A stretch of 47,778 nt of DNA from a virus. The notes under the pieces were generated by a model. The model was not told the DNA's origin. It saw only the letters and a list, made by a program, of their open reading frames with translations, and searched no databases. Position numbers and translations under genes: made by a program. Shown piece by piece: positions 1-47,778 of this stretch (position 1 is its first letter; the number at the start of each line of letters is the position of its first letter). The stretch is taken from positions 1 through 47,778 of IMG/VR virus record IMGVR_UViG_3300007734_000706; one strand, written 5' to 3'.

Positions 1-343
1 CTCCTCGTCCATCTTCGCGTCGGGGAGCTTGTATGCCGCTTCCTGCGCCGCCGGATTGGCGAGGAAATCCTTCAGCGTCTTCACCTCGGGGAAGCCGGGA
101 ATGTTGAACGTGCCCGTCCACTTGCCGGGCGCGTCCTTGGGGGACTTGGACCACGTGCCCAGGCTTTCCCCGGCGCCGGGCGTGTAGACCCCCATATCGG
201 CCAGACGCGGCGCCCCGAACTGATACAGGCCGGCATAGCCGAACTGATTGAACGCCGCCGGGTTGCCGCCGCTCTCGCGCATCCGCAGCGCGCCCTGATT
301 GCCACCCAGCGCCGCGATCTGCTCAGCCGGCGGCAAGGTGGAG
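1..343. repeat. left copy of 343-bp terminal overlap
   Basis: This segment aligns without gaps to 47436..47778. I count 17 mismatches (about 95% identity), and the alignment runs to both window edges. Both copies lie in the same frame of the same gene. The differences change only about four residues (Ala/Gly, Ser/Thr and Leu-Pro/Ile-His), so they are mostly synonymous. This looks like the closing overlap of a circular or circularly permuted genome carrying two strain variants. Confidence 0.9.
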
Positions 344-975
344 ATGTAGCCGCGCGCGTTGCCCTCAACCCATCGGCGCCGCAATTCCTGGCCGCGAACC
401 GCCGAGATGATGCCACGCCCGGTCAGGTCGTTGATGATGCCGTCCGCCGCACCTACCGCGCGCGTGCGGGTGTCCTCATCCTGGCCGTCCACAAACACGC
501 GCGAGAGGTTGTCCAGCGTGTTGAACTGATCCGCCGCGTATGCGTCGTCATTCCGCTTGCGCGAAGCCTCGGAGAACCGCGCTACGCCACGGGCGATATG
601 CACCTGCTGGCGAGCCGCCCACAATTCACGGGCGCGTGGATCGGTGATGAGCGTGCCGGACTGTTCCAGCAGTTTCGGCGCTTCAGTCCGGTAGCTATCC
701 GCCCAAGTGTTGTAGTCGGGATTTTCCCGCAGTTTGGTTTCGTATTCCGTCTGCTTCGTCAGGAAATCCGCATCGGCGCGCGCGAAGTCGAGGACTTGCT
801 GTTCCCGGCGGTCCTGCTGGACGGCCGTTGCGATCTTATCCCCGGCGGAGATCAGCGCATCGCCCGCCGCCTTGGCGCCGTTCTCCGGCACCGGAACCCG
901 CAGCGTCGGCATGGGCCGGCCGGAATCGTATCCGCGCGGCTCGCCGATAACTTGGAAGTCGGGGAGTTTCGGCAT
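1..975 (-). CDS. internal virion protein with transglycosylase-like domain, N-terminal part
   Basis: The gene starts at ATG 975, which overlaps the stop of the preceding gene (TGATG), and runs off the window, leaving 325 codons. Residues 1-200 are charged and helical. From about residue 225 the motif RESGGNPAAFNQFG appears; Glu followed by Ser-Gly resembles the catalytic start of lysozyme-like lytic transglycosylases (SLT), and a YQFG motif follows. In podoviruses such a domain in an internal (ejection) protein opens the peptidoglycan during DNA entry. The last 114 codons are the terminal overlap, so the gene continues in 45678..47778; joined at the overlap the product would be about 910 residues. 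The general role is fairly secure; the enzymatic assignment rests on the motif alone. Confidence 0.8.
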   Translation of the reverse strand, partial: MPKLPDFQVIGEPRGYDSGRPMPTLRVPVPENGAKAAGDALISAGDKIATAVQQDRREQQVLDFARADADFLTKQTEYETKLRENPDYNTWADSYRTEAPKLLEQSGTLITDPRARELWAARQQVHIARGVARFSEASRKRNDDAYAADQFNTLDNLSRVFVDGQDEDTRTRAVGAADGIINDLTGRGIISAVRGQELRRRWVEGNARGYISTLPPAEQIAALGGNQGALRMRESGGNPAAFNQFGYAGLYQFGAPRLADMGVYTPGAGESLGTWSKSPKDAPGKWTGTFNIPGFPEVKTLKDFLANPAAQEAAYKLPDAKMDEE

Positions 976-1490
976 CAGCCGTATGCTTTATCGGCGGTAG
1001 GCGTGCCGTAGAGCTTGTTATACTGGCTGCCGAACGAGCCAATCCCGCTCAACAGCGACCCAGCCGCGCCCCACGCCGCGCTAGACCGCGCTTGCGCCGC
1101 CGTCACATTCCCCTGCCAGATCGCGCCCGCTGCCGCGTCCTGATACCCGCGCTGGGCATTCTCGCCCTTATAGAACTCGGTCAGAGCCTTATACTCCCCC
1201 TGCCCTTCGATGCCGGCGCCCAGGTTCACAACAGTCGGATCGGTCGTGTCACCGCCGCCCGCCGCCGCGCGCGCTTGAAGCGTGGACAGCGCCATTTCTT
1301 TCTGGCGCCGCACGTCCAGCATGCGCCGCTGACCAGCCGCGAACTCTTCCTTGCCCTTTGCTTCGGCAATTTGCGCCTGATACTGCGCCTGAGCATGCGC
1401 GGCATCGGCGGCGGCGTTGCCCTGGACAATGCCGCCCACAACTTTGACGACGGTTCCGATAACAGTCGCCGCAAGCGCAAGCTCAGCCAT
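975..1490 (-). CDS. internal virion protein, T7 gp14-like
   Basis: 171 residues. I chose ATG 1490 because it overlaps the stop of the upstream gene (TGATG); an in-frame start at 1505 would add five residues. An N-terminal hydrophobic stretch (ALAATVIGTVVKVVGGIVQG) is followed by an Ala/Gln-rich helical region and a Gly/Ser-rich C-terminus. Size, composition and place between the tail tubular genes and the transglycosylase-type core protein match the small internal core protein of T7-like phages (gp14, 196 residues), which is ejected into the host outer membrane. The assignment is by position and composition, not by a diagnostic motif. Confidence 0.65.
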   Translation of the reverse strand: MAELALAATVIGTVVKVVGGIVQGNAAADAAHAQAQYQAQIAEAKGKEEFAAGQRRMLDVRRQKEMALSTLQARAAAGGGDTTDPTVVNLGAGIEGQGEYKALTEFYKGENAQRGYQDAAAGAIWQGNVTAAQARSSAAWGAAGSLLSGIGSFGSQYNKLYGTPTADKAYG

Positions 1491-1858
1491 CAGCCAGCAC
1501 TCCACACATACATCGGGCCATCCTCTTGCGGCTTAAACCCCAACCGGCACAGGAACCGCTCAGCCGATTCCACGCCGGGCGAGGGATACGCAACAAGGAT
1601 CGGGATGCCCCACGACTGGGCATCGGCGAGAAGCCGCCGCGCCGCCTTGTAGAGCGTCACCGGATACTGCTTTCGCAAATCCCCATCCTTCACGTCGAAA
1701 AAAGCCTGGAACACGCCATCGCCGCAGCAGGCAATCCCACCCACCGCCACAACCTCGTCGCCATCCACGCCGGCATAGCCGCGCACCCGAACCGGCGGCG
1801 GCTTGTCGAAGAACGCGGCGAAATCCTCCGGCCGCACCGGGCGCACCGTTACCGCCAC
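1490..1858 (-). CDS. GNAT-like domain protein, possible gp13-type internal virion protein
   Basis: 122 residues, starting at GTG 1858 one base after the stop of the tail tubular B gene. The opening MAVTVRPVRPEDFAAF, a central glycine-rich strand (VVAVGGIACCGDG) and the ending FLCRLGFKPQ follow the layout of a compact GNAT acetyltransferase fold. Several podoviruses carry such a protein here, where T7 has gp13. Whether it acetylates anything is unknown; it may only use the fold as a virion assembly part. It sits in a run of coupled virion genes. Confidence 0.6.
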   Translation of the reverse strand: MAVTVRPVRPEDFAAFFDKPPPVRVRGYAGVDGDEVVAVGGIACCGDGVFQAFFDVKDGDLRKQYPVTLYKAARRLLADAQSWGIPILVAYPSPGVESAERFLCRLGFKPQEDGPMYVWSAG

Positions 1859-1859
1859 G

Positions 1860-4610
1860 TCAGCCCTTGTCGTGCGTCGCCAGTGACACCACCGCGCCCA
1901 GCACGACGCAGGGCCGCGGCGCGTTTGCCACCAGGCACATCCGGGAATCCGTGTCCCATGTGCCGTTGAACTCGATCATGGCCTTGTCATAGTGCGGCCA
2001 GAACTCGGTTGATGCGGTCTCGGCCCCGTCTTCCATCAGCGGCAGATCGTCCAGATTGTCGAAGTCAGGGCCATATTGCAGCCCGGCCTTGTGCGTCTCG
2101 TGCAGCACCACGCCGATATGATCGACGCGCTTCTTCTGGTTCAGCGCCGTGCCCATCGCCGCGCCATAGGCGAGTTTGGTGGACTTGTATTGGGCCTGAT
2201 ACCCAAGCCCCACCACGGCATTCGTCACCGCCTCGGAAAGCGTGATCTGGCCGCCCGACACCGTATAGCTGCCCAGGTCCGCCGAGTTGCCCCACGCCAC
2301 CACGGTTTCGCCTTCCAGATGCGACAGGCCGGTAATCGTCGCGGTGGACACGCCCGTATAGGTGATGAAGCTGTCCGCCATCTTGTTGAGGGCGACGTTG
2401 CCGGTCTCGTCCTCGCGGGCGAACTTCTCGATATATCGCTTGGTCGCGCCGTTAATCGTGCGCTTGACCGTGTAATACACCTCGTCCTCCGCCTCGCCTG
2501 GCAGCACGGCCGCGCTTTCGATCACGCCGTCCGTCTCGATGCGGAACCAGCAGATCACTTCTTCATGCGGCTCATAGACCAGCACGGCAACGGTGCCGTC
2601 CTCGCGGATGCAATGGATGCGCGTATCCGGCTGGCGCTGCACCACCACCTGCACAATGGGATTGCCCATGTTCAGGTTTGGATTGAGCAACGTCAAATCG
2701 CGGGCGCGGAAGTCGTTGTCTTCCAGCTGGTAAGCCAACTGCATCAACCGCTGCTTGCCCCGGTCCACAAAGACGCCGTGCTGATCCACCTTCGTCGCGG
2801 CGATGCGCGCGGAGCCATAGGTGGACACGTCCTTGAGCGTGAAATTCGTGGGTGTCAGCGGTTCATCAAACGACGAGGACCGCACCCCTACCTCGGAACT
2901 CTCAGACCCGATCATCAGGCGCGACAGCGGCAAGAGCCAGTTGATGATCGCCACCGGGCCGAACCCGATGGAACGCTGGATCGGCCCCGCATCGCCCTCG
3001 ACCTCGGGATCAAACGAGGCATAGGCATCGGAGACGGAACCCCATATCCGGTCCCGGCCACCCCAGAACAAGCGGCCCTCGTGGAACGTCACCGATGACG
3101 GCCAGCCCAGCGTGTCAGACCATTCGCCCTCATACCAATCCGAACTCGGCAGATTGGACGAGAAGAAGGACATGACCTCCATCGTCGCCGTGGTGGAGTT
3201 TGTCACCGACAGGATGCGGCACACGCCGGCCCGGCCACCCGAACTGGCGCTGCGGGCCGTGGATTCGCTCGACGTTCTGCCCCGCCGTGTCGTCGTCGCG
3301 GCAGCCGAACCGCCCGCGCCAAAGGTCAGCGTGACCGTCGCCGTGCCGCTGGAATATGCACCCTGCTTGAAGCCGATCCGCATCCACGTAACAGCGTTGT
3401 CGGAGCTGTTGGCATAGGTCGTGGTCGTGTTGCTCGTGAAGGTCTTGGTGGAGACATCGACGTATCCGGTGTCCTCGCTATCGTAGGACTCCTGAAGCGT
3501 CACCGTGCCGGACCATGTGCCGCCGACCGCAATGGAGATTGTCCGCGCCGCACCGACGCCAGTGACACGGATTGGTGGGGAGAAGGTGTTATCGGTGGAG
3601 ATGTCGAACGGGTGATTATAGCCCGGCGTGAAGATCCGGAACAACGCGCCGACATGGGACGATTTGAAGAACGGCCGCGATGCCGTCAGCGTGCCATTCC
3701 CGGTCCCGACCGACGTGGAGAGCTTCACGCGCCGGTCCGATGGATACCCCTGGAACGGCCCATCGTCCGGCTCATACCAGACCAGGGACCATGACCGTGT
3801 GGCGCGCCGCTCGATTTTGCGTTGCTGGTAGGACTTCTCGGCCAGGAAGATCACATCACCCGACTGCGACCAGCGCAGCAGCCGCAATTCCGTGGCATCC
3901 CAATTCGCCTCAAGCGCCAGTTCACCCGCCGCCTCGATGGCGATGGACGTGACCTTGACCTGCCGCGGCAACAGGCACTCGAACTGGAAATACACCGTCG
4001 CCGCATTGGGCGTGAAGGCCAGGGAATGCACCCCCCGGCCCAGATCGGTGGAGGCGATAAGGTCCGTCCCGCCGGACGTGGTGCCGACGCGGAAGCGCAC
4101 AATGCCCCGCTCCACCACAACCCGCACGGCATGCTCGACAGCCTGATCGCCGCCGGCCACGGACGCGGAGCCCGTCACCGTCACAGAGCTATCAATAGGC
4201 GCCGCCGCCATCGTCAGAACGCCGGTAAAGGTCGCCGTCCCGCCGGCATCGCCGCCCGTGGTCCAGCCGGCGGAGGAGGAGAACGTGCCGTTGCTGATCG
4301 CGGTCGCCACGGATGCGCGCGTGATCGGCGCCCCGCTGATGAGCGGCCGCAGGTAGCCCGGCGTGCATTCCAGCAGCGCCGTGTCCGTCGCGGAAAAGAC
4401 GAACGGGATCACGACGGAAAAGGCGTCATCTTTGGTCGTCGCGGTGTATCCCAGACCAGGCCGAAGCCGCATCGCGCCAAGCGTGCGCGGTAGCCAGTTC
4501 ACCTGCGTTTCAGCCGAGAGCCGCATCCGATCCAGATCGATGCGGGCAAGGCTCTCCGCCCCCACCTCACCGCGATTGAACGCTTGAAGGGGGGCGTGCA
4601 TCGGCGGCAT
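1860..4610 (-). CDS. tail tubular protein B (tail nozzle)
   Basis: 916 residues, somewhat longer than T7 gp12 (794). The N-terminus (QAFNRGEVGAESLARID, then ETQVNWLPRTLGAMRLRPGL) is the signature of podovirus tail nozzle proteins. The rest is beta-rich with many Ser/Thr/Gly stretches and a segment with GRLFWGGRDRIWGS, typical of the propeller-like body. Six copies would form the distal tail tube below tail tubular protein A. ATG 4610 lies three bases after the stop of the A gene; an internal Met four codons in (MHAPLQAF) is an alternative start. Confidence 0.92.
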   Translation of the reverse strand: MPPMHAPLQAFNRGEVGAESLARIDLDRMRLSAETQVNWLPRTLGAMRLRPGLGYTATTKDDAFSVVIPFVFSATDTALLECTPGYLRPLISGAPITRASVATAISNGTFSSSAGWTTGGDAGGTATFTGVLTMAAAPIDSSVTVTGSASVAGGDQAVEHAVRVVVERGIVRFRVGTTSGGTDLIASTDLGRGVHSLAFTPNAATVYFQFECLLPRQVKVTSIAIEAAGELALEANWDATELRLLRWSQSGDVIFLAEKSYQQRKIERRATRSWSLVWYEPDDGPFQGYPSDRRVKLSTSVGTGNGTLTASRPFFKSSHVGALFRIFTPGYNHPFDISTDNTFSPPIRVTGVGAARTISIAVGGTWSGTVTLQESYDSEDTGYVDVSTKTFTSNTTTTYANSSDNAVTWMRIGFKQGAYSSGTATVTLTFGAGGSAAATTTRRGRTSSESTARSASSGGRAGVCRILSVTNSTTATMEVMSFFSSNLPSSDWYEGEWSDTLGWPSSVTFHEGRLFWGGRDRIWGSVSDAYASFDPEVEGDAGPIQRSIGFGPVAIINWLLPLSRLMIGSESSEVGVRSSSFDEPLTPTNFTLKDVSTYGSARIAATKVDQHGVFVDRGKQRLMQLAYQLEDNDFRARDLTLLNPNLNMGNPIVQVVVQRQPDTRIHCIREDGTVAVLVYEPHEEVICWFRIETDGVIESAAVLPGEAEDEVYYTVKRTINGATKRYIEKFAREDETGNVALNKMADSFITYTGVSTATITGLSHLEGETVVAWGNSADLGSYTVSGGQITLSEAVTNAVVGLGYQAQYKSTKLAYGAAMGTALNQKKRVDHIGVVLHETHKAGLQYGPDFDNLDDLPLMEDGAETASTEFWPHYDKAMIEFNGTWDTDSRMCLVANAPRPCVVLGAVVSLATHDKG

Positions 4611-4613
4611 GCG

Positions 4614-5240
4614 TCAGCCTCGGTCGTAGCGTCGGCCAGGGAAACTGGCGGTGCGCGAGCGGACCCACGAACCCGCCGGCAGCATCGTCGTGGCCTCGTT
4701 CATCGCGTCCTTGTTCTTCGCTTCCAGCAGCGCCCGGCGCATGTCGCGCTTCAGCGCCTCGGGCTTGCTCTCGCTCGACGTGACGCGCGGGCAAATCTCG
4801 GTCGCCAGATAAAGCTCGACGAACTTCTGGTAACTGGCCGGCCACTTGGACAGATCGCCGCCGTAGCTGGCGCCGTTGGAGACATAGCGGATGTAGATGT
4901 CATCCGCGTCCGACCACCAGTAGCCAGCCTCATCGGTGTATGCCAGCAGCGGCGCGCGGAAATACTCGTCCTGGCAAACGGCCATGGTCCGCACCCAATC
5001 GCTGGGCTTCGCGAACGCATTGGCATAGCCGAAGCCTGGATCGATCGTGGCCGACGCCGCCGGCTGGATGGACCGGCCCGCGAAATTCCACTGGCCCTGC
5101 TCAAGGCAGAACCCCAGCGCCGCGTCATAAACCTCGTCCAGCACCCGGCGCGGCTCACGGTTCTCGGTCAGAGACGCAAGGGAACGCTCCCCGATCAGCC
5201 GCAGCGCCGCGTTGTAGAGGCCGAGCTTGGTTGCGGCCAT
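4614..5240 (-). CDS. tail tubular protein A
   Basis: 208 residues against 196 for T7 gp11. The opening MAATKLGLYNAALRLIGER, then LASLTENREPRRVLDEVYD and a WNFAGR motif, is characteristic of the family. A ring of this protein joins the portal to the nozzle. It lies directly upstream of the nozzle gene, one base after the stop of the preceding small gene. Confidence 0.93.
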   Translation of the reverse strand: MAATKLGLYNAALRLIGERSLASLTENREPRRVLDEVYDAALGFCLEQGQWNFAGRSIQPAASATIDPGFGYANAFAKPSDWVRTMAVCQDEYFRAPLLAYTDEAGYWWSDADDIYIRYVSNGASYGGDLSKWPASYQKFVELYLATEICPRVTSSESKPEALKRDMRRALLEAKNKDAMNEATTMLPAGSWVRSRTASFPGRRYDRG

Positions 5241-5241
5241 C

Positions 5242-5688
5242 TCAGGCAGCCAGCGCCTTGATGTGGTCCGCCATCCACGTGGCGGCCTCGTCCTTCGTCT
5301 CGAAGCCCTCGCGCAGGACTTCCTTGCCGCCAGCCTTTCCCAGCCGCATCACGGCGTGCTTCGCGTGCGGGCCGCGCCACATGACGGAGAACGACGGATC
5401 GGGATCGGCCGGGACCGCCTCGGACGCCACATCGCCCAGGTCCACCTTTCGCAGCACCGCGACCTTGGCCCACAGCCGGCCGCAGTTCACCACGAGCAAT
5501 TCCGCGAAGTAAGAGCCGTCCTCGGCCCGCACCTCAATACGCGCCCAGGGCCGTAGCGACTGCGCCACATGCGCCCAGTATTCCGGCTTCAAGATGTCCT
5601 CAAACGGCGTCCCCGCTTCGGGCACAATGTCATGCACCAGGCGCACCAGTTCGGCGCTTTTGAAGCGGCTCGCGTGTAGTTTGCTCAT
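5242..5688 (-). CDS. conserved-looking podovirus protein between capsid and tail genes
   Basis: 148 residues with no motif I can assign. The N-terminal third contains a run with EDILKPEYWAHVAQSLRPW; the C-terminal third is charged, with a segment resembling a short alpha/beta domain (FETKDEAATWMADHIKAL). It lies between capsid-associated genes and tail tubular A. ATG 5688 has an AGGA element about 12 bases upstream. It is probably virion-associated by position. Confidence 0.7.
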   Translation of the reverse strand: MSKLHASRFKSAELVRLVHDIVPEAGTPFEDILKPEYWAHVAQSLRPWARIEVRAEDGSYFAELLVVNCGRLWAKVAVLRKVDLGDVASEAVPADPDPSFSVMWRGPHAKHAVMRLGKAGGKEVLREGFETKDEAATWMADHIKALAA

Positions 5689-5710
5689 TCGGTAATTTTT
5701 CCTAGGTTCC

Positions 5711-5741
5711 CAGTTCAGGCAGTTCTCAACCAGTTCTCAAC
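5711..5741. repeat. tandem 11-bp repeat in a 112-bp gap
   Basis: CAGTTCTCAAC occurs twice head to tail (5720-5730, 5731-5741), with a degenerate third unit just before (CAGTTCAGGC). The surrounding gap 5689..5800 also holds a 7-bp inverted repeat (GGGGCCG/CGGCCCC near 5772-5795) without a T-run. It lies on the late transcript between a virion gene and the gene above. No function is evident. Confidence 0.5.
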
Positions 5742-5800
5742 TCGGGATTTTAGGACTGGGTGGACTGGACGGGGCCGAGGTTTCCCCCGGCCCCGGTTGG

Positions 5801-6043
5801 TCAGGCCAGAACCGCCGCCGCGATGGTGGTGGCACTGGATACGCGATGGATCGTCACACCGTTGCCGGTGTCGATGACGATCATCACGTCATGCGCCTTC
5901 ATCCCAAGCGCCGCGCCGTTGGTGAAGTAACCAGCGGCATCGACGTCGGTATGGATGTCCGCGCTCTTGTAAATCCAGAGCGTCGGCGCACCGCCCATGC
6001 CAGGAACGAGAGCCTGCGGCGGGTTAGTCGTTGCGTATGCCAT
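5801..6043 (-). CDS. small capsid-associated protein
   Basis: 80 residues, starting MAYATTNPPQALVPGMGG, then LWIYKS and GYFTNGAALGMKAHDVM. Short proteins with this layout (PP near the start, a W-Y-K-S strand, then GY.T..A..LGM) commonly follow the capsid gene in podoviruses and are thought to be minor virion proteins. ATG 6043 is preceded by GGGAG eight bases upstream. I know of no defined function. Confidence 0.7.
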   Translation of the reverse strand: MAYATTNPPQALVPGMGGAPTLWIYKSADIHTDVDAAGYFTNGAALGMKAHDVMIVIDTGNGVTIHRVSSATTIAAAVLA

Positions 6044-6058
6044 GCTCAGGTCTCCCTA

Positions 6059-6898
6059 TCAGGCCGCGACATAGGCGGAACCGTCGTGGTTCATGACCAC
6101 CACGCCGGAGTTTTGCAGCAGCTTCGCGCCCATGTAGCCAGTCGTGCGCGCGTAGCTGTAGTCCTGCTCCTCGTCGTAGCCGACGACGGATTGCAGATCG
6201 CTCATGTTGATCGCATGGCCGATGGCGTTGCGATGGAACATGAAGCATTTTTCGGCAGAGGTGCCGACGCCGGAGACGTTCGGATGCACAATCCAGTTGC
6301 AGCCAGCCCAGCGGCGGAAGCGACGAGCCGGGCCGGAGAACGGCTTGACATCGACGAAATCGGCGCTGGTGAAGGCGGACACCTGCATCATGTAGGCTTC
6401 GAACGCGGGGGACACGACCGCGAACATATTGTCCTCTTCCTCGGTCGGAACTTCCGCATTGCCGAGGATCGCGCGGGACTTCATCACGAGCGCCAGCGAG
6501 GCGGTAGCCGCCGTCCCGGTATCGTTCGTGCCATCGGCCAGCGCGGTGAGGATGTCGGTGTCGATCTCGCGATTCAGCACGCCCATGCTGGTCTGCTGCA
6601 TGATGCGGCGCTGGTCGCCCTGCGACCCAAACACGTTGAAGCCAGTCTTCCGCACGAGGTCGTGTTTCTCGGAGAGTGTGCATGTGTTCTGGGTCAGGTT
6701 GTCAGCGCGGGCAGGGATCAGGCCGTTGACGCCACGGGTAACGGCGGTTGCGCCGTTGGAATCCGCGACGAGGAACACGGCGGACGTGCCCTTGATAACA
6801 GCTTCGGTCGTAACTGCGGCTCGCAGCAACGACTGACGCATTTCAAAGCCCGCGATGAACTCATCGCGATATGCGGTTTGGAAGGCCGTTTCGGCCAT
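6059..6898 (-). CDS. major capsid protein
   Basis: 279 residues from ATG 6898, preceded by AAAGG at good spacing. An in-frame GTG at 6907 overlaps that ribosome site and is less likely. The order portal, scaffold, this gene, tail tubular A and its size fit the coat protein. The early segment FQTAYRDEFIAGFEMRQSLLR, then SEKHDLVRKTGFNVFGSQGD and a C-terminal ARTTGYMGAKLLQNSG, resembles the coat family of many environmental podoviruses (HK97-like fold). Confidence 0.9.
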   Translation of the reverse strand: MAETAFQTAYRDEFIAGFEMRQSLLRAAVTTEAVIKGTSAVFLVADSNGATAVTRGVNGLIPARADNLTQNTCTLSEKHDLVRKTGFNVFGSQGDQRRIMQQTSMGVLNREIDTDILTALADGTNDTGTAATASLALVMKSRAILGNAEVPTEEEDNMFAVVSPAFEAYMMQVSAFTSADFVDVKPFSGPARRFRRWAGCNWIVHPNVSGVGTSAEKCFMFHRNAIGHAINMSDLQSVVGYDEEQDYSYARTTGYMGAKLLQNSGVVVMNHDGSAYVAA

Positions 6899-7098
6899 GG
6901 TGAGCACCTTTCATGATGATGAACGGCGCCTTGGTCGCGGGGTGGCCGGTTAGTGCCGCGTCAGGGATTGCCGCTTGCGCGGGGCCTTGCGGTCACGGTC
7001 CGGGACGTTGATCAGGCGTAGGGGTTGCGGTTGTGTGCGCCGTTCCCGAGGCCGCTTGCGCGGGGTTGTCAGGATTGGCGCGGGGGAAGCCAGGCGGC
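6899..7098. other. 200-bp gap upstream of the capsid gene with a 15-bp direct repeat
   Basis: Between the scaffold and capsid genes I see no credible ORF. The 15-mer GCCGCTTGCGCGGGG occurs at 6970-6984 and 7051-7065. No terminator with a T-run and no convincing promoter is seen. It may be a leader or processing region giving separate expression of the capsid gene, which is the only late gene here with such a long untranslated upstream region. Confidence 0.45.
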
Positions 7099-8100
7099 TC
7101 AGCGTTGCTGGCCCGCCTTCTGCTGGGCGGCGAGAAGTTCCCGGTATCGGGCCTGCATCTTCTCGTCCTTCCAGTATGTCTGCGGATCGTTCGTCATGGT
7201 CCGCTTGATCTGCTCAATCTCGCTGCCGATCGCCGCGGCGGGATTGGACGTGCCCGCCGGCACCAGGCCAGCGCCCGGCATTGCATCGCGGGACAGATCG
7301 GCCAGCCAGCGGAGGACGTTCGCGTTGTTGCCCAACAGCGTGCCGTCCGGGGCACGGGCCAGCATCAGCGATGCCTTCACACCCTCCGGCGCGCCGTCGA
7401 GAAAGTTGGAGATGGCGTTGATGTTCGGCCGGAACTCCGGCCCCCATTCCTGCCGCAACTCCTCCTCGGAGGCCGTCTTGGTCTGCGTGTCGATCTGGAA
7501 CCGCTGCGCCGATTGCGCGTCCTGCTGCTGGTAATACCAGTCCAGCACCTCATTCAGTTGGCCCGGCGTCCAGTTCTTCCCGTGCGCGAAGCCCTTGAAT
7601 GCGTCGAGGAGCGGCTTGTCAGCCTCTCCCGGCACCATACCTTCGCTCAGTTTGATCTCGTAGCCGTCCGGCGCCTCGGGGATGCCGTTCTCCTTGCGGA
7701 AAGCGGCGATCTCCTCCGCCGTGGCTTCGGCGCCGAGCGGCTTCTTGACCTCACCGGAGCGGATCTTCTGCTGCGCCTCAAAGCCCGCCTTGGCATAGGT
7801 CAGCGGCGAGGAATACCGCTTCAGCGTGTTGAGGAACGCCTTATCGTCGCCGGCCATCCGCTCGCGCCAGTCAGCGGGCCAGTCAGCCGGGGTGGCAGCC
7901 GCCTTGCCGTCATCCGTGGCGTCCAGCACGGTGCCAGAGGCGGCGGGGGCTTTAGTCGTCTCCGTAGTGCTCGCGGCCCCTGCGCCCTCTGTGGCGCCCG
8001 TGGCTGCGGTTGTCGTGGCTGCTTCAGACGGGGCCGTGGCCGGGGTAGCCGTCTGCGTTTCCGTCTGGCTTGCGCCAGCGGATGCGGTAGCTTCTGACAT
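7099..8100 (-). CDS. capsid assembly scaffolding protein
   Basis: 333 residues (T7 gp9: 307). Residues 1-65 are a low-complexity Ala/Thr/Glu region, then a WPADWRERMAGDD element, then charged helices to a C-terminus ending KMQARYRELLAAQQKAGQQR. Disordered N-terminus, helical body and basic C-terminal helix, placed between portal and coat genes, are typical of podovirus scaffolds. It is expected to fill procapsids and leave before DNA packaging. ATG 8100 has AGGGA six bases upstream. Confidence 0.88.
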   Translation of the reverse strand: MSEATASAGASQTETQTATPATAPSEAATTTAATGATEGAGAASTTETTKAPAASGTVLDATDDGKAAATPADWPADWRERMAGDDKAFLNTLKRYSSPLTYAKAGFEAQQKIRSGEVKKPLGAEATAEEIAAFRKENGIPEAPDGYEIKLSEGMVPGEADKPLLDAFKGFAHGKNWTPGQLNEVLDWYYQQQDAQSAQRFQIDTQTKTASEEELRQEWGPEFRPNINAISNFLDGAPEGVKASLMLARAPDGTLLGNNANVLRWLADLSRDAMPGAGLVPAGTSNPAAAIGSEIEQIKRTMTNDPQTYWKDEKMQARYRELLAAQQKAGQQR

Positions 8101-8108
8101 GAAATTCC

Positions 8109-8417
8109 CTAGTTGCGGCCCTTGGGCCTGTTCGCCGCTTGTTCGGCGGCCTCGATCACGCCAGCCGGCAATTCCATCAGCTTGGCGATCTGCAAGCCCA
8201 CGAACCGCTTGCCCTCGGCAAACGCGGTTGCGTGGGTGTTATCGGGACGGAAGGACAGGTCACGCAGCCCGGAGGCTTGCAGCACCCAGGCGATGGCCCG
8301 CTTTTGCTGCGCCTCGCTCGCCATCCCGGCGGCAACCGCCTTGATCGCGTAGGCGTCCGCCTTGTCCCATGGCGTGGTTGCCCATGCCTCGACGCGCGGC
8401 CCCGGCTTCTGTGCCAT
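8109..8417 (-). CDS. Bbp19-like small virion-module protein
   Basis: 102 residues. ATG 8417 overlaps the stop of the upstream gene (TGATG); the TTG one codon earlier is less likely. The C-terminal half (AIAWVLQASGLRDLSF, then TAFAEGKRFVGLQIAKLM) resembles a short domain named after Bordetella phage BPP-1 Bbp19, found beside portal genes in many podoviruses. Function unknown. The family link is from memory of the pattern and should be confirmed by a profile search. Confidence 0.6.
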   Translation of the reverse strand: MAQKPGPRVEAWATTPWDKADAYAIKAVAAGMASEAQQKRAIAWVLQASGLRDLSFRPDNTHATAFAEGKRFVGLQIAKLMELPAGVIEAAEQAANRPKGRN

Positions 8418-8620
8418 CAATCAGGAACCTGCCGGCTCGGCGCCTTGACGCGATAGACCGGCTTTTCCGGTTTGCTTGGGCCGGGCGCGGAGACGTGGAA
8501 CCCGATAGGGAACTTCCGCACCACTTCCGGCGGCGGAGACGTGAGAGGGCGGGCCTCTTCGGCATATCCCATTGACAAATATTCGTCGGAATAATTGTCA
8601 GGATCAAAGCGCCAACTCAT
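8417..8620 (-). CDS. small protein of unknown function
   Basis: 67 residues, opening MSWRFDPDNYSDEY, Pro-rich in the middle and basic towards the end. ATG 8620 overlaps the portal stop by 4 nt (ATGA), and its own stop overlaps the next start, so it is translated within the late operon. Confidence 0.6.
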   Translation of the reverse strand: MSWRFDPDNYSDEYLSMGYAEEARPLTSPPPEVVRKFPIGFHVSAPGPSKPEKPVYRVKAPSRQVPD

Positions 8621-10266
8621 GCCGGCACCATGCCGCCCAGCGACTGCCCAGCCTTACCGACCTGCTCGGCAACCTGCGCGCCCTGATTGACCGATGCCAG
8701 CAGCTGCTGAACCTGCGCGGCTTGCGCCTGCTGATCCTCCAGTTGCTTCGTCTCGTCGTCGGAGCGGACCCAATCCGCCTTGACCCCGATCCCGAATAGC
8801 GCATCCCGAAACGCGGTGCGGATGTCCAGCGATGCCTTGAGGGACGGATCGAAGCCGGACGCGAGCGACAGCAGTTGCCCGGCCTCCTGAAACGTCACCG
8901 CATCCTGGCGCTTGTTCGCGGCCGTGATCGGGCTATCGAACTGCCACCGCATATCCTGCCCCGAAATCTCGCGCGGCCAACTCTCGCGCGACCCGAACGC
9001 ATTGGCGCGCATCAGGATGGCGAAGGTCTTATCGCAGATCGCGCCGTTGTATTCCGTCTCCATCGGCTCAAAGAGCGGTAGCGCGGCGCGGATGTATTCC
9101 TGCATGCGGGCCTGCACTTCCGTCGCCGTCATCGCATCGCCAACCGGCGGCAGGTTCACCTGATTGAGGTAGAACGCCGCCTTGATCATCTCTTCCTGCT
9201 TGCTCAGCATTTCCAGGCCAAAGGTCAGGCCGGCCTTGTCCATCGTCAGCGGACGCAGCACCTCGCCCAGCCGCTCGTCATATTCCGCATCGGCCCAGGT
9301 AATGCCGCCGGCATACAGCGCCACGTCCGACCGCAGCGCCTCCTGCACGGCCAGCATGGGCGGATTGGTTGCCTTCTCGCCGGCTTCCATCAGGGTCCAC
9401 GTGATGCGCTGCAACAGGCGAGCATCGGCCAGCGCCACCACCGTCGCCGGGGAATGGGCATACTGCGACCCAGAAACCGTCTGCCAGCGCGGCAGGATAT
9501 ACGGGTGCTCGTCCACGTATTCCTCGCCCAGGATCGTCTCGTTGTCCCGGTCAATCAGGATGGACGCGAACTTGCCGCGGCGATTGCGCTTCGGCGCCTC
9601 GGCCGATTGATACTGGTCCGCCGGCATGATGATGTGCCGACACTCGATCTCTTTGAACGGCTCTTTCGCCACGCACTCGCGGACCGCGCTCGCCGCCTTA
9701 CTCGGCCAGCGGCGCATCATGTCGCGCGCCGTCACCCGCCACTTGCGATGGATGCAATCCACCTGCCCAGCGTCATTCTCAGCCCAGGCCACGTCCCGCA
9801 GGTGCCAGCAGCGATACAGCAACCGCTGCTCCATCAGGTCCAACTCCGCCGTCAGCACGCACTGGCCGAACGCGGCGAAGTCGTTGTCGCCTTCCTTAGT
9901 CGCGCGCACGAAGGCGGAGCGGTTGTCATACATCGCCCGGCGCATGATGCCCGTGGCGAACTCTGACCACCGCCGGATGTTGATGTCATCCGCCAGCCGC
10001 TCATCTTCCGGCACCAGCGAAAACCACGGCTTGCCGCGCGGCCGGAGCATGCCCTGAAACTGCGCGGCCAGGTCGCGTCGGGCCATGACAGGGGCGCCAC
10101 TCATCAGATGCGCGGCGAACTCCTCGCCCAGCGCACGCGATGCGGTGAAGTCGGCGCGCTCGGGGTAGAAATTGAGCGCGATCTCCTGCCACAGCGTCAG
10201 CACCGGCAGCCGGGCGGAAAACAGGCGATCACCGATCTCGGCAACCTCGCGCGCGCGAGCGTCCAT
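8617..10266 (-). CDS. portal (head-tail connector) protein
   Basis: 549 residues (T7 gp8: 536). Family features are the start REVAEIGDRLFSARLPVLTL with WQEIALNFYPERADFT, a GMLRPRGKPWFSL segment, then PHRK-like and HPYILPRW segments, MTATEVQARMQEY near residue 375, and a Gln-rich C-terminal tail. Twelve copies would form the DNA entry ring at one capsid vertex and bind the terminase and tail tubular A. ATG 10266 lies three bases after the stop of the small Pro-rich gene. Confidence 0.95.
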   Translation of the reverse strand: MDARAREVAEIGDRLFSARLPVLTLWQEIALNFYPERADFTASRALGEEFAAHLMSGAPVMARRDLAAQFQGMLRPRGKPWFSLVPEDERLADDINIRRWSEFATGIMRRAMYDNRSAFVRATKEGDNDFAAFGQCVLTAELDLMEQRLLYRCWHLRDVAWAENDAGQVDCIHRKWRVTARDMMRRWPSKAASAVRECVAKEPFKEIECRHIIMPADQYQSAEAPKRNRRGKFASILIDRDNETILGEEYVDEHPYILPRWQTVSGSQYAHSPATVVALADARLLQRITWTLMEAGEKATNPPMLAVQEALRSDVALYAGGITWADAEYDERLGEVLRPLTMDKAGLTFGLEMLSKQEEMIKAAFYLNQVNLPPVGDAMTATEVQARMQEYIRAALPLFEPMETEYNGAICDKTFAILMRANAFGSRESWPREISGQDMRWQFDSPITAANKRQDAVTFQEAGQLLSLASGFDPSLKASLDIRTAFRDALFGIGVKADWVRSDDETKQLEDQQAQAAQVQQLLASVNQGAQVAEQVGKAGQSLGGMVPA

Positions 10267-10269
10267 GAA

Positions 10270-10500
10270 TTATCCCAGCACCGTGCGGGAGTAATCGCTG
10301 CTGCCGCTATCGCCGGAGGACATCATGCTGCCGCCGCCTGCGCCGGAAAGGATCGTCGCGGCGCGGCCCGTGCTGGACCCCATCGACGCCCGGCGCTTGC
10401 GCTGCGCCTCAAGGATCGCGGGATCGTTCGGGTCCGGCATGGGAGCCGGCGGCTTTGGCTTCGGCGGGGGCGGCGGAGACCCGCCAAATAGACCACCCAT
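10270..10500 (-). CDS. short Pro-rich virion-module protein
   Basis: 76 residues from ATG 10500, behind a strong ribosome site (GAAGGAGA) embedded in the 3' end of the large terminase gene; the longer in-frame ORF upstream is discounted. It opens MGGLFGGSPPPPPKPKPP, followed by a basic helix, a GRAATILSGAGG element and a C-terminal TVLG. Small proteins with a Pro run, an R-A-T-I-L motif and a terminal L-G recur between terminase and portal genes in podoviruses; function unknown. Confidence 0.75.
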   Translation of the reverse strand: MGGLFGGSPPPPPKPKPPAPMPDPNDPAILEAQRKRRASMGSSTGRAATILSGAGGGSMMSSGDSGSSDYSRTVLG

Positions 10501-10504
10501 CTCG

Positions 10505-12070
10505 TTATCTCCTTCCGCTCTGGCGCCCAGCGCCACCCATGACAACCTTCGGCACAAAGCCGCTGCGCCGGTTCATCGCCCGCGCCGCCGCGACCTGGCC
10601 TTCGCTCATCGCCATCACCACCGCGTCACCGCGATCCGGCGATCGGCCGAGCCGCACGCGTATCTCGTCCTTGCTCTCGATCTGGATGCCGCGCGATGTC
10701 AGCTTCCACGTCGGCGCCGCCAGATCAGCCGCCAGCCTCGGATCAGGGGGCAGCGCCACCGCCGATCCACCTTCCTGGCCGGGGTCCAGTTCCTCGCGGA
10801 ACCTCCACCATGCCTCGGCCCGCTTGTTGATGAACGACAGAGTGCCGTCCCGCGTCTTGGCTTTGGATGCGCCCGCGCCGTTGAACTGCTGGCATGCGAT
10901 GCCGTTTTCCTTGAACAGCACCAGCGAGGCGCCGCCGAACCCGCCGCCGACATCCACCACCACGGGGCAGCTATCGCGGCGATGGCGGATCACCATGCCC
11001 GCGGCGTGGGCCGGATCTTTCGCAAGATCGCCCGTGATCGTCTCGACCGGCGCATACCAGCCGCCATACCGCATCGCCAGCGTCGTCTCATCGCGCCCGG
11101 CGCCGATGTCCAGACCCGCCGCCGTCATGGCGTGGCCCTTCCATCCATCGGCCTCCCAGCGCGCCTGCGCGGCCATGATCCAGGCCATCGGGATCACCTG
11201 AAACTCATCATCCGCCCGCGCCGCCATGAAGTTTCCGTCACGCACGGCGGAGCGGATCGGTTCGGGCAGCCCGTCCAGTTTGGCCTGGTAGCCGGTGTTG
11301 ATGAGGTAGGGGTTGTCAGACAGTTTCGCCGGAATGAAGGACCGGCTCATCGGCACCACAGGCTCACGCGCGCCGGGCAGATCGATCGGACCTGGACCAT
11401 CAACCTCTAGGTCAGAACCGTCCGGCGCGGTCACATACCAACGCATCTCGCCCGCTTTCGCCGGCTTGGGATGCGTCACATCCAGCCACGGGCGAAACAT
11501 GCCCACGATCCAATCGCCCTGCGCGTCAACCGGCGGGTTCGTCCCCAGCACCGCGCGCACTCTTTGGCCCGGCACCGTTGAGCGCAGCCATCCGAGATGG
11601 AAGCGGATCTGCAATTCAAGGAACTGCGTCGCCTCGTCAAACACCTTCAGATCGAATGGATGCCCTTGCCAATCCTGCTCATCGCCAAGCCTCTGGCAGC
11701 CGGCAAACTGGATGTATCGCCCATCTCCGGTCCGCAGCAGCGGCGGAGCCGAGCCGTTGTAACCGTCCCGCCCGCCGTTGATCTCGATGGCCCGCTCCGT
11801 CAGCGCGCCGAGGTTCGTGTATTGCCGGCGCAGAACCAGCGCGCGGCGGTGGGCGGTGAATGCCAGACCAAGGCCAAGATCGCTCTTCCCACCACCACCC
11901 TGCCCGCCATACAGAAGCACATCCGCCGGGTGGAAATACGCCTCCGTCTGCGGCCCAGGATTGGGCAGCCACTTCATGCCCTTCGTCGCCTTGAGCGCCG
12001 TCTCTACCGCCTTCGCCTTATCGGCCGGCGCCAGCGCGCCCAGGCGAGACAGCACCTCGTCGAGGTTCAT
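10505..12070 (-). CDS. terL: terminase large subunit
   Basis: 521 residues. Walker A GGQGGGGKSD is at about 55-64 and Walker B LKVFDEA at about 141-147 with the Asp-Glu pair. The RNase H-like nuclease half shows Asp motifs in GLDIGAGRDE, VVVDVGGGFGG and SPDRGDAVVMAM. It would cut concatemers and pump DNA through the portal using ATP. ATG 12070 overlaps the stop of the 21-residue-repeat gene (ATGA). Confidence 0.96.
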   Translation of the reverse strand: MNLDEVLSRLGALAPADKAKAVETALKATKGMKWLPNPGPQTEAYFHPADVLLYGGQGGGGKSDLGLGLAFTAHRRALVLRRQYTNLGALTERAIEINGGRDGYNGSAPPLLRTGDGRYIQFAGCQRLGDEQDWQGHPFDLKVFDEATQFLELQIRFHLGWLRSTVPGQRVRAVLGTNPPVDAQGDWIVGMFRPWLDVTHPKPAKAGEMRWYVTAPDGSDLEVDGPGPIDLPGAREPVVPMSRSFIPAKLSDNPYLINTGYQAKLDGLPEPIRSAVRDGNFMAARADDEFQVIPMAWIMAAQARWEADGWKGHAMTAAGLDIGAGRDETTLAMRYGGWYAPVETITGDLAKDPAHAAGMVIRHRRDSCPVVVDVGGGFGGASLVLFKENGIACQQFNGAGASKAKTRDGTLSFINKRAEAWWRFREELDPGQEGGSAVALPPDPRLAADLAAPTWKLTSRGIQIESKDEIRVRLGRSPDRGDAVVMAMSEGQVAAARAMNRRSGFVPKVVMGGAGRQSGRR

Positions 12071-12441
12071 CGCCGGCCCCTGTGGCGTGCGAAGATGATG
12101 TAATCCACATCCACCGCGGCGGCGCCTTCAACTAAAGATGTCGCGCTCAGAGTATCTAGCGGTTCGGCGACGTCTAGGTTTGCGACAATACCGATGACCG
12201 CGTTAGAGATCAGCGTATCGAGCGGTTCAGCAGCGGCGAACACCGCCATGACGTTGACGACCGAGACTGCATTGAGCGTATCCAGTGGCTCGGTAGGCGT
12301 GGCCGATGCGCCAACCGCTATCGATGCCGCACCCGCCAGGGTGTCCAGTGGCTCGGTCGCATTGAGCGTGCCAGTGACGGTATTGGAAGCCGCCGGAAGC
12401 GTCGAAAGCGGCGCCTCGGATAGCGCCGTGAAGCCGAGCAT
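12067..12441 (-). CDS. five-fold 21-residue repeat protein
   Basis: 124 residues. After a short head (MLGFTALS) the protein is five consecutive 21-residue units, each starting with E-P-L-D-T-L (first unit EAPLSTL), followed by 15 variable, mostly small and hydrophobic residues. The tail is FARHRGRR. The DNA shows the same 63-bp period. The head resembles the short GF-x-ALG-type motifs of small phage tail-associated proteins. Regular spacing suggests a beta-solenoid or a stack of short strands. Its place, coupled to terL and after the fibre genes, suggests a virion or fibre-assembly role, but function is unknown. Confidence 0.75.
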   Translation of the reverse strand: MLGFTALSEAPLSTLPAASNTVTGTLNATEPLDTLAGAASIAVGASATPTEPLDTLNAVSVVNVMAVFAAAEPLDTLISNAVIGIVANLDVAEPLDTLSATSLVEGAAAVDVDYIIFARHRGRR

Positions 12442-12446
12442 CTAGG

Positions 12447-12791
12447 TCAGCCGTCGATGGCGCCCGCGAGCGGATGCGGCGCCTCGCCTTCGCCCGGCGG
12501 CGTGTTGATCTCCGCCTTGATCAGTTCATAGAACACCGTCGCCATGGCGAAATACATACCCAAGCCGGTGTCAGCAGAGACCGGGCCGGGCAACTTGGCG
12601 TCCGTGATGGCGAGGTCGAAACCGAACGTGTAGCCGCTCGCGGCCATGCCAGCCCGGCGCGTTTCAGCGGAGACATAGCCCGACAGCGTGACAACCGCGC
12701 GCATGCCGGTCGGAAAAATCCGCACGTCCGTGATGCGCCAGTATGTGAAATCGGCGCCGGTCACATCGGGGACAGATTTGACGAGTGCCAT
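12447..12791 (-). CDS. adhesin-linked protein of unknown function
   Basis: 114 residues from ATG 12791, which overlaps the stop of the polyglycine fibre gene (TAATG); the longer upstream extension is the fibre gene read in the wrong frame. The sequence (FTYWRITDVRIFPTGMRAVVTLSGYVS) is beta-rich, with a C-terminal acidic/Pro tail. Position suggests a partner of the adhesin (chaperone or tip protein). No family recognised. Confidence 0.7.
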   Translation of the reverse strand: MALVKSVPDVTGADFTYWRITDVRIFPTGMRAVVTLSGYVSAETRRAGMAASGYTFGFDLAITDAKLPGPVSADTGLGMYFAMATVFYELIKAEINTPPGEGEAPHPLAGAIDG

Positions 12792-14167
12792 TAAAAGCAA
12801 ATCCTCACGATGATGAGACCCGCCGCGCCCTTGCCACCCGCGCCGCCGGTCGAGGACTGCGACGAACCGCCGCCGCCGCCACCGCCACCGGGGACCGCGC
12901 CGTTGCCACCCGCGCCGCCTACGTTGGCGCCACCTGATCCACCGCCACCACCACCGCCAACGCCGCCAAACGGCCAATTAACCGTGCCACCAGCGCCACC
13001 AGCACCGCCCGCGCCTGTCGCGCCAGCGGAACCAGCGGAGCCGCCGGAAGCACCGTTGACGGAACCACCCGCCGCGCCGACGCGACCAGTGCCCGTGGTG
13101 ACATTAATACCGCCACCAGCACCACCACCCGCGCCGCCATGAATGTTGCGCCCACCGTCGGCTGGCGTTGTCGTTGTGGAACCGCCACCACTCGATCCGA
13201 CCCAAGGATGCAGTGTTGCGGTATTCGCAGCCGCCGGGATGCCAGGGCCAGACGTGCTCGTGCCGTTTGGGCCGGAGCCGTCACCACCCGTAGCGCCGGA
13301 AGCCGCGCCAAACTGACCACCGCCGCCGCCGCCGTTGACGCTGGCCGTGGCGCCGACCAAACCGCCGCCGCCGCCATAGGCTGCAATGGAAAATCCAACC
13401 GAGAAAGCTATGCTCGAATTGTTGCCATTAGACCCGTTCGCATTACCTGACGCCGGACCGACTTCCGCGCCCACCGTTGGCGTGAACGTGCCGTAATTGA
13501 TCTGCCCCTGACCCGTGCCGAACCAGACGGTTCCCTGTTTGTGGGCACCACCGCCGCCACCCGTGCCGCCACTCGTAGCCGTGGTGCCGGATGCAGTCTT
13601 GCCGCCACCCCCGCCGCCGCCACCGCCCCAGATCCAGTAGTCCATGGACTTGGCCGCCGCCGGGATCGTCACCGCAGCAGTTGTGGAAGTATAGACAACC
13701 ACCAGTTCGGCGCTGGTCGTCAGTGTGCCGGACGTATCGGTGATGTCGTTTTTCGTGATGGACGAGACGGTGACGGTGCCCAACGTGGCCGGGGCAAGCG
13801 CTGTGCCACTGGACCGCACCAGACCCGCCGCCAGGGAGTTCGTGGAGTTGTGCAGTATGGGCATGAACGACTGCCCGGCGATGGTCATGAACACGTCGCG
13901 CGTGCCCGCCGCCCAGTTCACCGCCGCGTTGGCATTAGAGCTTGCCAGGATCGTGGTGCGGGCCAGCGTGCCGCCAGTTGCCCAAGTGCCGACGCCGACC
14001 TCCCAGCCGCTCCCGCCCTGATCCACCGCCGCATAAAGCGTCGTATCCGCGTTGGCGCAGACCGCAGAGAACGCTTGGAAATTTGCTGCCGCGCCGGCCA
14101 GCGTATAGGTGCCGGTGCCGGTTGTGGTGCTGGTCTCCTTGACGCGATCCTTGAGGACGAACGCCAT
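12791..14167 (-). CDS. tail fibre / polyglycine adhesin
   Basis: 458 residues. Residues 1-110 (KDRVKETSTTTGTGTYTL, then FQAFSAV, WEVGVGTWATGGTLARTTIL) form a widespread phage tail-fibre N-terminal module. From about residue 185 the protein is dominated by glycine runs of up to ten, separated by Ala/Ser/Thr/Asn segments. It ends in GKGAAGLIIVRICF, a terminal strand typical of glycine-rich adhesins whose glycine helices pack as a sandwich (as in the S16 gp38-type adhesin). It is the best candidate for host recognition. The gly-rich part should vary quickly between relatives. Confidence 0.82.
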   Translation of the reverse strand: MAFVLKDRVKETSTTTGTGTYTLAGAAANFQAFSAVCANADTTLYAAVDQGGSGWEVGVGTWATGGTLARTTILASSNANAAVNWAAGTRDVFMTIAGQSFMPILHNSTNSLAAGLVRSSGTALAPATLGTVTVSSITKNDITDTSGTLTTSAELVVVYTSTTAAVTIPAAAKSMDYWIWGGGGGGGGGKTASGTTATSGGTGGGGGAHKQGTVWFGTGQGQINYGTFTPTVGAEVGPASGNANGSNGNNSSIAFSVGFSIAAYGGGGGLVGATASVNGGGGGGQFGAASGATGGDGSGPNGTSTSGPGIPAAANTATLHPWVGSSGGGSTTTTPADGGRNIHGGAGGGAGGGINVTTGTGRVGAAGGSVNGASGGSAGSAGATGAGGAGGAGGTVNWPFGGVGGGGGGGSGGANVGGAGGNGAVPGGGGGGGGSSQSSTGGAGGKGAAGLIIVRICF

Positions 14168-14352
14168 CAGCCGTGCGCCTGATCCAGCATCTCAGCCAGC
14201 AATCGCGCCGCCTCTTCCGCCGGCACCATGATCGCCTCGATGTTCTCGCACTCCGGCGGTAGCCATGTGCCAACCGACAATACCTTGCCGGTGCTCTTAA
14301 TGCGGATCACCCACCAGTTATCCGTGACAGTGACAATACCGATCGTGGCCAT
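14167..14352 (-). CDS. small protein of unknown function
   Basis: 61 residues, with a beta-like N-terminal half (IGIVTVTDNWWVIRIKSTG) and an acidic helical C-terminus (AEEAARLLAEMLDQ). Start and stop both overlap the neighbouring genes (TGATG), tying it to the fibre genes. Confidence 0.65.
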   Translation of the reverse strand: MATIGIVTVTDNWWVIRIKSTGKVLSVGTWLPPECENIEAIMVPAEEAARLLAEMLDQAHG

Positions 14353-14753
14353 CAGGCGCCCGCCCCGGTGATCGTGAACGTGCTGATCGTCACCGTCTGG
14401 CCGGATGTGATCGTGCCATCGAAGGACAGATCACCGGAGCCAATACCCGCCGTGCCCTGCATGTGCACCGTCGTGCCGGCATTGTCCTTGAGCCGGAAGT
14501 GCCCCGGCGTCGCCGCCGCGCCGCCTGTCGCTGTTCCGGACCATGTGCCGAGCTTGGTTTTGGTCCCGGCGCTGGCCGCGTTCATGTAGTCCGCCGGCAA
14601 CGTGATTGTGATCAATTCCGTTCCGCTATCCGCTGCCGCGCAATTGGCGGGCACCGCTCCTGTCGCAATCCGAAGCTTCGCTGTCGCGCCGGTTGTCGTT
14701 TCGATCTGGTCCAGGCGCGCATGGATCAAGGTTTGAGAGAATTGCAGGGCCAT
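14352..14753 (-). CDS. phage structural protein, probable tail-associated
   Basis: 133 residues. The layout HARLDQIETTTGATAKLRI, then TGAVPANCAAADSGTEL, LPADYMNAAS and GHFRLKDNAGTTVHMQG matches a common phage protein of beta-rich predicted fold found near fibre genes. The exact role is unknown; a minor virion protein is likely. ATG 14753 is one base after the stop of the coiled-coil gene. Confidence 0.7.
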   Translation of the reverse strand: MALQFSQTLIHARLDQIETTTGATAKLRIATGAVPANCAAADSGTELITITLPADYMNAASAGTKTKLGTWSGTATGGAAATPGHFRLKDNAGTTVHMQGTAGIGSGDLSFDGTITSGQTVTISTFTITGAGA

Positions 14754-14754
14754 G

Positions 14755-15276
14755 TCAGGCGCCCATCAGCTTACCGACCACAGCGCGCGCCGCCTCGATC
14801 TGCGCGTTGATCTCATCGCGCTGCGCCGTGAGCGTGGCGATCTCATCCCGCGCGGCCGCCACCAACGCCTGGGCATTCGCAGCCTCGGCCAGCAGTTCAT
14901 CCCGCTTGCGCTCGGCGGCCTGGACGATGTTGCCGGCATCTACGCGCGCCGCGGCCCGCACCTGCACCGCGCTATCCCGCGCCTCGGCTATGGCTCCCTC
15001 GGCCTCGCCCGCAGCCTCCGACCGGATCGCTGCCGCTTGCGCGCGAGCATCAGCCAGGATGCCGGCGGCTTCCTTGGTCAGTTGCGCCATTTCGTCCTGG
15101 CGCGCGGCAAGATCGCGATCGGCGGCCTCCCGGCGGCTTTCCGCCTCCACCGCCGCCTGATCCAGCGCCTCGACGCTTTCCAGATGCTCGGCCAGCCCAA
15201 GCACCGCCTCTAGCACGGGGCGGGCGCGGATGCGGAAAAACTCCAGCGCCTCGCGGCGGGTCTGTTCCTCGCTCAT
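14755..15276 (-). CDS. coiled-coil protein
   Basis: 173 residues from ATG 15276, whose A overlaps the TAA of the preceding gene (TAATG). Almost the whole protein is one long Ala/Glu/Arg-rich coiled coil (e.g. EAESRREAADRDLAARQDEM; AERKRDELLAEAANAQ). Placed among fibre and tail genes it could be a fibre shaft or attachment rod, or an assembly factor. No enzyme motif is seen. Confidence 0.72.
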   Translation of the reverse strand: MSEEQTRREALEFFRIRARPVLEAVLGLAEHLESVEALDQAAVEAESRREAADRDLAARQDEMAQLTKEAAGILADARAQAAAIRSEAAGEAEGAIAEARDSAVQVRAAARVDAGNIVQAAERKRDELLAEAANAQALVAAARDEIATLTAQRDEINAQIEAARAVVGKLMGA

Positions 15277-15632
15277 TACACGTCCTTCCGCATAAACATC
15301 CACGCGTTGAGCGAGGTCGTGCCGTCGCCGGCCGTCACCGTCATGCGGACCATGTGCGTGAGTTGCAGCACCTGCCGAAGCCCGGCGCTGGTAAAGGTCA
15401 GCGCGGAACCGGCCTGATCGGTCAGCGTTACCCAGGTCGTGCCGCCGTCGTTGGACCCCTGAAGCGAGACGGAGCCGCCCGCGCCGAACGTGCCGGTGAT
15501 CTGGATGGACCGATCCGCCCAGTTGCCCAACTCGATCGCGGCGCCCGTGTCGCCGTTCGCCATCGCCAGCCACTTGATCCGCTGAATCTCAGCGTTCCAG
15601 TCGCTGACCAGGGTCGCCACTTTCTCCGCCAT
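15276..15632 (-). CDS. phage structural protein, Ig-like strand content
   Basis: 118 residues. The core FGAGGSVSLQGSNDGGTTW, then LTDQAGSALTFTSAGLRQV and VTAGDGTTSLNAWM is a recurrent phage pattern, predicted all-beta and usually found among head or tail decoration genes. It is the first gene after an intrinsic terminator at 15652..15675. Confidence 0.7.
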   Translation of the reverse strand: MAEKVATLVSDWNAEIQRIKWLAMANGDTGAAIELGNWADRSIQITGTFGAGGSVSLQGSNDGGTTWVTLTDQAGSALTFTSAGLRQVLQLTHMVRMTVTAGDGTTSLNAWMFMRKDV

Positions 15633-15651
15633 CTACCGGCTCCCGCGCATG

Positions 15652-15675
15652 AAAAAGGCCGGCACCAGGCCGGCC
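15652..15675 (-). terminator. intrinsic terminator on the minus strand
   Basis: Read on the minus strand, a 7-bp stem GGCCGGC/GCCGGCC with a 5-nt loop is followed by five T. It lies after 15700..16152 and before 15276..15632, so it would split the late operon unless transcription is antiterminated or read-through is partial. Confidence 0.75.
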
Positions 15676-15699
15676 GTGCTACCCGCCATCTGCGAAGGA

Positions 15700-16152
15700 T
15701 CAGGTATTGGCGAAGGCGGAGGACACGACGACGCGGCCATTCGGCAGGCGCACGCCCACCGCGACGGATTCCGTGCCGGTGTCCGTCCAGGTCAGATCGA
15801 TCGTGCCGTCCGCCTCAGACGTGGCGCGGAACAGCTTCTTTGCGACGATGGTCAGCAGCGCGCCATTGGTGCCGATGGCGATGCCGGTGGAGCCGCCCGT
15901 GGTCGCGAACGAGAGCATGTCCGCCGCGCCGAACACGATGATGTCCACCGTCTCGACGTAGTTGATCGCGGCGCCGAAAATATCCTTGAGCGCGATGGTG
16001 ATGGCGCGGACGTTGGCGTTCTCCGCTGCCACGGTAACCGTCGCATCGACGCAGGGGCGCGTGATCTGGATGTCATTGCCGGCCAGGTTGCCGAGGCGCG
16101 TGACGCCGATCTTTCGATCGTTGAGGGAGTGCAGGATGGTCGTGCCGGACAT
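15700..16152 (-). CDS. probable virion protein
   Basis: 150 residues, beta-rich (ITIALKDIFGAAINYVETVD, then ATSEADGTIDLTWTDTG and VAVGVRLPNGRVVVSS). The T-S-E-A-D-G-x-I-D segment occurs in phage structural proteins encoded near the terminases. Start ATG 16152 has AAAGGA at correct spacing. Function unknown. Confidence 0.65.
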   Translation of the reverse strand: MSGTTILHSLNDRKIGVTRLGNLAGNDIQITRPCVDATVTVAAENANVRAITIALKDIFGAAINYVETVDIIVFGAADMLSFATTGGSTGIAIGTNGALLTIVAKKLFRATSEADGTIDLTWTDTGTESVAVGVRLPNGRVVVSSAFANT

Positions 16153-16165
16153 GCGGGGGTTCCTT

Positions 16166-16681
16166 TCAAGAGCCGGGAGCGGAACGCGCGGCGCTCGCCA
16201 GCAGGAATGCCACCGCCCGCGCGGCGTCGAGGTCGGATACGTCTTTCGTCTCGATGGGGCCGCCGTTGCGCCCCGTGATCTCGATCTTGGACCGGCTCAT
16301 CGTCTCGGCCTTGCTGATGGCGTGCGCGGCGGCGTTGGCCCGGTCAGCGGGCGGGCCATCCGGCCGCAGCACCGCCTCCGCGATCTCCATCAATTTGTGG
16401 CGTGTTGCCTCCAGCCGATCGTCGAAAGCCAGCCGAACCGCGGCGTCAAACTCGGGGCGCGCCTGTCGCCATTCCCGCACCGTCCGCTCGCCTGGCATGT
16501 CCTCGTCGGAACAAACGTCCTTGAACGAGCGCCCGCCCGCGATCCGATGGCAGAACTCCGCCGCCAACTCGGGCGTGTAGATGGACTTCGGCCCGGCCGG
16601 ATTACCGGACTGGCCCTTTTTCCAGACGTTGACCGGCATGAATGTGCCCGGAGCGGGGCCGAGGCGCCGCTTTGTCGTCAT
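16166..16681 (-). CDS. terS: terminase small subunit
   Basis: 171 residues from ATG 16681; the longer ORF upstream runs through the terminator hairpin and is discounted. Basic N-terminus, KKGQSGNPAGPK, then a helix-turn-helix-like region (FCHRIAGGRSFKDVCSDEDM, TVREWRQARPEF) of the kind that binds pac/cos DNA, then a helical C-terminus. Role: DNA recognition and control of TerL. It is well separated from terL (12.07 kb) by the fibre-associated genes, which is unusual. Confidence 0.8.
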   Translation of the reverse strand: MTTKRRLGPAPGTFMPVNVWKKGQSGNPAGPKSIYTPELAAEFCHRIAGGRSFKDVCSDEDMPGERTVREWRQARPEFDAAVRLAFDDRLEATRHKLMEIAEAVLRPDGPPADRANAAAHAISKAETMSRSKIEITGRNGGPIETKDVSDLDAARAVAFLLASAARSAPGS

Positions 16682-16700
16682 GTCAGCACTCGCACAAACG

Positions 16701-16731
16701 AAAAACCCGCCGGGCAGGATGCCGGGCGGGT
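16701..16731 (-). terminator. intrinsic terminator upstream of the small terminase gene (tR'-like)
   Basis: On the minus strand a 12-bp stem (one mismatch) with a 3-nt loop is followed by five T, about 20 bases before the small terminase start. Leftward transcription should stop here before entering any late gene. In lambda the same place is held by tR', overcome by Q; the neighbouring gene 17400..17900 is a candidate for that role. Confidence 0.8.
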
Positions 16732-16883
16732 GGGGTGTCCAGTCAGTAATCGGAGGGTAGATAATCCCAAGCATGTTTTCGGACCGTGCCGCAAGGGGAA
16801 TTTTCGCGCCCGCCATGTTTTGTCTTTCCCTGGCCGCCAAGCGTGCGTTACGGTCCCGCCTCGATCACCGCCAGGAGGACACA

Positions 16884-17234
16884 ATGCGGTTGCGCGCCAT
16901 CTTGCTGCTTTCGGCTTCCTTGGCATGCTCGGCATGCGCCGTGACCGTCCCCGTCGCCGTCATCAGTGCCAAGGGGCAAATCCTGCGGGGCGAGAATACC
17001 GCCTCCCTGTCTGGCGGCAGTTTCTCCGCGACGGACGGCAATCTGACGTGCTCCGGAACCTATGACGCGATGAACCGTTCGCGGACGATCACGGTCACGT
17101 TGGTTTGCAACGACGGCCGGACAGGCATCGCCATCGCCACGCGGGATGGGCCGACCAGCGGAGGCGGCAAGGTCACGCTTTCGGATGGCACCGAGGGGAC
17201 GTTCATCTTCGGAGACGCAGCCCGGCGGATTTAG
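16884..17234 (+). CDS. putative lipoprotein, moron-type accessory gene
   Basis: 116 residues, ATG 16884 behind CAGGAGG. Signal: MRLRAILLLSASLACSAC, with Cys at 15 and 18; either could be the lipidated residue. The mature part (GGSFSATDGNLTCSGTYDAM, then TLVCNDGRTGIAIATRDG, TLSDGTEGTFIFG) resembles small secreted or lipidated alphaproteobacterial proteins with a Cys-rich beta domain. It is the only plus-strand gene in the late/early junction, flanked by minus-strand genes on both sides, as expected for a lysogenic-conversion gene expressed from its own promoter. No clear promoter was identified. Surface modification or superinfection exclusion are possible roles, not shown. Confidence 0.75.
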   Translation: MRLRAILLLSASLACSACAVTVPVAVISAKGQILRGENTASLSGGSFSATDGNLTCSGTYDAMNRSRTITVTLVCNDGRTGIAIATRDGPTSGGGKVTLSDGTEGTFIFGDAARRI

Positions 17235-17399
17235 CCCCGCCGCCCAAAACACCGTTGCCCGCCTTTCCCGCTATCCTTTAAGCCGCCGGGGTTTGCCCAT
17301 GCCGCGCGCCACTTGGGATACCGGGGAGCGCGCGGTTAGGGAGGCGGGCCGTCGCAGCCGTGGTGTAGCCGGCTGTGGAGGAAGCGGCCCCCGATCTGG
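17235..17399. other. 165-bp gap between convergent genes
   Basis: Separates the plus-strand lipoprotein gene from the 3' end of the candidate late regulator. I see no ORF with a good start and no hairpin with a T-run in either direction. Confidence 0.4.
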
Positions 17400-17900
17400 T
17401 CACGTCTGCCGGCGAACCGGCGGGTTGTAGTGCAGGTGCAGCAGGTCCAGCGCGGCGATCAGCCGGCGCCGGGCCGTCTTCTCCGCCACATGGAACCGCT
17501 GTGCCCATCGCAGCAGCGCCCACCCGTCCAGCACCACCAGCCGCAGCACCGCCCACGGCTCCGGGCCGACCGCTTGGACCGCGTTCCGGTAGCGCGCCGC
17601 GGCGGCCATCTGCGTGTTGATGATGCCCATGTCCCCGTTGCCCTGCCCGGCCCGCACCCGCGCGCCCTCGCTCATCTCGTAATCGTCCCGCAGGCGCTCG
17701 GCCGCGCGCAGGAACGCGACGGGGAAATCGGCAGGGGAGCGGCGATGCAGCGTGATGAGCGGATCGGCACGGCGGAACCCGTGGACCTGGCGGACGGTGC
17801 GCGAGCCGACGGTGCGCGTGTCGTCGGGATCGTCCCACTGGTCGCGGGTCGCGTAGCCGGTGACAAGCTGCGCCTCGGCGATGTGTGCGGTCGCGTCCAT
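17400..17900 (-). CDS. candidate late-gene regulator (DUF6456-like, Q position)
   Basis: 166 residues from ATG 17900, preceded by GAAGGA at good spacing; longer starts (17906, TTG 17927) are weaker. The middle (FLRAAERLRDDYEMSEGARV) and the C-terminal part (YRNAVQAVGPEPWAVLRL, then WAQRFHVAEKTARRRLIAAL, ending LHLHYN) resemble the alphaproteobacterial DUF6456 pattern: a helical domain ending in a helix-turn-helix-like segment. It is the last early gene before the terminase, where lambda-like phages keep the antiterminator Q, and a terminator follows at 16701..16731. Late-gene control is an inference from position. Confidence 0.6.
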   Translation of the reverse strand: MDATAHIAEAQLVTGYATRDQWDDPDDTRTVGSRTVRQVHGFRRADPLITLHRRSPADFPVAFLRAAERLRDDYEMSEGARVRAGQGNGDMGIINTQMAAAARYRNAVQAVGPEPWAVLRLVVLDGWALLRWAQRFHVAEKTARRRLIAALDLLHLHYNPPVRRQT

Positions 17901-17916
17901 GGGCATTTCCTTCGGT

Positions 17917-18120
17917 TTACGGGGCAATCTTCGCCCCCTCCCACGCCATCAACATCCGGTTCATCGCCTCGACCGCTCCCGCCGCGTCCGCGCTCCACGC
18001 CGTGCAGCCGGGCGGGAAAGCACGGCACCGGAACACGCGATCGATCGCCTCGACGGTGTAGGTGAACCCCGCCGGACGGGCGGCCAGGGCGGCGGCGAGG
18101 GAGCAAATTTCCGTGCTCAC
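17917..18120 (-). CDS. small protein of unknown function
   Basis: 67 residues from GTG 18120, coupled to the preceding gene by a GTGA overlap. Contains YTVEAIDRVFRCRAFPPG and an Ala-rich helix ending WEGAKIAP. No family recognised. Confidence 0.55.
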   Translation of the reverse strand: MSTEICSLAAALAARPAGFTYTVEAIDRVFRCRAFPPGCTAWSADAAGAVEAMNRMLMAWEGAKIAP

Positions 18121-18305
18121 AACCCCTCACGAGTGGGAAAAGCGGCGTCAGCAAGAGCGGTGAGTAACCCGTTGCCACACGTTTCCCGGCCCTGTGGCGA
18201 GGCTACAGGCCGGTCTAGCGTCTCTGGGTCCGCAGATACCGCAGGACACCACAAACCGCCCTGGCGCGCCGATGTAGGCCGCGCTTGCATCGGGTCCGCG
18301 GTCAC
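18117..18305 (-). CDS. small protein of unknown function
   Basis: 62 residues from GTG 18305, overlapping the previous stop (GTGA), and its own stop overlaps the next start the same way. Low-complexity, Pro/Ala-rich. Supported mainly by the overlap pattern and lack of any other ORF. Confidence 0.45.
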   Translation of the reverse strand: MTADPMQARPTSARQGGLWCPAVSADPETLDRPVASPQGRETCGNGLLTALADAAFPTREGL

Positions 18306-18484
18306 CCCCGATCCTCCGGGTAATCCCGCTCGTGGCGGGCGCGGGCGAGGATCGTCATCCCCGCCTTCCGTGCCGCATCGCTCATGCCCACACTCTCACG
18401 GGCCATGGACTCCCCGACCGGCACGTGACCCAGCACCGTTTCCAGCAGCCACAGGACTGCGGCTTTCGTTGTGTCGTCCGTCAT
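18302..18484 (-). CDS. small protein of unknown function
   Basis: 60 residues, helical (AAVLWLLETVLGHV, then ARKAGMTILARARHERDYPE). ATG 18484 overlaps the preceding stop (ATGA). Confidence 0.55.
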   Translation of the reverse strand: MTDDTTKAAVLWLLETVLGHVPVGESMARESVGMSDAARKAGMTILARARHERDYPEDRG

Positions 18485-18624
18485 CCCTTCGCCCTTTCCA
18501 TCTCACGTTTCGCCGCCTGCAACGCCGCGAACGGCTCCGGCCCGCCTTCGGTGATCCAGCACACGAACGCCCAGATCAGCGCGCGCCATTGGTCTTCGGT
18601 GGCTTCTGGCGCTGGACTAGTCAC
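18481..18624 (-). CDS. small protein of unknown function
   Basis: 47 residues if GTG 18624 is used, which overlaps the stop of the zinc-ribbon-like gene (GTGA) as at other junctions here. ATG 18654 or 18708 in the same frame are alternatives that would overlap the preceding gene by 34-88 nt. Trp-containing helix (QWRALIWAFVCWITEGG) and a charged C-terminus. Confidence 0.5.
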   Translation of the reverse strand: MTSPAPEATEDQWRALIWAFVCWITEGGPEPFAALQAAKREMERAKG

Positions 18625-18875
18625 CGCGTCACCCACCGATAATGCCGATGGCATGTGCGACGATATCCCGCATCTGATGGCCAGCCACAGGTTGACGGCG
18701 CATCGCATCCCGGCTCATCGCAGAGGTTCGTGAACTGCTCAGCGGCGCGGCATTGAGGACAGACCGACCACAAGACCCCCGAACCCGGCTTAGGGTCTGG
18801 CACTCTGTCGATTTGGGCTTCCGTTCCAATCCAGTCGCATTCTTCGCATTTCCAGCGCCAAGTTGCGTTTCCCAT
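18621..18875 (-). CDS. Cys-rich putative zinc-binding protein
   Basis: 84 residues, ATG 18875 (TGATG overlap). Cysteines come in pairs: CEEC near residue 10, CPQC in the middle, then CDEPGC and a terminal CHRH. This suggests one or two zinc ribbons. Such proteins bind DNA, RNA or other proteins; no closer call is possible. Confidence 0.65.
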   Translation of the reverse strand: MGNATWRWKCEECDWIGTEAQIDRVPDPKPGSGVLWSVCPQCRAAEQFTNLCDEPGCDAPSTCGWPSDAGYRRTCHRHYRWVTR

Positions 18876-19195
18876 CACCGCCCCACCCCGCCGCATGCCG
18901 TTTGCCGCGCCGCGAACATCGGGTTCGGCGCCCACTTCGTGAACTTGATCCGCCCTTTGTCGGGCTCGGCCACCGTCCACGTTGCCCAGTCGTGCAGACT
19001 GCCGATGGTGTATCGCAGTCGCCGGTCCAGGCCCCGGACATGCACGGGGCCGTCAGGCTCGCCAGCGGCCACCAGCTTGCGCGCCAGGTCCGCCGTGGCG
19101 CTGCGTCGGCTGGACACCTCCACGCCCCCGCACCGGGCGAAATCCAGCCCCTTGCTGTCCTGCCACACGGTTACGTGGTGGATGCGCTCGCTCAT
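18875..19195 (-). CDS. protein of unknown function
   Basis: 106 residues, opening MSERIHHVTVWQDSKGLDFA, with a basic middle and a FTKWAPNPMFAA element near the end. ATG 19195 overlaps the previous stop (ATGA). No family recognised. Confidence 0.55.
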   Translation of the reverse strand: MSERIHHVTVWQDSKGLDFARCGGVEVSSRRSATADLARKLVAAGEPDGPVHVRGLDRRLRYTIGSLHDWATWTVAEPDKGRIKFTKWAPNPMFAARQTACGGVGR

Positions 19196-19560
19196 GTGCC
19201 ATTTCCCTGCGTTGCTGTGAGACCGTCAGCGGGTTTTCGGGACTGCCCGGCTAGGGTGGTAGCGGGGGAGGCCGCGCGCGCGTCGTCAGGCTGCGTCCAC
19301 TGAACCACCACCCGCATGCCCAGCACCTGCGCCGCCGCTTCCGAGTAGGCGAGCGGCACCTTCCGCGTGCCGGCCTCGTATTGCTGCACCGTCGTGACGG
19401 CGTATCCGGTCCGCTCGGCCAGCCAAGCCTGGGTGCATTGCTGCCTCACGCGTGCGCGCACGAGGGCTTGCATCACCGGCGACAGGCCGATGGACTGGCG
19501 CGGGGCTTTGGCTTTGCCTCGGTTCCAGGGGTTTCGGTTCCAGTTGCCGGGGCGGGTCAT
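19192..19560 (-). CDS. XRE-type helix-turn-helix protein
   Basis: 122 residues. The segment QQCTQAWLAERTGYAVTTVQ followed by QYEAGTRKVPLAYSEAA is a typical XRE helix-turn-helix at about residues 38-75, with a basic N-terminal arm. Probably a DNA-binding regulator of early or host genes. Coupled on both sides by ATGA overlaps. Confidence 0.72.
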   Translation of the reverse strand: MTRPGNWNRNPWNRGKAKAPRQSIGLSPVMQALVRARVRQQCTQAWLAERTGYAVTTVQQYEAGTRKVPLAYSEAAAQVLGMRVVVQWTQPDDARAASPATTLAGQSRKPADGLTATQGNGT

Positions 19561-20033
19561 GGCGCCACCCCTCCAAACCGCCGCATCTCCGCCACCGGAA
19601 CCTCAATCACCGGCTCAATGTCCGTGTGGCTTTTCACGACCGCCGCGGCGCCACCGATCCGAACCGCGCTGGCATTGACCGCACCGACCGGAATGAACCG
19701 CACGCCATCGGTGAACCGGACGACGAACATCGCGGGCACGCCCAGGCCGCTTTGCGCCATGGACAGAGCGAGCCACTTGCGGACGTTGAGGAACACCGTG
19801 GGAAATTTGTCGCTCGCGTGGCTGCGGGATTTCACCTCGACCAGCCCAACCAGGCGCCCGTCGCGGATCGCGTAGAAATCCACCGGGCAGAGGCGCCCGA
19901 AGTGGTGCAGGTCGCAATTCCATTCCCGCTCGATCACGGCCCGGACCTCGGCCTCGGCGGCCTTGTCGTAGTCGCTGGCGAACAGCGGCGTGCCGTCGGA
20001 GTTCGTGCTCGGGATGCGGGCGGCGTAGGTCAT
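19557..20033 (-). CDS. PD-(D/E)XK nuclease-like protein
   Basis: 158 residues from ATG 20033 (ATGA overlap); the longer ORF upstream is a wrong-frame extension. The sequence CPVDFYAIRDGRLVGLVEVK carries the D...E-x-K pattern of the restriction-like nuclease fold: Asp in P-V-D-F, then a hairpin, then E-V-K. The preceding REWNCDLHHFG helix and following segment fit. It may act as a resolvase-like or structure-specific nuclease in replication or recombination. RusA is encoded separately at 26.8 kb. Confidence 0.68.
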   Translation of the reverse strand: MTYAARIPSTNSDGTPLFASDYDKAAEAEVRAVIEREWNCDLHHFGRLCPVDFYAIRDGRLVGLVEVKSRSHASDKFPTVFLNVRKWLALSMAQSGLGVPAMFVVRFTDGVRFIPVGAVNASAVRIGGAAAVVKSHTDIEPVIEVPVAEMRRFGGVAP

Positions 20034-20506
20034 GCATCCTCGCGCAGATACGGCGGCATGATCGCCCCGGTTCGCCGCACGTTCTCGCGCAGCTGCTCCG
20101 GTGTGAGGTATGCTGCCTTGATCGGCTTCAGGCTTTCCGGCCGGCGATTGGCCGCGCAGATTGCCAGCGCCTCCGCTGTCCGCGCCTCGGCGTATGCGAT
20201 CTCCTCGGGTGTCCGGGGACGGCGTTCCTCGCGTGCGTGCGCAAGAGCCGGGAATTTCTTCTCGGCAGGCCGGTTGTCCCGCCACCAGGCGCGCAGGGGC
20301 TTGGCAACCTCGTCGTAACTGGGGAACGCCATGCGGCGATCGGCCAGGGCTACCGCCTCGGCGCTGTGCGGATTGAACGCCTCGTCTGGCATGTCGCGCA
20401 GCAATGGCAGGTAGCCGATCAGGGCCGAGACGCAGCGCGCCGGATCGACGGGATAGACCAGCTTGGCGACGGCGGCGCACCACTGGCGGCGATGGTTGTC
20501 GCTCAA
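20030..20506 (-). CDS. replication-region protein of unknown function
   Basis: 158 residues. TTG 20506 overlaps the initiator stop (TTGA). Two aromatic/basic stretches (YPVDPARCVSALIGYLPLL; PLRAWWRDNRPAEKKF). It follows the DUF1376-like initiator directly, where lambda-like phages encode a helicase loader (P or DnaC), but there is no Walker A motif. Its role is a guess from position only. Confidence 0.6.
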   Translation of the reverse strand: MSDNHRRQWCAAVAKLVYPVDPARCVSALIGYLPLLRDMPDEAFNPHSAEAVALADRRMAFPSYDEVAKPLRAWWRDNRPAEKKFPALAHAREERRPRTPEEIAYAEARTAEALAICAANRRPESLKPIKAAYLTPEQLRENVRRTGAIMPPYLREDA

Positions 20507-21303
20507 TTCAGCCTCCTCGGGAAAAGTTCCAGCGCATCGCCGTCCAGCGTTGGCCCGGTCGGTAGCAGCCCGGCAGCTTGGAGCAGCCGCGTGTCGTCAT
20601 CGGGCTGGTTGAGCGCGGCCATGAGCCACGGGACCGGATCGACCGGGCGGAGATCGGCTGCGCTGCGAAGCGCGCGCATCACGGCGGGGCAGTCGTCGCG
20701 GGCGGCTTTGACTAGCCGGCCAAGAAGGCCGCGCGACGGGCCATCGGGCTTGCCGGTCAGGCCGCGCAGCAGCGCCAGACCATCCCCCCAAAGCTCGGCC
20801 CTGGCGTCCGGCGGCGGCGCGTCAGCGCCCAGCGAAGCTGGTTCTTTCTTCTGGTATCTGGCTTCTAGTATCTGGGCTTTATCCTCCCCGTTATCAGGGG
20901 GGTTAACCCCCCCCATGCCACCAGGGTTAACCTTGCGTGGCTTGGTTTCGGTAAGGTCGGGATTACCCCCGCGCTTGCCGTTGGCACGGTCGCGCTCCGC
21001 TTTCTGGTTATCCCGCACCATGCGGCGACTGTAGATTGTGCCGTCGTTATCCCGGCTAAACACGCCTGCGTCTTCAAGTTCAGCCAACATCGCCGCAACG
21101 TGCTTTTCAGCACCACCCAGCATCGCAGCGATGCGGCGCGCGTCAGGCGCCTTGCCGTTGACGATCAAATGCCCGTATGGCTCGGCCTCGTGCATGATGG
21201 AGATCAGATCCATCCAAAGGCCGCGCGCTGCGTAGCTGCACTGACGAAGCCCAGCATCGCCGCGCCAGTCGGATGGATAAAACTTGAGCCACGGGTTTTT
21301 CAT
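20503..21303 (-). CDS. replication initiator-like protein (DUF1376-like N-terminus)
   Basis: 266 residues. The N-terminus (WLKFYPSDWRGDAGLRQCSY, then AARGLWMDLISIMHE, GHLIVNG, RRIAAMLGG) is the winged-helix-like DUF1376 pattern of phage replication proteins of lambda O type. Residues 115-170 form a charged, Pro/Gly-rich linker whose DNA contains the palindromes at 20897..20934; the C-terminal part is helical. It probably binds the origin and recruits the host replisome. ATG 21303 overlaps the previous stop (ATGA). Confidence 0.75.
   Translation of the reverse strand: MKNPWLKFYPSDWRGDAGLRQCSYAARGLWMDLISIMHEAEPYGHLIVNGKAPDARRIAAMLGGAEKHVAAMLAELEDAGVFSRDNDGTIYSRRMVRDNQKAERDRANGKRGGNPDLTETKPRKVNPGGMGGVNPPDNGEDKAQILEARYQKKEPASLGADAPPPDARAELWGDGLALLRGLTGKPDGPSRGLLGRLVKAARDDCPAVMRALRSAADLRPVDPVPWLMAALNQPDDDTRLLQAAGLLPTGPTLDGDALELFPRRLN
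20897..20934. other. paired TTAA-centred palindromes, candidate replication origin
   Basis: Inside the initiator gene, GGGGGGTTAACCCCCC (20897-20912) is followed by AGGGTTAACCTT (20923-20934), both centred on TTAA. Just upstream lies a pair of TATCTGG direct repeats (about 20856-20880). Lambda-type origins sit within the initiator gene and use repeated sites, so this is a candidate. A chance Pro/Val-coding run is the alternative. Confidence 0.35.
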
Positions 21304-21533
21304 GATCTAGCTACCTCAACCACACGCGCCATCCCGCGCTGGTAAACAACAATTTCACCGTCATCCTGCATTTGGCCCATAATGCGGCGCACGGTGCTTT
21401 CATCGCATTTCATAGCTAGGGCAATGTCCTCGTTTCTCGGAATGACTTCTCCGGTGCGCGACGATTGCCGCAGAAATTCCCGCACGATGGGACCGCGCCG
21501 CTGACGCCATGGGTTTGATGATGCCTTCGTCAT
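21300..21533 (-). CDS. small winged helix-turn-helix protein
   Basis: 77 residues. Basic N-terminus, then NEDIALAMKCDESTVRRIMGQ (helix-turn-helix) and a short wing (DGEIVVYQRGMARVVEV). Immediately upstream of the initiator gene; may regulate replication or help bind the origin. Confidence 0.68.
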   Translation of the reverse strand: MTKASSNPWRQRRGPIVREFLRQSSRTGEVIPRNEDIALAMKCDESTVRRIMGQMQDDGEIVVYQRGMARVVEVARS

Positions 21534-21892
21534 TGGTCCACCACCGGCAAATGCAACAGCCCCGGCTCACACGCCGCCACGTCCCACAGTTCCAACACTA
21601 CCGCCGCGCCATCCTTCCGCGCCGTGAACGCCGTGGGCACCGCACCAACCCAAGCCCCGCCCGCGTAGCCGTTGCCCTCGCCCTGGTAATCCAGACACGC
21701 CACGATCTGGCGCTGGTCGGGAGTTTCAATCACAAGGACCGGGCCGCGCGGGGCTTTGCTGGTGCGCGCGTGGAATGCGTCACTGGCCCATGTCTGCGCG
21801 CCTTGCGCCGTAATCCCGGCCCAATCCAGCCGATACGTAGCGCGGATGTCAGTGATGGTGCGGGTGGAGGCATCTGGGAAGGTCACGATCAC
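21530..21892 (-). CDS. protein of unknown function
   Basis: 120 residues from GTG 21892 (GTGA overlap). Beta-rich, with ITDIRATYRLDWAG, VLVIETPDQRQIVACLDYQG and VVLELWDVAACEPG. No family recognised. Confidence 0.6.
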   Translation of the reverse strand: MIVTFPDASTRTITDIRATYRLDWAGITAQGAQTWASDAFHARTSKAPRGPVLVIETPDQRQIVACLDYQGEGNGYAGGAWVGAVPTAFTARKDGAAVVLELWDVAACEPGLLHLPVVDQ

Positions 21893-22140
21893 GACACCCG
21901 CTCCACCAACAACACATGCTCCGACAACTTCCGCGTCCTGAACTTCGGCGCCCAGCTGTATCGCTTCGTCGCGCCAGCAGCCCCGGCGGAGACGCTGTTC
22001 CTGATCGCCTCGGCACCAGCCACGCCGTAGGCGATGAACCAGTCCCCGCGCTCGGCGACGAGCCAGGGATACGGGTTGCGCTGGGCCGGGAATGGCCGGG
22101 GGTGTTCGTATCTGCCGAGGAAGTTGCGGCGCTCACTCAT
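21889..22140 (-). CDS. protein of unknown function
   Basis: 83 residues. ATG 22140 overlaps the methyltransferase stop (TGATG). Aromatic-rich first half (YEHPRPFPAQRNPYPWLV, then GDWFIAYGV) and a basic C-terminus. No family recognised. Confidence 0.58.
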   Translation of the reverse strand: MSERRNFLGRYEHPRPFPAQRNPYPWLVAERGDWFIAYGVAGAEAIRNSVSAGAAGATKRYSWAPKFRTRKLSEHVLLVERVS

Positions 22141-23030
22141 CAGTCCGCCGCCATCAGATCGAACAGGGAGGGCGCGTTCTTCTCCTCGTTCTGGAGATGC
22201 TTCACCGCCTGCCGGAAATACGCTTCCTTCAGTTCAACACCAATAAACCGACGCTTGTTGCGGAGGCTCATCACGCCCTCGGACCCGATACCCATGAACG
22301 GCGACAGCACCGTATCGCCGGGGTTGCTCCACATAATCAGGCACCGCTCGATCAGATCCAGTTGGAGCGGGCAGAGATGCCGTTCGTCCTTGTCCTCGCG
22401 CGCCACGGCGACGTTGAGCGTGTTCGTCTGGCGAATATCCATCCAGACTGGCGAAGCCCATTGCTGCCACTGTTCCACCGGGAACCGGCTCGCGTCCTGC
22501 CCCACCGGCTCCACGTTCTCACCCGGCGCACGGAACACCAGAAGATAATCCGCCATGCCCTGCCGGCTGCGCGTGCTATCCTTTTGAAGCTGCTTGTAGA
22601 GCAGCCCCAAAGCCTTCGTGCGGGTCATCTCCACCACGGGGCACTTCCACACCGTTACGCGGGAATGCAGCACCCAACCGGCTTCCTCGTGGGCGCGGAT
22701 GATCTGGCCGGACAAATCCTTGATGCCGATCATGCCGTCCTTCCACTTCGTCAGCGGCAGATCGGAGCAATGGACGGCAGACAACCGGCCCGGCTTGGTC
22801 ACGCGCGCCAGGTCGCGCAGCAGGTAGGAATACTGCCGCAGAAACTCCGCGTCGTTTGCGCTGTTCCCCATGTCCGCCAGGCTGTCCGAATAAACGAACA
22901 GATTGGAGAATGGCGGCGAGTAGACCGAAAAGCCCACGCTGTTATCCGGCAACTGGCCGACCACGGAGACGCAATCGCCGTTGTAGGCGGCAAAGTCCTT
23001 TCCGTGCGCCTCGTTCAAACAGAGAACCAT
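22140..23030 (-). CDS. DNA methyltransferase, beta class (N6-adenine or N4-cytosine)
   Basis: 296 residues. Catalytic motif IV SPPF at about 38-41 comes before the AdoMet-binding motif I (DTVLSPFMGIGSEG, about 235-248) and the following FIGVELKEAYF; this order defines the beta class. Target base and recognition site cannot be read from sequence. It overlaps the helicase gene by 16 nt, so the two are made together. It may protect phage DNA from host restriction or reprogram methylation-sensitive regulation, given the neighbouring GcrA-like protein. Confidence 0.88.
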   Translation of the reverse strand: MVLCLNEAHGKDFAAYNGDCVSVVGQLPDNSVGFSVYSPPFSNLFVYSDSLADMGNSANDAEFLRQYSYLLRDLARVTKPGRLSAVHCSDLPLTKWKDGMIGIKDLSGQIIRAHEEAGWVLHSRVTVWKCPVVEMTRTKALGLLYKQLQKDSTRSRQGMADYLLVFRAPGENVEPVGQDASRFPVEQWQQWASPVWMDIRQTNTLNVAVAREDKDERHLCPLQLDLIERCLIMWSNPGDTVLSPFMGIGSEGVMSLRNKRRFIGVELKEAYFRQAVKHLQNEEKNAPSLFDLMAAD

Positions 23031-24394
23031 GACGGCAGCCTCCCGTTATATGTTGGGTTGTAGGGGACGCGGACGATGCTTTCCCGGCCCATGTTCCTGC
23101 GCGATGCCTCACGCATCGCCTGCTTCATCCGCGCATGATCCTCGGCCTTGCGATCGATCACGCGCCCGATCTGGTCCTCGCCTTCCGCGACAACGAGATG
23201 GACATGCACGGGCCGCTTTTGCCCGAAGCGCCAGCATCGGCGAACCGCCTGATACCAAGCCTCGTAACTGAATGACCGGCCCACGAACGCCATGCGTGCG
23301 GCATGCTGCCAGTTAAGCCCCATGCCTGCGATGCTGGGCTTCGTGATGATCTGGCGCCGGTCCCGAGCAGCGAACGCCGCAAGGTTCGCCTCTTTCTTGT
23401 CCGCCTGCTGGGAGCCTCGAACCTCAACCGCATTAGGTAGCCGTGCGGCCAACGTATCCGCCTCATGATCGGTATCGCACCAGATCACCCAAGCCTCATC
23501 CGGCTCCGCGTTCACCAAATCAGCGACAATATCGGCCCGCGCCGCGGTGGTCTGCCGCTTCAGGCTGTGCATATTCGTCGCGGACACGTCATCCAGAAAC
23601 AGCGCGCCGACCGGCGCCTTCACGTCCGCTTGCGTGCGGTGACGGATCACGCTCATCTCCGGCAGCACGAACCGCGACCCGTCGAAGCCCAAATCTTCCG
23701 GCGTTTCCGCCATGATCGCCCACGACGCCATCCAGTCCCAGAACGGCCGTTCCGCGTGGCCCTTCAGGCGCCAGGTGCCCGTGTCGTTGCTGTCGTTGAT
23801 GAACCAACGCACCAGCATATCCGCCTGAGGCATGACGCCGAGGAACTCGGAATGTGTGCCGAACTCAATAAAGTCATTCGGCGCCGGGGTAGCAGTCGCG
23901 GCCAGCCGGTATGGCGTGTCCTTGAAAGCCTCTATCAGCGCGCGCGTCGTCTTGCCGCTGAAATTCTTCAGGATGCTGCTCTCATCGAGGACAACGCAGG
24001 AATAAGCGGACGGGTCCAGCCTATCCAGCCGATCGTAATTGCAGATGTTGATGAGACCCCAGGCTTCTGACTGGTCGCGGATGACCTTCGCGCCGTAGCC
24101 GAACCGCAGCGCCTCGTTCTCGATCTGCCGGGCCACCGCCAGCGGCGTCAGGATCAGCGCCGGGCCATCGGAATGGGCCGCGCATTGCGCCGCGAACTCA
24201 AGCTCGCAAATGGTTTTGCCCAAGCCGGTATCCAGGAACAACGCCGATCGCCCGCGCCGGATGCACGTCTCCACCGCTGCCTTCTGGAAGTCGAACAGCG
24301 GCGCCGTGATCGGCACAGGATCGAAGCCTACGGACTGCGCCGCCGGCACCTTACGCGCCAGGAAGTCCAGGTATTCGTGGTTCATGCCGTCCAT
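23015..24394 (-). CDS. SF2/SNF2-like helicase
   Basis: 459 residues from ATG 24394, whose A overlaps the TGA of the 37-codon gene (TGATG); earlier in-frame ATGs are discounted. Walker A DTGLGKT at about 55-61, DExx-type box VVLDESS at about 115-120, motif III ATATPAPND, and a C-terminal motif VI YQAVRRCWRFGQ. It should be a DNA-dependent ATPase. Phages often pair such a helicase with a beta-class methyltransferase, as here. DNA remodelling in replication or defence avoidance are both possible. Confidence 0.86.
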   Translation of the reverse strand: MDGMNHEYLDFLARKVPAAQSVGFDPVPITAPLFDFQKAAVETCIRRGRSALFLDTGLGKTICELEFAAQCAAHSDGPALILTPLAVARQIENEALRFGYGAKVIRDQSEAWGLINICNYDRLDRLDPSAYSCVVLDESSILKNFSGKTTRALIEAFKDTPYRLAATATPAPNDFIEFGTHSEFLGVMPQADMLVRWFINDSNDTGTWRLKGHAERPFWDWMASWAIMAETPEDLGFDGSRFVLPEMSVIRHRTQADVKAPVGALFLDDVSATNMHSLKRQTTAARADIVADLVNAEPDEAWVIWCDTDHEADTLAARLPNAVEVRGSQQADKKEANLAAFAARDRRQIITKPSIAGMGLNWQHAARMAFVGRSFSYEAWYQAVRRCWRFGQKRPVHVHLVVAEGEDQIGRVIDRKAEDHARMKQAMREASRRNMGRESIVRVPYNPTYNGRLPSWFSV

Positions 24395-24507
24395 CACCCA
24401 AACCCCATCGACCGCACAAACACCCCAAACCACCGTCCACCCGCCTCCGGGTGTTCCAGCAAGTAGAGGAACAGGATCAGCGCGACGAACGTGATGATGT
24501 TGCTCAT
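24394..24507 (-). CDS. 37-residue single-membrane-span protein
   Basis: ATG 24507 overlaps the previous stop (ATGA) and its TGA overlaps the helicase start (TGATG). The product has one hydrophobic span near the N-terminus (IITFVALILFLYLL) and a basic/aromatic tail ending RSMGFG. The double coupling supports translation despite its size. Role unknown; small membrane proteins in early operons can act in exclusion or host takeover. Confidence 0.62.
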   Translation of the reverse strand: MSNIITFVALILFLYLLEHPEAGGRWFGVFVRSMGFG

Positions 24508-24779
24508 CCGGCCCTCCCCGGCAGCCGCCGCACGTAGAGGACAAACCGCTCTGTCCCGCCCCACATCTGCCGGCCCTGCACGGCGGAGATAGTCGGACGC
24601 GCCGCCTCACCTCCCCACATACCGCCCTGGATGGCCCTTGCCTCCGGGCCGGCGAACCACTCCCAGCAGCGTTGTCCCAGGCTGTTGAACGTCTCGACCG
24701 CGGCGATCTTCCAACCATCCCCGATGTCGCTGTATCGGCGGACGCACTCGCTCGCGATGATGCGGGGGCCGATTTTCAT
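24504..24779 (-). CDS. protein of unknown function
   Basis: 91 residues from ATG 24779. KIGPRIIASECVRRYSDIGD, then WKIAAVETFNSLGQ and WEWFAGPEARAIQGG; no family recognised. Its start overlaps the last stop codon of the methyltransferase frame (ATGA), although the promoter of the opposite-strand cassette lies just upstream. Confidence 0.62.
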   Translation of the reverse strand: MKIGPRIIASECVRRYSDIGDGWKIAAVETFNSLGQRCWEWFAGPEARAIQGGMWGGEAARPTISAVQGRQMWGGTERFVLYVRRLPGRAG

Positions 24780-26059
24780 GCCACCACCTCCGCATTTTGC
24801 GTTGACACACCCTGCGCGTTTTGCGTAGTATCCGCGCCATGAGCACACAGCACCCCGACCTGACCGACCGCATCGCCGCCGACATGGCCCGCACCGTCGC
24901 CCGCCAGTTGCGCCGCGTCTCGTTCCAGTTCCAAGCGACCGGGGGGATTTACTACGTCACCCGGAACCTGCCGGATGGCGTGACCGAGGCGCAGCTGCTG
25001 GCGGAGGCCGAAAAGGCCGGGCGCGTTGCCGCCAAGCGAGCCAACGCCACCACCGCCATTCTGTGTGGCATTCAGGCGCCCGTCCGATGACCCCCGCTGA
25101 GATGCACGAGACACTCGCCCGAGTGGGCTGGTCGCGTCGGGAGTTCGCGCGGCGCATTGGTCTGTCAGAGGGCGCGGTGCGTCAGTGGGTGACGGTGCCG
25201 CAGGACGTGGCGACGTGGCTTCGTCGGCTGGCAGTGATTGCCGAGCAAGCGCCCGCTCCACGTCGAGGATAGCGCGCCCGATCAGTTCAGGGATTTGCGG
25301 AACGACCGCGTTGCCCAGCGCAATCAGTCGCTGACGACGGTCCACCTTGCCGGCAGGCCCATCAACCACTCGACCCACGTCGGGTTCAACTGCCCACCAA
25401 CCACTTCCGGCAGTTGCGGCGTGTGCCCATTCTCCGAGCGTCCCTGGCCCGATCGCCAATCCCTCGCCGCCGGCGAGGGAAAGCGGACGGCGGTCGCCAA
25501 ATTGTCCGGCTTCCGTGTCGCCAATCGCTTGGCACTCATCCCCTTGCTCTCGCCGTCCTCCGCCGTTGGTGTGGGCCACGATCCAGAGGCGGTCCCTCTG
25601 GTGAGGGGCGCCAATGGCGGAAGCTGGTATGCAATGCCACTCCGCATCATACCCGAGCGCGGCCAGGTCTCCGAGAACGTCGCCAAGCCCTCGACCAAGC
25701 AACGCTGCGACGTTCTCCACGATGACGTAGCGGGGACGAAGTTCGCGAACGAGACGGGCATATTCCGACCATAGGCCAGATCGAGCACCCGCCAGTCCGG
25801 CGCCTTTTCCCGCAACGCTGATGTCCTGGCAGGGGAACCCCCCGCAGATGACATCAACGGCAATTCCATCGTCCCGGAGACGATGCGCGGAGAGGGTTCG
25901 CACGTCATCGTAGCAGGGCACCTCCGGCCAATGCTTCGCCAGCACCCGCCGGCAGAACGGTTCGATTTCACAGAACGCCACGGTCTTCATCCCCGCGCGC
26001 TCAAGGCCGAGGGAAAAGCCGCCGATGCCGCTAAATAGGTCGAGGACGCGCAACATCAT
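24776..26059 (-). CDS. C5-cytosine DNA methyltransferase with antisense-overlapped C-terminal tail
   Basis: 427 residues as an open frame. Motif I DLFSGIGGFSLGL at about 5-17, motif IV GGFPCQDIS with the catalytic Pro-Cys, motif VI VENVAALL, motif VIII QRDRLWIVA and motif X ALGNAVVPQIPELIGRAI. The enzyme is complete by about residue 265 (near position 25265). The remaining 160 codons are Pro/Gly/Arg-rich, look non-native, and lie opposite two credible plus-strand genes, so this tail may be an accident of high GC that lacks stops. ATG 26059 overlaps the GcrA-like gene stop (ATGA). Target sequence unknown. Confidence 0.85.
   Translation of the reverse strand: MMLRVLDLFSGIGGFSLGLERAGMKTVAFCEIEPFCRRVLAKHWPEVPCYDDVRTLSAHRLRDDGIAVDVICGGFPCQDISVAGKGAGLAGARSGLWSEYARLVRELRPRYVIVENVAALLGRGLGDVLGDLAALGYDAEWHCIPASAIGAPHQRDRLWIVAHTNGGGRREQGDECQAIGDTEAGQFGDRRPLSLAGGEGLAIGPGTLGEWAHAATAGSGWWAVEPDVGRVVDGPAGKVDRRQRLIALGNAVVPQIPELIGRAILDVERALARQSLPADEATSPRPAAPSPTDAPRPLTDQCAARTPDATSPLGRVSRASQRGSSDGRLNATQNGGGGVGSLGGNAPGLFGLRQQLRLGHAIRQVPGDVVNPPGRLELERDAAQLAGDGAGHVGGDAVGQVGVLCAHGADTTQNAQGVSTQNAEVVA
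24791..24831 (+). promoter_or_regulatory. plus-strand promoter with direct-repeat operators, leaderless
   Basis: A consensus -35 TTGACA (24802-24807), 18-bp spacer and -10 TAGTAT (24826-24831) are followed seven bases later by the ATG at 24839, so the transcript should be leaderless. Two copies of CGCRTTTTGCGT (24791-24802 and 24815-24826; 11 of 12 identical) lie 24 bp apart over the -35 and against the -10, suggesting cooperative repression. This is the best sigma70-like promoter I see in the window. Confidence 0.78.
24839..25090 (+). CDS. leaderless small protein in an antisense regulatory cassette
   Basis: 83 residues from ATG 24839, at the expected transcription start. N-terminal Arg-rich helix (IAADMARTVARQLRRVSF), a short strand (GGIYYVTRNLPDG) and an Ala-rich helix. 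It overlaps the next start by 4 nt (ATGA). No family recognised. It runs opposite to every neighbouring early gene. Confidence 0.65.
   Translation: MSTQHPDLTDRIAADMARTVARQLRRVSFQFQATGGIYYVTRNLPDGVTEAQLLAEAEKAGRVAAKRANATTAILCGIQAPVR
25087..25272 (+). CDS. XRE-type helix-turn-helix protein in the antisense cassette
   Basis: 61 residues. ETLARVGWSRREFARRIGL then SEGAVRQWVTVPQDVATWL is a compact helix-turn-helix covering most of the protein. Small proteins of this layout are common in alphaproteobacterial phages. It is the likely ligand of the direct repeats at its own promoter, acting as an autorepressor. Its stop overlaps the end of the methyltransferase core on the other strand. Confidence 0.72.
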   Translation: MTPAEMHETLARVGWSRREFARRIGLSEGAVRQWVTVPQDVATWLRRLAVIAEQAPAPRRG

Positions 26060-26616
26060 GCCACCACCTGCAAGCCCTGATCGCGTTTCACCCACGGCGC
26101 CATGTCGCCGGCTTCCTTCTGGAGCTTGGTGTACGCAATCTCGTGATGAGCGGAGCAATACGCCCGCCCCGGTCGCGCCACCGCCTCGCAATACCGATGC
26201 GTCGGCTTGCCGTCCCACAGCGGCCAGCAGCATTGCCGCGGCGCCAGCGGCTTGAACTCGACGCGCGGCGCTTCCGTCTCCGGTTCGGCAGCGGCAGCCA
26301 CGATCTCAGACAACTTCGCGACCAACGCCCGCTCCGCCGCTTTCTCAGCCGCCTGCGCGGCGACGATCGACGGGGGCAGCGTTAGTGTTGCGCCATAGAC
26401 GCGCGGGGCCTTCTTGGGCTTCACGGGCCTGCCGTCACGAATGATGGGAGACGGGCGCACTTCTAGGCCGAGCCGGTGCGCCTTGCCGACGACGGAGTTC
26501 TTGCTAACCCCCATTCGACGCCCGATCTCCGCCGTAGAGCATCCTTCGCTCCACAACTCGCGCAGCCGGGCTTCGCTCTCGTCGGTCCAACGACTATCAA
26601 AAGGCTTGCCGCTCAT
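26056..26616 (-). CDS. GcrA-like cell-cycle regulator
   Basis: 186 residues from ATG 26616 (ATGA overlap). N-terminal SRWTDESEARLRELWSEG, then CSTAEIGRRMGVSKNSVVGK and AHRLGLEVRPSP, is the GcrA DNA-binding helix-turn-helix. The C-terminal QCCWPLWDGKPTHRYCEA, with RAYCSAHHEIAY, is the Cys/His GcrA C-terminal signature. In Caulobacter GcrA activates sigma70 promoters and is stimulated by CcrM methylation at GANTC. A phage copy could redirect host promoters or its own early/late genes. It sits directly before a DNA methyltransferase. Confidence 0.92.
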   Translation of the reverse strand: MSGKPFDSRWTDESEARLRELWSEGCSTAEIGRRMGVSKNSVVGKAHRLGLEVRPSPIIRDGRPVKPKKAPRVYGATLTLPPSIVAAQAAEKAAERALVAKLSEIVAAAAEPETEAPRVEFKPLAPRQCCWPLWDGKPTHRYCEAVARPGRAYCSAHHEIAYTKLQKEAGDMAPWVKRDQGLQVVA

Positions 26617-26993
26617 ACTTCCTCCACCCGCACCACGGTTCGATTGCCGGTGCGCTTTGCTTCTCTGATTTGATGGACGACAAGTTCGAGATGCGCCGGG
26701 CTGTCGTCCGCGATGATGCCCAGGCCGCAGGGGTTGCGGGTCGGGTGCATCGGCTTCAGCACGTCCACCAGCCCCTTCGCGCCGCCGATGGCGTTGTCGG
26801 CATCCAGCGTGCCCACCGAGTGCCGCCAGATCGTCACCTTCGCCTTGGGCCACGGTTGCGCCGGACGACTGCCGAGCAGCGTGCCGGTGATCTCCCAGGC
26901 CCATCCCGTGCGCTGCCGCTTCGCGACCTGCGGATGCATGCGAAGCGTCTGGTTGAGTGATGGCGTGGGCGATGTGAGAGTGAACTCGATCAT
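26613..26993 (-). CDS. rusA: RusA-like Holliday junction resolvase
   Basis: 126 residues. The acidic signature LDADNAIGGAKGLVDVLKP with the later GLGIIADDSPAHLELV is typical of RusA: three or four Asp that bind metal. It cuts four-way junctions symmetrically and would process recombination intermediates made by the exonuclease/RecT pair. Coupled on both sides. Confidence 0.9.
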   Translation of the reverse strand: MIEFTLTSPTPSLNQTLRMHPQVAKRQRTGWAWEITGTLLGSRPAQPWPKAKVTIWRHSVGTLDADNAIGGAKGLVDVLKPMHPTRNPCGLGIIADDSPAHLELVVHQIREAKRTGNRTVVRVEEV

Positions 26994-27256
26994 CAGCCAA
27001 TCGCCCTGCGATACAGGTCCAGGAGGGTTTCGTGCTCTTGCAATTCCGCCGGCTCTTGCGCGCGCTCGCGGATCAGGGCGCGGATTACCTTGGGTTCCAG
27101 ACCTGCGGACTTCGCCTCCTTGTAGATGTCCGAAATGTCGCTGCTGAGAGCCTTCCGCTCTTCATGCAGCCTCTCGATCCGGTCCACTATCGACCGCAGC
27201 CGATCCGCCGCGACGCCGCCGACGTTGTGGCCCGCGCTTGGTGCGTCACCGGGCAT
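26993..27256 (-). CDS. GapR-like (DUF2312) nucleoid protein
   Basis: 87 residues from ATG 27256. The sequence NVGGVAADRLRSIVDRIERL, then HEERKALSSDISDIYKEAKS and AGLEPKVIRALIRE covers the whole DUF2312/GapR family, a helical dimer-of-dimers that clamps AT-rich or overtwisted DNA in alphaproteobacteria. The chromosomal protein helps replication fork progress. The phage copy may serve phage replication or compete with the host protein. An in-frame upstream extension to 27295 is less likely. Confidence 0.93.
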   Translation of the reverse strand: MPGDAPSAGHNVGGVAADRLRSIVDRIERLHEERKALSSDISDIYKEAKSAGLEPKVIRALIRERAQEPAELQEHETLLDLYRRAIG

Positions 27257-28118
27257 TCTTGTCCCCCTGGTTGTTCTGTTGCTTCCAACTGGCACGCTTG
27301 GTGGCCAGCGCCTCGTTGCCCCGCCGCAGAGGTGCGGTCAGGGCGGTAAAAACCGGATCGGGATCAGGACGGGCGGCGAGCGCAGCGCGATCGGCGGCGC
27401 TCAGCTGCGCGGTGCTCGCGCCGACAAACGCGGCGGGCAGACGCGTCACGCCGCGCGTGCGAATGAACTCTTCGATATCGTCAGTGGACGGCATCGGCGG
27501 GACCGGCTTGTTGCGCCGGGCCGGGTCTTTGTGTTTCCGCCCCGCGAACCGCGCCGGAATGTCGGCGCCCTCGTCGCGCAATTTCTTGAGTTGGTATGAC
27601 GTGGCCGGCAGCGGGCGCTTCAATTCGGCAGCAATCTCGCGATCCGTGAACCCGCGCTGCGCCATCCGCACCGCCGCTGATTTTTCCTCGGCCGTCCACT
27701 CCCTCCCAGGGCCACGCCGCCGCCAGGAAAAAGACGCCTCCGCCGGTTTCGTCATGCCAGCGGAGGCGTAAGTGCCCTCAACATCGCCCGCGAGCGGAAC
27801 CGCAGCCAGCTCGGAAGAGGGTGGGGAGGAAACGTCCAAGAAAGCAGCATCGCTGCTGCGTGCCGGCTCACCGCCCGCCGGCCGGGCATTCCCCGCAGGG
27901 AATAGGTTTGACGGCGCAGACCCCGGCGAGCGGCGGGGGATACGTCCGCCCTCACCTGCCAGGTCCGCGCCGCCGCGCGTGTCGTTCTCACGCGCACGGG
28001 AGGGGGAAGCGGGACCGTTGCGTCCCGCCTCTGTTTCCCCGCCCGTATTGGTTTGCGCGAGTGCTTCACGCGCACGGGCCGATAACCACGATGAATGAAC
28101 CGGCCCGATCTCAGTCAT
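27246..28118 (-). CDS. SANT/HTH-type DNA-binding protein
   Basis: 290 residues from ATG 28118, which overlaps the end of the 36-codon gene. Residues 1-120 are Ala/Gly/Pro-rich and probably disordered. From about residue 135, GREWTAEEKSAAVRMAQRGF then TDREIAAELKRPLPATSYQL is a Myb/SANT-like helix-turn-helix similar in design to that of GcrA; the rest is basic. Met 122 (about 27755) is a possible alternative start giving only the DNA-binding part. Confidence 0.7.
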   Translation of the reverse strand: MTEIGPVHSSWLSARAREALAQTNTGGETEAGRNGPASPSRARENDTRGGADLAGEGGRIPRRSPGSAPSNLFPAGNARPAGGEPARSSDAAFLDVSSPPSSELAAVPLAGDVEGTYASAGMTKPAEASFSWRRRGPGREWTAEEKSAAVRMAQRGFTDREIAAELKRPLPATSYQLKKLRDEGADIPARFAGRKHKDPARRNKPVPPMPSTDDIEEFIRTRGVTRLPAAFVGASTAQLSAADRAALAARPDPDPVFTALTAPLRRGNEALATKRASWKQQNNQGDKNAR

Positions 28119-28221
28119 TGATAATCACCAGCACCGCAGCGACCCACAGCGCGGCGCAGATCGCGACCCACAGGAAAACCCCCCTGGCTATTTGATGATT
28201 AGATTTGCCCCCCGCACGCAT
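28111..28221 (-). CDS. 36-residue membrane peptide
   Basis: ATG 28221 lies three bases after the upstream stop, with GGTGA in front. A basic start (MRAGGKSNHQIARG) is followed by one strong hydrophobic span (VFLWVAICAALWVAAVLVII). The stop overlaps the next start by 8 nt. Probable early inner-membrane peptide; function unknown. Confidence 0.6.
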   Translation of the reverse strand: MRAGGKSNHQIARGVFLWVAICAALWVAAVLVIIND

Positions 28222-28224
28222 CGC

Positions 28225-28569
28225 TCACCGATCCACAGCAACAGACGCGCGGTCAGATGTCGCATGCGTGGCCAGCCTCGCCCGTGTGAGTGCAATTTCA
28301 TGTTCAAGCCGCGCGGCACGACGGCGTAGCAACTCGCTTTCCGCGCGCCGGAGCCGGTCCGATTCCCAAGCCCACGCATCCGCCGTCCGCTGGTGGAACG
28401 CCCGCACCCGCCGGAAGCACAAGCCCAAACGCTCGGACGCAAGCCACAGCGTTTCTTTCACCGACCGGCCATCGTCTCCGGCAAGCGCCACGATCCTGGC
28501 CATCTCCGACCGGATCGCGGCCCGCTCGCCCGACTCTTTCCCGATACGGATAGATACGATCCGCGTCAT
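28225..28569 (-). CDS. early protein of unknown function
   Basis: 114 residues from ATG 28569 with GAGG upstream. Opens MTRIVSIRIGKESGERAAIR, then EMARIVALAGDDGRSVKETL and a long charged helix (ESDRLRRAESELLRRRAARL). Likely a helical DNA- or protein-binding factor. Second gene of the leftward operon, after cro. Confidence 0.68.
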   Translation of the reverse strand: MTRIVSIRIGKESGERAAIRSEMARIVALAGDDGRSVKETLWLASERLGLCFRRVRAFHQRTADAWAWESDRLRRAESELLRRRAARLEHEIALTRARLATHATSDRASVAVDR

Positions 28570-28650
28570 GTTACGGGGCCTCAGAAATGGAAGGACGGCA
28601 CACGGCATTGATCGCGCAACGCCCGCCCTCGCGTGCGCGCACGAGGCGCA
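28570..28650. other. 81-bp gap after cro with a GC-rich palindrome
   Basis: CGTGCGCGCACG (about 28634-28645) is a perfect 12-bp palindrome, without a following T-run. No ORF. It could be a weak transcription pause or processing site after cro; no stronger claim can be made. Confidence 0.3.
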
Positions 28651-28866
28651 TCAAGCGGCTTCCTCGCGCGCGGGCGCGGGGGGTGGGTAAATGTCAGGAC
28701 GCAGATCGTGCAAAGCGATTCCGGTAGCCGCATGAACAGCAAGGCACCGCTCGGGCGGAACCTGCTTCCACTGGCAGATGGCCTGGGAGGTGACGCCAAT
28801 CCGCCTGCCCAACTCACTGGCGGACCCGGCGGCGACGATGGCTCTTTCAAGGGCTGTCTCGGTCAT
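28651..28866 (-). CDS. cro: Cro-like repressor
   Basis: 71 residues from ATG 28866, six bases after the -10 box, so probably leaderless. LERAIVAAGSASELGRRIGV then TSQAICQWKQVPPERCLAVH is a Cro/YdaS-type helix-turn-helix; the tail is Pro-rich. It is divergent from the S24-type repressor and first in the leftward operon. Expected to shut down the repressor gene and favour lytic growth. Confidence 0.85.
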   Translation of the reverse strand: MTETALERAIVAAGSASELGRRIGVTSQAICQWKQVPPERCLAVHAATGIALHDLRPDIYPPPAPAREEAA

Positions 28867-28872
28867 GGCCCG

Positions 28873-28903
28873 ATTGTAAGTCACACTTGCAGATGTCATG
28901 CAA
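28873..28903 (-). promoter_or_regulatory. leftward early (cro) promoter
   Basis: On the minus strand, -10 TACAAT (plus coordinates 28873-28878) and a TTGCAT-type -35 (28898-28903) with a long 19-bp spacer. Six bases separate the -10 from the cro ATG. The operators at 28875..28891 and 28899..28915 cover both elements. Confidence 0.6.
28875..28891. promoter_or_regulatory. repressor operator O1
   Basis: TGTAAG-TCACA-CTTGCA, a 17-bp inverted repeat with one half-site difference. It overlaps the cro -10 box. Centre-to-centre distance to O2 is 24 bp. Confidence 0.72.
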
Positions 28904-28915
28904 GCATTTCTTACA
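28899..28915. promoter_or_regulatory. repressor operator O2
   Basis: TGCAAG-CATTT-CTTACA, same 17-bp pattern as O1 and two helical turns away. It overlaps the cro -35 element. Bound repressor could contact polymerase at the repressor promoter. Confidence 0.72.
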
Positions 28916-28943
28916 GTGGCGCCCGGATTTTTCGCTGGCAAAC

Positions 28944-28960
28944 TGTAAGCATGTCTTTAA
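28944..28960. promoter_or_regulatory. repressor operator O3 (degenerate)
   Basis: TGTAAG-CATGT-CTTTAA: perfect left half-site, weaker right half. It covers the start codon and the presumed -10 (CAAACT, 28939-28944) of the repressor gene, fitting autorepression at high repressor level. Confidence 0.55.
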
Positions 28961-29619
28961 TCGACAACATGCGCCGGATCATGGCGGAGCGCGGCGTGAA
29001 CCAGTCGGAACTGGCCCGGCGGCTCAACATCAAGTCCCAGGCCGTGAACCAATGGTTCCGGGATGGCGGCACGGCGCCGCAGGGGCGGCGCGTCGGCGAG
29101 ATCGCCGCGGCGCTCGGCGTCACGCTCGGGGAATTGCTGGGAGTAGAGGCGACGCCGGCCGCCCAACTGCCCGTAAGAGGCGCCGATCCGATCCTGTTGA
29201 TTGAGGAGCTAGACGTGCGCGCGATGGGCGGCGACGGCGCCCTGGACCCCGACATGGACGGGAACGGCCATCACGTCGTCCTGGCCGAGTGGCACATTCC
29301 TGCGGATTACCTCCGGTCCCACGCGCCAAACCCGTCAGCGGTGAAGATCATCCGCGTCGTGGGGGATAGCATGGAGCCGGAATACCCCGCTGGCGATCGG
29401 GTGCTGGTGGACACAAGCCACCGCGTCCCCTCCCCGCCTGGCGTCTATGTCGTGTGGGACGGATTCGCGCTGCTGCTGAAGCGCGTTGAGGTGCTGATGG
29501 GAACGGAACCGCGGACGGCGCGACTGTCTAGCGCGAACCCGGCCTACCCGCCGTATGAGCGGCCCGTGTCCGAGCTGGCGATCCAGGGGCGCGTGATGGG
29601 AAAATGGGTTTGGAAATAA
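28951..29619 (+). CDS. CI-like repressor with S24 peptidase domain
   Basis: 222 residues. Helix-turn-helix at about 16-37 (VNQSELARRLNIKSQAVNQW). C-terminal S24 domain: VVGDSMEPEYPAGDRVLV with nucleophile Ser140, and LLLKRVEV with Lys177. A classical Ala-Gly cleavage site is not evident; the nearest is Ala-Met-Gly-Gly at 91-94, so RecA-stimulated self-cleavage is likely but unproven. No ribosome site precedes ATG 28951, suggesting a leaderless mRNA as for lambda cI. It maintains lysogeny by binding the five operators described. Confidence 0.93.
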   Translation: MSLIDNMRRIMAERGVNQSELARRLNIKSQAVNQWFRDGGTAPQGRRVGEIAAALGVTLGELLGVEATPAAQLPVRGADPILLIEELDVRAMGGDGALDPDMDGNGHHVVLAEWHIPADYLRSHAPNPSAVKIIRVVGDSMEPEYPAGDRVLVDTSHRVPSPPGVYVVWDGFALLLKRVEVLMGTEPRTARLSSANPAYPPYERPVSELAIQGRVMGKWVWK

Positions 29620-29624
29620 ATTCC

Positions 29625-30083
29625 CTACTCCGAAGGCAGGCAGCCGTATTTTCTTGCTTCTCGAACAGTGGCGATCAGTAAGCAGCCGCCCAAGACTTCC
29701 ATTTCATACATTTGCTCAAGGCTAATCGACGGCTGGAACGGGAGGTATTCACCCAGCCCGACATCGCAAATAGACGGGTTTTTTTCTCGAAACCCATAAT
29801 CCATGCACGCCCGCCTTTGCTCCATCCGCCCCTGCCGGCGGCTCTCGTCCTCCGATTCCTCGCGTCGGACAAGCCCACGGTGACGCGCTTCCACATCCTT
29901 TCGGATCGCGGTGATTTGGGCCGCAGTCAGCTTGGAAAGCACATGCCGGCGAACCTCGTAAAAATCAGGCTTACGGCTTCCCTCGGAATATACCGAAGCC
30001 GCGACCACGGCGCCTATCGCGCTTAGGCCAGCAAGCCCGAAAAACAACCCGCGCGCTAAGCGCCTGGAAACGCCTGGGATCAT
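29625..30083 (-). CDS. membrane-anchored protein next to the repressor
   Basis: 152 residues from ATG 30083; an in-frame ATG at 30149 preceded by CAGGA would add 22. One N-terminal span (LFFGLAGLSAIGAVVAASVY) is followed by a charged helical region (RREESEDESRRQGRMEQRRA) and a C-terminal part with four Cys. It converges on the repressor gene with a 5-bp gap. An operator copy lies at 30119..30135 just upstream. Position recalls lambda rex or other superinfection-exclusion genes, but there is no homology evidence. Confidence 0.68.
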   Translation of the reverse strand: MIPGVSRRLARGLFFGLAGLSAIGAVVAASVYSEGSRKPDFYEVRRHVLSKLTAAQITAIRKDVEARHRGLVRREESEDESRRQGRMEQRRACMDYGFREKNPSICDVGLGEYLPFQPSISLEQMYEMEVLGGCLLIATVREARKYGCLPSE

Positions 30084-30118
30084 TCTGGAATCATATTCAA
30101 GAAAGGCGCCCCAAACAA

Positions 30119-30135
30119 TGTAAGTTTGGCTTTCA
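30119..30135. promoter_or_regulatory. repressor operator O4 (degenerate)
   Basis: TGTAAG-TTTGG-CTTTCA, matching the operator consensus except one half-site base. It lies between the divergent membrane gene and the rightward promoter. Confidence 0.6.
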
Positions 30136-30143
30136 TTTTTAGC

Positions 30144-30172
30144 TTGCATGTCCTGAAAGTGTTGCTTACAGT
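30144..30172 (+). promoter_or_regulatory. rightward early promoter
   Basis: -35 TTGCAT (30144-30149), 17-bp spacer, -10 TACAGT (30167-30172). The same two hexamer types occur at the cro promoter. The spacer and -10 are covered by operator O5. It drives the recombination/integration operon. Confidence 0.68.
30154..30170. promoter_or_regulatory. repressor operator O5
   Basis: TGAAAG-TGTTG-CTTACA, one half-site change from consensus. It lies across the spacer and -10 of the rightward promoter, so repressor binding would block it directly. Confidence 0.66.
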
Positions 30173-30197
30173 TCCCTCCACCAACAAGGAGGCGGAC

Positions 30198-30386
30198 ATG
30201 GCCAACATCACCATCATCGAAGACAACGCCGGCAGCTTCTACAGCGTCCGTGACGCTGGCCCCGGCCTCGAACACGTTTACATCGGCATCCCCGTGAAGC
30301 GCACCGCCGCCGGGTTTGTGCCCAAGGCCGGCGCCCGCGAACGTCTGGTGCGCCGCCTCCTCACCCGCGTCGTGCAGGAGGGCTAA
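30198..30386 (+). CDS. first gene of the rightward operon, unknown function
   Basis: 62 residues from ATG 30198 with an excellent ribosome site (AAGGAGG). MANITIIEDNAGSFYSVRDA, then a basic C-terminus (ERLVRRLLTRVVQ). An upstream in-frame start overlaps the promoter and is rejected. Strong expression expected; no family recognised. Confidence 0.7.
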   Translation: MANITIIEDNAGSFYSVRDAGPGLEHVYIGIPVKRTAAGFVPKAGARERLVRRLLTRVVQEG

Positions 30387-30389
30387 GCG

Positions 30390-30689
30390 ATGAGCAACCT
30401 GCCCGACAATTTCAACGGCGCGGCCTTCGACGCCTACTGGGAAGGCGACATCGAGCGCAACCGCTACGAGCGCGACAAATTCGATGAAGCCCGCCAGACC
30501 CTCGCCACCGCCTGGGCCGCGCTGGTTGCTGTCCGTGACGCCTACAAGCGCGTGTCCGAGCTGCACCACGATTACGAGGCGGGCCACAGCTACGACCCCA
30601 CCGATTTCGCGGGTTACATCGCTTGGGAAATGGACACCGTGCGCGACGTGGCGAAGGCGTATGGCGTGGTGTTGGAAGGGTGCGTGTGA
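30390..30689 (+). CDS. early protein of unknown function
   Basis: 99 residues, Asp/Tyr-rich start (NFNGAAFDAYWEGDIERNRY) and a helical middle. Its stop overlaps the next start (TGATG). No family recognised. Confidence 0.65.
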   Translation: MSNLPDNFNGAAFDAYWEGDIERNRYERDKFDEARQTLATAWAALVAVRDAYKRVSELHHDYEAGHSYDPTDFAGYIAWEMDTVRDVAKAYGVVLEGCV

Positions 30690-30931
30690 TGGCACTGATC
30701 CACGAAATCAGCGCGTTCAGCTACGGCGATTTTCGCTGCCATTTTGTGCAGCGCGAAGCTAACGCGGCTACAGGCGCTTATGCAGTGGCAAGTTTGCACC
30801 GCAAGGGTAGCGATCCGCGCCACGAAGAAAACATCAAGATTTACCTGCACTCTCCCGCCGAGATCGCCGCGTTCCGCGCGCTGTCCGAGGCGCTGGCAAA
30901 GCAGGATGTGGTTGAGGGGGTGGAGGTATGA
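30689..30931 (+). CDS. early protein of unknown function
   Basis: 80 residues from ATG 30689 (TGATG overlap). Contains SYGDFRCHFVQREANAATGA and SPAEIAAFRALSEALAKQ. No family recognised. Confidence 0.62.
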   Translation: MALIHEISAFSYGDFRCHFVQREANAATGAYAVASLHRKGSDPRHEENIKIYLHSPAEIAAFRALSEALAKQDVVEGVEV

Positions 30932-31062
30932 CCCGCGAAACCCCCTTTCTTCGCTTCTGGCGCGACACGAACGCCATGCGGTTTGCCCTGAAGCTGCCCG
31001 CGATGACGGGGGGCGAGGCGAAACGCGCGTGGGCTGAGATGCAGCAGGAGTGCGTGGAATGA
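30928..31062 (+). CDS. 44-residue early protein
   Basis: ATG 30928 and TGA 31062 both overlap the neighbours as ATGA. Basic/aromatic start (MTRETPFLRFWRDTNAMRFA) and an amphipathic helix. Supported by the coupling pattern only. Confidence 0.55.
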   Translation: MTRETPFLRFWRDTNAMRFALKLPAMTGGEAKRAWAEMQQECVE

Positions 31063-31310
31063 CCGAAGCCGAACGTCTCCGCGAGCAATGCGACCAGATC
31101 ATGCAGATCCGCCACCTGCTGATTGCGTGGGAAGCGCGGGCGCAAAGCCACGGCATCCGCACGCTGGCCGCAAAGTGTGACGACCTCGAAGCGTGGTTGT
31201 TGAACATTGAGGACGAGATCAGCGCCATTGCCGACCGGCTGGACCCGCCGCCGGTTCGCGCCACCGGGCAGCAATGGTTGGCGGGGCTGACGCGGAGGGT
31301 GGTGCTGTGA
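31059..31310 (+). CDS. early protein of unknown function
   Basis: 83 residues, mostly helical, with EAERLREQCDQIMQIRHLLI and LEAWLLNIEDEISAIADRLD. Possible coiled coil. ATGA and GTGA overlaps on either side. Confidence 0.6.
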   Translation: MTEAERLREQCDQIMQIRHLLIAWEARAQSHGIRTLAAKCDDLEAWLLNIEDEISAIADRLDPPPVRATGQQWLAGLTRRVVL

Positions 31311-31465
31311 CCACCCGCAACGGCCTAACCGCCTACCTCGTGCTGCTGGTGGTCCTGCCGGTGGTCATGTCCCTCGCCGCTGGCATGGACCCGATGGCGG
31401 GGTATCGCGGCCTGGCGGAGATGATGGTGGCGGCGGCGGAAATCGGGTTGGAGATTCGGCGATGA
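31307..31465 (+). CDS. 52-residue membrane protein
   Basis: GTG 31307 overlaps the previous stop (GTGA). One hydrophobic span (AYLVLLVVLPVVMSLAAGM) and a helical C-terminus ending EIRR. Unknown role. Confidence 0.55.
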   Translation: MTTRNGLTAYLVLLVVLPVVMSLAAGMDPMAGYRGLAEMMVAAAEIGLEIRR

Positions 31466-31806
31466 ATGAGAAATGGTATGGCATACGCCCGGATGGTCGG
31501 TATCTCACAGATCATGAGTGGTATGCCTCGACTGAAAGCAAAGGGTATGAAGTATTTGCGCCCGTGTCGGATGAGAGCGGCAACGTAATCTGCCTTGTTG
31601 TTGCGTGCGCCGAGTCAATCATTAAAGGCCGCGCGCTTGATAAGGTCGTTGATGACCGCGCCCGCCTAATCTCCCTCGCGCCGGAGATGGCGGAGGCGTT
31701 GCGGGAGTGCGTTGCCGGCATAGAGCAGCACAGCGCAGAGAAGTGGATGCCGCATCGTGTAGAACGCGCCCGCGCGCTCCTCGCCAAGCTGGAGGCGGAG
31801 GGATGA
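31462..31806 (+). CDS. early protein of unknown function
   Basis: 114 residues. Beta-like N-terminal half (YEVFAPVSDESGNVICLVVA) and a helical C-terminal half with APEMAEALRECVAGIEQH and RARALLAKLEAEG, a tail found in many small phage early proteins. A similar ARALLAKP segment is in 33800..34372. Confidence 0.6.
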   Translation: MNEKWYGIRPDGRYLTDHEWYASTESKGYEVFAPVSDESGNVICLVVACAESIIKGRALDKVVDDRARLISLAPEMAEALRECVAGIEQHSAEKWMPHRVERARALLAKLEAEG

Positions 31807-32690
31807 GCATTCAGACCCCCGGCATCTATTCGATGTCCAGCGCCGAATACCACGCCGACCCGGCCCTATCTTCCACAGGCGCGCGCCTGATCGGCCTGGA
31901 CTGCCCAGCCGTCTATCGCCACCAGATCGATAACCCGCCGATCAAGCGCGAGTTTGATATCGGCAACGCGACCCATCTGCTGGTGCTGGAACCGGACCTG
32001 TTTGCTGGCGCGGTGCGGGAGATCGACGCGGACGATTACCGAACCAAGGCCGCGCAAGAAGCCCGCGACGCGGCGCGCGGCGAAGGGCGGCTGCCGTTGC
32101 TGCGGCGTGAGATTGAGATGGTCCACGCCATGCGGGACGCGGTGTGGTCGGACCCGATCGCCGGCCAGGCGTTTCGCGGCGGCAAGCCAGAGCAGTCCAT
32201 GTTCTGGCGCGACCCGGAATTTGGGGTCATGTGCCGCACCCGTCCCGATTACCTGCCGCCACACACGCGCTATCTCGTGGATCTGAAGACGGCGATGAGC
32301 GCGGACCCGGAGGACTTCGCCCGGCAGGCGTATTCTCTCGGCTACCACATGCAGGCGGCTTGGTATCTGGACGGCGTGGAAGCCATTACGGGCACGCGGC
32401 CCGAGCGGTTCGCGTTCGTGGTGGTCAGTAAGAAGGCGCCGCACATCGTCACGACCTGCTGGCTGGACAACGAGATGATCGAGTGGGGCCGCATCCAGAA
32501 CCGGCACGCGAAGGGCGTGTTTGCGTGGTGCCAAGCGCACGACCGCTGGCCGTCCTATCAGCCCGACATCACCGCGCCGCCAGTCGCGCACACGATCAGC
32601 TTGCCTGGATGGGCGCGCAAGGAACTGGAACAGAAACACGAGGCCGGGGCGTTTGAGCCGCCGGCATTGGTGAAGGAAGCAGCGGAATGA
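31803..32690 (+). CDS. RecE-like exonuclease (PD-(D/E)XK, DUF3799-like)
   Basis: 295 residues. GIYSMSSAEYHADPALSSTG, then FDIGNATHLLVLEPD, and the nuclease core CRTRPDYLPPHTRYLVDLKT, in which D and D-x-K bind metal, followed by YHMQAAWYLDGVEA. This is the exodeoxyribonuclease VIII type, a 5'-3' exonuclease that resects ends for its annealing partner. RecT follows with a 4-nt overlap. Confidence 0.9.
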   Translation: MSIQTPGIYSMSSAEYHADPALSSTGARLIGLDCPAVYRHQIDNPPIKREFDIGNATHLLVLEPDLFAGAVREIDADDYRTKAAQEARDAARGEGRLPLLRREIEMVHAMRDAVWSDPIAGQAFRGGKPEQSMFWRDPEFGVMCRTRPDYLPPHTRYLVDLKTAMSADPEDFARQAYSLGYHMQAAWYLDGVEAITGTRPERFAFVVVSKKAPHIVTTCWLDNEMIEWGRIQNRHAKGVFAWCQAHDRWPSYQPDITAPPVAHTISLPGWARKELEQKHEAGAFEPPALVKEAAE

Positions 32691-33658
32691 ACCAAGTCGT
32701 GAAAGCCGAAGGCGAGAAGTTCAAGGCGATGCTGACGCAGCAGCGCCAGAACATTATGGCGGCGCTCCCCAGCCATATCCCGGTGGAGAAGTTCGAGCGC
32801 GTATGCCTGATGGCCGTGCAGCGGACTCCCGATCTACTGGCGCCGAACGTGAACAAGCAGAGCCTGTTCCTGTCCTGCCAGCGCGCCGCGGCTGATGGCT
32901 TGCTGCCTGATGGGCGCGAAGGTGCTTTGGTCCTGTTCGGCAGCAACGTCCAATGGATGCCGATGGTTGCTGGCCTGATGAAGCTGGCTCGTAACAGCGG
33001 CGAGATCGCCAGCATCAGCGCCCAGGTCGCCTACAAGGGCGAGAAGTTCACCGTGATCCTTGGCGATGAGGAGCGCATCGAACACGAGCGAAACCTTGAA
33101 CTAGCGGACGGAGCCGAAGTGCTTGCGGTCTATGCCGTGGCGAAGCTGAAAAACGGCGAGACGGTTCGCGAGGTGATGACGAAGGCGCAGGTGGAAAAGG
33201 TGCGCGCTGTCAGCCGCGCCAAGAATAATGGCCCCTGGGCTCAGTGGTGGGAGGAGATGGCGAAGAAAACCGCCATCCGCCGGCTATCCAAGCGCCTGCC
33301 GCTATCCACGGATCGCGATACTGATTTGCGCTTGCAAAAGGCAGCCGAGCGTGAAGATGCCGAGGTAGATTTCAGTGGCGTCACGCTGGATGGCGAAGCC
33401 GCTACGGTTGATGCGTTCGAGGCCGCTGCCAACGGGCAGCCGCCCGCGCTGGAAGGCGAGGTAATCCCACCGGACGACGCATCCCCAGAAGCCCAGGCCC
33501 GCGCCTACCTGGCCGAGATCGCCGCGCTGGACACGCCGCTGGATGTTCGCGCGTGGACCGAAACACCGGAGATCAAGGCCGCGATGACGGGGTGGAAGAA
33601 GTCGGCGCCCACGCTGTTCAAGATGGTGGATGAAGCTGTTGCCGCGAGGCTCGCATGA
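32687..33658 (+). CDS. recT: RecT single-strand annealing protein
   Basis: 323 residues. Family segments: FERVCLMAVQRTPDLLA, then SLFLSCQRAAADGLLPDGRE, VQWMPMVAGLMKLARNSGEI, and WWEEMAKKTAIRRLSKRLPL. Anneals exonuclease-made single strands, supporting recombination and concatemer formation. The C-terminal acidic part (residues 235-323) probably binds partner proteins. Confidence 0.95.
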   Translation: MNQVVKAEGEKFKAMLTQQRQNIMAALPSHIPVEKFERVCLMAVQRTPDLLAPNVNKQSLFLSCQRAAADGLLPDGREGALVLFGSNVQWMPMVAGLMKLARNSGEIASISAQVAYKGEKFTVILGDEERIEHERNLELADGAEVLAVYAVAKLKNGETVREVMTKAQVEKVRAVSRAKNNGPWAQWWEEMAKKTAIRRLSKRLPLSTDRDTDLRLQKAAEREDAEVDFSGVTLDGEAATVDAFEAAANGQPPALEGEVIPPDDASPEAQARAYLAEIAALDTPLDVRAWTETPEIKAAMTGWKKSAPTLFKMVDEAVAARLA

Positions 33659-33807
33659 CCCCGCACCAACAGCGCCTCACCGCCGCGCGCGACGCAGTGG
33701 TGGAGGCGGCGAAGGAGTTTATCAACGTGGATAGACCATCGCGCCACAATCTTTATCAGGCAGTACGCGCACTCGAAGCCATCGAACAGGAGACGAGCAA
33801 TGGATGA
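33655..33807 (+). CDS. 50-residue early protein
   Basis: ATG 33655 overlaps the recT stop (ATGA) and the ORF ends 8 nt into the next gene. Helical (HQQRLTAARDAVVEAAKEFI). No family recognised. Confidence 0.52.
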   Translation: MTPHQQRLTAARDAVVEAAKEFINVDRPSRHNLYQAVRALEAIEQETSNG

Positions 33808-34372
33808 TGTTGAAGGCGGCAAGGCGCTGGAGCGTGCTTGGAAAAAAGCGGAACTCGGTTCGTCGCCGTGGCCTGACGTGTTCCGCGCCGCCCGCGCGCT
33901 CCTCGCCAAGCCTGTGGCGACGCGGGAGGCGATCAAGGAGGCGCTGCGCCCAATGTGGCTGACGCAGGACCCGAATTCCGTGCGGACTTTAGATATGTGG
34001 GCGTCGGCTGCGGAATACGCCCTCACCCACTTCGCCCCGCCGCGCCAGCGGATGATGATCGAGGGGATGGCGGTGGCAGAATTGGAAACCCGAATGATGC
34101 AAGAATATGGGGTAAACACAGGCGCAAGTCGGTCTGTAATTCAATCCTGCGCCCGCGTAGCCCACCGCCTCGCCACGACGCCCGCGCCGGAGGTGGATGC
34201 GGCGGAGGAGAAAGCGAAAGACATTGCGTGGAAGTGGGCAGAAGCGACGGGTGTGTATTGCACATATAAAGATTATGAAGACCCAGAACGACGCTACTGG
34301 GAAAGCCAAAGTTCTAGCATGAAAAACGGCTGGCTCGCCGTAGCGGCGATGGGGGAGAAGGGCAATGGATGA
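33800..34372 (+). CDS. early protein of unknown function
   Basis: 190 residues. Helical first part (FRAARALLAKPVATREAIKE), a hydrophobic middle and WKWAEATGVYCTYKDYEDPE near the end. The modular, loosely conserved make-up resembles accessory early proteins of temperate phages. Confidence 0.62.
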   Translation: MDDVEGGKALERAWKKAELGSSPWPDVFRAARALLAKPVATREAIKEALRPMWLTQDPNSVRTLDMWASAAEYALTHFAPPRQRMMIEGMAVAELETRMMQEYGVNTGASRSVIQSCARVAHRLATTPAPEVDAAEEKAKDIAWKWAEATGVYCTYKDYEDPERRYWESQSSSMKNGWLAVAAMGEKGNG

Positions 34373-34598
34373 GGCGGTAAAAGCGTTTGCGCGGGAATAC
34401 TACGGCAACGCACCTGTAGCGCGCGATCCGCAGATTATCGGTGCCATTCGCAACGCCCTCTCCGCAGCCGACGCCGCCCGCGCGGTGACGGATGAGGAGG
34501 TGGTGGCAGCGTTACGCAAGAGGGATTTTGATATTGGTGATACGCTGAACATACTGGGCGGGCTCCGCGCCGCCGGGCTGAAGGTGGTGCGGGGATGA
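34365..34598 (+). CDS. early protein of unknown function
   Basis: 77 residues. FAREYYGNAPVARDPQIIGA then AVTDEEVVAALRKRDFDIGD; helical. Overlaps both neighbours. Confidence 0.58.
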   Translation: MDEAVKAFAREYYGNAPVARDPQIIGAIRNALSAADAARAVTDEEVVAALRKRDFDIGDTLNILGGLRAAGLKVVRG

Positions 34599-34840
34599 GT
34601 GAGCGGGACATTGTGGAAAAGTTGGAGGCGCGTTGCTCATACGGCGATGCGCGGCTTTGGCAACGGCACGACCCTCTATCAGCAGAAGCCGCCGCCGAAA
34701 TCCTGCGCCTCCGCTCCGCACTCGCGAACGCCAAGCGCGCCGGCTGGATCACGGGGCGGGATGCGGCGGCGGAGGCGCTGGCGAGGCAGGGTCATCACCA
34801 AGCTGTTGATCTGCTCCGCAACATGGAGCCGCCAGCATGA
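34595..34840 (+). CDS. early protein of unknown function
   Basis: 81 residues, opening MSERDIVEKLEARCSYGDAR, then EAAAEILRLRSALANAKRAG. This layout (D-I-V-E-x-L-E..., A-A-x-E-I-x-x-L-R) is widespread in short phage early genes. Role unknown. Confidence 0.6.
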   Translation: MSERDIVEKLEARCSYGDARLWQRHDPLSAEAAAEILRLRSALANAKRAGWITGRDAAAEALARQGHHQAVDLLRNMEPPA

Positions 34841-35097
34841 GCACCGACGAGCGGCGGGCGCGGATCATTGCGAGGCGCGCGGATGCTGGCGAAGACTTGT
34901 GGCCGGATCATATGGATACGGCCCGCGCCATCCGCACGTCCGACGAGGCGGCGGTGGATGAACGGTGGCAATTGGTGGACCGCATCTGCCGCACAGTATT
35001 CCCGGACTTTGACCACTGGCCGGATCGGACTGCCCACCACGGGATGCGCCATACGGTGTTTCGCGCACTTGCAGCCACGGAGAGTGACAATGGATGA
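34837..35097 (+). CDS. early protein of unknown function
   Basis: 86 residues, charged, with RRARIIARRADAGEDLWPDH and a C-terminal DFDHWPDRTAHHGMRH. No family recognised. Confidence 0.56.
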   Translation: MSTDERRARIIARRADAGEDLWPDHMDTARAIRTSDEAAVDERWQLVDRICRTVFPDFDHWPDRTAHHGMRHTVFRALAATESDNG

Positions 35098-35224
35098 CGT
35101 GCAACGCACCGAACTGCTGGCGGCGCTGGACGCCGCAAAAAACGAAGAGCCGCGCGATCCGAAGTTGTGGCGCTTGGACGATATGCGCCGCCGCGCCGCC
35201 ATCCGGGCGCGGGGGGAGGGGTGA
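35090..35224 (+). CDS. 44-residue early protein
   Basis: ATG 35090 overlaps the previous ORF by 8 nt and the TGA overlaps the next ATG (TGATG). Acidic N-terminus and Arg-rich C-terminus (MRRRAAIRARGEG). Translation is supported by coupling. Confidence 0.52.
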   Translation: MDDVQRTELLAALDAAKNEEPRDPKLWRLDDMRRRAAIRARGEG

Positions 35225-35352
35225 TGATGATCGTCGGAAAGTTTATCGTAAGATTTATTGCGGGCGCACTATACACGCTCTTTTTTGGTGTGGTCATCGG
35301 CTTCTCAATCGCCGTGTGGGATTTGGTATTCCGCCGTATGGGGTGGTGGTGA
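35224..35352 (+). CDS. 42-residue membrane protein
   Basis: Single span (FIAGALYTLFFGVVIGFSIA) preceded by a basic start and followed by DLVFRRMGWW. Both ends are coupled (TGATG). Small membrane gene just before excisionase; unknown role. Confidence 0.56.
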   Translation: MMIVGKFIVRFIAGALYTLFFGVVIGFSIAVWDLVFRRMGWW

Positions 35353-35681
35353 TGACCGCCCGCTGGCTCACCCCCGACGACTGCGCCGCCTACATCGGCG
35401 TGCGCGTCCACCAGCTACCCAAGTTGGTAAAGGCCGGGAAAGTGCCGGAACCATCCCGCCACCTTGGCCCGCGTTCCCCCAGGTGGGACCGGGACGAACT
35501 GGACAGGCTATTCGGGACTGCGGCACGGTCCAGCGGAAACAGGGAGGTGGTCAATGACGCGGTGCAGCAAATTCTTGCAGCCGGGCGTGCACGTCAGCCG
35601 AAAGCGCCTCGCGGACGGGTCAATCCGGGAATACCACTACCCGCGCAATCGGCCCCGGTCGTCCCGCTACGGCGCGGATAG
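35352..35681 (+). CDS. excisionase-like helix-turn-helix protein
   Basis: 109 residues from ATG 35352 (TGATG overlap). ARWLTPDDCAAYIGVRVHQL then PKLVKAGKVPEPSRHLGPRS resembles the MerR/AlpA-type winged helix of phage excisionases, with RWDRDELDRLFG closing the domain. The C-terminal 50 residues are basic. It overlaps the integrase gene by 128 nt, a layout known for xis/int pairs. Confidence 0.75.
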   Translation: MTARWLTPDDCAAYIGVRVHQLPKLVKAGKVPEPSRHLGPRSPRWDRDELDRLFGTAARSSGNREVVNDAVQQILAAGRARQPKAPRGRVNPGIPLPAQSAPVVPLRRG

Positions 35682-36531
35682 CGTGGCCGCGCTCATCAGC
35701 GCATGGAAGATCAGCCCCGAGTGGGCGGCGCTCTCCCCGATCACGGTCGGGGGCTACACGACATATCTCCGGGATTTGGAACTACTGGCCCGGATGAAAG
35801 CGGCAGACGTGACGCGGCGGGATATTCTGTCAGTCCGCGATGCCATCGCCAGCGCGCGGGGCAACGGCGCGGCTACCGGGTTCGTCCGAGCGGCGGGCGC
35901 CTGTTTTGCCTGGGGGGTAGAGCGGGGATGGGTGGATCATTCCCCATGCCACAAGATACGGCGCCTCAAAGGCGGGCACCTGCCGGAATGGTCCGAAGAA
36001 CAGATCGCCGTCGCCCTGGATCGGCTGCCCGACTACCTGCGCCGCGCGGTTCTTCTGGCGCTCTACACCGGCCAGAGGCGGGGCGACCTGTGCGCCATGA
36101 CCTGGGCAGCCTATGACGGCGCCACGGTGCGTCTGAGGCAGGGGAAGACGGGGAAGGCCATGGTGATACCCCTGCACCCTGTCTTGCGGGCCGAGATGGC
36201 GGTGTGGAAGAAGAATGCCACCAGCACCCACATCCTGACGACGCGGACGGGCGTGCCGTGGATACCGACGCACTTGTCCCAAGACCTTGGCCGCGCCCTG
36301 GTGGCGATCGGCTTCCCGCCCGGCTGGAACATCCACGGGCTACGGAAGGTGGCGGCGGCGCGGCTAGCCGATGCCGGTTGCACCGTCCACGAGATCGCCA
36401 GCATCACGGGGCACAGCAGCCTGGCGCTGGTGGCGCTCTACACCCGCCGCGCGGACCAAGAACGGCTCGCGAACGCGGCGATTGGGCGGCTTGGTGGAAC
36501 GGGCGGGGGAAGTGGTGGAAAATCGACGTAA
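35554..36531 (+). CDS. int: tyrosine-recombinase integrase
   Basis: 325 residues from ATG 35554, preceded by AGGGAGGT; longer in-frame starts belong to the excisionase overlap. N-terminal core-binding region, then catalytic residues Arg175 (YTGQRRGDL), Lys198 (QGKTGK), His261-x-x-Arg264 (HGLRK), His287 (TGHSS) and nucleophile Tyr296 (ALYTRR). Cuts and joins attP and attB. All six active-site residues are present, so it should be functional. Confidence 0.95.
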   Translation: MTRCSKFLQPGVHVSRKRLADGSIREYHYPRNRPRSSRYGADSVAALISAWKISPEWAALSPITVGGYTTYLRDLELLARMKAADVTRRDILSVRDAIASARGNGAATGFVRAAGACFAWGVERGWVDHSPCHKIRRLKGGHLPEWSEEQIAVALDRLPDYLRRAVLLALYTGQRRGDLCAMTWAAYDGATVRLRQGKTGKAMVIPLHPVLRAEMAVWKKNATSTHILTTRTGVPWIPTHLSQDLGRALVAIGFPPGWNIHGLRKVAAARLADAGCTVHEIASITGHSSLALVALYTRRADQERLANAAIGRLGGTGGGSGGKST

Positions 36532-36671
36532 TGCGCTGAAATGACGCGGGAATTTCTGCTGGAATAGTCCAACAGATTAGACAACAGCAAGGAATGTCAA
36601 TAGGTTATGCTCGCGAAGATGGCTAATTGTCGGTTGAAACTGGATGATTGGCATGGGGAAGGAGTGGCCCA
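36532..36671. other. 140-bp gap after integrase, probable attP region
   Basis: An AT-richer gap with several short repeated elements (AACAG and TAGACAACAG near 36570-36590; TTGTCGG near 36627). attP commonly lies next to int. The core cannot be set without the host attB. No tRNA-like end sequence recognised. Confidence 0.4.
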
Positions 36672-36884
36672 ATGACCCACCCCATGACCCCCACCCCCAC
36701 CCCGCCCGGCTGGCGGGATATCTCGACCGCGCCGAGGGATGGGACGGCGATCAAGGCGCGATTGACCAACGGCGACGTTGAAACCATCCGCTGGGACGAT
36801 GGACTGTGGTCCAACGTGAACGATGTTGAGTTTTTTGCAGAGCGGTCGCTGACTGGATGGATGCCGCAGGAGCCCACACCATGA
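36672..36884 (+). CDS. small accessory protein (W-x-x-I-S-T-A-P-x-D-G-T type)
   Basis: 70 residues from ATG 36672 with GGAAGGAG upstream. GWRDISTAPRDGTAIKARLT then WDDGLW matches a widespread short phage/prophage pattern of unknown function. First gene after attP, possibly expressed in the lysogen or with the rightward operon. Confidence 0.68.
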   Translation: MTHPMTPTPTPPGWRDISTAPRDGTAIKARLTNGDVETIRWDDGLWSNVNDVEFFAERSLTGWMPQEPTP

Positions 36885-37438
36885 CCGACATCAAGGCGCT
36901 GATCGCGGAGGCGCGGCTTTATGATAACAGCGACGGACTGATGGGTGCGCCAGGATCGCCCAACGCCAAGATCTGCGACATAATCCGCCGCCTCGCCGCC
37001 GCGCTGGAGGAGGCGACGGTGCCGGAGGGGTGGAGGGTGGTGTATCGAAAGGACGATTTCGAGGTGTGGCAGGAAGCGCCTGGCGCATGGCTTGTGGCCG
37101 ACGAACCAAGGCATCGGGACTTTGGTGATTTCCCCACCGCCCGCAAAGCCATGGCCGCATTGGATGAGGAGGATGGCATGGTCGAGATCGTCAATCACAT
37201 GCCATCTACATTCCCTGATTACGACGAATACACCCTAGATAGCGTCACGTGGCAGCGGGCGTCGTCCAATGTCATCAGATGCACGCGGGCCCAAGCGCGG
37301 CATTGCGCTTTCCGCCGCGTGGTTCGGCCTCTGCATGTGGCCCGAGAGCAGGATGGTCACACGCCCCCCCCTGACGCACAAAAAGCCCCAATAGGTCTGT
37401 TCAACCAACTCACGCCAGAACAACAAGAGGCGCCATGA
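36881..37438 (+). CDS. accessory protein of unknown function
   Basis: 185 residues. Opens MTDIKALIAEARLYDNSDGL, then IRRLAAALEEATVPEGW; an Ea22-like N-terminal style is seen in many phages. The C-terminal third is Arg/His-rich. ATGA overlaps at both ends. Confidence 0.62.
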   Translation: MTDIKALIAEARLYDNSDGLMGAPGSPNAKICDIIRRLAAALEEATVPEGWRVVYRKDDFEVWQEAPGAWLVADEPRHRDFGDFPTARKAMAALDEEDGMVEIVNHMPSTFPDYDEYTLDSVTWQRASSNVIRCTRAQARHCAFRRVVRPLHVAREQDGHTPPPDAQKAPIGLFNQLTPEQQEAP

Positions 37439-37545
37439 AGATCAGGGATGAAATCATGGAAGCGGTGCGGTTGTATTTTGCGCCGATTGTGTGGGCGCGG
37501 CGCCTTTTCACACAAAAAACCCCGCCACCCTCTATAGAGGAATGA
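37435..37545 (+). CDS. 36-residue protein at the end of the rightward operon
   Basis: ATG 37435 overlaps the previous stop (ATGA). MKIRDEIMEAVRLYFAPIVW then a basic/Pro tail. Its 3' end lies over the minus-strand terminator. Possible membrane-associated amphipathic peptide. Confidence 0.5.
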   Translation: MKIRDEIMEAVRLYFAPIVWARRLFTQKTPPPSIEE

Positions 37546-37550
37546 CGGGG
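37514..37550 (-). terminator. terminator of the late operon
   Basis: On the minus strand a long stem (CCCCG...CGGGG outside, CCTC/GAGG around a TATA loop inside) is followed by six T (plus positions 37514-37519). It lies after the last late gene and stops late transcription from running against the rightward operon. Confidence 0.85.
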
Positions 37551-37675
37551 CTGGCAGTCTCCGGGCGATCAACCCCGGTGCCCCATACGGGGTCTTCAAT
37601 ACGGATGCCAAAGCAGAGCCGCGACGCCGGGGACTTTACGCTATCTCCGCCTACCCGGTCTAGCGGATTGCGTCG
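37551..37675. other. 125-bp gap at the meeting of the two operons
   Basis: No ORF. On the plus strand ACCCCG...CGGGGT (about 37573-37594) could form a weak 6-bp hairpin without a real T-run, perhaps a minor terminator for the rightward operon. Confidence 0.3.
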
Positions 37676-37924
37676 TCAGTTTCGCACCACGCACCGACGC
37701 ACGCCATCCGCGCCGGTCTCCGCCTCGACGTATTGCCCCGCGCGCAGGTGGTTGCCGCCGATGAAATCGGGCAGCACCCACGCGGAGAAGTCCCCCCGCA
37801 CCGCCTGCGCGATGGCGGACCCGGTGCAACCCATGGCGTCAAGCTGAGCGTTCTTGCCGAAGTCGCGGGCATGGGCGGGGATGGACAGAGCCACCAGAGC
37901 GGCGGCGGTCAGTAGAGCTTTCAC
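37676..37924 (-). CDS. secreted small protein
   Basis: 82 residues from GTG 37924 with AAGGAGA seven bases upstream. Cleavable signal peptide MKALLTAAALVALSIPAHA; mature part of about 63 residues with two Cys (CTGSAIAQAV; CVVRN), probably one disulfide in the periplasm. It has its own ribosome site rather than coupling. Last gene of the late operon; a role in lysis, envelope modification or lysogen fitness is possible but unknown. Confidence 0.72.
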   Translation of the reverse strand: MKALLTAAALVALSIPAHARDFGKNAQLDAMGCTGSAIAQAVRGDFSAWVLPDFIGGNHLRAGQYVEAETGADGVRRCVVRN

Positions 37925-37985
37925 GTTGAAGTCTCCTTGTTGTTGAGGTATATTCGTTGCGCTGCGGCGGCGTGGATTGGACACG

Positions 37986-38126
37986 CTAGACATCGTAGGG
38001 CGCTGTTCGTGGTGCAAACTGCGTCTGCCGCTTTGGCCCTCTCATATATGGCCGTGGAAACCGGCGCCCCTGATGCTGGGGGAACCAGTTGGGGAGGGAG
38101 CCGGTATCAAGCCCGGCCCGCAGCAT
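37986..38126 (-). CDS. possible 46-residue basic protein
   Basis: ATG 38126 overlaps the preceding stop (TGATG). Basic, Pro/Arg-rich sequence without motifs. Supported only by the coupling; may not be a gene. Confidence 0.35.
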   Translation of the reverse strand: MLRAGLDTGSLPNWFPQHQGRRFPRPYMRGPKRQTQFAPRTAPYDV

Positions 38127-38209
38127 CATTCCCCACCCCACCACAGCCCGAACGCCATCAGCGCGAGCACGCCCAGAAGCGTGATGCCGATGGCGCCGCC
38201 GCCGTTCAT
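38126..38209 (-). CDS. 27-residue membrane peptide after endolysin
   Basis: ATG 38209 overlaps the endolysin stop (ATGA). Almost the whole product is one hydrophobic span (AIGITLLGVLALMAFGLWW). Its place suggests a pinholin-like or lysis-timing peptide, or a fortuitous ORF. Confidence 0.5.
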   Translation of the reverse strand: MNGGGAIGITLLGVLALMAFGLWWGGE

Positions 38210-38739
38210 GTGCCGCGCATCCGATCCAGTTCGGCCTGATTGAGCCGGTCGGCATCGGACAGCACGGGCGTCACTTCCGGCTTGGGGGCTACGGGCGACG
38301 CCGTAGCGGGCACCCTCACCACCGCCTGCCAGGTCGCATCGCCGCCTGCCGGGAACACCCCGGCCCGCAGTTCCGCGATGTTCACCGGCCATTCAAGGTG
38401 CGGCATCTCGAAAGACAGCCCCCGCAACCCGTAGGTCTTGCCGAACGCCTGCATGTGGACCCAGGACTGTTGCGGCAGTTCCCACGTCCAGGCGCCGTTG
38501 ACGAACCCCACGATGTCCATTGCCAGGCCGTAGTTGTGCAGGCTCTCGCCCGCCCGCGCGTAGGTCACGATCCGGCCCGGCGCGGTCCTGCCTTGGGCAT
38601 AGAGTGCGGTTTGCCGCTCGGGGGAGCGGTAGCCCTCGAACAGGCGGAACGGCAGTCCCGCCCGCTCGCATGCTTCCAGCGTCTTGCGGGCCGCTTCTCG
38701 CACGAGCGGGTGCAGGTGCTGCGGGTCGCGGTCGATCAT
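38206..38739 (-). CDS. endolysin, M15 peptidase type
   Basis: 177 residues from ATG 38739 (TGATG overlap); a longer GTG start at 38766 is less likely. FEGYRSPERQTALYAQGR, then zinc ligands His68 and Asp75 in SLHNYGLAMDI, and His114 in FEMPHLEW define an M15C L-alanyl-D-glutamate endopeptidase-like fold. The 50-residue C-terminal tail is Pro-rich. It cuts the peptide stems of peptidoglycan at lysis. No signal sequence, so it needs a holin. Confidence 0.9.
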   Translation of the reverse strand: MIDRDPQHLHPLVREAARKTLEACERAGLPFRLFEGYRSPERQTALYAQGRTAPGRIVTYARAGESLHNYGLAMDIVGFVNGAWTWELPQQSWVHMQAFGKTYGLRGLSFEMPHLEWPVNIAELRAGVFPAGGDATWQAVVRVPATASPVAPKPEVTPVLSDADRLNQAELDRMRGT

Positions 38740-38984
38740 CAGGACGTAAGTTCCTTCACAATCCACATCACGGATTTTTCCAAGTCGGTGATGGCGAGCG
38801 AGGCATAACGGCCCGGCTTCACTTTGGCGTACAGCGCCTCCATTTCCGCCGCCTTATCCTTGATGGCATCATGCAGCGCCTTTTCGTCATCAGTCAGCGG
38901 GCGATACCGAGGCCGGAAGCGGCTGACGGGAATCGGTTCATCGGACTGACGCGCGTCAGTGGCGCTTTCGTAAACATTTGCCAT
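38739..38984 (-). CDS. candidate Acb2/Tad1-like anti-CBASS protein
   Basis: 81 residues. After a variable N-terminus, FRPRYRPLTDDEKALHDAIK, then AAEMEALYAKVKPGRYASLA and ITDLEKSVMWIVKELTS, fits the helical-hairpin pattern of Acb2 (R-x-L-T, A-I-K, R..SLA.T.LE..VMW..K). Acb2 forms hexamers that sequester cyclic di- and trinucleotides and related signals, blocking CBASS and Thoeris. The match is from memory of the pattern; length and residue layout fit well. It lies between the holin-side genes and endolysin, as such genes often do in temperate phages. Confidence 0.72.
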   Translation of the reverse strand: MANVYESATDARQSDEPIPVSRFRPRYRPLTDDEKALHDAIKDKAAEMEALYAKVKPGRYASLAITDLEKSVMWIVKELTS

Positions 38985-38987
38985 AAC

Positions 38988-39212
38988 CTAATTCCCCCGC
39001 GCCTCGTCCGCGTTTCGATCCAGCGCCGCCAGCTGCGCGTCCACCAGTGCCTTGAGCCGCATGGCCGCGTCGGGGTCCACCTTCCCCGTCTTCTCCGCGT
39101 CGGCGATGATGCCGCCGGCAGAACGCCACAGATCGGCCACGGACTTGCCGGCGTCGATTAGCTTCGGCGCCAGTTCCGCGACGAGCGAGACGATTGCAAT
39201 AACGCCGCCCAT
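38988..39212 (-). CDS. small protein of unknown function in the lysis region
   Basis: 74 residues from ATG 39212. A moderately hydrophobic N-terminal helix (MGGVIAIVSLVAELAPKLID) then a charged helix (DAEKTGKVDPDAAMRLKALV). It may be membrane-associated, perhaps a holin-like or antiholin-like factor. One base separates it from the lipoprotein gene. Confidence 0.6.
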   Translation of the reverse strand: MGGVIAIVSLVAELAPKLIDAGKSVADLWRSAGGIIADAEKTGKVDPDAAMRLKALVDAQLAALDRNADEARGN

Positions 39213-39213
39213 G

Positions 39214-39588
39214 TCAGTGCCCCCCCTTGGCCTTGGTGACGAACGCCTGAAACTGCTGAAGCAGGTTCGCCGGTTCGGCCAGCGCGGACCACTTCGCATC
39301 GGCCACGCCCACGGCACCAACCACAGCCTCCGCCCGGTCGATGGCATCGGCCACAGCATGCGCGGCCCGATCGCCCTGGATGACCACGGCGCGGTCAGCG
39401 CACAGCGGCGGCGCCTTGGCGTTGGGCTGGTCGCAGAACGGGCGCTGCGAGGCATAGACGTTGAACGCGGCGGCGGCGCTGCCCAGACCGGCGCGCAGTT
39501 CCACCACCGTTTGTTCCGGCGTCTTGGGCACCGGCACAGAGCCGCACGCTGCCAGCAGCACCGGCAGGGCGAGGATTGCGGCTCTCAT
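39214..39588 (-). CDS. lipoprotein of the lysis region
   Basis: 124 residues from ATG 39588 (ATGA overlap). Signal MRAAILALPVLLAACGS with a good lipobox (LLAAC, Cys15). The mature part is helical with a Cys pair (FCDQPNAKAPPLC). An outer-membrane spanin (o-spanin) role is possible by location, but it is longer than most o-spanins. Confidence 0.72.
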   Translation of the reverse strand: MRAAILALPVLLAACGSVPVPKTPEQTVVELRAGLGSAAAAFNVYASQRPFCDQPNAKAPPLCADRAVVIQGDRAAHAVADAIDRAEAVVGAVGVADAKWSALAEPANLLQQFQAFVTKAKGGH

Positions 39589-39743
39589 CGGCAGAACGCC
39601 GCAATGGCGCCTCCGATGGCAACCCCGGCCTGGGTGATCGCCTGCGCCTGTTCGGGCGCGAGCGTCAGGCCAACGAGGGACAGCAGCGCGAGGATGCCGC
39701 CATACGTGGACGGCTCGCGAAGGCGGTTGGTTAGCCAATCCAT
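39585..39743 (-). CDS. holin-like protein
   Basis: 52 residues from ATG 39743. MDWLTNRLREPSTYGGILAL, first hydrophobic span (ILALLSLVGLTLAP), then a second (AGVAIGGAIAAFC). The L-x-E-P-S-T-x-x-G start is typical of small phage holins of this kind. Probable holin that releases the endolysin. Confidence 0.72.
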   Translation of the reverse strand: MDWLTNRLREPSTYGGILALLSLVGLTLAPEQAQAITQAGVAIGGAIAAFCR

Positions 39744-39752
39744 GTCAGTCTC

Positions 39753-40157
39753 CTATTTCCGTTGGAAGGGTTGCGTTGCAGGCTCATCCACTTTCAGAAC
39801 GCCGAGCCGGATGCGAACCGCCGTCACGTCGCGGCCCATGCCCTCAAGCAGCGCCTCGATCCTCTCCGTCCGCTTGTTCGCATCGGCCAAGCTGTCATCA
39901 ATCCGCTTCTGGGACAGGCTCGCGATCTGCGTTTGCGTGTCGATCCGCGCATCCAGCCGCCGCGCCTCGCTGTCCACCCGGCTTTCCAACCGCGTGCCCC
40001 AGATGATCACGGGAATGATCATCAGCAGCCCGGACAGAAGCCCGGAGAGGATGTTGCCGAGGGTGATCACGCCATACATGCGGATGCCGTGATCGGTGCT
40101 GCGCTCGTCGTGCTCGCGGGGGATGTTCACGGTGTCATCCTTGCGCCGCTCATTCAT
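39753..40157 (-). CDS. membrane-anchored coiled-coil protein (spanin/holin-region)
   Basis: 134 residues from ATG 40157 (TGATG overlap). One span at about 28-54 (ILSGLLSGLLMIIPVIIW), then a long coiled coil (RLESRVDSEARRLDARIDTQ; RTERIEALLEGMGRDVTAVR). The layout suits an inner-membrane spanin, with the lipoprotein above as partner, or a membrane-associated fibre or holin partner. No family recognised. Confidence 0.62.
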   Translation of the reverse strand: MNERRKDDTVNIPREHDERSTDHGIRMYGVITLGNILSGLLSGLLMIIPVIIWGTRLESRVDSEARRLDARIDTQTQIASLSQKRIDDSLADANKRTERIEALLEGMGRDVTAVRIRLGVLKVDEPATQPFQRK

Positions 40158-41338
40158 CACGAGACCCCGTAAAGCGCGTAGGTGCCAGCGTCGAAGGTGC
40201 CGCCCGCGATTTGCAGCGCGTTTATGGCGGACGTGGATTTATAGACCCCGGACACAACGGAGACGTTGCCAACGCTATCCGAGATTACCGCCGTCCATTG
40301 GGCATAGGTGCCGCCCTGGTAAGGCCGAATGGTAATCGTCGCATCGCAAGTATCGGAGCCGGCGAGCGATCGGCTTTCCAGCATGGACGCGGTGGCAATT
40401 TTCGCCGTGGTCGTGGTAGGCGTGCTGTCAATGTTCGTGCGGATGCCGCTGTAATTCCCCGCTGTGCTGTCGTAGCTGCTGCCGTTGTTCGTGCTCGGCC
40501 GCAGCGTCGGAGTGACCGCACCCGAGAACGACATGCCCGTGATCTGAAGCACGAGATACGCATATGTCGCGACAATGCTGGTGAACACCTGCGACGTGCC
40601 CGATAGCGTTCCGCTGGCAATCACCGTCGCGCCGCCCGTGCTTGCTGACACGGTATTGGACAGCGTGCCCCCGGACAGCGAAAGCCCGGTGCCAATCGTG
40701 ATGGCCTCAATCGCACCCGTGCCAGCGGTGGACCGGCCCAGCAGCCGCGCCGTAGCCTGCGTCAGCCCGGAGGTCAGGATGGACCCCGGCGCAACGTAGT
40801 CGGTGCCGGATACCAGCGCGTTCGTCAGGCTGCCAGCCGCCATAGTCAGGCCGGCGCCAACGCTGATTTCCTGAATGGCGCCCGTCGCCGCGGTGGTGCG
40901 CCCCAGCAGCCGCGCCGTGCTCTGCGTGTAGCCGCTGACGGTGATGGACCCGGTGGGCGGCGTTGATGCGACCGTCACCACGATTTGCGTAAAGGCCAGC
41001 GCGGACCCGATGGATGGCGATGCCGTCGAGACATACCAGTCGGTTTTGGTATTCGTCGTGCCGCCGATGACAAAGACGCGCGTCCCATAAACGATGTCGC
41101 TATCCCCGTCGAAGTCATAGGCCCGCGTCCATGTGCCGGTGGAGGCGACATAGATTCCGTTCTCTGAGGTGGCCGTCTGGTTCTTCACCAGCACCCGGTC
41201 ATTCGCCACCACCGTCACGCCGTCGATGGTTTGCAACCCGGATAGCGTGATGTTCGCCGTCGTCGCGCAGACGCAGGCAGCCTTCATCGCTACGCCGTCC
41301 GTGATGCCACGGAGGCGGTCAACAGTGGTTCCAGACAT
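40157..41338 (-). CDS. tail fibre / tail appendage protein
   Basis: 393 residues. The N-terminal TTANITLSGLQTIDGVTVVA, then NDRVLVKNQTATSENGIYVA and WTRAYDFDGDSDIVYGTRVF, is a very common anchor domain of phage tail fibres and spikes. Residues 135-220 hold a two-fold repeat (TARLLGR, then TGAI, GLT, NA), and the C-terminal domain is beta-rich. Second fibre besides the polyglycine adhesin; likely also in host binding. Confidence 0.85.
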   Translation of the reverse strand: MSGTTVDRLRGITDGVAMKAACVCATTANITLSGLQTIDGVTVVANDRVLVKNQTATSENGIYVASTGTWTRAYDFDGDSDIVYGTRVFVIGGTTNTKTDWYVSTASPSIGSALAFTQIVVTVASTPPTGSITVSGYTQSTARLLGRTTAATGAIQEISVGAGLTMAAGSLTNALVSGTDYVAPGSILTSGLTQATARLLGRSTAGTGAIEAITIGTGLSLSGGTLSNTVSASTGGATVIASGTLSGTSQVFTSIVATYAYLVLQITGMSFSGAVTPTLRPSTNNGSSYDSTAGNYSGIRTNIDSTPTTTTAKIATASMLESRSLAGSDTCDATITIRPYQGGTYAQWTAVISDSVGNVSVVSGVYKSTSAINALQIAGGTFDAGTYALYGVS

Positions 41339-41350
41339 TGAGTGCTCCGA

Positions 41351-43855
41351 TTACCTGGCGGCGGACGTGGGGGAGAGCCAGAAGGTTTGATCGTTCTCTT
41401 TCTTCACGCGCTGCTCATATCGGCGCGCCCAGCCGGGATTGATGACCTCTTGCAGCCGCCAGAACACGAGATAGTCCATCGCGGCTCGGGTATAGAACAG
41501 GTTGAGAGCGGCCAGCGGCGGCATGCCCTTCGCCAATTGCAGCGCCTCGGATTGCGCCTGCCGCCACGCGGAACCGGAGCGAGTGCCATCCTCAACAAGC
41601 GCCGTTTTCACCGCGTCGAAGCCCCGGATTATATCGCCAGCCGTTCCAGCCGCCGGGCCAAGCGCGCTTTCAAGTTTGCCGCCGCCGAAGCGGTTGGCCT
41701 CCCCGAAGATGAAATCACCCCAGAGGCCGAACCCGCCGCCCTGCGCCATGGATGCCATCACCAACTTGGCGTAATCGCCCTGCGTCTCCGGCGCGCGCGG
41801 CATGCGGCCCTTCGCAATCTCCTTCATCGTCATGGCGACGTAGCCCAGCGCGGTAGATGCTACGATCAGCGTTGCCAGTCCACCCGCGTTCACGCCGTCG
41901 CGGAACAATTCGCGGGCAAGGGACCGCATCATGAAGGTGGCCGTGAAGCTCTTGAACTGAGAGACGAACCGCGCCCCTTCGCCCCAGAAGCTACCCGGCG
42001 CCGCGCTGCCGCCCGTCATCAGATCCCGCACGCCAGCGGTAGGCTCGCTCATCGCCTCGCGGGTCTGATCGATCACATAGGTTGAGAGCTTGTCGTGCAG
42101 TTGCTGGCGGGCCGCATCCGGCGTCTTGCCCAGTCCCGCCACAGCGGCGTCAGGCAGGTCCAACGCCGACGCCGGGAACAGGTAGGCATTGCCGTCCACC
42201 GCCTTCTGCGCGCCCTGCCGTAGCGCGTTCCATTCGGCTTCCTGGATGCCGTAGCGGCGAAGCGTGGTCTGCATCAGCGGAGGCAGCGCGCCGAACTCAT
42301 CCCCAGCGCGGCGGGCCAGGTTATTGCCCAGCATCATGCCATGCGCCTCCTTCATGTTGGAGGACCACCAATTCTGGCCGCTCCATTTCATGAAGGTTTG
42401 CACCAGAGACGCGGCTTTGCCGTTCGGGCTATCCGCCGCCATGAAGCGGTTGGTGATGGAGTGCTTCAGCCCGTCCAGCCCAACGCCCAATTCGTGCGCC
42501 GCCTCGCGCCGCGCCACGCTATCAGTCGGCAGAAACCCCACCACGCTATCAGCCATGGATTGCAGCACGCCGATGCCGTTGTGGCGCGCCGCCGCCGCCT
42601 GCGTCGCCAGATCAGTGAAGGACGAGAGCATGGACGCGCCCAACTTGAACATCTCCGCGTTGCGGATCAGCGCGCCTACGTTGGCGATGGTCTGGTTATC
42701 CGCCCCGATCGTCTTATTCATCGCCCGGTCAAGGATGCGGCTATTCTTCCCGGCTTCCGCCATCAACCGATCCGACTGCGCGAAATCGCCGCGTGCCTTG
42801 GCCTGCTCCGCCCAATCACTCACCAGCCGGTCAAGCATCGCCTGCGGATTGGTGCCGAGAACGCGCATCACCGCCGCGTTGCGCTGGCCCCGCTCGATGG
42901 AGTGCATCACCGCGCCGAACACGTCGCCCTGCCCGAACTGCGCGTTGTATTCCATCCAGCCGTCCGCGCTGGCGAAGTGCAGCTTGCGTTCCTGGCTGAC
43001 CTTCTTCGCCAGATTGCCAAAGCCCTTGAACCCGGCCTGCCAGTCGCCGGAGGGGCTTTCGTGCATGCCGGAAGCCAGCGCCTCCCACACACTCCGCAGC
43101 CACGAGGTCCGCTCGCCCGGCGAGTCCAGCCCGTCGAATGTGCGCGGATCAAGCCGCGGCTCGATCGTCTCCCGCCACGCATCAAAGCCCGCCGTCCTGA
43201 TCTTGTAGCGGTCGTGCGTCTGGCGCCCCACGTAGTGGTCCACCTTGCCGATCCACGCCCCGGCCTTGTTCTGTTCGAGGCGCGCAATCTCCATGTGCTT
43301 GGACAGGATCGCCGCCACGTCCGCCGCATGCTTGTTGCCAGTGCCCGCACCGGCATTGGGATCATCCAGCCGCCACATCTCGCGGATGATGTCGCGCTCG
43401 AAAGCCGCGTCCCGCTTTGCCACAGCCCCGAACAGCCCGGCGCGTTCCAGATCGGCAATCACGGCACCATGCGCGCGCTCCACCGCCGCTATGCCCATCG
43501 CATCCACGGACAGGCCCGCATTGGCGAAATTGCCGGGGCGGCGAAACTTGCCAGCAAAACCCGTCACCAACGCCTGGATTGCATCGGCCTCGCGCCCCTC
43601 GACCTGGCGCCCCTGCAATTCGCTCCACACCAGAGCATTGATGGTCTGCGACCGCTTCTCGATAGCCACCGCAAGCCGCATTTCATCGGACAGATCGCGC
43701 CCGGCCTTCCGGCCAGCCTCGGCCCGCGTCATGCCCTGCCGCATCTCGCGCTTGATGCGATCCTCAACCGCCTCGAAAATCGCCTGCGCCTCGTCGTCGG
43801 TCAGTTCCCGCCCGGCGGCTTTCTTGATGGCGTCAACGCAGTCTTTGTATGCCAT
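41351..43855 (-). CDS. large internal virion protein
   Basis: 834 residues, mostly helical. ELTDDEAQAIFEAVEDRIKR near the start, then a long amphipathic body, then a C-terminal stretch (FWGEGARFVSQFKSFTATFM; ATLIVASTALGYVAMTMKEI) with hydrophobic helices. It fits the podovirus ejection-protein class (T7 gp15/gp16 type) and lies directly downstream of the other internal protein genes. It probably enters the cell with DNA. Confidence 0.8.
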   Translation of the reverse strand: MAYKDCVDAIKKAAGRELTDDEAQAIFEAVEDRIKREMRQGMTRAEAGRKAGRDLSDEMRLAVAIEKRSQTINALVWSELQGRQVEGREADAIQALVTGFAGKFRRPGNFANAGLSVDAMGIAAVERAHGAVIADLERAGLFGAVAKRDAAFERDIIREMWRLDDPNAGAGTGNKHAADVAAILSKHMEIARLEQNKAGAWIGKVDHYVGRQTHDRYKIRTAGFDAWRETIEPRLDPRTFDGLDSPGERTSWLRSVWEALASGMHESPSGDWQAGFKGFGNLAKKVSQERKLHFASADGWMEYNAQFGQGDVFGAVMHSIERGQRNAAVMRVLGTNPQAMLDRLVSDWAEQAKARGDFAQSDRLMAEAGKNSRILDRAMNKTIGADNQTIANVGALIRNAEMFKLGASMLSSFTDLATQAAAARHNGIGVLQSMADSVVGFLPTDSVARREAAHELGVGLDGLKHSITNRFMAADSPNGKAASLVQTFMKWSGQNWWSSNMKEAHGMMLGNNLARRAGDEFGALPPLMQTTLRRYGIQEAEWNALRQGAQKAVDGNAYLFPASALDLPDAAVAGLGKTPDAARQQLHDKLSTYVIDQTREAMSEPTAGVRDLMTGGSAAPGSFWGEGARFVSQFKSFTATFMMRSLARELFRDGVNAGGLATLIVASTALGYVAMTMKEIAKGRMPRAPETQGDYAKLVMASMAQGGGFGLWGDFIFGEANRFGGGKLESALGPAAGTAGDIIRGFDAVKTALVEDGTRSGSAWRQAQSEALQLAKGMPPLAALNLFYTRAAMDYLVFWRLQEVINPGWARRYEQRVKKENDQTFWLSPTSAAR

Positions 43856-43856
43856 C

Positions 43857-45674
43857 TCAGCCCCTCACCGCCGCGCAGAACCCGGCGGCTTCCATCGCCT
43901 TCGCATCGCCCTCGGCCATCTTCGCGGCGTCATCGAACTCTCGGATGATACGCTCTTGCTCGGGGGAGAAGCGGCCAGAGGCGCGTTCAGCATCCACAAC
44001 AGCATCCAGTTCGGCTTGCATCTTCTGGATGTCGCCCATCTGCCGGGCCAGCACACCATCAGGATCGCCGCCGGACCGCCGCAATTCATCAATGGCGCGC
44101 GCCGCCTCGGCCAGGCGCATATCAATATCAAGCGCACCCTGCGCCGCGAGGTGCCGCGCCGCTTCAGCCTCGGCCCGCGCATCGTCAATAAACCCGGTCG
44201 CCCGCAGATCGGTCCCCACTGTCGCGGCGCGGATCGCCTCGTCCGGGTGCATGCCGTCCATGGTCAGCATAACGGCATGATCCAACTCGGCAGGCTTCAG
44301 CCCAACGCCATAATCCTCGGCCAGCCGGGACACCTCGGCCCGGTAATTCGCGGCCACCTCCTGCTCGCGGTCTGACATGCGCGCCAGCCGTCGCTCATTC
44401 GCGGCAACCGCTTCATGGGGCAGATACACGCGGCGCCCCGCCACCTCTTCCGCGATCGCGTCCAGCAGATCGGCAATGGTGCTATTGGGCCGCAGATACC
44501 CGGCCTCTTCCGCCGCCTCCCGCATGTAATCCAGTTCCATGCCAGCCTTGCGGACGATCCGCCCCTGGCCCGGCACGAAATGCGTATCAGCACCGATGGC
44601 TTTGAGATCGCCGCCTTGATCGATCACGCCACCCTTCTGGCCGATGAATTCCAGCAGCGAGACAGGCGCGGCCTCGCCCCGCCCGATCCTTGGCCGCAAT
44701 TCGTCCGCAATGGTCCGCACCTCGGCCACGCGCGGCATATCCGCCGCCATGGCCTCCACGCGCGCGGCGCGCTGTTCCACAGCATCCACCGCCGCGGCGA
44801 GCCGGGAAGCGTCCACCGCCTCCCCTACCCGAACCGGCGCACCCTCTACCGCCTGCGCCACCGCCCCGCGCATCGCCATCTCGCGCGTCTCCGGCGGCAG
44901 TTCCGCCACCCGCGCCGCCGGTCCAGCGCGCCAGTCCCGCAGCGCGCCAACGCCGGAGTGCAACACCCCGCCCATCGCTCCGCCGAGGGCGATGTTCATG
45001 GCCGCGTTGCCCATGGTCCAGTCGTTCTGGTTCGCCCGGTCCAGCGCGTAATTCAGAGGCTCCAGCGCCGCCGCGCCTACCGCACCCTCCACCGCACCCA
45101 CACCAGCCCGCACACCGGCCCGTCCGAACGCGCCAGAGGCACCAGCCAGCGCCGCCGCGATCTTCGCTTCCGGCACCACGGGGATGAACGCGGACGCCAC
45201 GTTGAGCGGGTCTAGCAGGCCGGCGAACATCTGGACGCCAAACCCCACCGCTTGGCCGGATAGAAAGCCACCATCCCGCCGCTCGATGGCGTTCTCCCGA
45301 GCAAGTTTCCGCTGATGCTCGTCGAAAATCTCCTGCGCTGTTTCACGGGAAACAGGGGCGGAGAACGGCACCATGCCGGGGAGTTTGAACTCCTTGTTCG
45401 CGTCATCTGGCGAGAGAAGTGGACGCGGCTCACCGCGCCGAAAGAACGGCGCAACCGCCCCGACAATGCCCGGCACCCACTCCAAGAACGGGATTGACCC
45501 GGTATCTTCCGACCGCCGGGCCTCATATATGGCGCCTCTATAGGCAGGATTTGTGACAAGCCCTTCGGTAAATCGCGCTGCGTTCACCTCGCCTGCAGAC
45601 GATGGCACCACGTCAAGCCCCGCCTCGCGGAGGGAGCGGCTATCAACCGGATCGCCGAAGTAGAACCCGACCAT
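43857..45674 (-). CDS. internal virion protein
   Basis: 605 residues. Contains amphipathic or hydrophobic glycine-rich helices (VGFGVQMFAGLLDPLNVASA; AAMNIALGGAMGGVLHSGVG) and a long charged coiled region. The membrane-active Ala/Gly segments recall ejection proteins. Placed between the transglycosylase-type protein and the 834-residue protein. Confidence 0.78.
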   Translation of the reverse strand: MVGFYFGDPVDSRSLREAGLDVVPSSAGEVNAARFTEGLVTNPAYRGAIYEARRSEDTGSIPFLEWVPGIVGAVAPFFRRGEPRPLLSPDDANKEFKLPGMVPFSAPVSRETAQEIFDEHQRKLARENAIERRDGGFLSGQAVGFGVQMFAGLLDPLNVASAFIPVVPEAKIAAALAGASGAFGRAGVRAGVGAVEGAVGAAALEPLNYALDRANQNDWTMGNAAMNIALGGAMGGVLHSGVGALRDWRAGPAARVAELPPETREMAMRGAVAQAVEGAPVRVGEAVDASRLAAAVDAVEQRAARVEAMAADMPRVAEVRTIADELRPRIGRGEAAPVSLLEFIGQKGGVIDQGGDLKAIGADTHFVPGQGRIVRKAGMELDYMREAAEEAGYLRPNSTIADLLDAIAEEVAGRRVYLPHEAVAANERRLARMSDREQEVAANYRAEVSRLAEDYGVGLKPAELDHAVMLTMDGMHPDEAIRAATVGTDLRATGFIDDARAEAEAARHLAAQGALDIDMRLAEAARAIDELRRSGGDPDGVLARQMGDIQKMQAELDAVVDAERASGRFSPEQERIIREFDDAAKMAEGDAKAMEAAGFCAAVRG

Positions 45675-45677
45675 GCC

Positions 45678-47778
45678 CTACTCCTGCGCGGCCGGCGGGA
45701 GCGTGGCGCGGCGGGGCGGAGACGTAGAGCCGCCACCCAGAACGGCCAGAGGATCCGCCCCAGGCGCGCGGAACCCAGTCCCACGCGATCCATCAACCGG
45801 CGCAGCAAGGGCGCGTGGCGCCCCCGTGCCCGGCAACGCGTCAAACAGCACCTCGACCGGCGAACCATCGGCCAGTCGCACCGGGAGGCGCCCGCCGTTT
45901 TCCAGCGGCGCCATGAGCACCAGGCCCGTGCTGTCCCGGTTCGGCACCCAATCGCCGCGCCGCGCCGCGTTCAGCCATGCCGCCTGCCGCGCTTCCTGCG
46001 TCATGCCGGCCGTGCCGATCGTCTCGGGGGATTGCTCCAACATCGCCGGGGACAGGCCGGCCGTGACGGCGCGCGTGGCGGCCAGCACCTGCGGCCCCTT
46101 GTCCTTGGGATACATGGCCGTCCCGGTGATCTCGTATTTCTCGCGCAGGATGCCCTGCACCGCGGCGGCAGCGGCGGCGGATGAGCCCTCGCCCCGGAAT
46201 ACCGCCTCGTAGGCCAGCACCTTGGCGGCGTTCTCCACCGCCTGATACAGCCGCACCCCGCCCGAACTGGCACCGGCCACCCGGCGGAAATCGGCAAGCT
46301 CGCCATCCAGGGACTTGTCCACATTCACCGCTTCGCCGGCCGGCAGCGCATCGCGCAGGGCACCGAGACCGCCCTTCTCCGCCACCAGCGCCAGCCCGCG
46401 TTGCAGCTGATCGGCCGCCACGCGCTGCTTCGGCTCCGTCATCGACGCAAGCACCTGATACGCGCCCGGCAATTTCCCGTCGGTCACCAGTTGGGCAAAG
46501 ACGCGCGGCCAGTGCTCGCCATACTGCTGCGCGAACCCGTCCAGCCGATCGCGGACGTTCCCCTTCTGCGCCTCCGGCCCGCTGATCGCTTCCACCAGCG
46601 CCCGCGTCTCGCCCACCGTCAGGGGCTTCTGCTGGGAGCCGGGTATCCGCATCGTGTCCTGCGCCATCATCCGCGCCGAAATCACCGCCTGCGTGCCCTG
46701 CGCCACCGACCCGCCATTGCCCTGCGCCGCTTGGGCTGCCTGTTCCCGCGCCGCCTTCACGAAAGGGAATGCATCGGCGGCGGCGGCGACGTCCTTGCCG
46801 CGCGCGGTGAGAAGATGGTTGACGGCCGAGGATGCCCGCGTGAACGCCTTCAGGTCGTCATCGTAGCCCTTGGACCCAGGAACCGGCGCCATGGCTGCCA
46901 GGCGTCCCTGTATCTCGCTCGCGGGCAGCGTTGCGGCGCCGTCTACCACCTCATAGACCCGCTGCGCCCGCGCCCGGTCCGCAAGCCATTCCTGCGCCTT
47001 CTGATCGCCCAGCAGCGTCGTCACGCGCTCGCGGTTCAACGTCGTCTCCGGCAGCGCCGTGCCGCTGGTCTCGATGGAGGCCAGATCGTCCTTGATCTGC
47101 TGCGCCACAGTCGCGCGCTCGTCCGCCTGCGCGGCATGGATGCGGCGCTCCTCGGCCCGGTAGTGCGCCTCCGCCCGGTCGCGCAGCGCGGCCCTGTCAT
47201 CTGGGGGAAGAAACTCCGCCATTTGACGGGCGCGCGGCGTGACAGACCCCAGGCGCAGGTAATCCAGAGCCCCGGTCCCGTTCGCGTCTCGGGGGTTATC
47301 CGCACCGCCGCTTTCCAGCGCCCGCCTCGCGCCCGCCGCGCCGGCCAGGTGGATCATGTTCTTGATCCCCTCCGGCGTGGCCGTGATGCCGCCAATGCTT
47401 TGTCCGATGAACCGATCCAGGCCGTTCGCCTTGATCTCCTCGTCCATCTTCGCGTCGTGGATCTTGTATGCCGCTTCCTGCGCCGCCGGGTTGGCGAGGA
47501 AGTCCTTCAGCGTCTTCACCTCGGGGAAGCCGGGAATGTTGAAAGTCCCCGTCCACTTGCCCGGCGCGTCCTTGGGGGTCTTGGACCACGTGCCCAGGCT
47601 TTCCCCGGCGCCGGGCGTATAGACCCCCATATCGGCCAGCCGCGGCGCCCCGAACTGATACAGGCCGCCATAGCCGAACTGGTTGAACGCCGCCGGGTTG
47701 CCGCCGCTCTCGCGCATCCGTAGCGCGCCCTGATTGCCGCCCAGCGCCGCAATCTGCTCGGCCGGCGGCAGGGTGGAG
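45678..47778 (-). CDS. internal virion protein with transglycosylase-like domain, C-terminal part
   Basis: 700 codons open to the window edge; the gene has no start here and joins to 1..975 through the terminal overlap. The transglycosylase-like RESGGNPAAFNQFG and YQFG motifs are present again at the start; then a long helical body (RAEAHYRAEERRIHAAQADE; AQAAQGNGGSVAQGTQAVIS) and a Pro/Arg-rich end. The ORF start inside the window (Met at 47717) is not the real start. Ends with TAG at 45678, three bases before the next gene. Confidence 0.85.
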   Translation of the reverse strand, partial: STLPPAEQIAALGGNQGALRMRESGGNPAAFNQFGYGGLYQFGAPRLADMGVYTPGAGESLGTWSKTPKDAPGKWTGTFNIPGFPEVKTLKDFLANPAAQEAAYKIHDAKMDEEIKANGLDRFIGQSIGGITATPEGIKNMIHLAGAAGARRALESGGADNPRDANGTGALDYLRLGSVTPRARQMAEFLPPDDRAALRDRAEAHYRAEERRIHAAQADERATVAQQIKDDLASIETSGTALPETTLNRERVTTLLGDQKAQEWLADRARAQRVYEVVDGAATLPASEIQGRLAAMAPVPGSKGYDDDLKAFTRASSAVNHLLTARGKDVAAAADAFPFVKAAREQAAQAAQGNGGSVAQGTQAVISARMMAQDTMRIPGSQQKPLTVGETRALVEAISGPEAQKGNVRDRLDGFAQQYGEHWPRVFAQLVTDGKLPGAYQVLASMTEPKQRVAADQLQRGLALVAEKGGLGALRDALPAGEAVNVDKSLDGELADFRRVAGASSGGVRLYQAVENAAKVLAYEAVFRGEGSSAAAAAAVQGILREKYEITGTAMYPKDKGPQVLAATRAVTAGLSPAMLEQSPETIGTAGMTQEARQAAWLNAARRGDWVPNRDSTGLVLMAPLENGGRLPVRLADGSPVEVLFDALPGTGAPRALAAPVDGSRGTGFRAPGADPLAVLGGGSTSPPRRATLPPAAQE
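47436..47778. repeat. right copy of 343-bp terminal overlap
   Basis: Gapless match to positions 1..343 with 17 substitutions; both copies start and stop exactly at window ends. Collapsing them gives a circle of 47,435 bp. Confidence 0.9.

Follow-up and report, generated by a model that had tools for sequence, protein, structure and literature searches.

The analyzed window, a virus contig of 47,778 nucleotides, encodes on its minus strand (38739..38984) an 81-residue protein that we consider, with a probability of about 0.85, to be an Acb2-type nucleotide sponge acting against CBASS. The open reading frame comprises 81 codons and occupies exactly positions 38984–38739, as the first-pass annotation had it, although no strand was given there. 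It starts with ATG, carries a G-rich stretch on the 5′ side of the start (gcgggggaattaggttATG), and is tightly packed on both sides: the stop codon of a small ORF that precedes it in the operon (38988..39212, minus strand; about 74 aa from its ATG) is followed by 3 bases and then by the acb2 ATG, and the acb2 stop codon shares one base with the ATG of the next gene (TGATG). Together with the relatives and the purifying selection described below, these features establish the frame as a real gene. The plus-strand frame at 38739–38984 is only an open part of longer ORFs and has no start codon there.

The next gene (38206..38739, minus strand; 177 aa from the ATG at 38739) encodes an M15/VanY-type endolysin (PF02557, E = 1.8e-10; PHROG endolysins, E values down to 2e-18), and the earlier placement of the protein in a lysis region was therefore right. 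The small upstream ORF, searched as a longer ORF containing it, had no Pfam or PHROG match. Small minus-strand ORFs within 39214..39743 overlap one another and include a 52-aa hydrophobic protein (39585–39743; PHROG 8494, E = 7.8e-6) and an ORF within 39214–39738 that was read, by inspection only, as putatively lipoprotein-like. Between 39585 and 40160, small hydrophobic ORFs (52 and about 135 aa) resembled, again by inspection only, membrane proteins of a lysis cassette. From its position in this operon, acb2 would be expressed late, presumably together with the lysis genes, a timing that would fit late action of CBASS during infection. The contig also encodes terminase, head-tail adaptor and tail tubular-type proteins, RecT and exonuclease VIII, and an integrase gene lies at 35464–36531; because of this gene content, we infer a temperate, podovirus-like phage. 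Its hosts are probably soil alphaproteobacteria.

Profile search against Pfam revealed that residues 27–77 of the protein match PF24729 (Acb2_Tad1_hairpin) with E = 1.7e-15 and 57.4 bits, twice the curated cut-off of 27 bits, in agreement with the Acb2/Tad1 family assignment that had been proposed. The same profile matched all 34 of the 34 aligned relatives as well as T4 Vs.4 (T4 Acb2; E = 7e-20), and gave zero matches in 14 control genomes. The protein had no match in PADLOC or NCBIfam, its PHROG matches were two unnamed families only, and a search of plasmid records for relatives returned none. Direct sequence search of the PDB gave an insignificant alignment with solved Acb2 chains (E ~0.6), which nonetheless paired the expected residues. 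Comparison of the window clade with the T4 clade by hhalign reached a probability of only 14%, with aligned region and residues as expected; this low value is probably due to the shallowness of both alignments (Neff 1.7 and 2.5) and to the difference in hairpin length.

We aligned the window clade with PaP2-type Acb2 (93 aa, locus L135), another homologue from Pseudomonas, and T4 Vs.4 with its relatives. Only Y27, K42 and M73 were invariant across all of these groups, and the residue pattern ascribed to the protein from its sequence was borne out: Y27, which pairs with T4 Y8 and PaP2 Y11, and K42, which pairs with T4 K23 and PaP2 K26, are the Tyr and Lys expected at the cyclic-dinucleotide site, and both are invariant in the clade. 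We take this Lys to be a cyclic-dinucleotide site residue in T4 and PaP2 Acb2, and PaP2 R67, which pairs with R59 in the PGR(Y/W) motif of the window protein, to be part of the cyclic-trinucleotide site. The substitution Y8A in T4 Acb2 has been described as disrupting cyclic-dinucleotide binding, and F82 of the same protein stacks on the dinucleotide ligand (PMC12657218). The position of F82 is occupied by Thr80 in the window protein; PaP2-type Acb2 is likewise without an aromatic residue there, so that its absence is not a defining loss.

AlphaFold2 prediction from the alignment yielded a helical hairpin with helices at residues 32–52 and 59–80 (mean pLDDT 80.6). Block pLDDT in the helices was mostly 85–94, and two long antiparallel helices per protomer are thus predicted, whereas the N-terminal 26 residues of the monomer model, in the part where Acb2 proteins have a short helix, were modelled as coil (pLDDT 44–74), with no strand of three or more residues and no Tad1-type beta domain. 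Foldseek comparison with the PDB placed Acb2, T4 Vs.4 or CbTad1 chains at all of ranks 1–17 among 101 matches. Each match was weak on its own (best match: E 0.28, probability 0.98, TM 0.58); such values are to be expected from a protein this short, with two helices. Whole-chain TM was 0.58 to Acb2 and at most 0.36 to Tad1.

The length of the protein fits Acb2 only roughly, since studied Acb2 proteins comprise 88–94 residues and have a hairpin about 20 residues longer, whereas the 81-residue window protein has the longer N-terminus. The span from Y27 to W74 is 47 residues, compared with 68 from Y8 to W76 in T4, and 26 residues precede the hairpin in the clade, with invariant D10, R12, Q13, F23 and R24, compared with about 7–10 in T4 and PaP2. 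The best fold match, Acb2 of the Pseudomonas phages PaP2 and PaMx41 (PDB 8h2j, 8h2x, 8ixz), shares the PF24729-type hairpin, the aligned Tyr11/Lys26/Arg67 and the PGR motif, but comprises 93–94 aa, its hairpin is longer, and its Tyr is preceded by about 10 residues; the window protein ends in K-E-L-T-S and lacks the C-terminal tail of PaP2-type Acb2. T4 Acb2 (PDB 7uq2) has PF24729, Tyr8/Lys23 and a helix-2 MW motif in common with the window protein, and differs from it in the ligand-stacking F82 and in lacking an Arg where the window protein has Arg59. Sinorhizobium phage Aussie (WPJ67960.1), Dunaliella viridis virus SI2 (AGH16001.1) and podovirus ctCJ8213 (UOF81279.1) encode proteins that are 35–41% identical over the full length, belong to the same Pfam family, and have an equally short hairpin and a D-x-R in the N-terminal extension; however, their extension is about 5 residues shorter and without the FRP motif, and they are annotated as hypothetical proteins only. 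A distant relative (L040:6886–7215) carries a 29-residue insertion exactly in the inter-helix loop of the hairpin and still matches PF24729 (E = 3.7e-8).

Relatives are encoded in at least 118 viral contigs, of which the best 80 were kept; those listed are 45–81% identical to the window protein, and product identity across unrelated phages is about 70–80%. Comparison of the window gene with 30 others gave a median pN/pS of about 0.24 at a pS of 0.70, and over all 31 distinct sequences pN/pS was about 0.25, synonymous sites being near saturation; the gene is under purifying selection. The genes around the relatives differ at almost every locus (primase, terminase, tail and many unknowns), and each of 13 other window genes tested occurred in at most 5 of 93 loci. 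A constant association with lysis genes was accordingly rejected as a pattern. Its recurrence in phages that have almost nothing else in common is the behavior of a mobile accessory gene, with strong selection acting on it, and flanks this varied would be expected for an accessory gene of counter-defence. Relatives are also encoded in six alphaproteobacterial genomes (Bradyrhizobium centrolobii, Phenylobacterium, a Caulobacteraceae MAG, Acetobacter sacchari, Siccirubricoccus soli and a Rhodospirillaceae MAG), consistent with the alphaproteobacterial host originally suggested. In a sample of 385 genomes drawn from across this class, PF24729 matched above its cut-off in six.

Three of the six carrier genomes named above also contained a CD-NTase with CBASS-type partners (loci L131, L132 and L133). 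The cyclase was accompanied by a 4TM effector, plus a weak match to E1-E2, in B. centrolobii, by HORMA with an adjoining RmrA/CapP-like gene in the Caulobacteraceae MAG, and by a neighboring SAVED-HNH endonuclease in A. sacchari. By comparison, a SMODS match above the cut-off was found in 14 of the 384 other alphaproteobacterial genomes (Fisher p ~0.001). This association supports the sponge reading only mildly, because it covers a small sample of six genomes unmatched for genome size or assembly quality; moreover, acb2 may act in a host other than that of the prophage.

We weighed two other readings of the gene against an Acb2-type sponge. The first-pass annotation had coupled the CBASS role, which the Acb2-type reading supports, with a possible role against Thoeris, and a Tad1-like sponge, binding gcADPR for the most part and so blocking Thoeris, could draw on several of the same results: PF24729 spans the hairpins of both Acb2 and Tad1, CbTad1 chains appeared among the top fold matches, a ThsB-type TIR was present in one of the six host genomes, and the conserved N-terminal extension could form part of a pocket. 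In Tad1, however, an N-terminal four-stranded sheet precedes the hairpin, and conserved loops, together with the helices, form the pocket for gcADPR (PMC12043709). Tad1 of the Clostridium botulinum prophage (PDB 7uav, 8smd, 8kbe) shares with the window protein the name of the hairpin model and a partial hairpin fold match, whereas the N-terminal beta domain that it contributes to the gcADPR pocket has no predicted counterpart in the 26 strandless residues before the window hairpin. Because no such domain is predicted, inhibition of Thoeris appears less likely than a CBASS role, and that part of the original proposal is weakened. The whole-chain fold match to Acb2 rather than Tad1, and the three hosts with a CD-NTase against the single one with a ThsB TIR, argue in the same direction, and we regard a primarily Thoeris-blocking sponge as unlikely.

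Less probable still, in our judgment, is a hairpin relative without nucleotide binding that now serves as a lysis or virion accessory protein. The place of the gene inside a lysis operon, overlapping the endolysin start, would fit such a function, as would the position of the Sinorhizobium phage Aussie relative among head-tail genes. Yet relatives adjoin many unrelated functions, from primase and terminase to tail genes and others, and there is thus no constant link to lysis or virion genes; in Pseudomonas, a few genes separate a homologue of PaP2-type Acb2 from a tape-measure gene downstream of it, so that gene position by itself says little, and the invariance of the ligand-site Tyr and Lys argues against loss of nucleotide binding. 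A Pseudomonas phage homologue of PaP2-type Acb2 (MK511064.1, 24011–24286; locus L136) is annotated as an 'NAD/FAD-utilizing enzyme', probably a misannotation.

For the Acb2-type sponge, the following mode of action can be proposed. The predicted helical hairpins would, by homology, assemble as a hexamer, in which Tyr27 and Lys42 would bind cyclic dinucleotides between protomers and Arg59, the counterpart of PaP2 R67, may aid the binding of cyclic trinucleotides. When the phage infects a cell or a prophage is induced, the sponge would keep CBASS second messengers from their effectors, and cell death before lysis would thereby be avoided. It is conceivable, though rather doubtful, that the alphaproteobacterial clade constitutes a distinct Acb2 subfamily, in which the N-terminal extension with its D10, R12, Q13, F23 and R24 packs over the ligand site, offsets the lost C-terminal stacking residue of T4 and alters ligand preference.

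The Acb2 family itself, whose members sequester the cyclic-nucleotide alarm signals through which bacteria kill their infected cells, is already known: a review counted it in 239 tailed-phage genomes, including phages of Escherichia, Klebsiella, Pseudomonas, Vibrio and others (PMC12043709), and putative Acb2 has been described in Microbacterium phages (PMC13348362). Our literature search, with subscription papers mostly outside its scope, found no paper on alphaproteobacterial Acb2. What is new is this member, whose clade has an N-terminal extension peculiar to it; the member is real, and largely expected. With it, a counter-defence family studied mainly in gammaproteobacterial phages now reaches a large group of alphaproteobacterial phages and prophages, an indication that the phages of this class are under real pressure from CBASS-type signalling. 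The clade, conserved yet unlike the studied Acb2 proteins, should be useful for testing how specificity changes among sponges. The record of Dunaliella viridis virus SI2 (HQ332136.1, locus L042), which is filed under a green alga and encodes an Acb2-type protein, looks like a bacterial phage, and one of its phage structural proteins shares 27% identity with one from the window.
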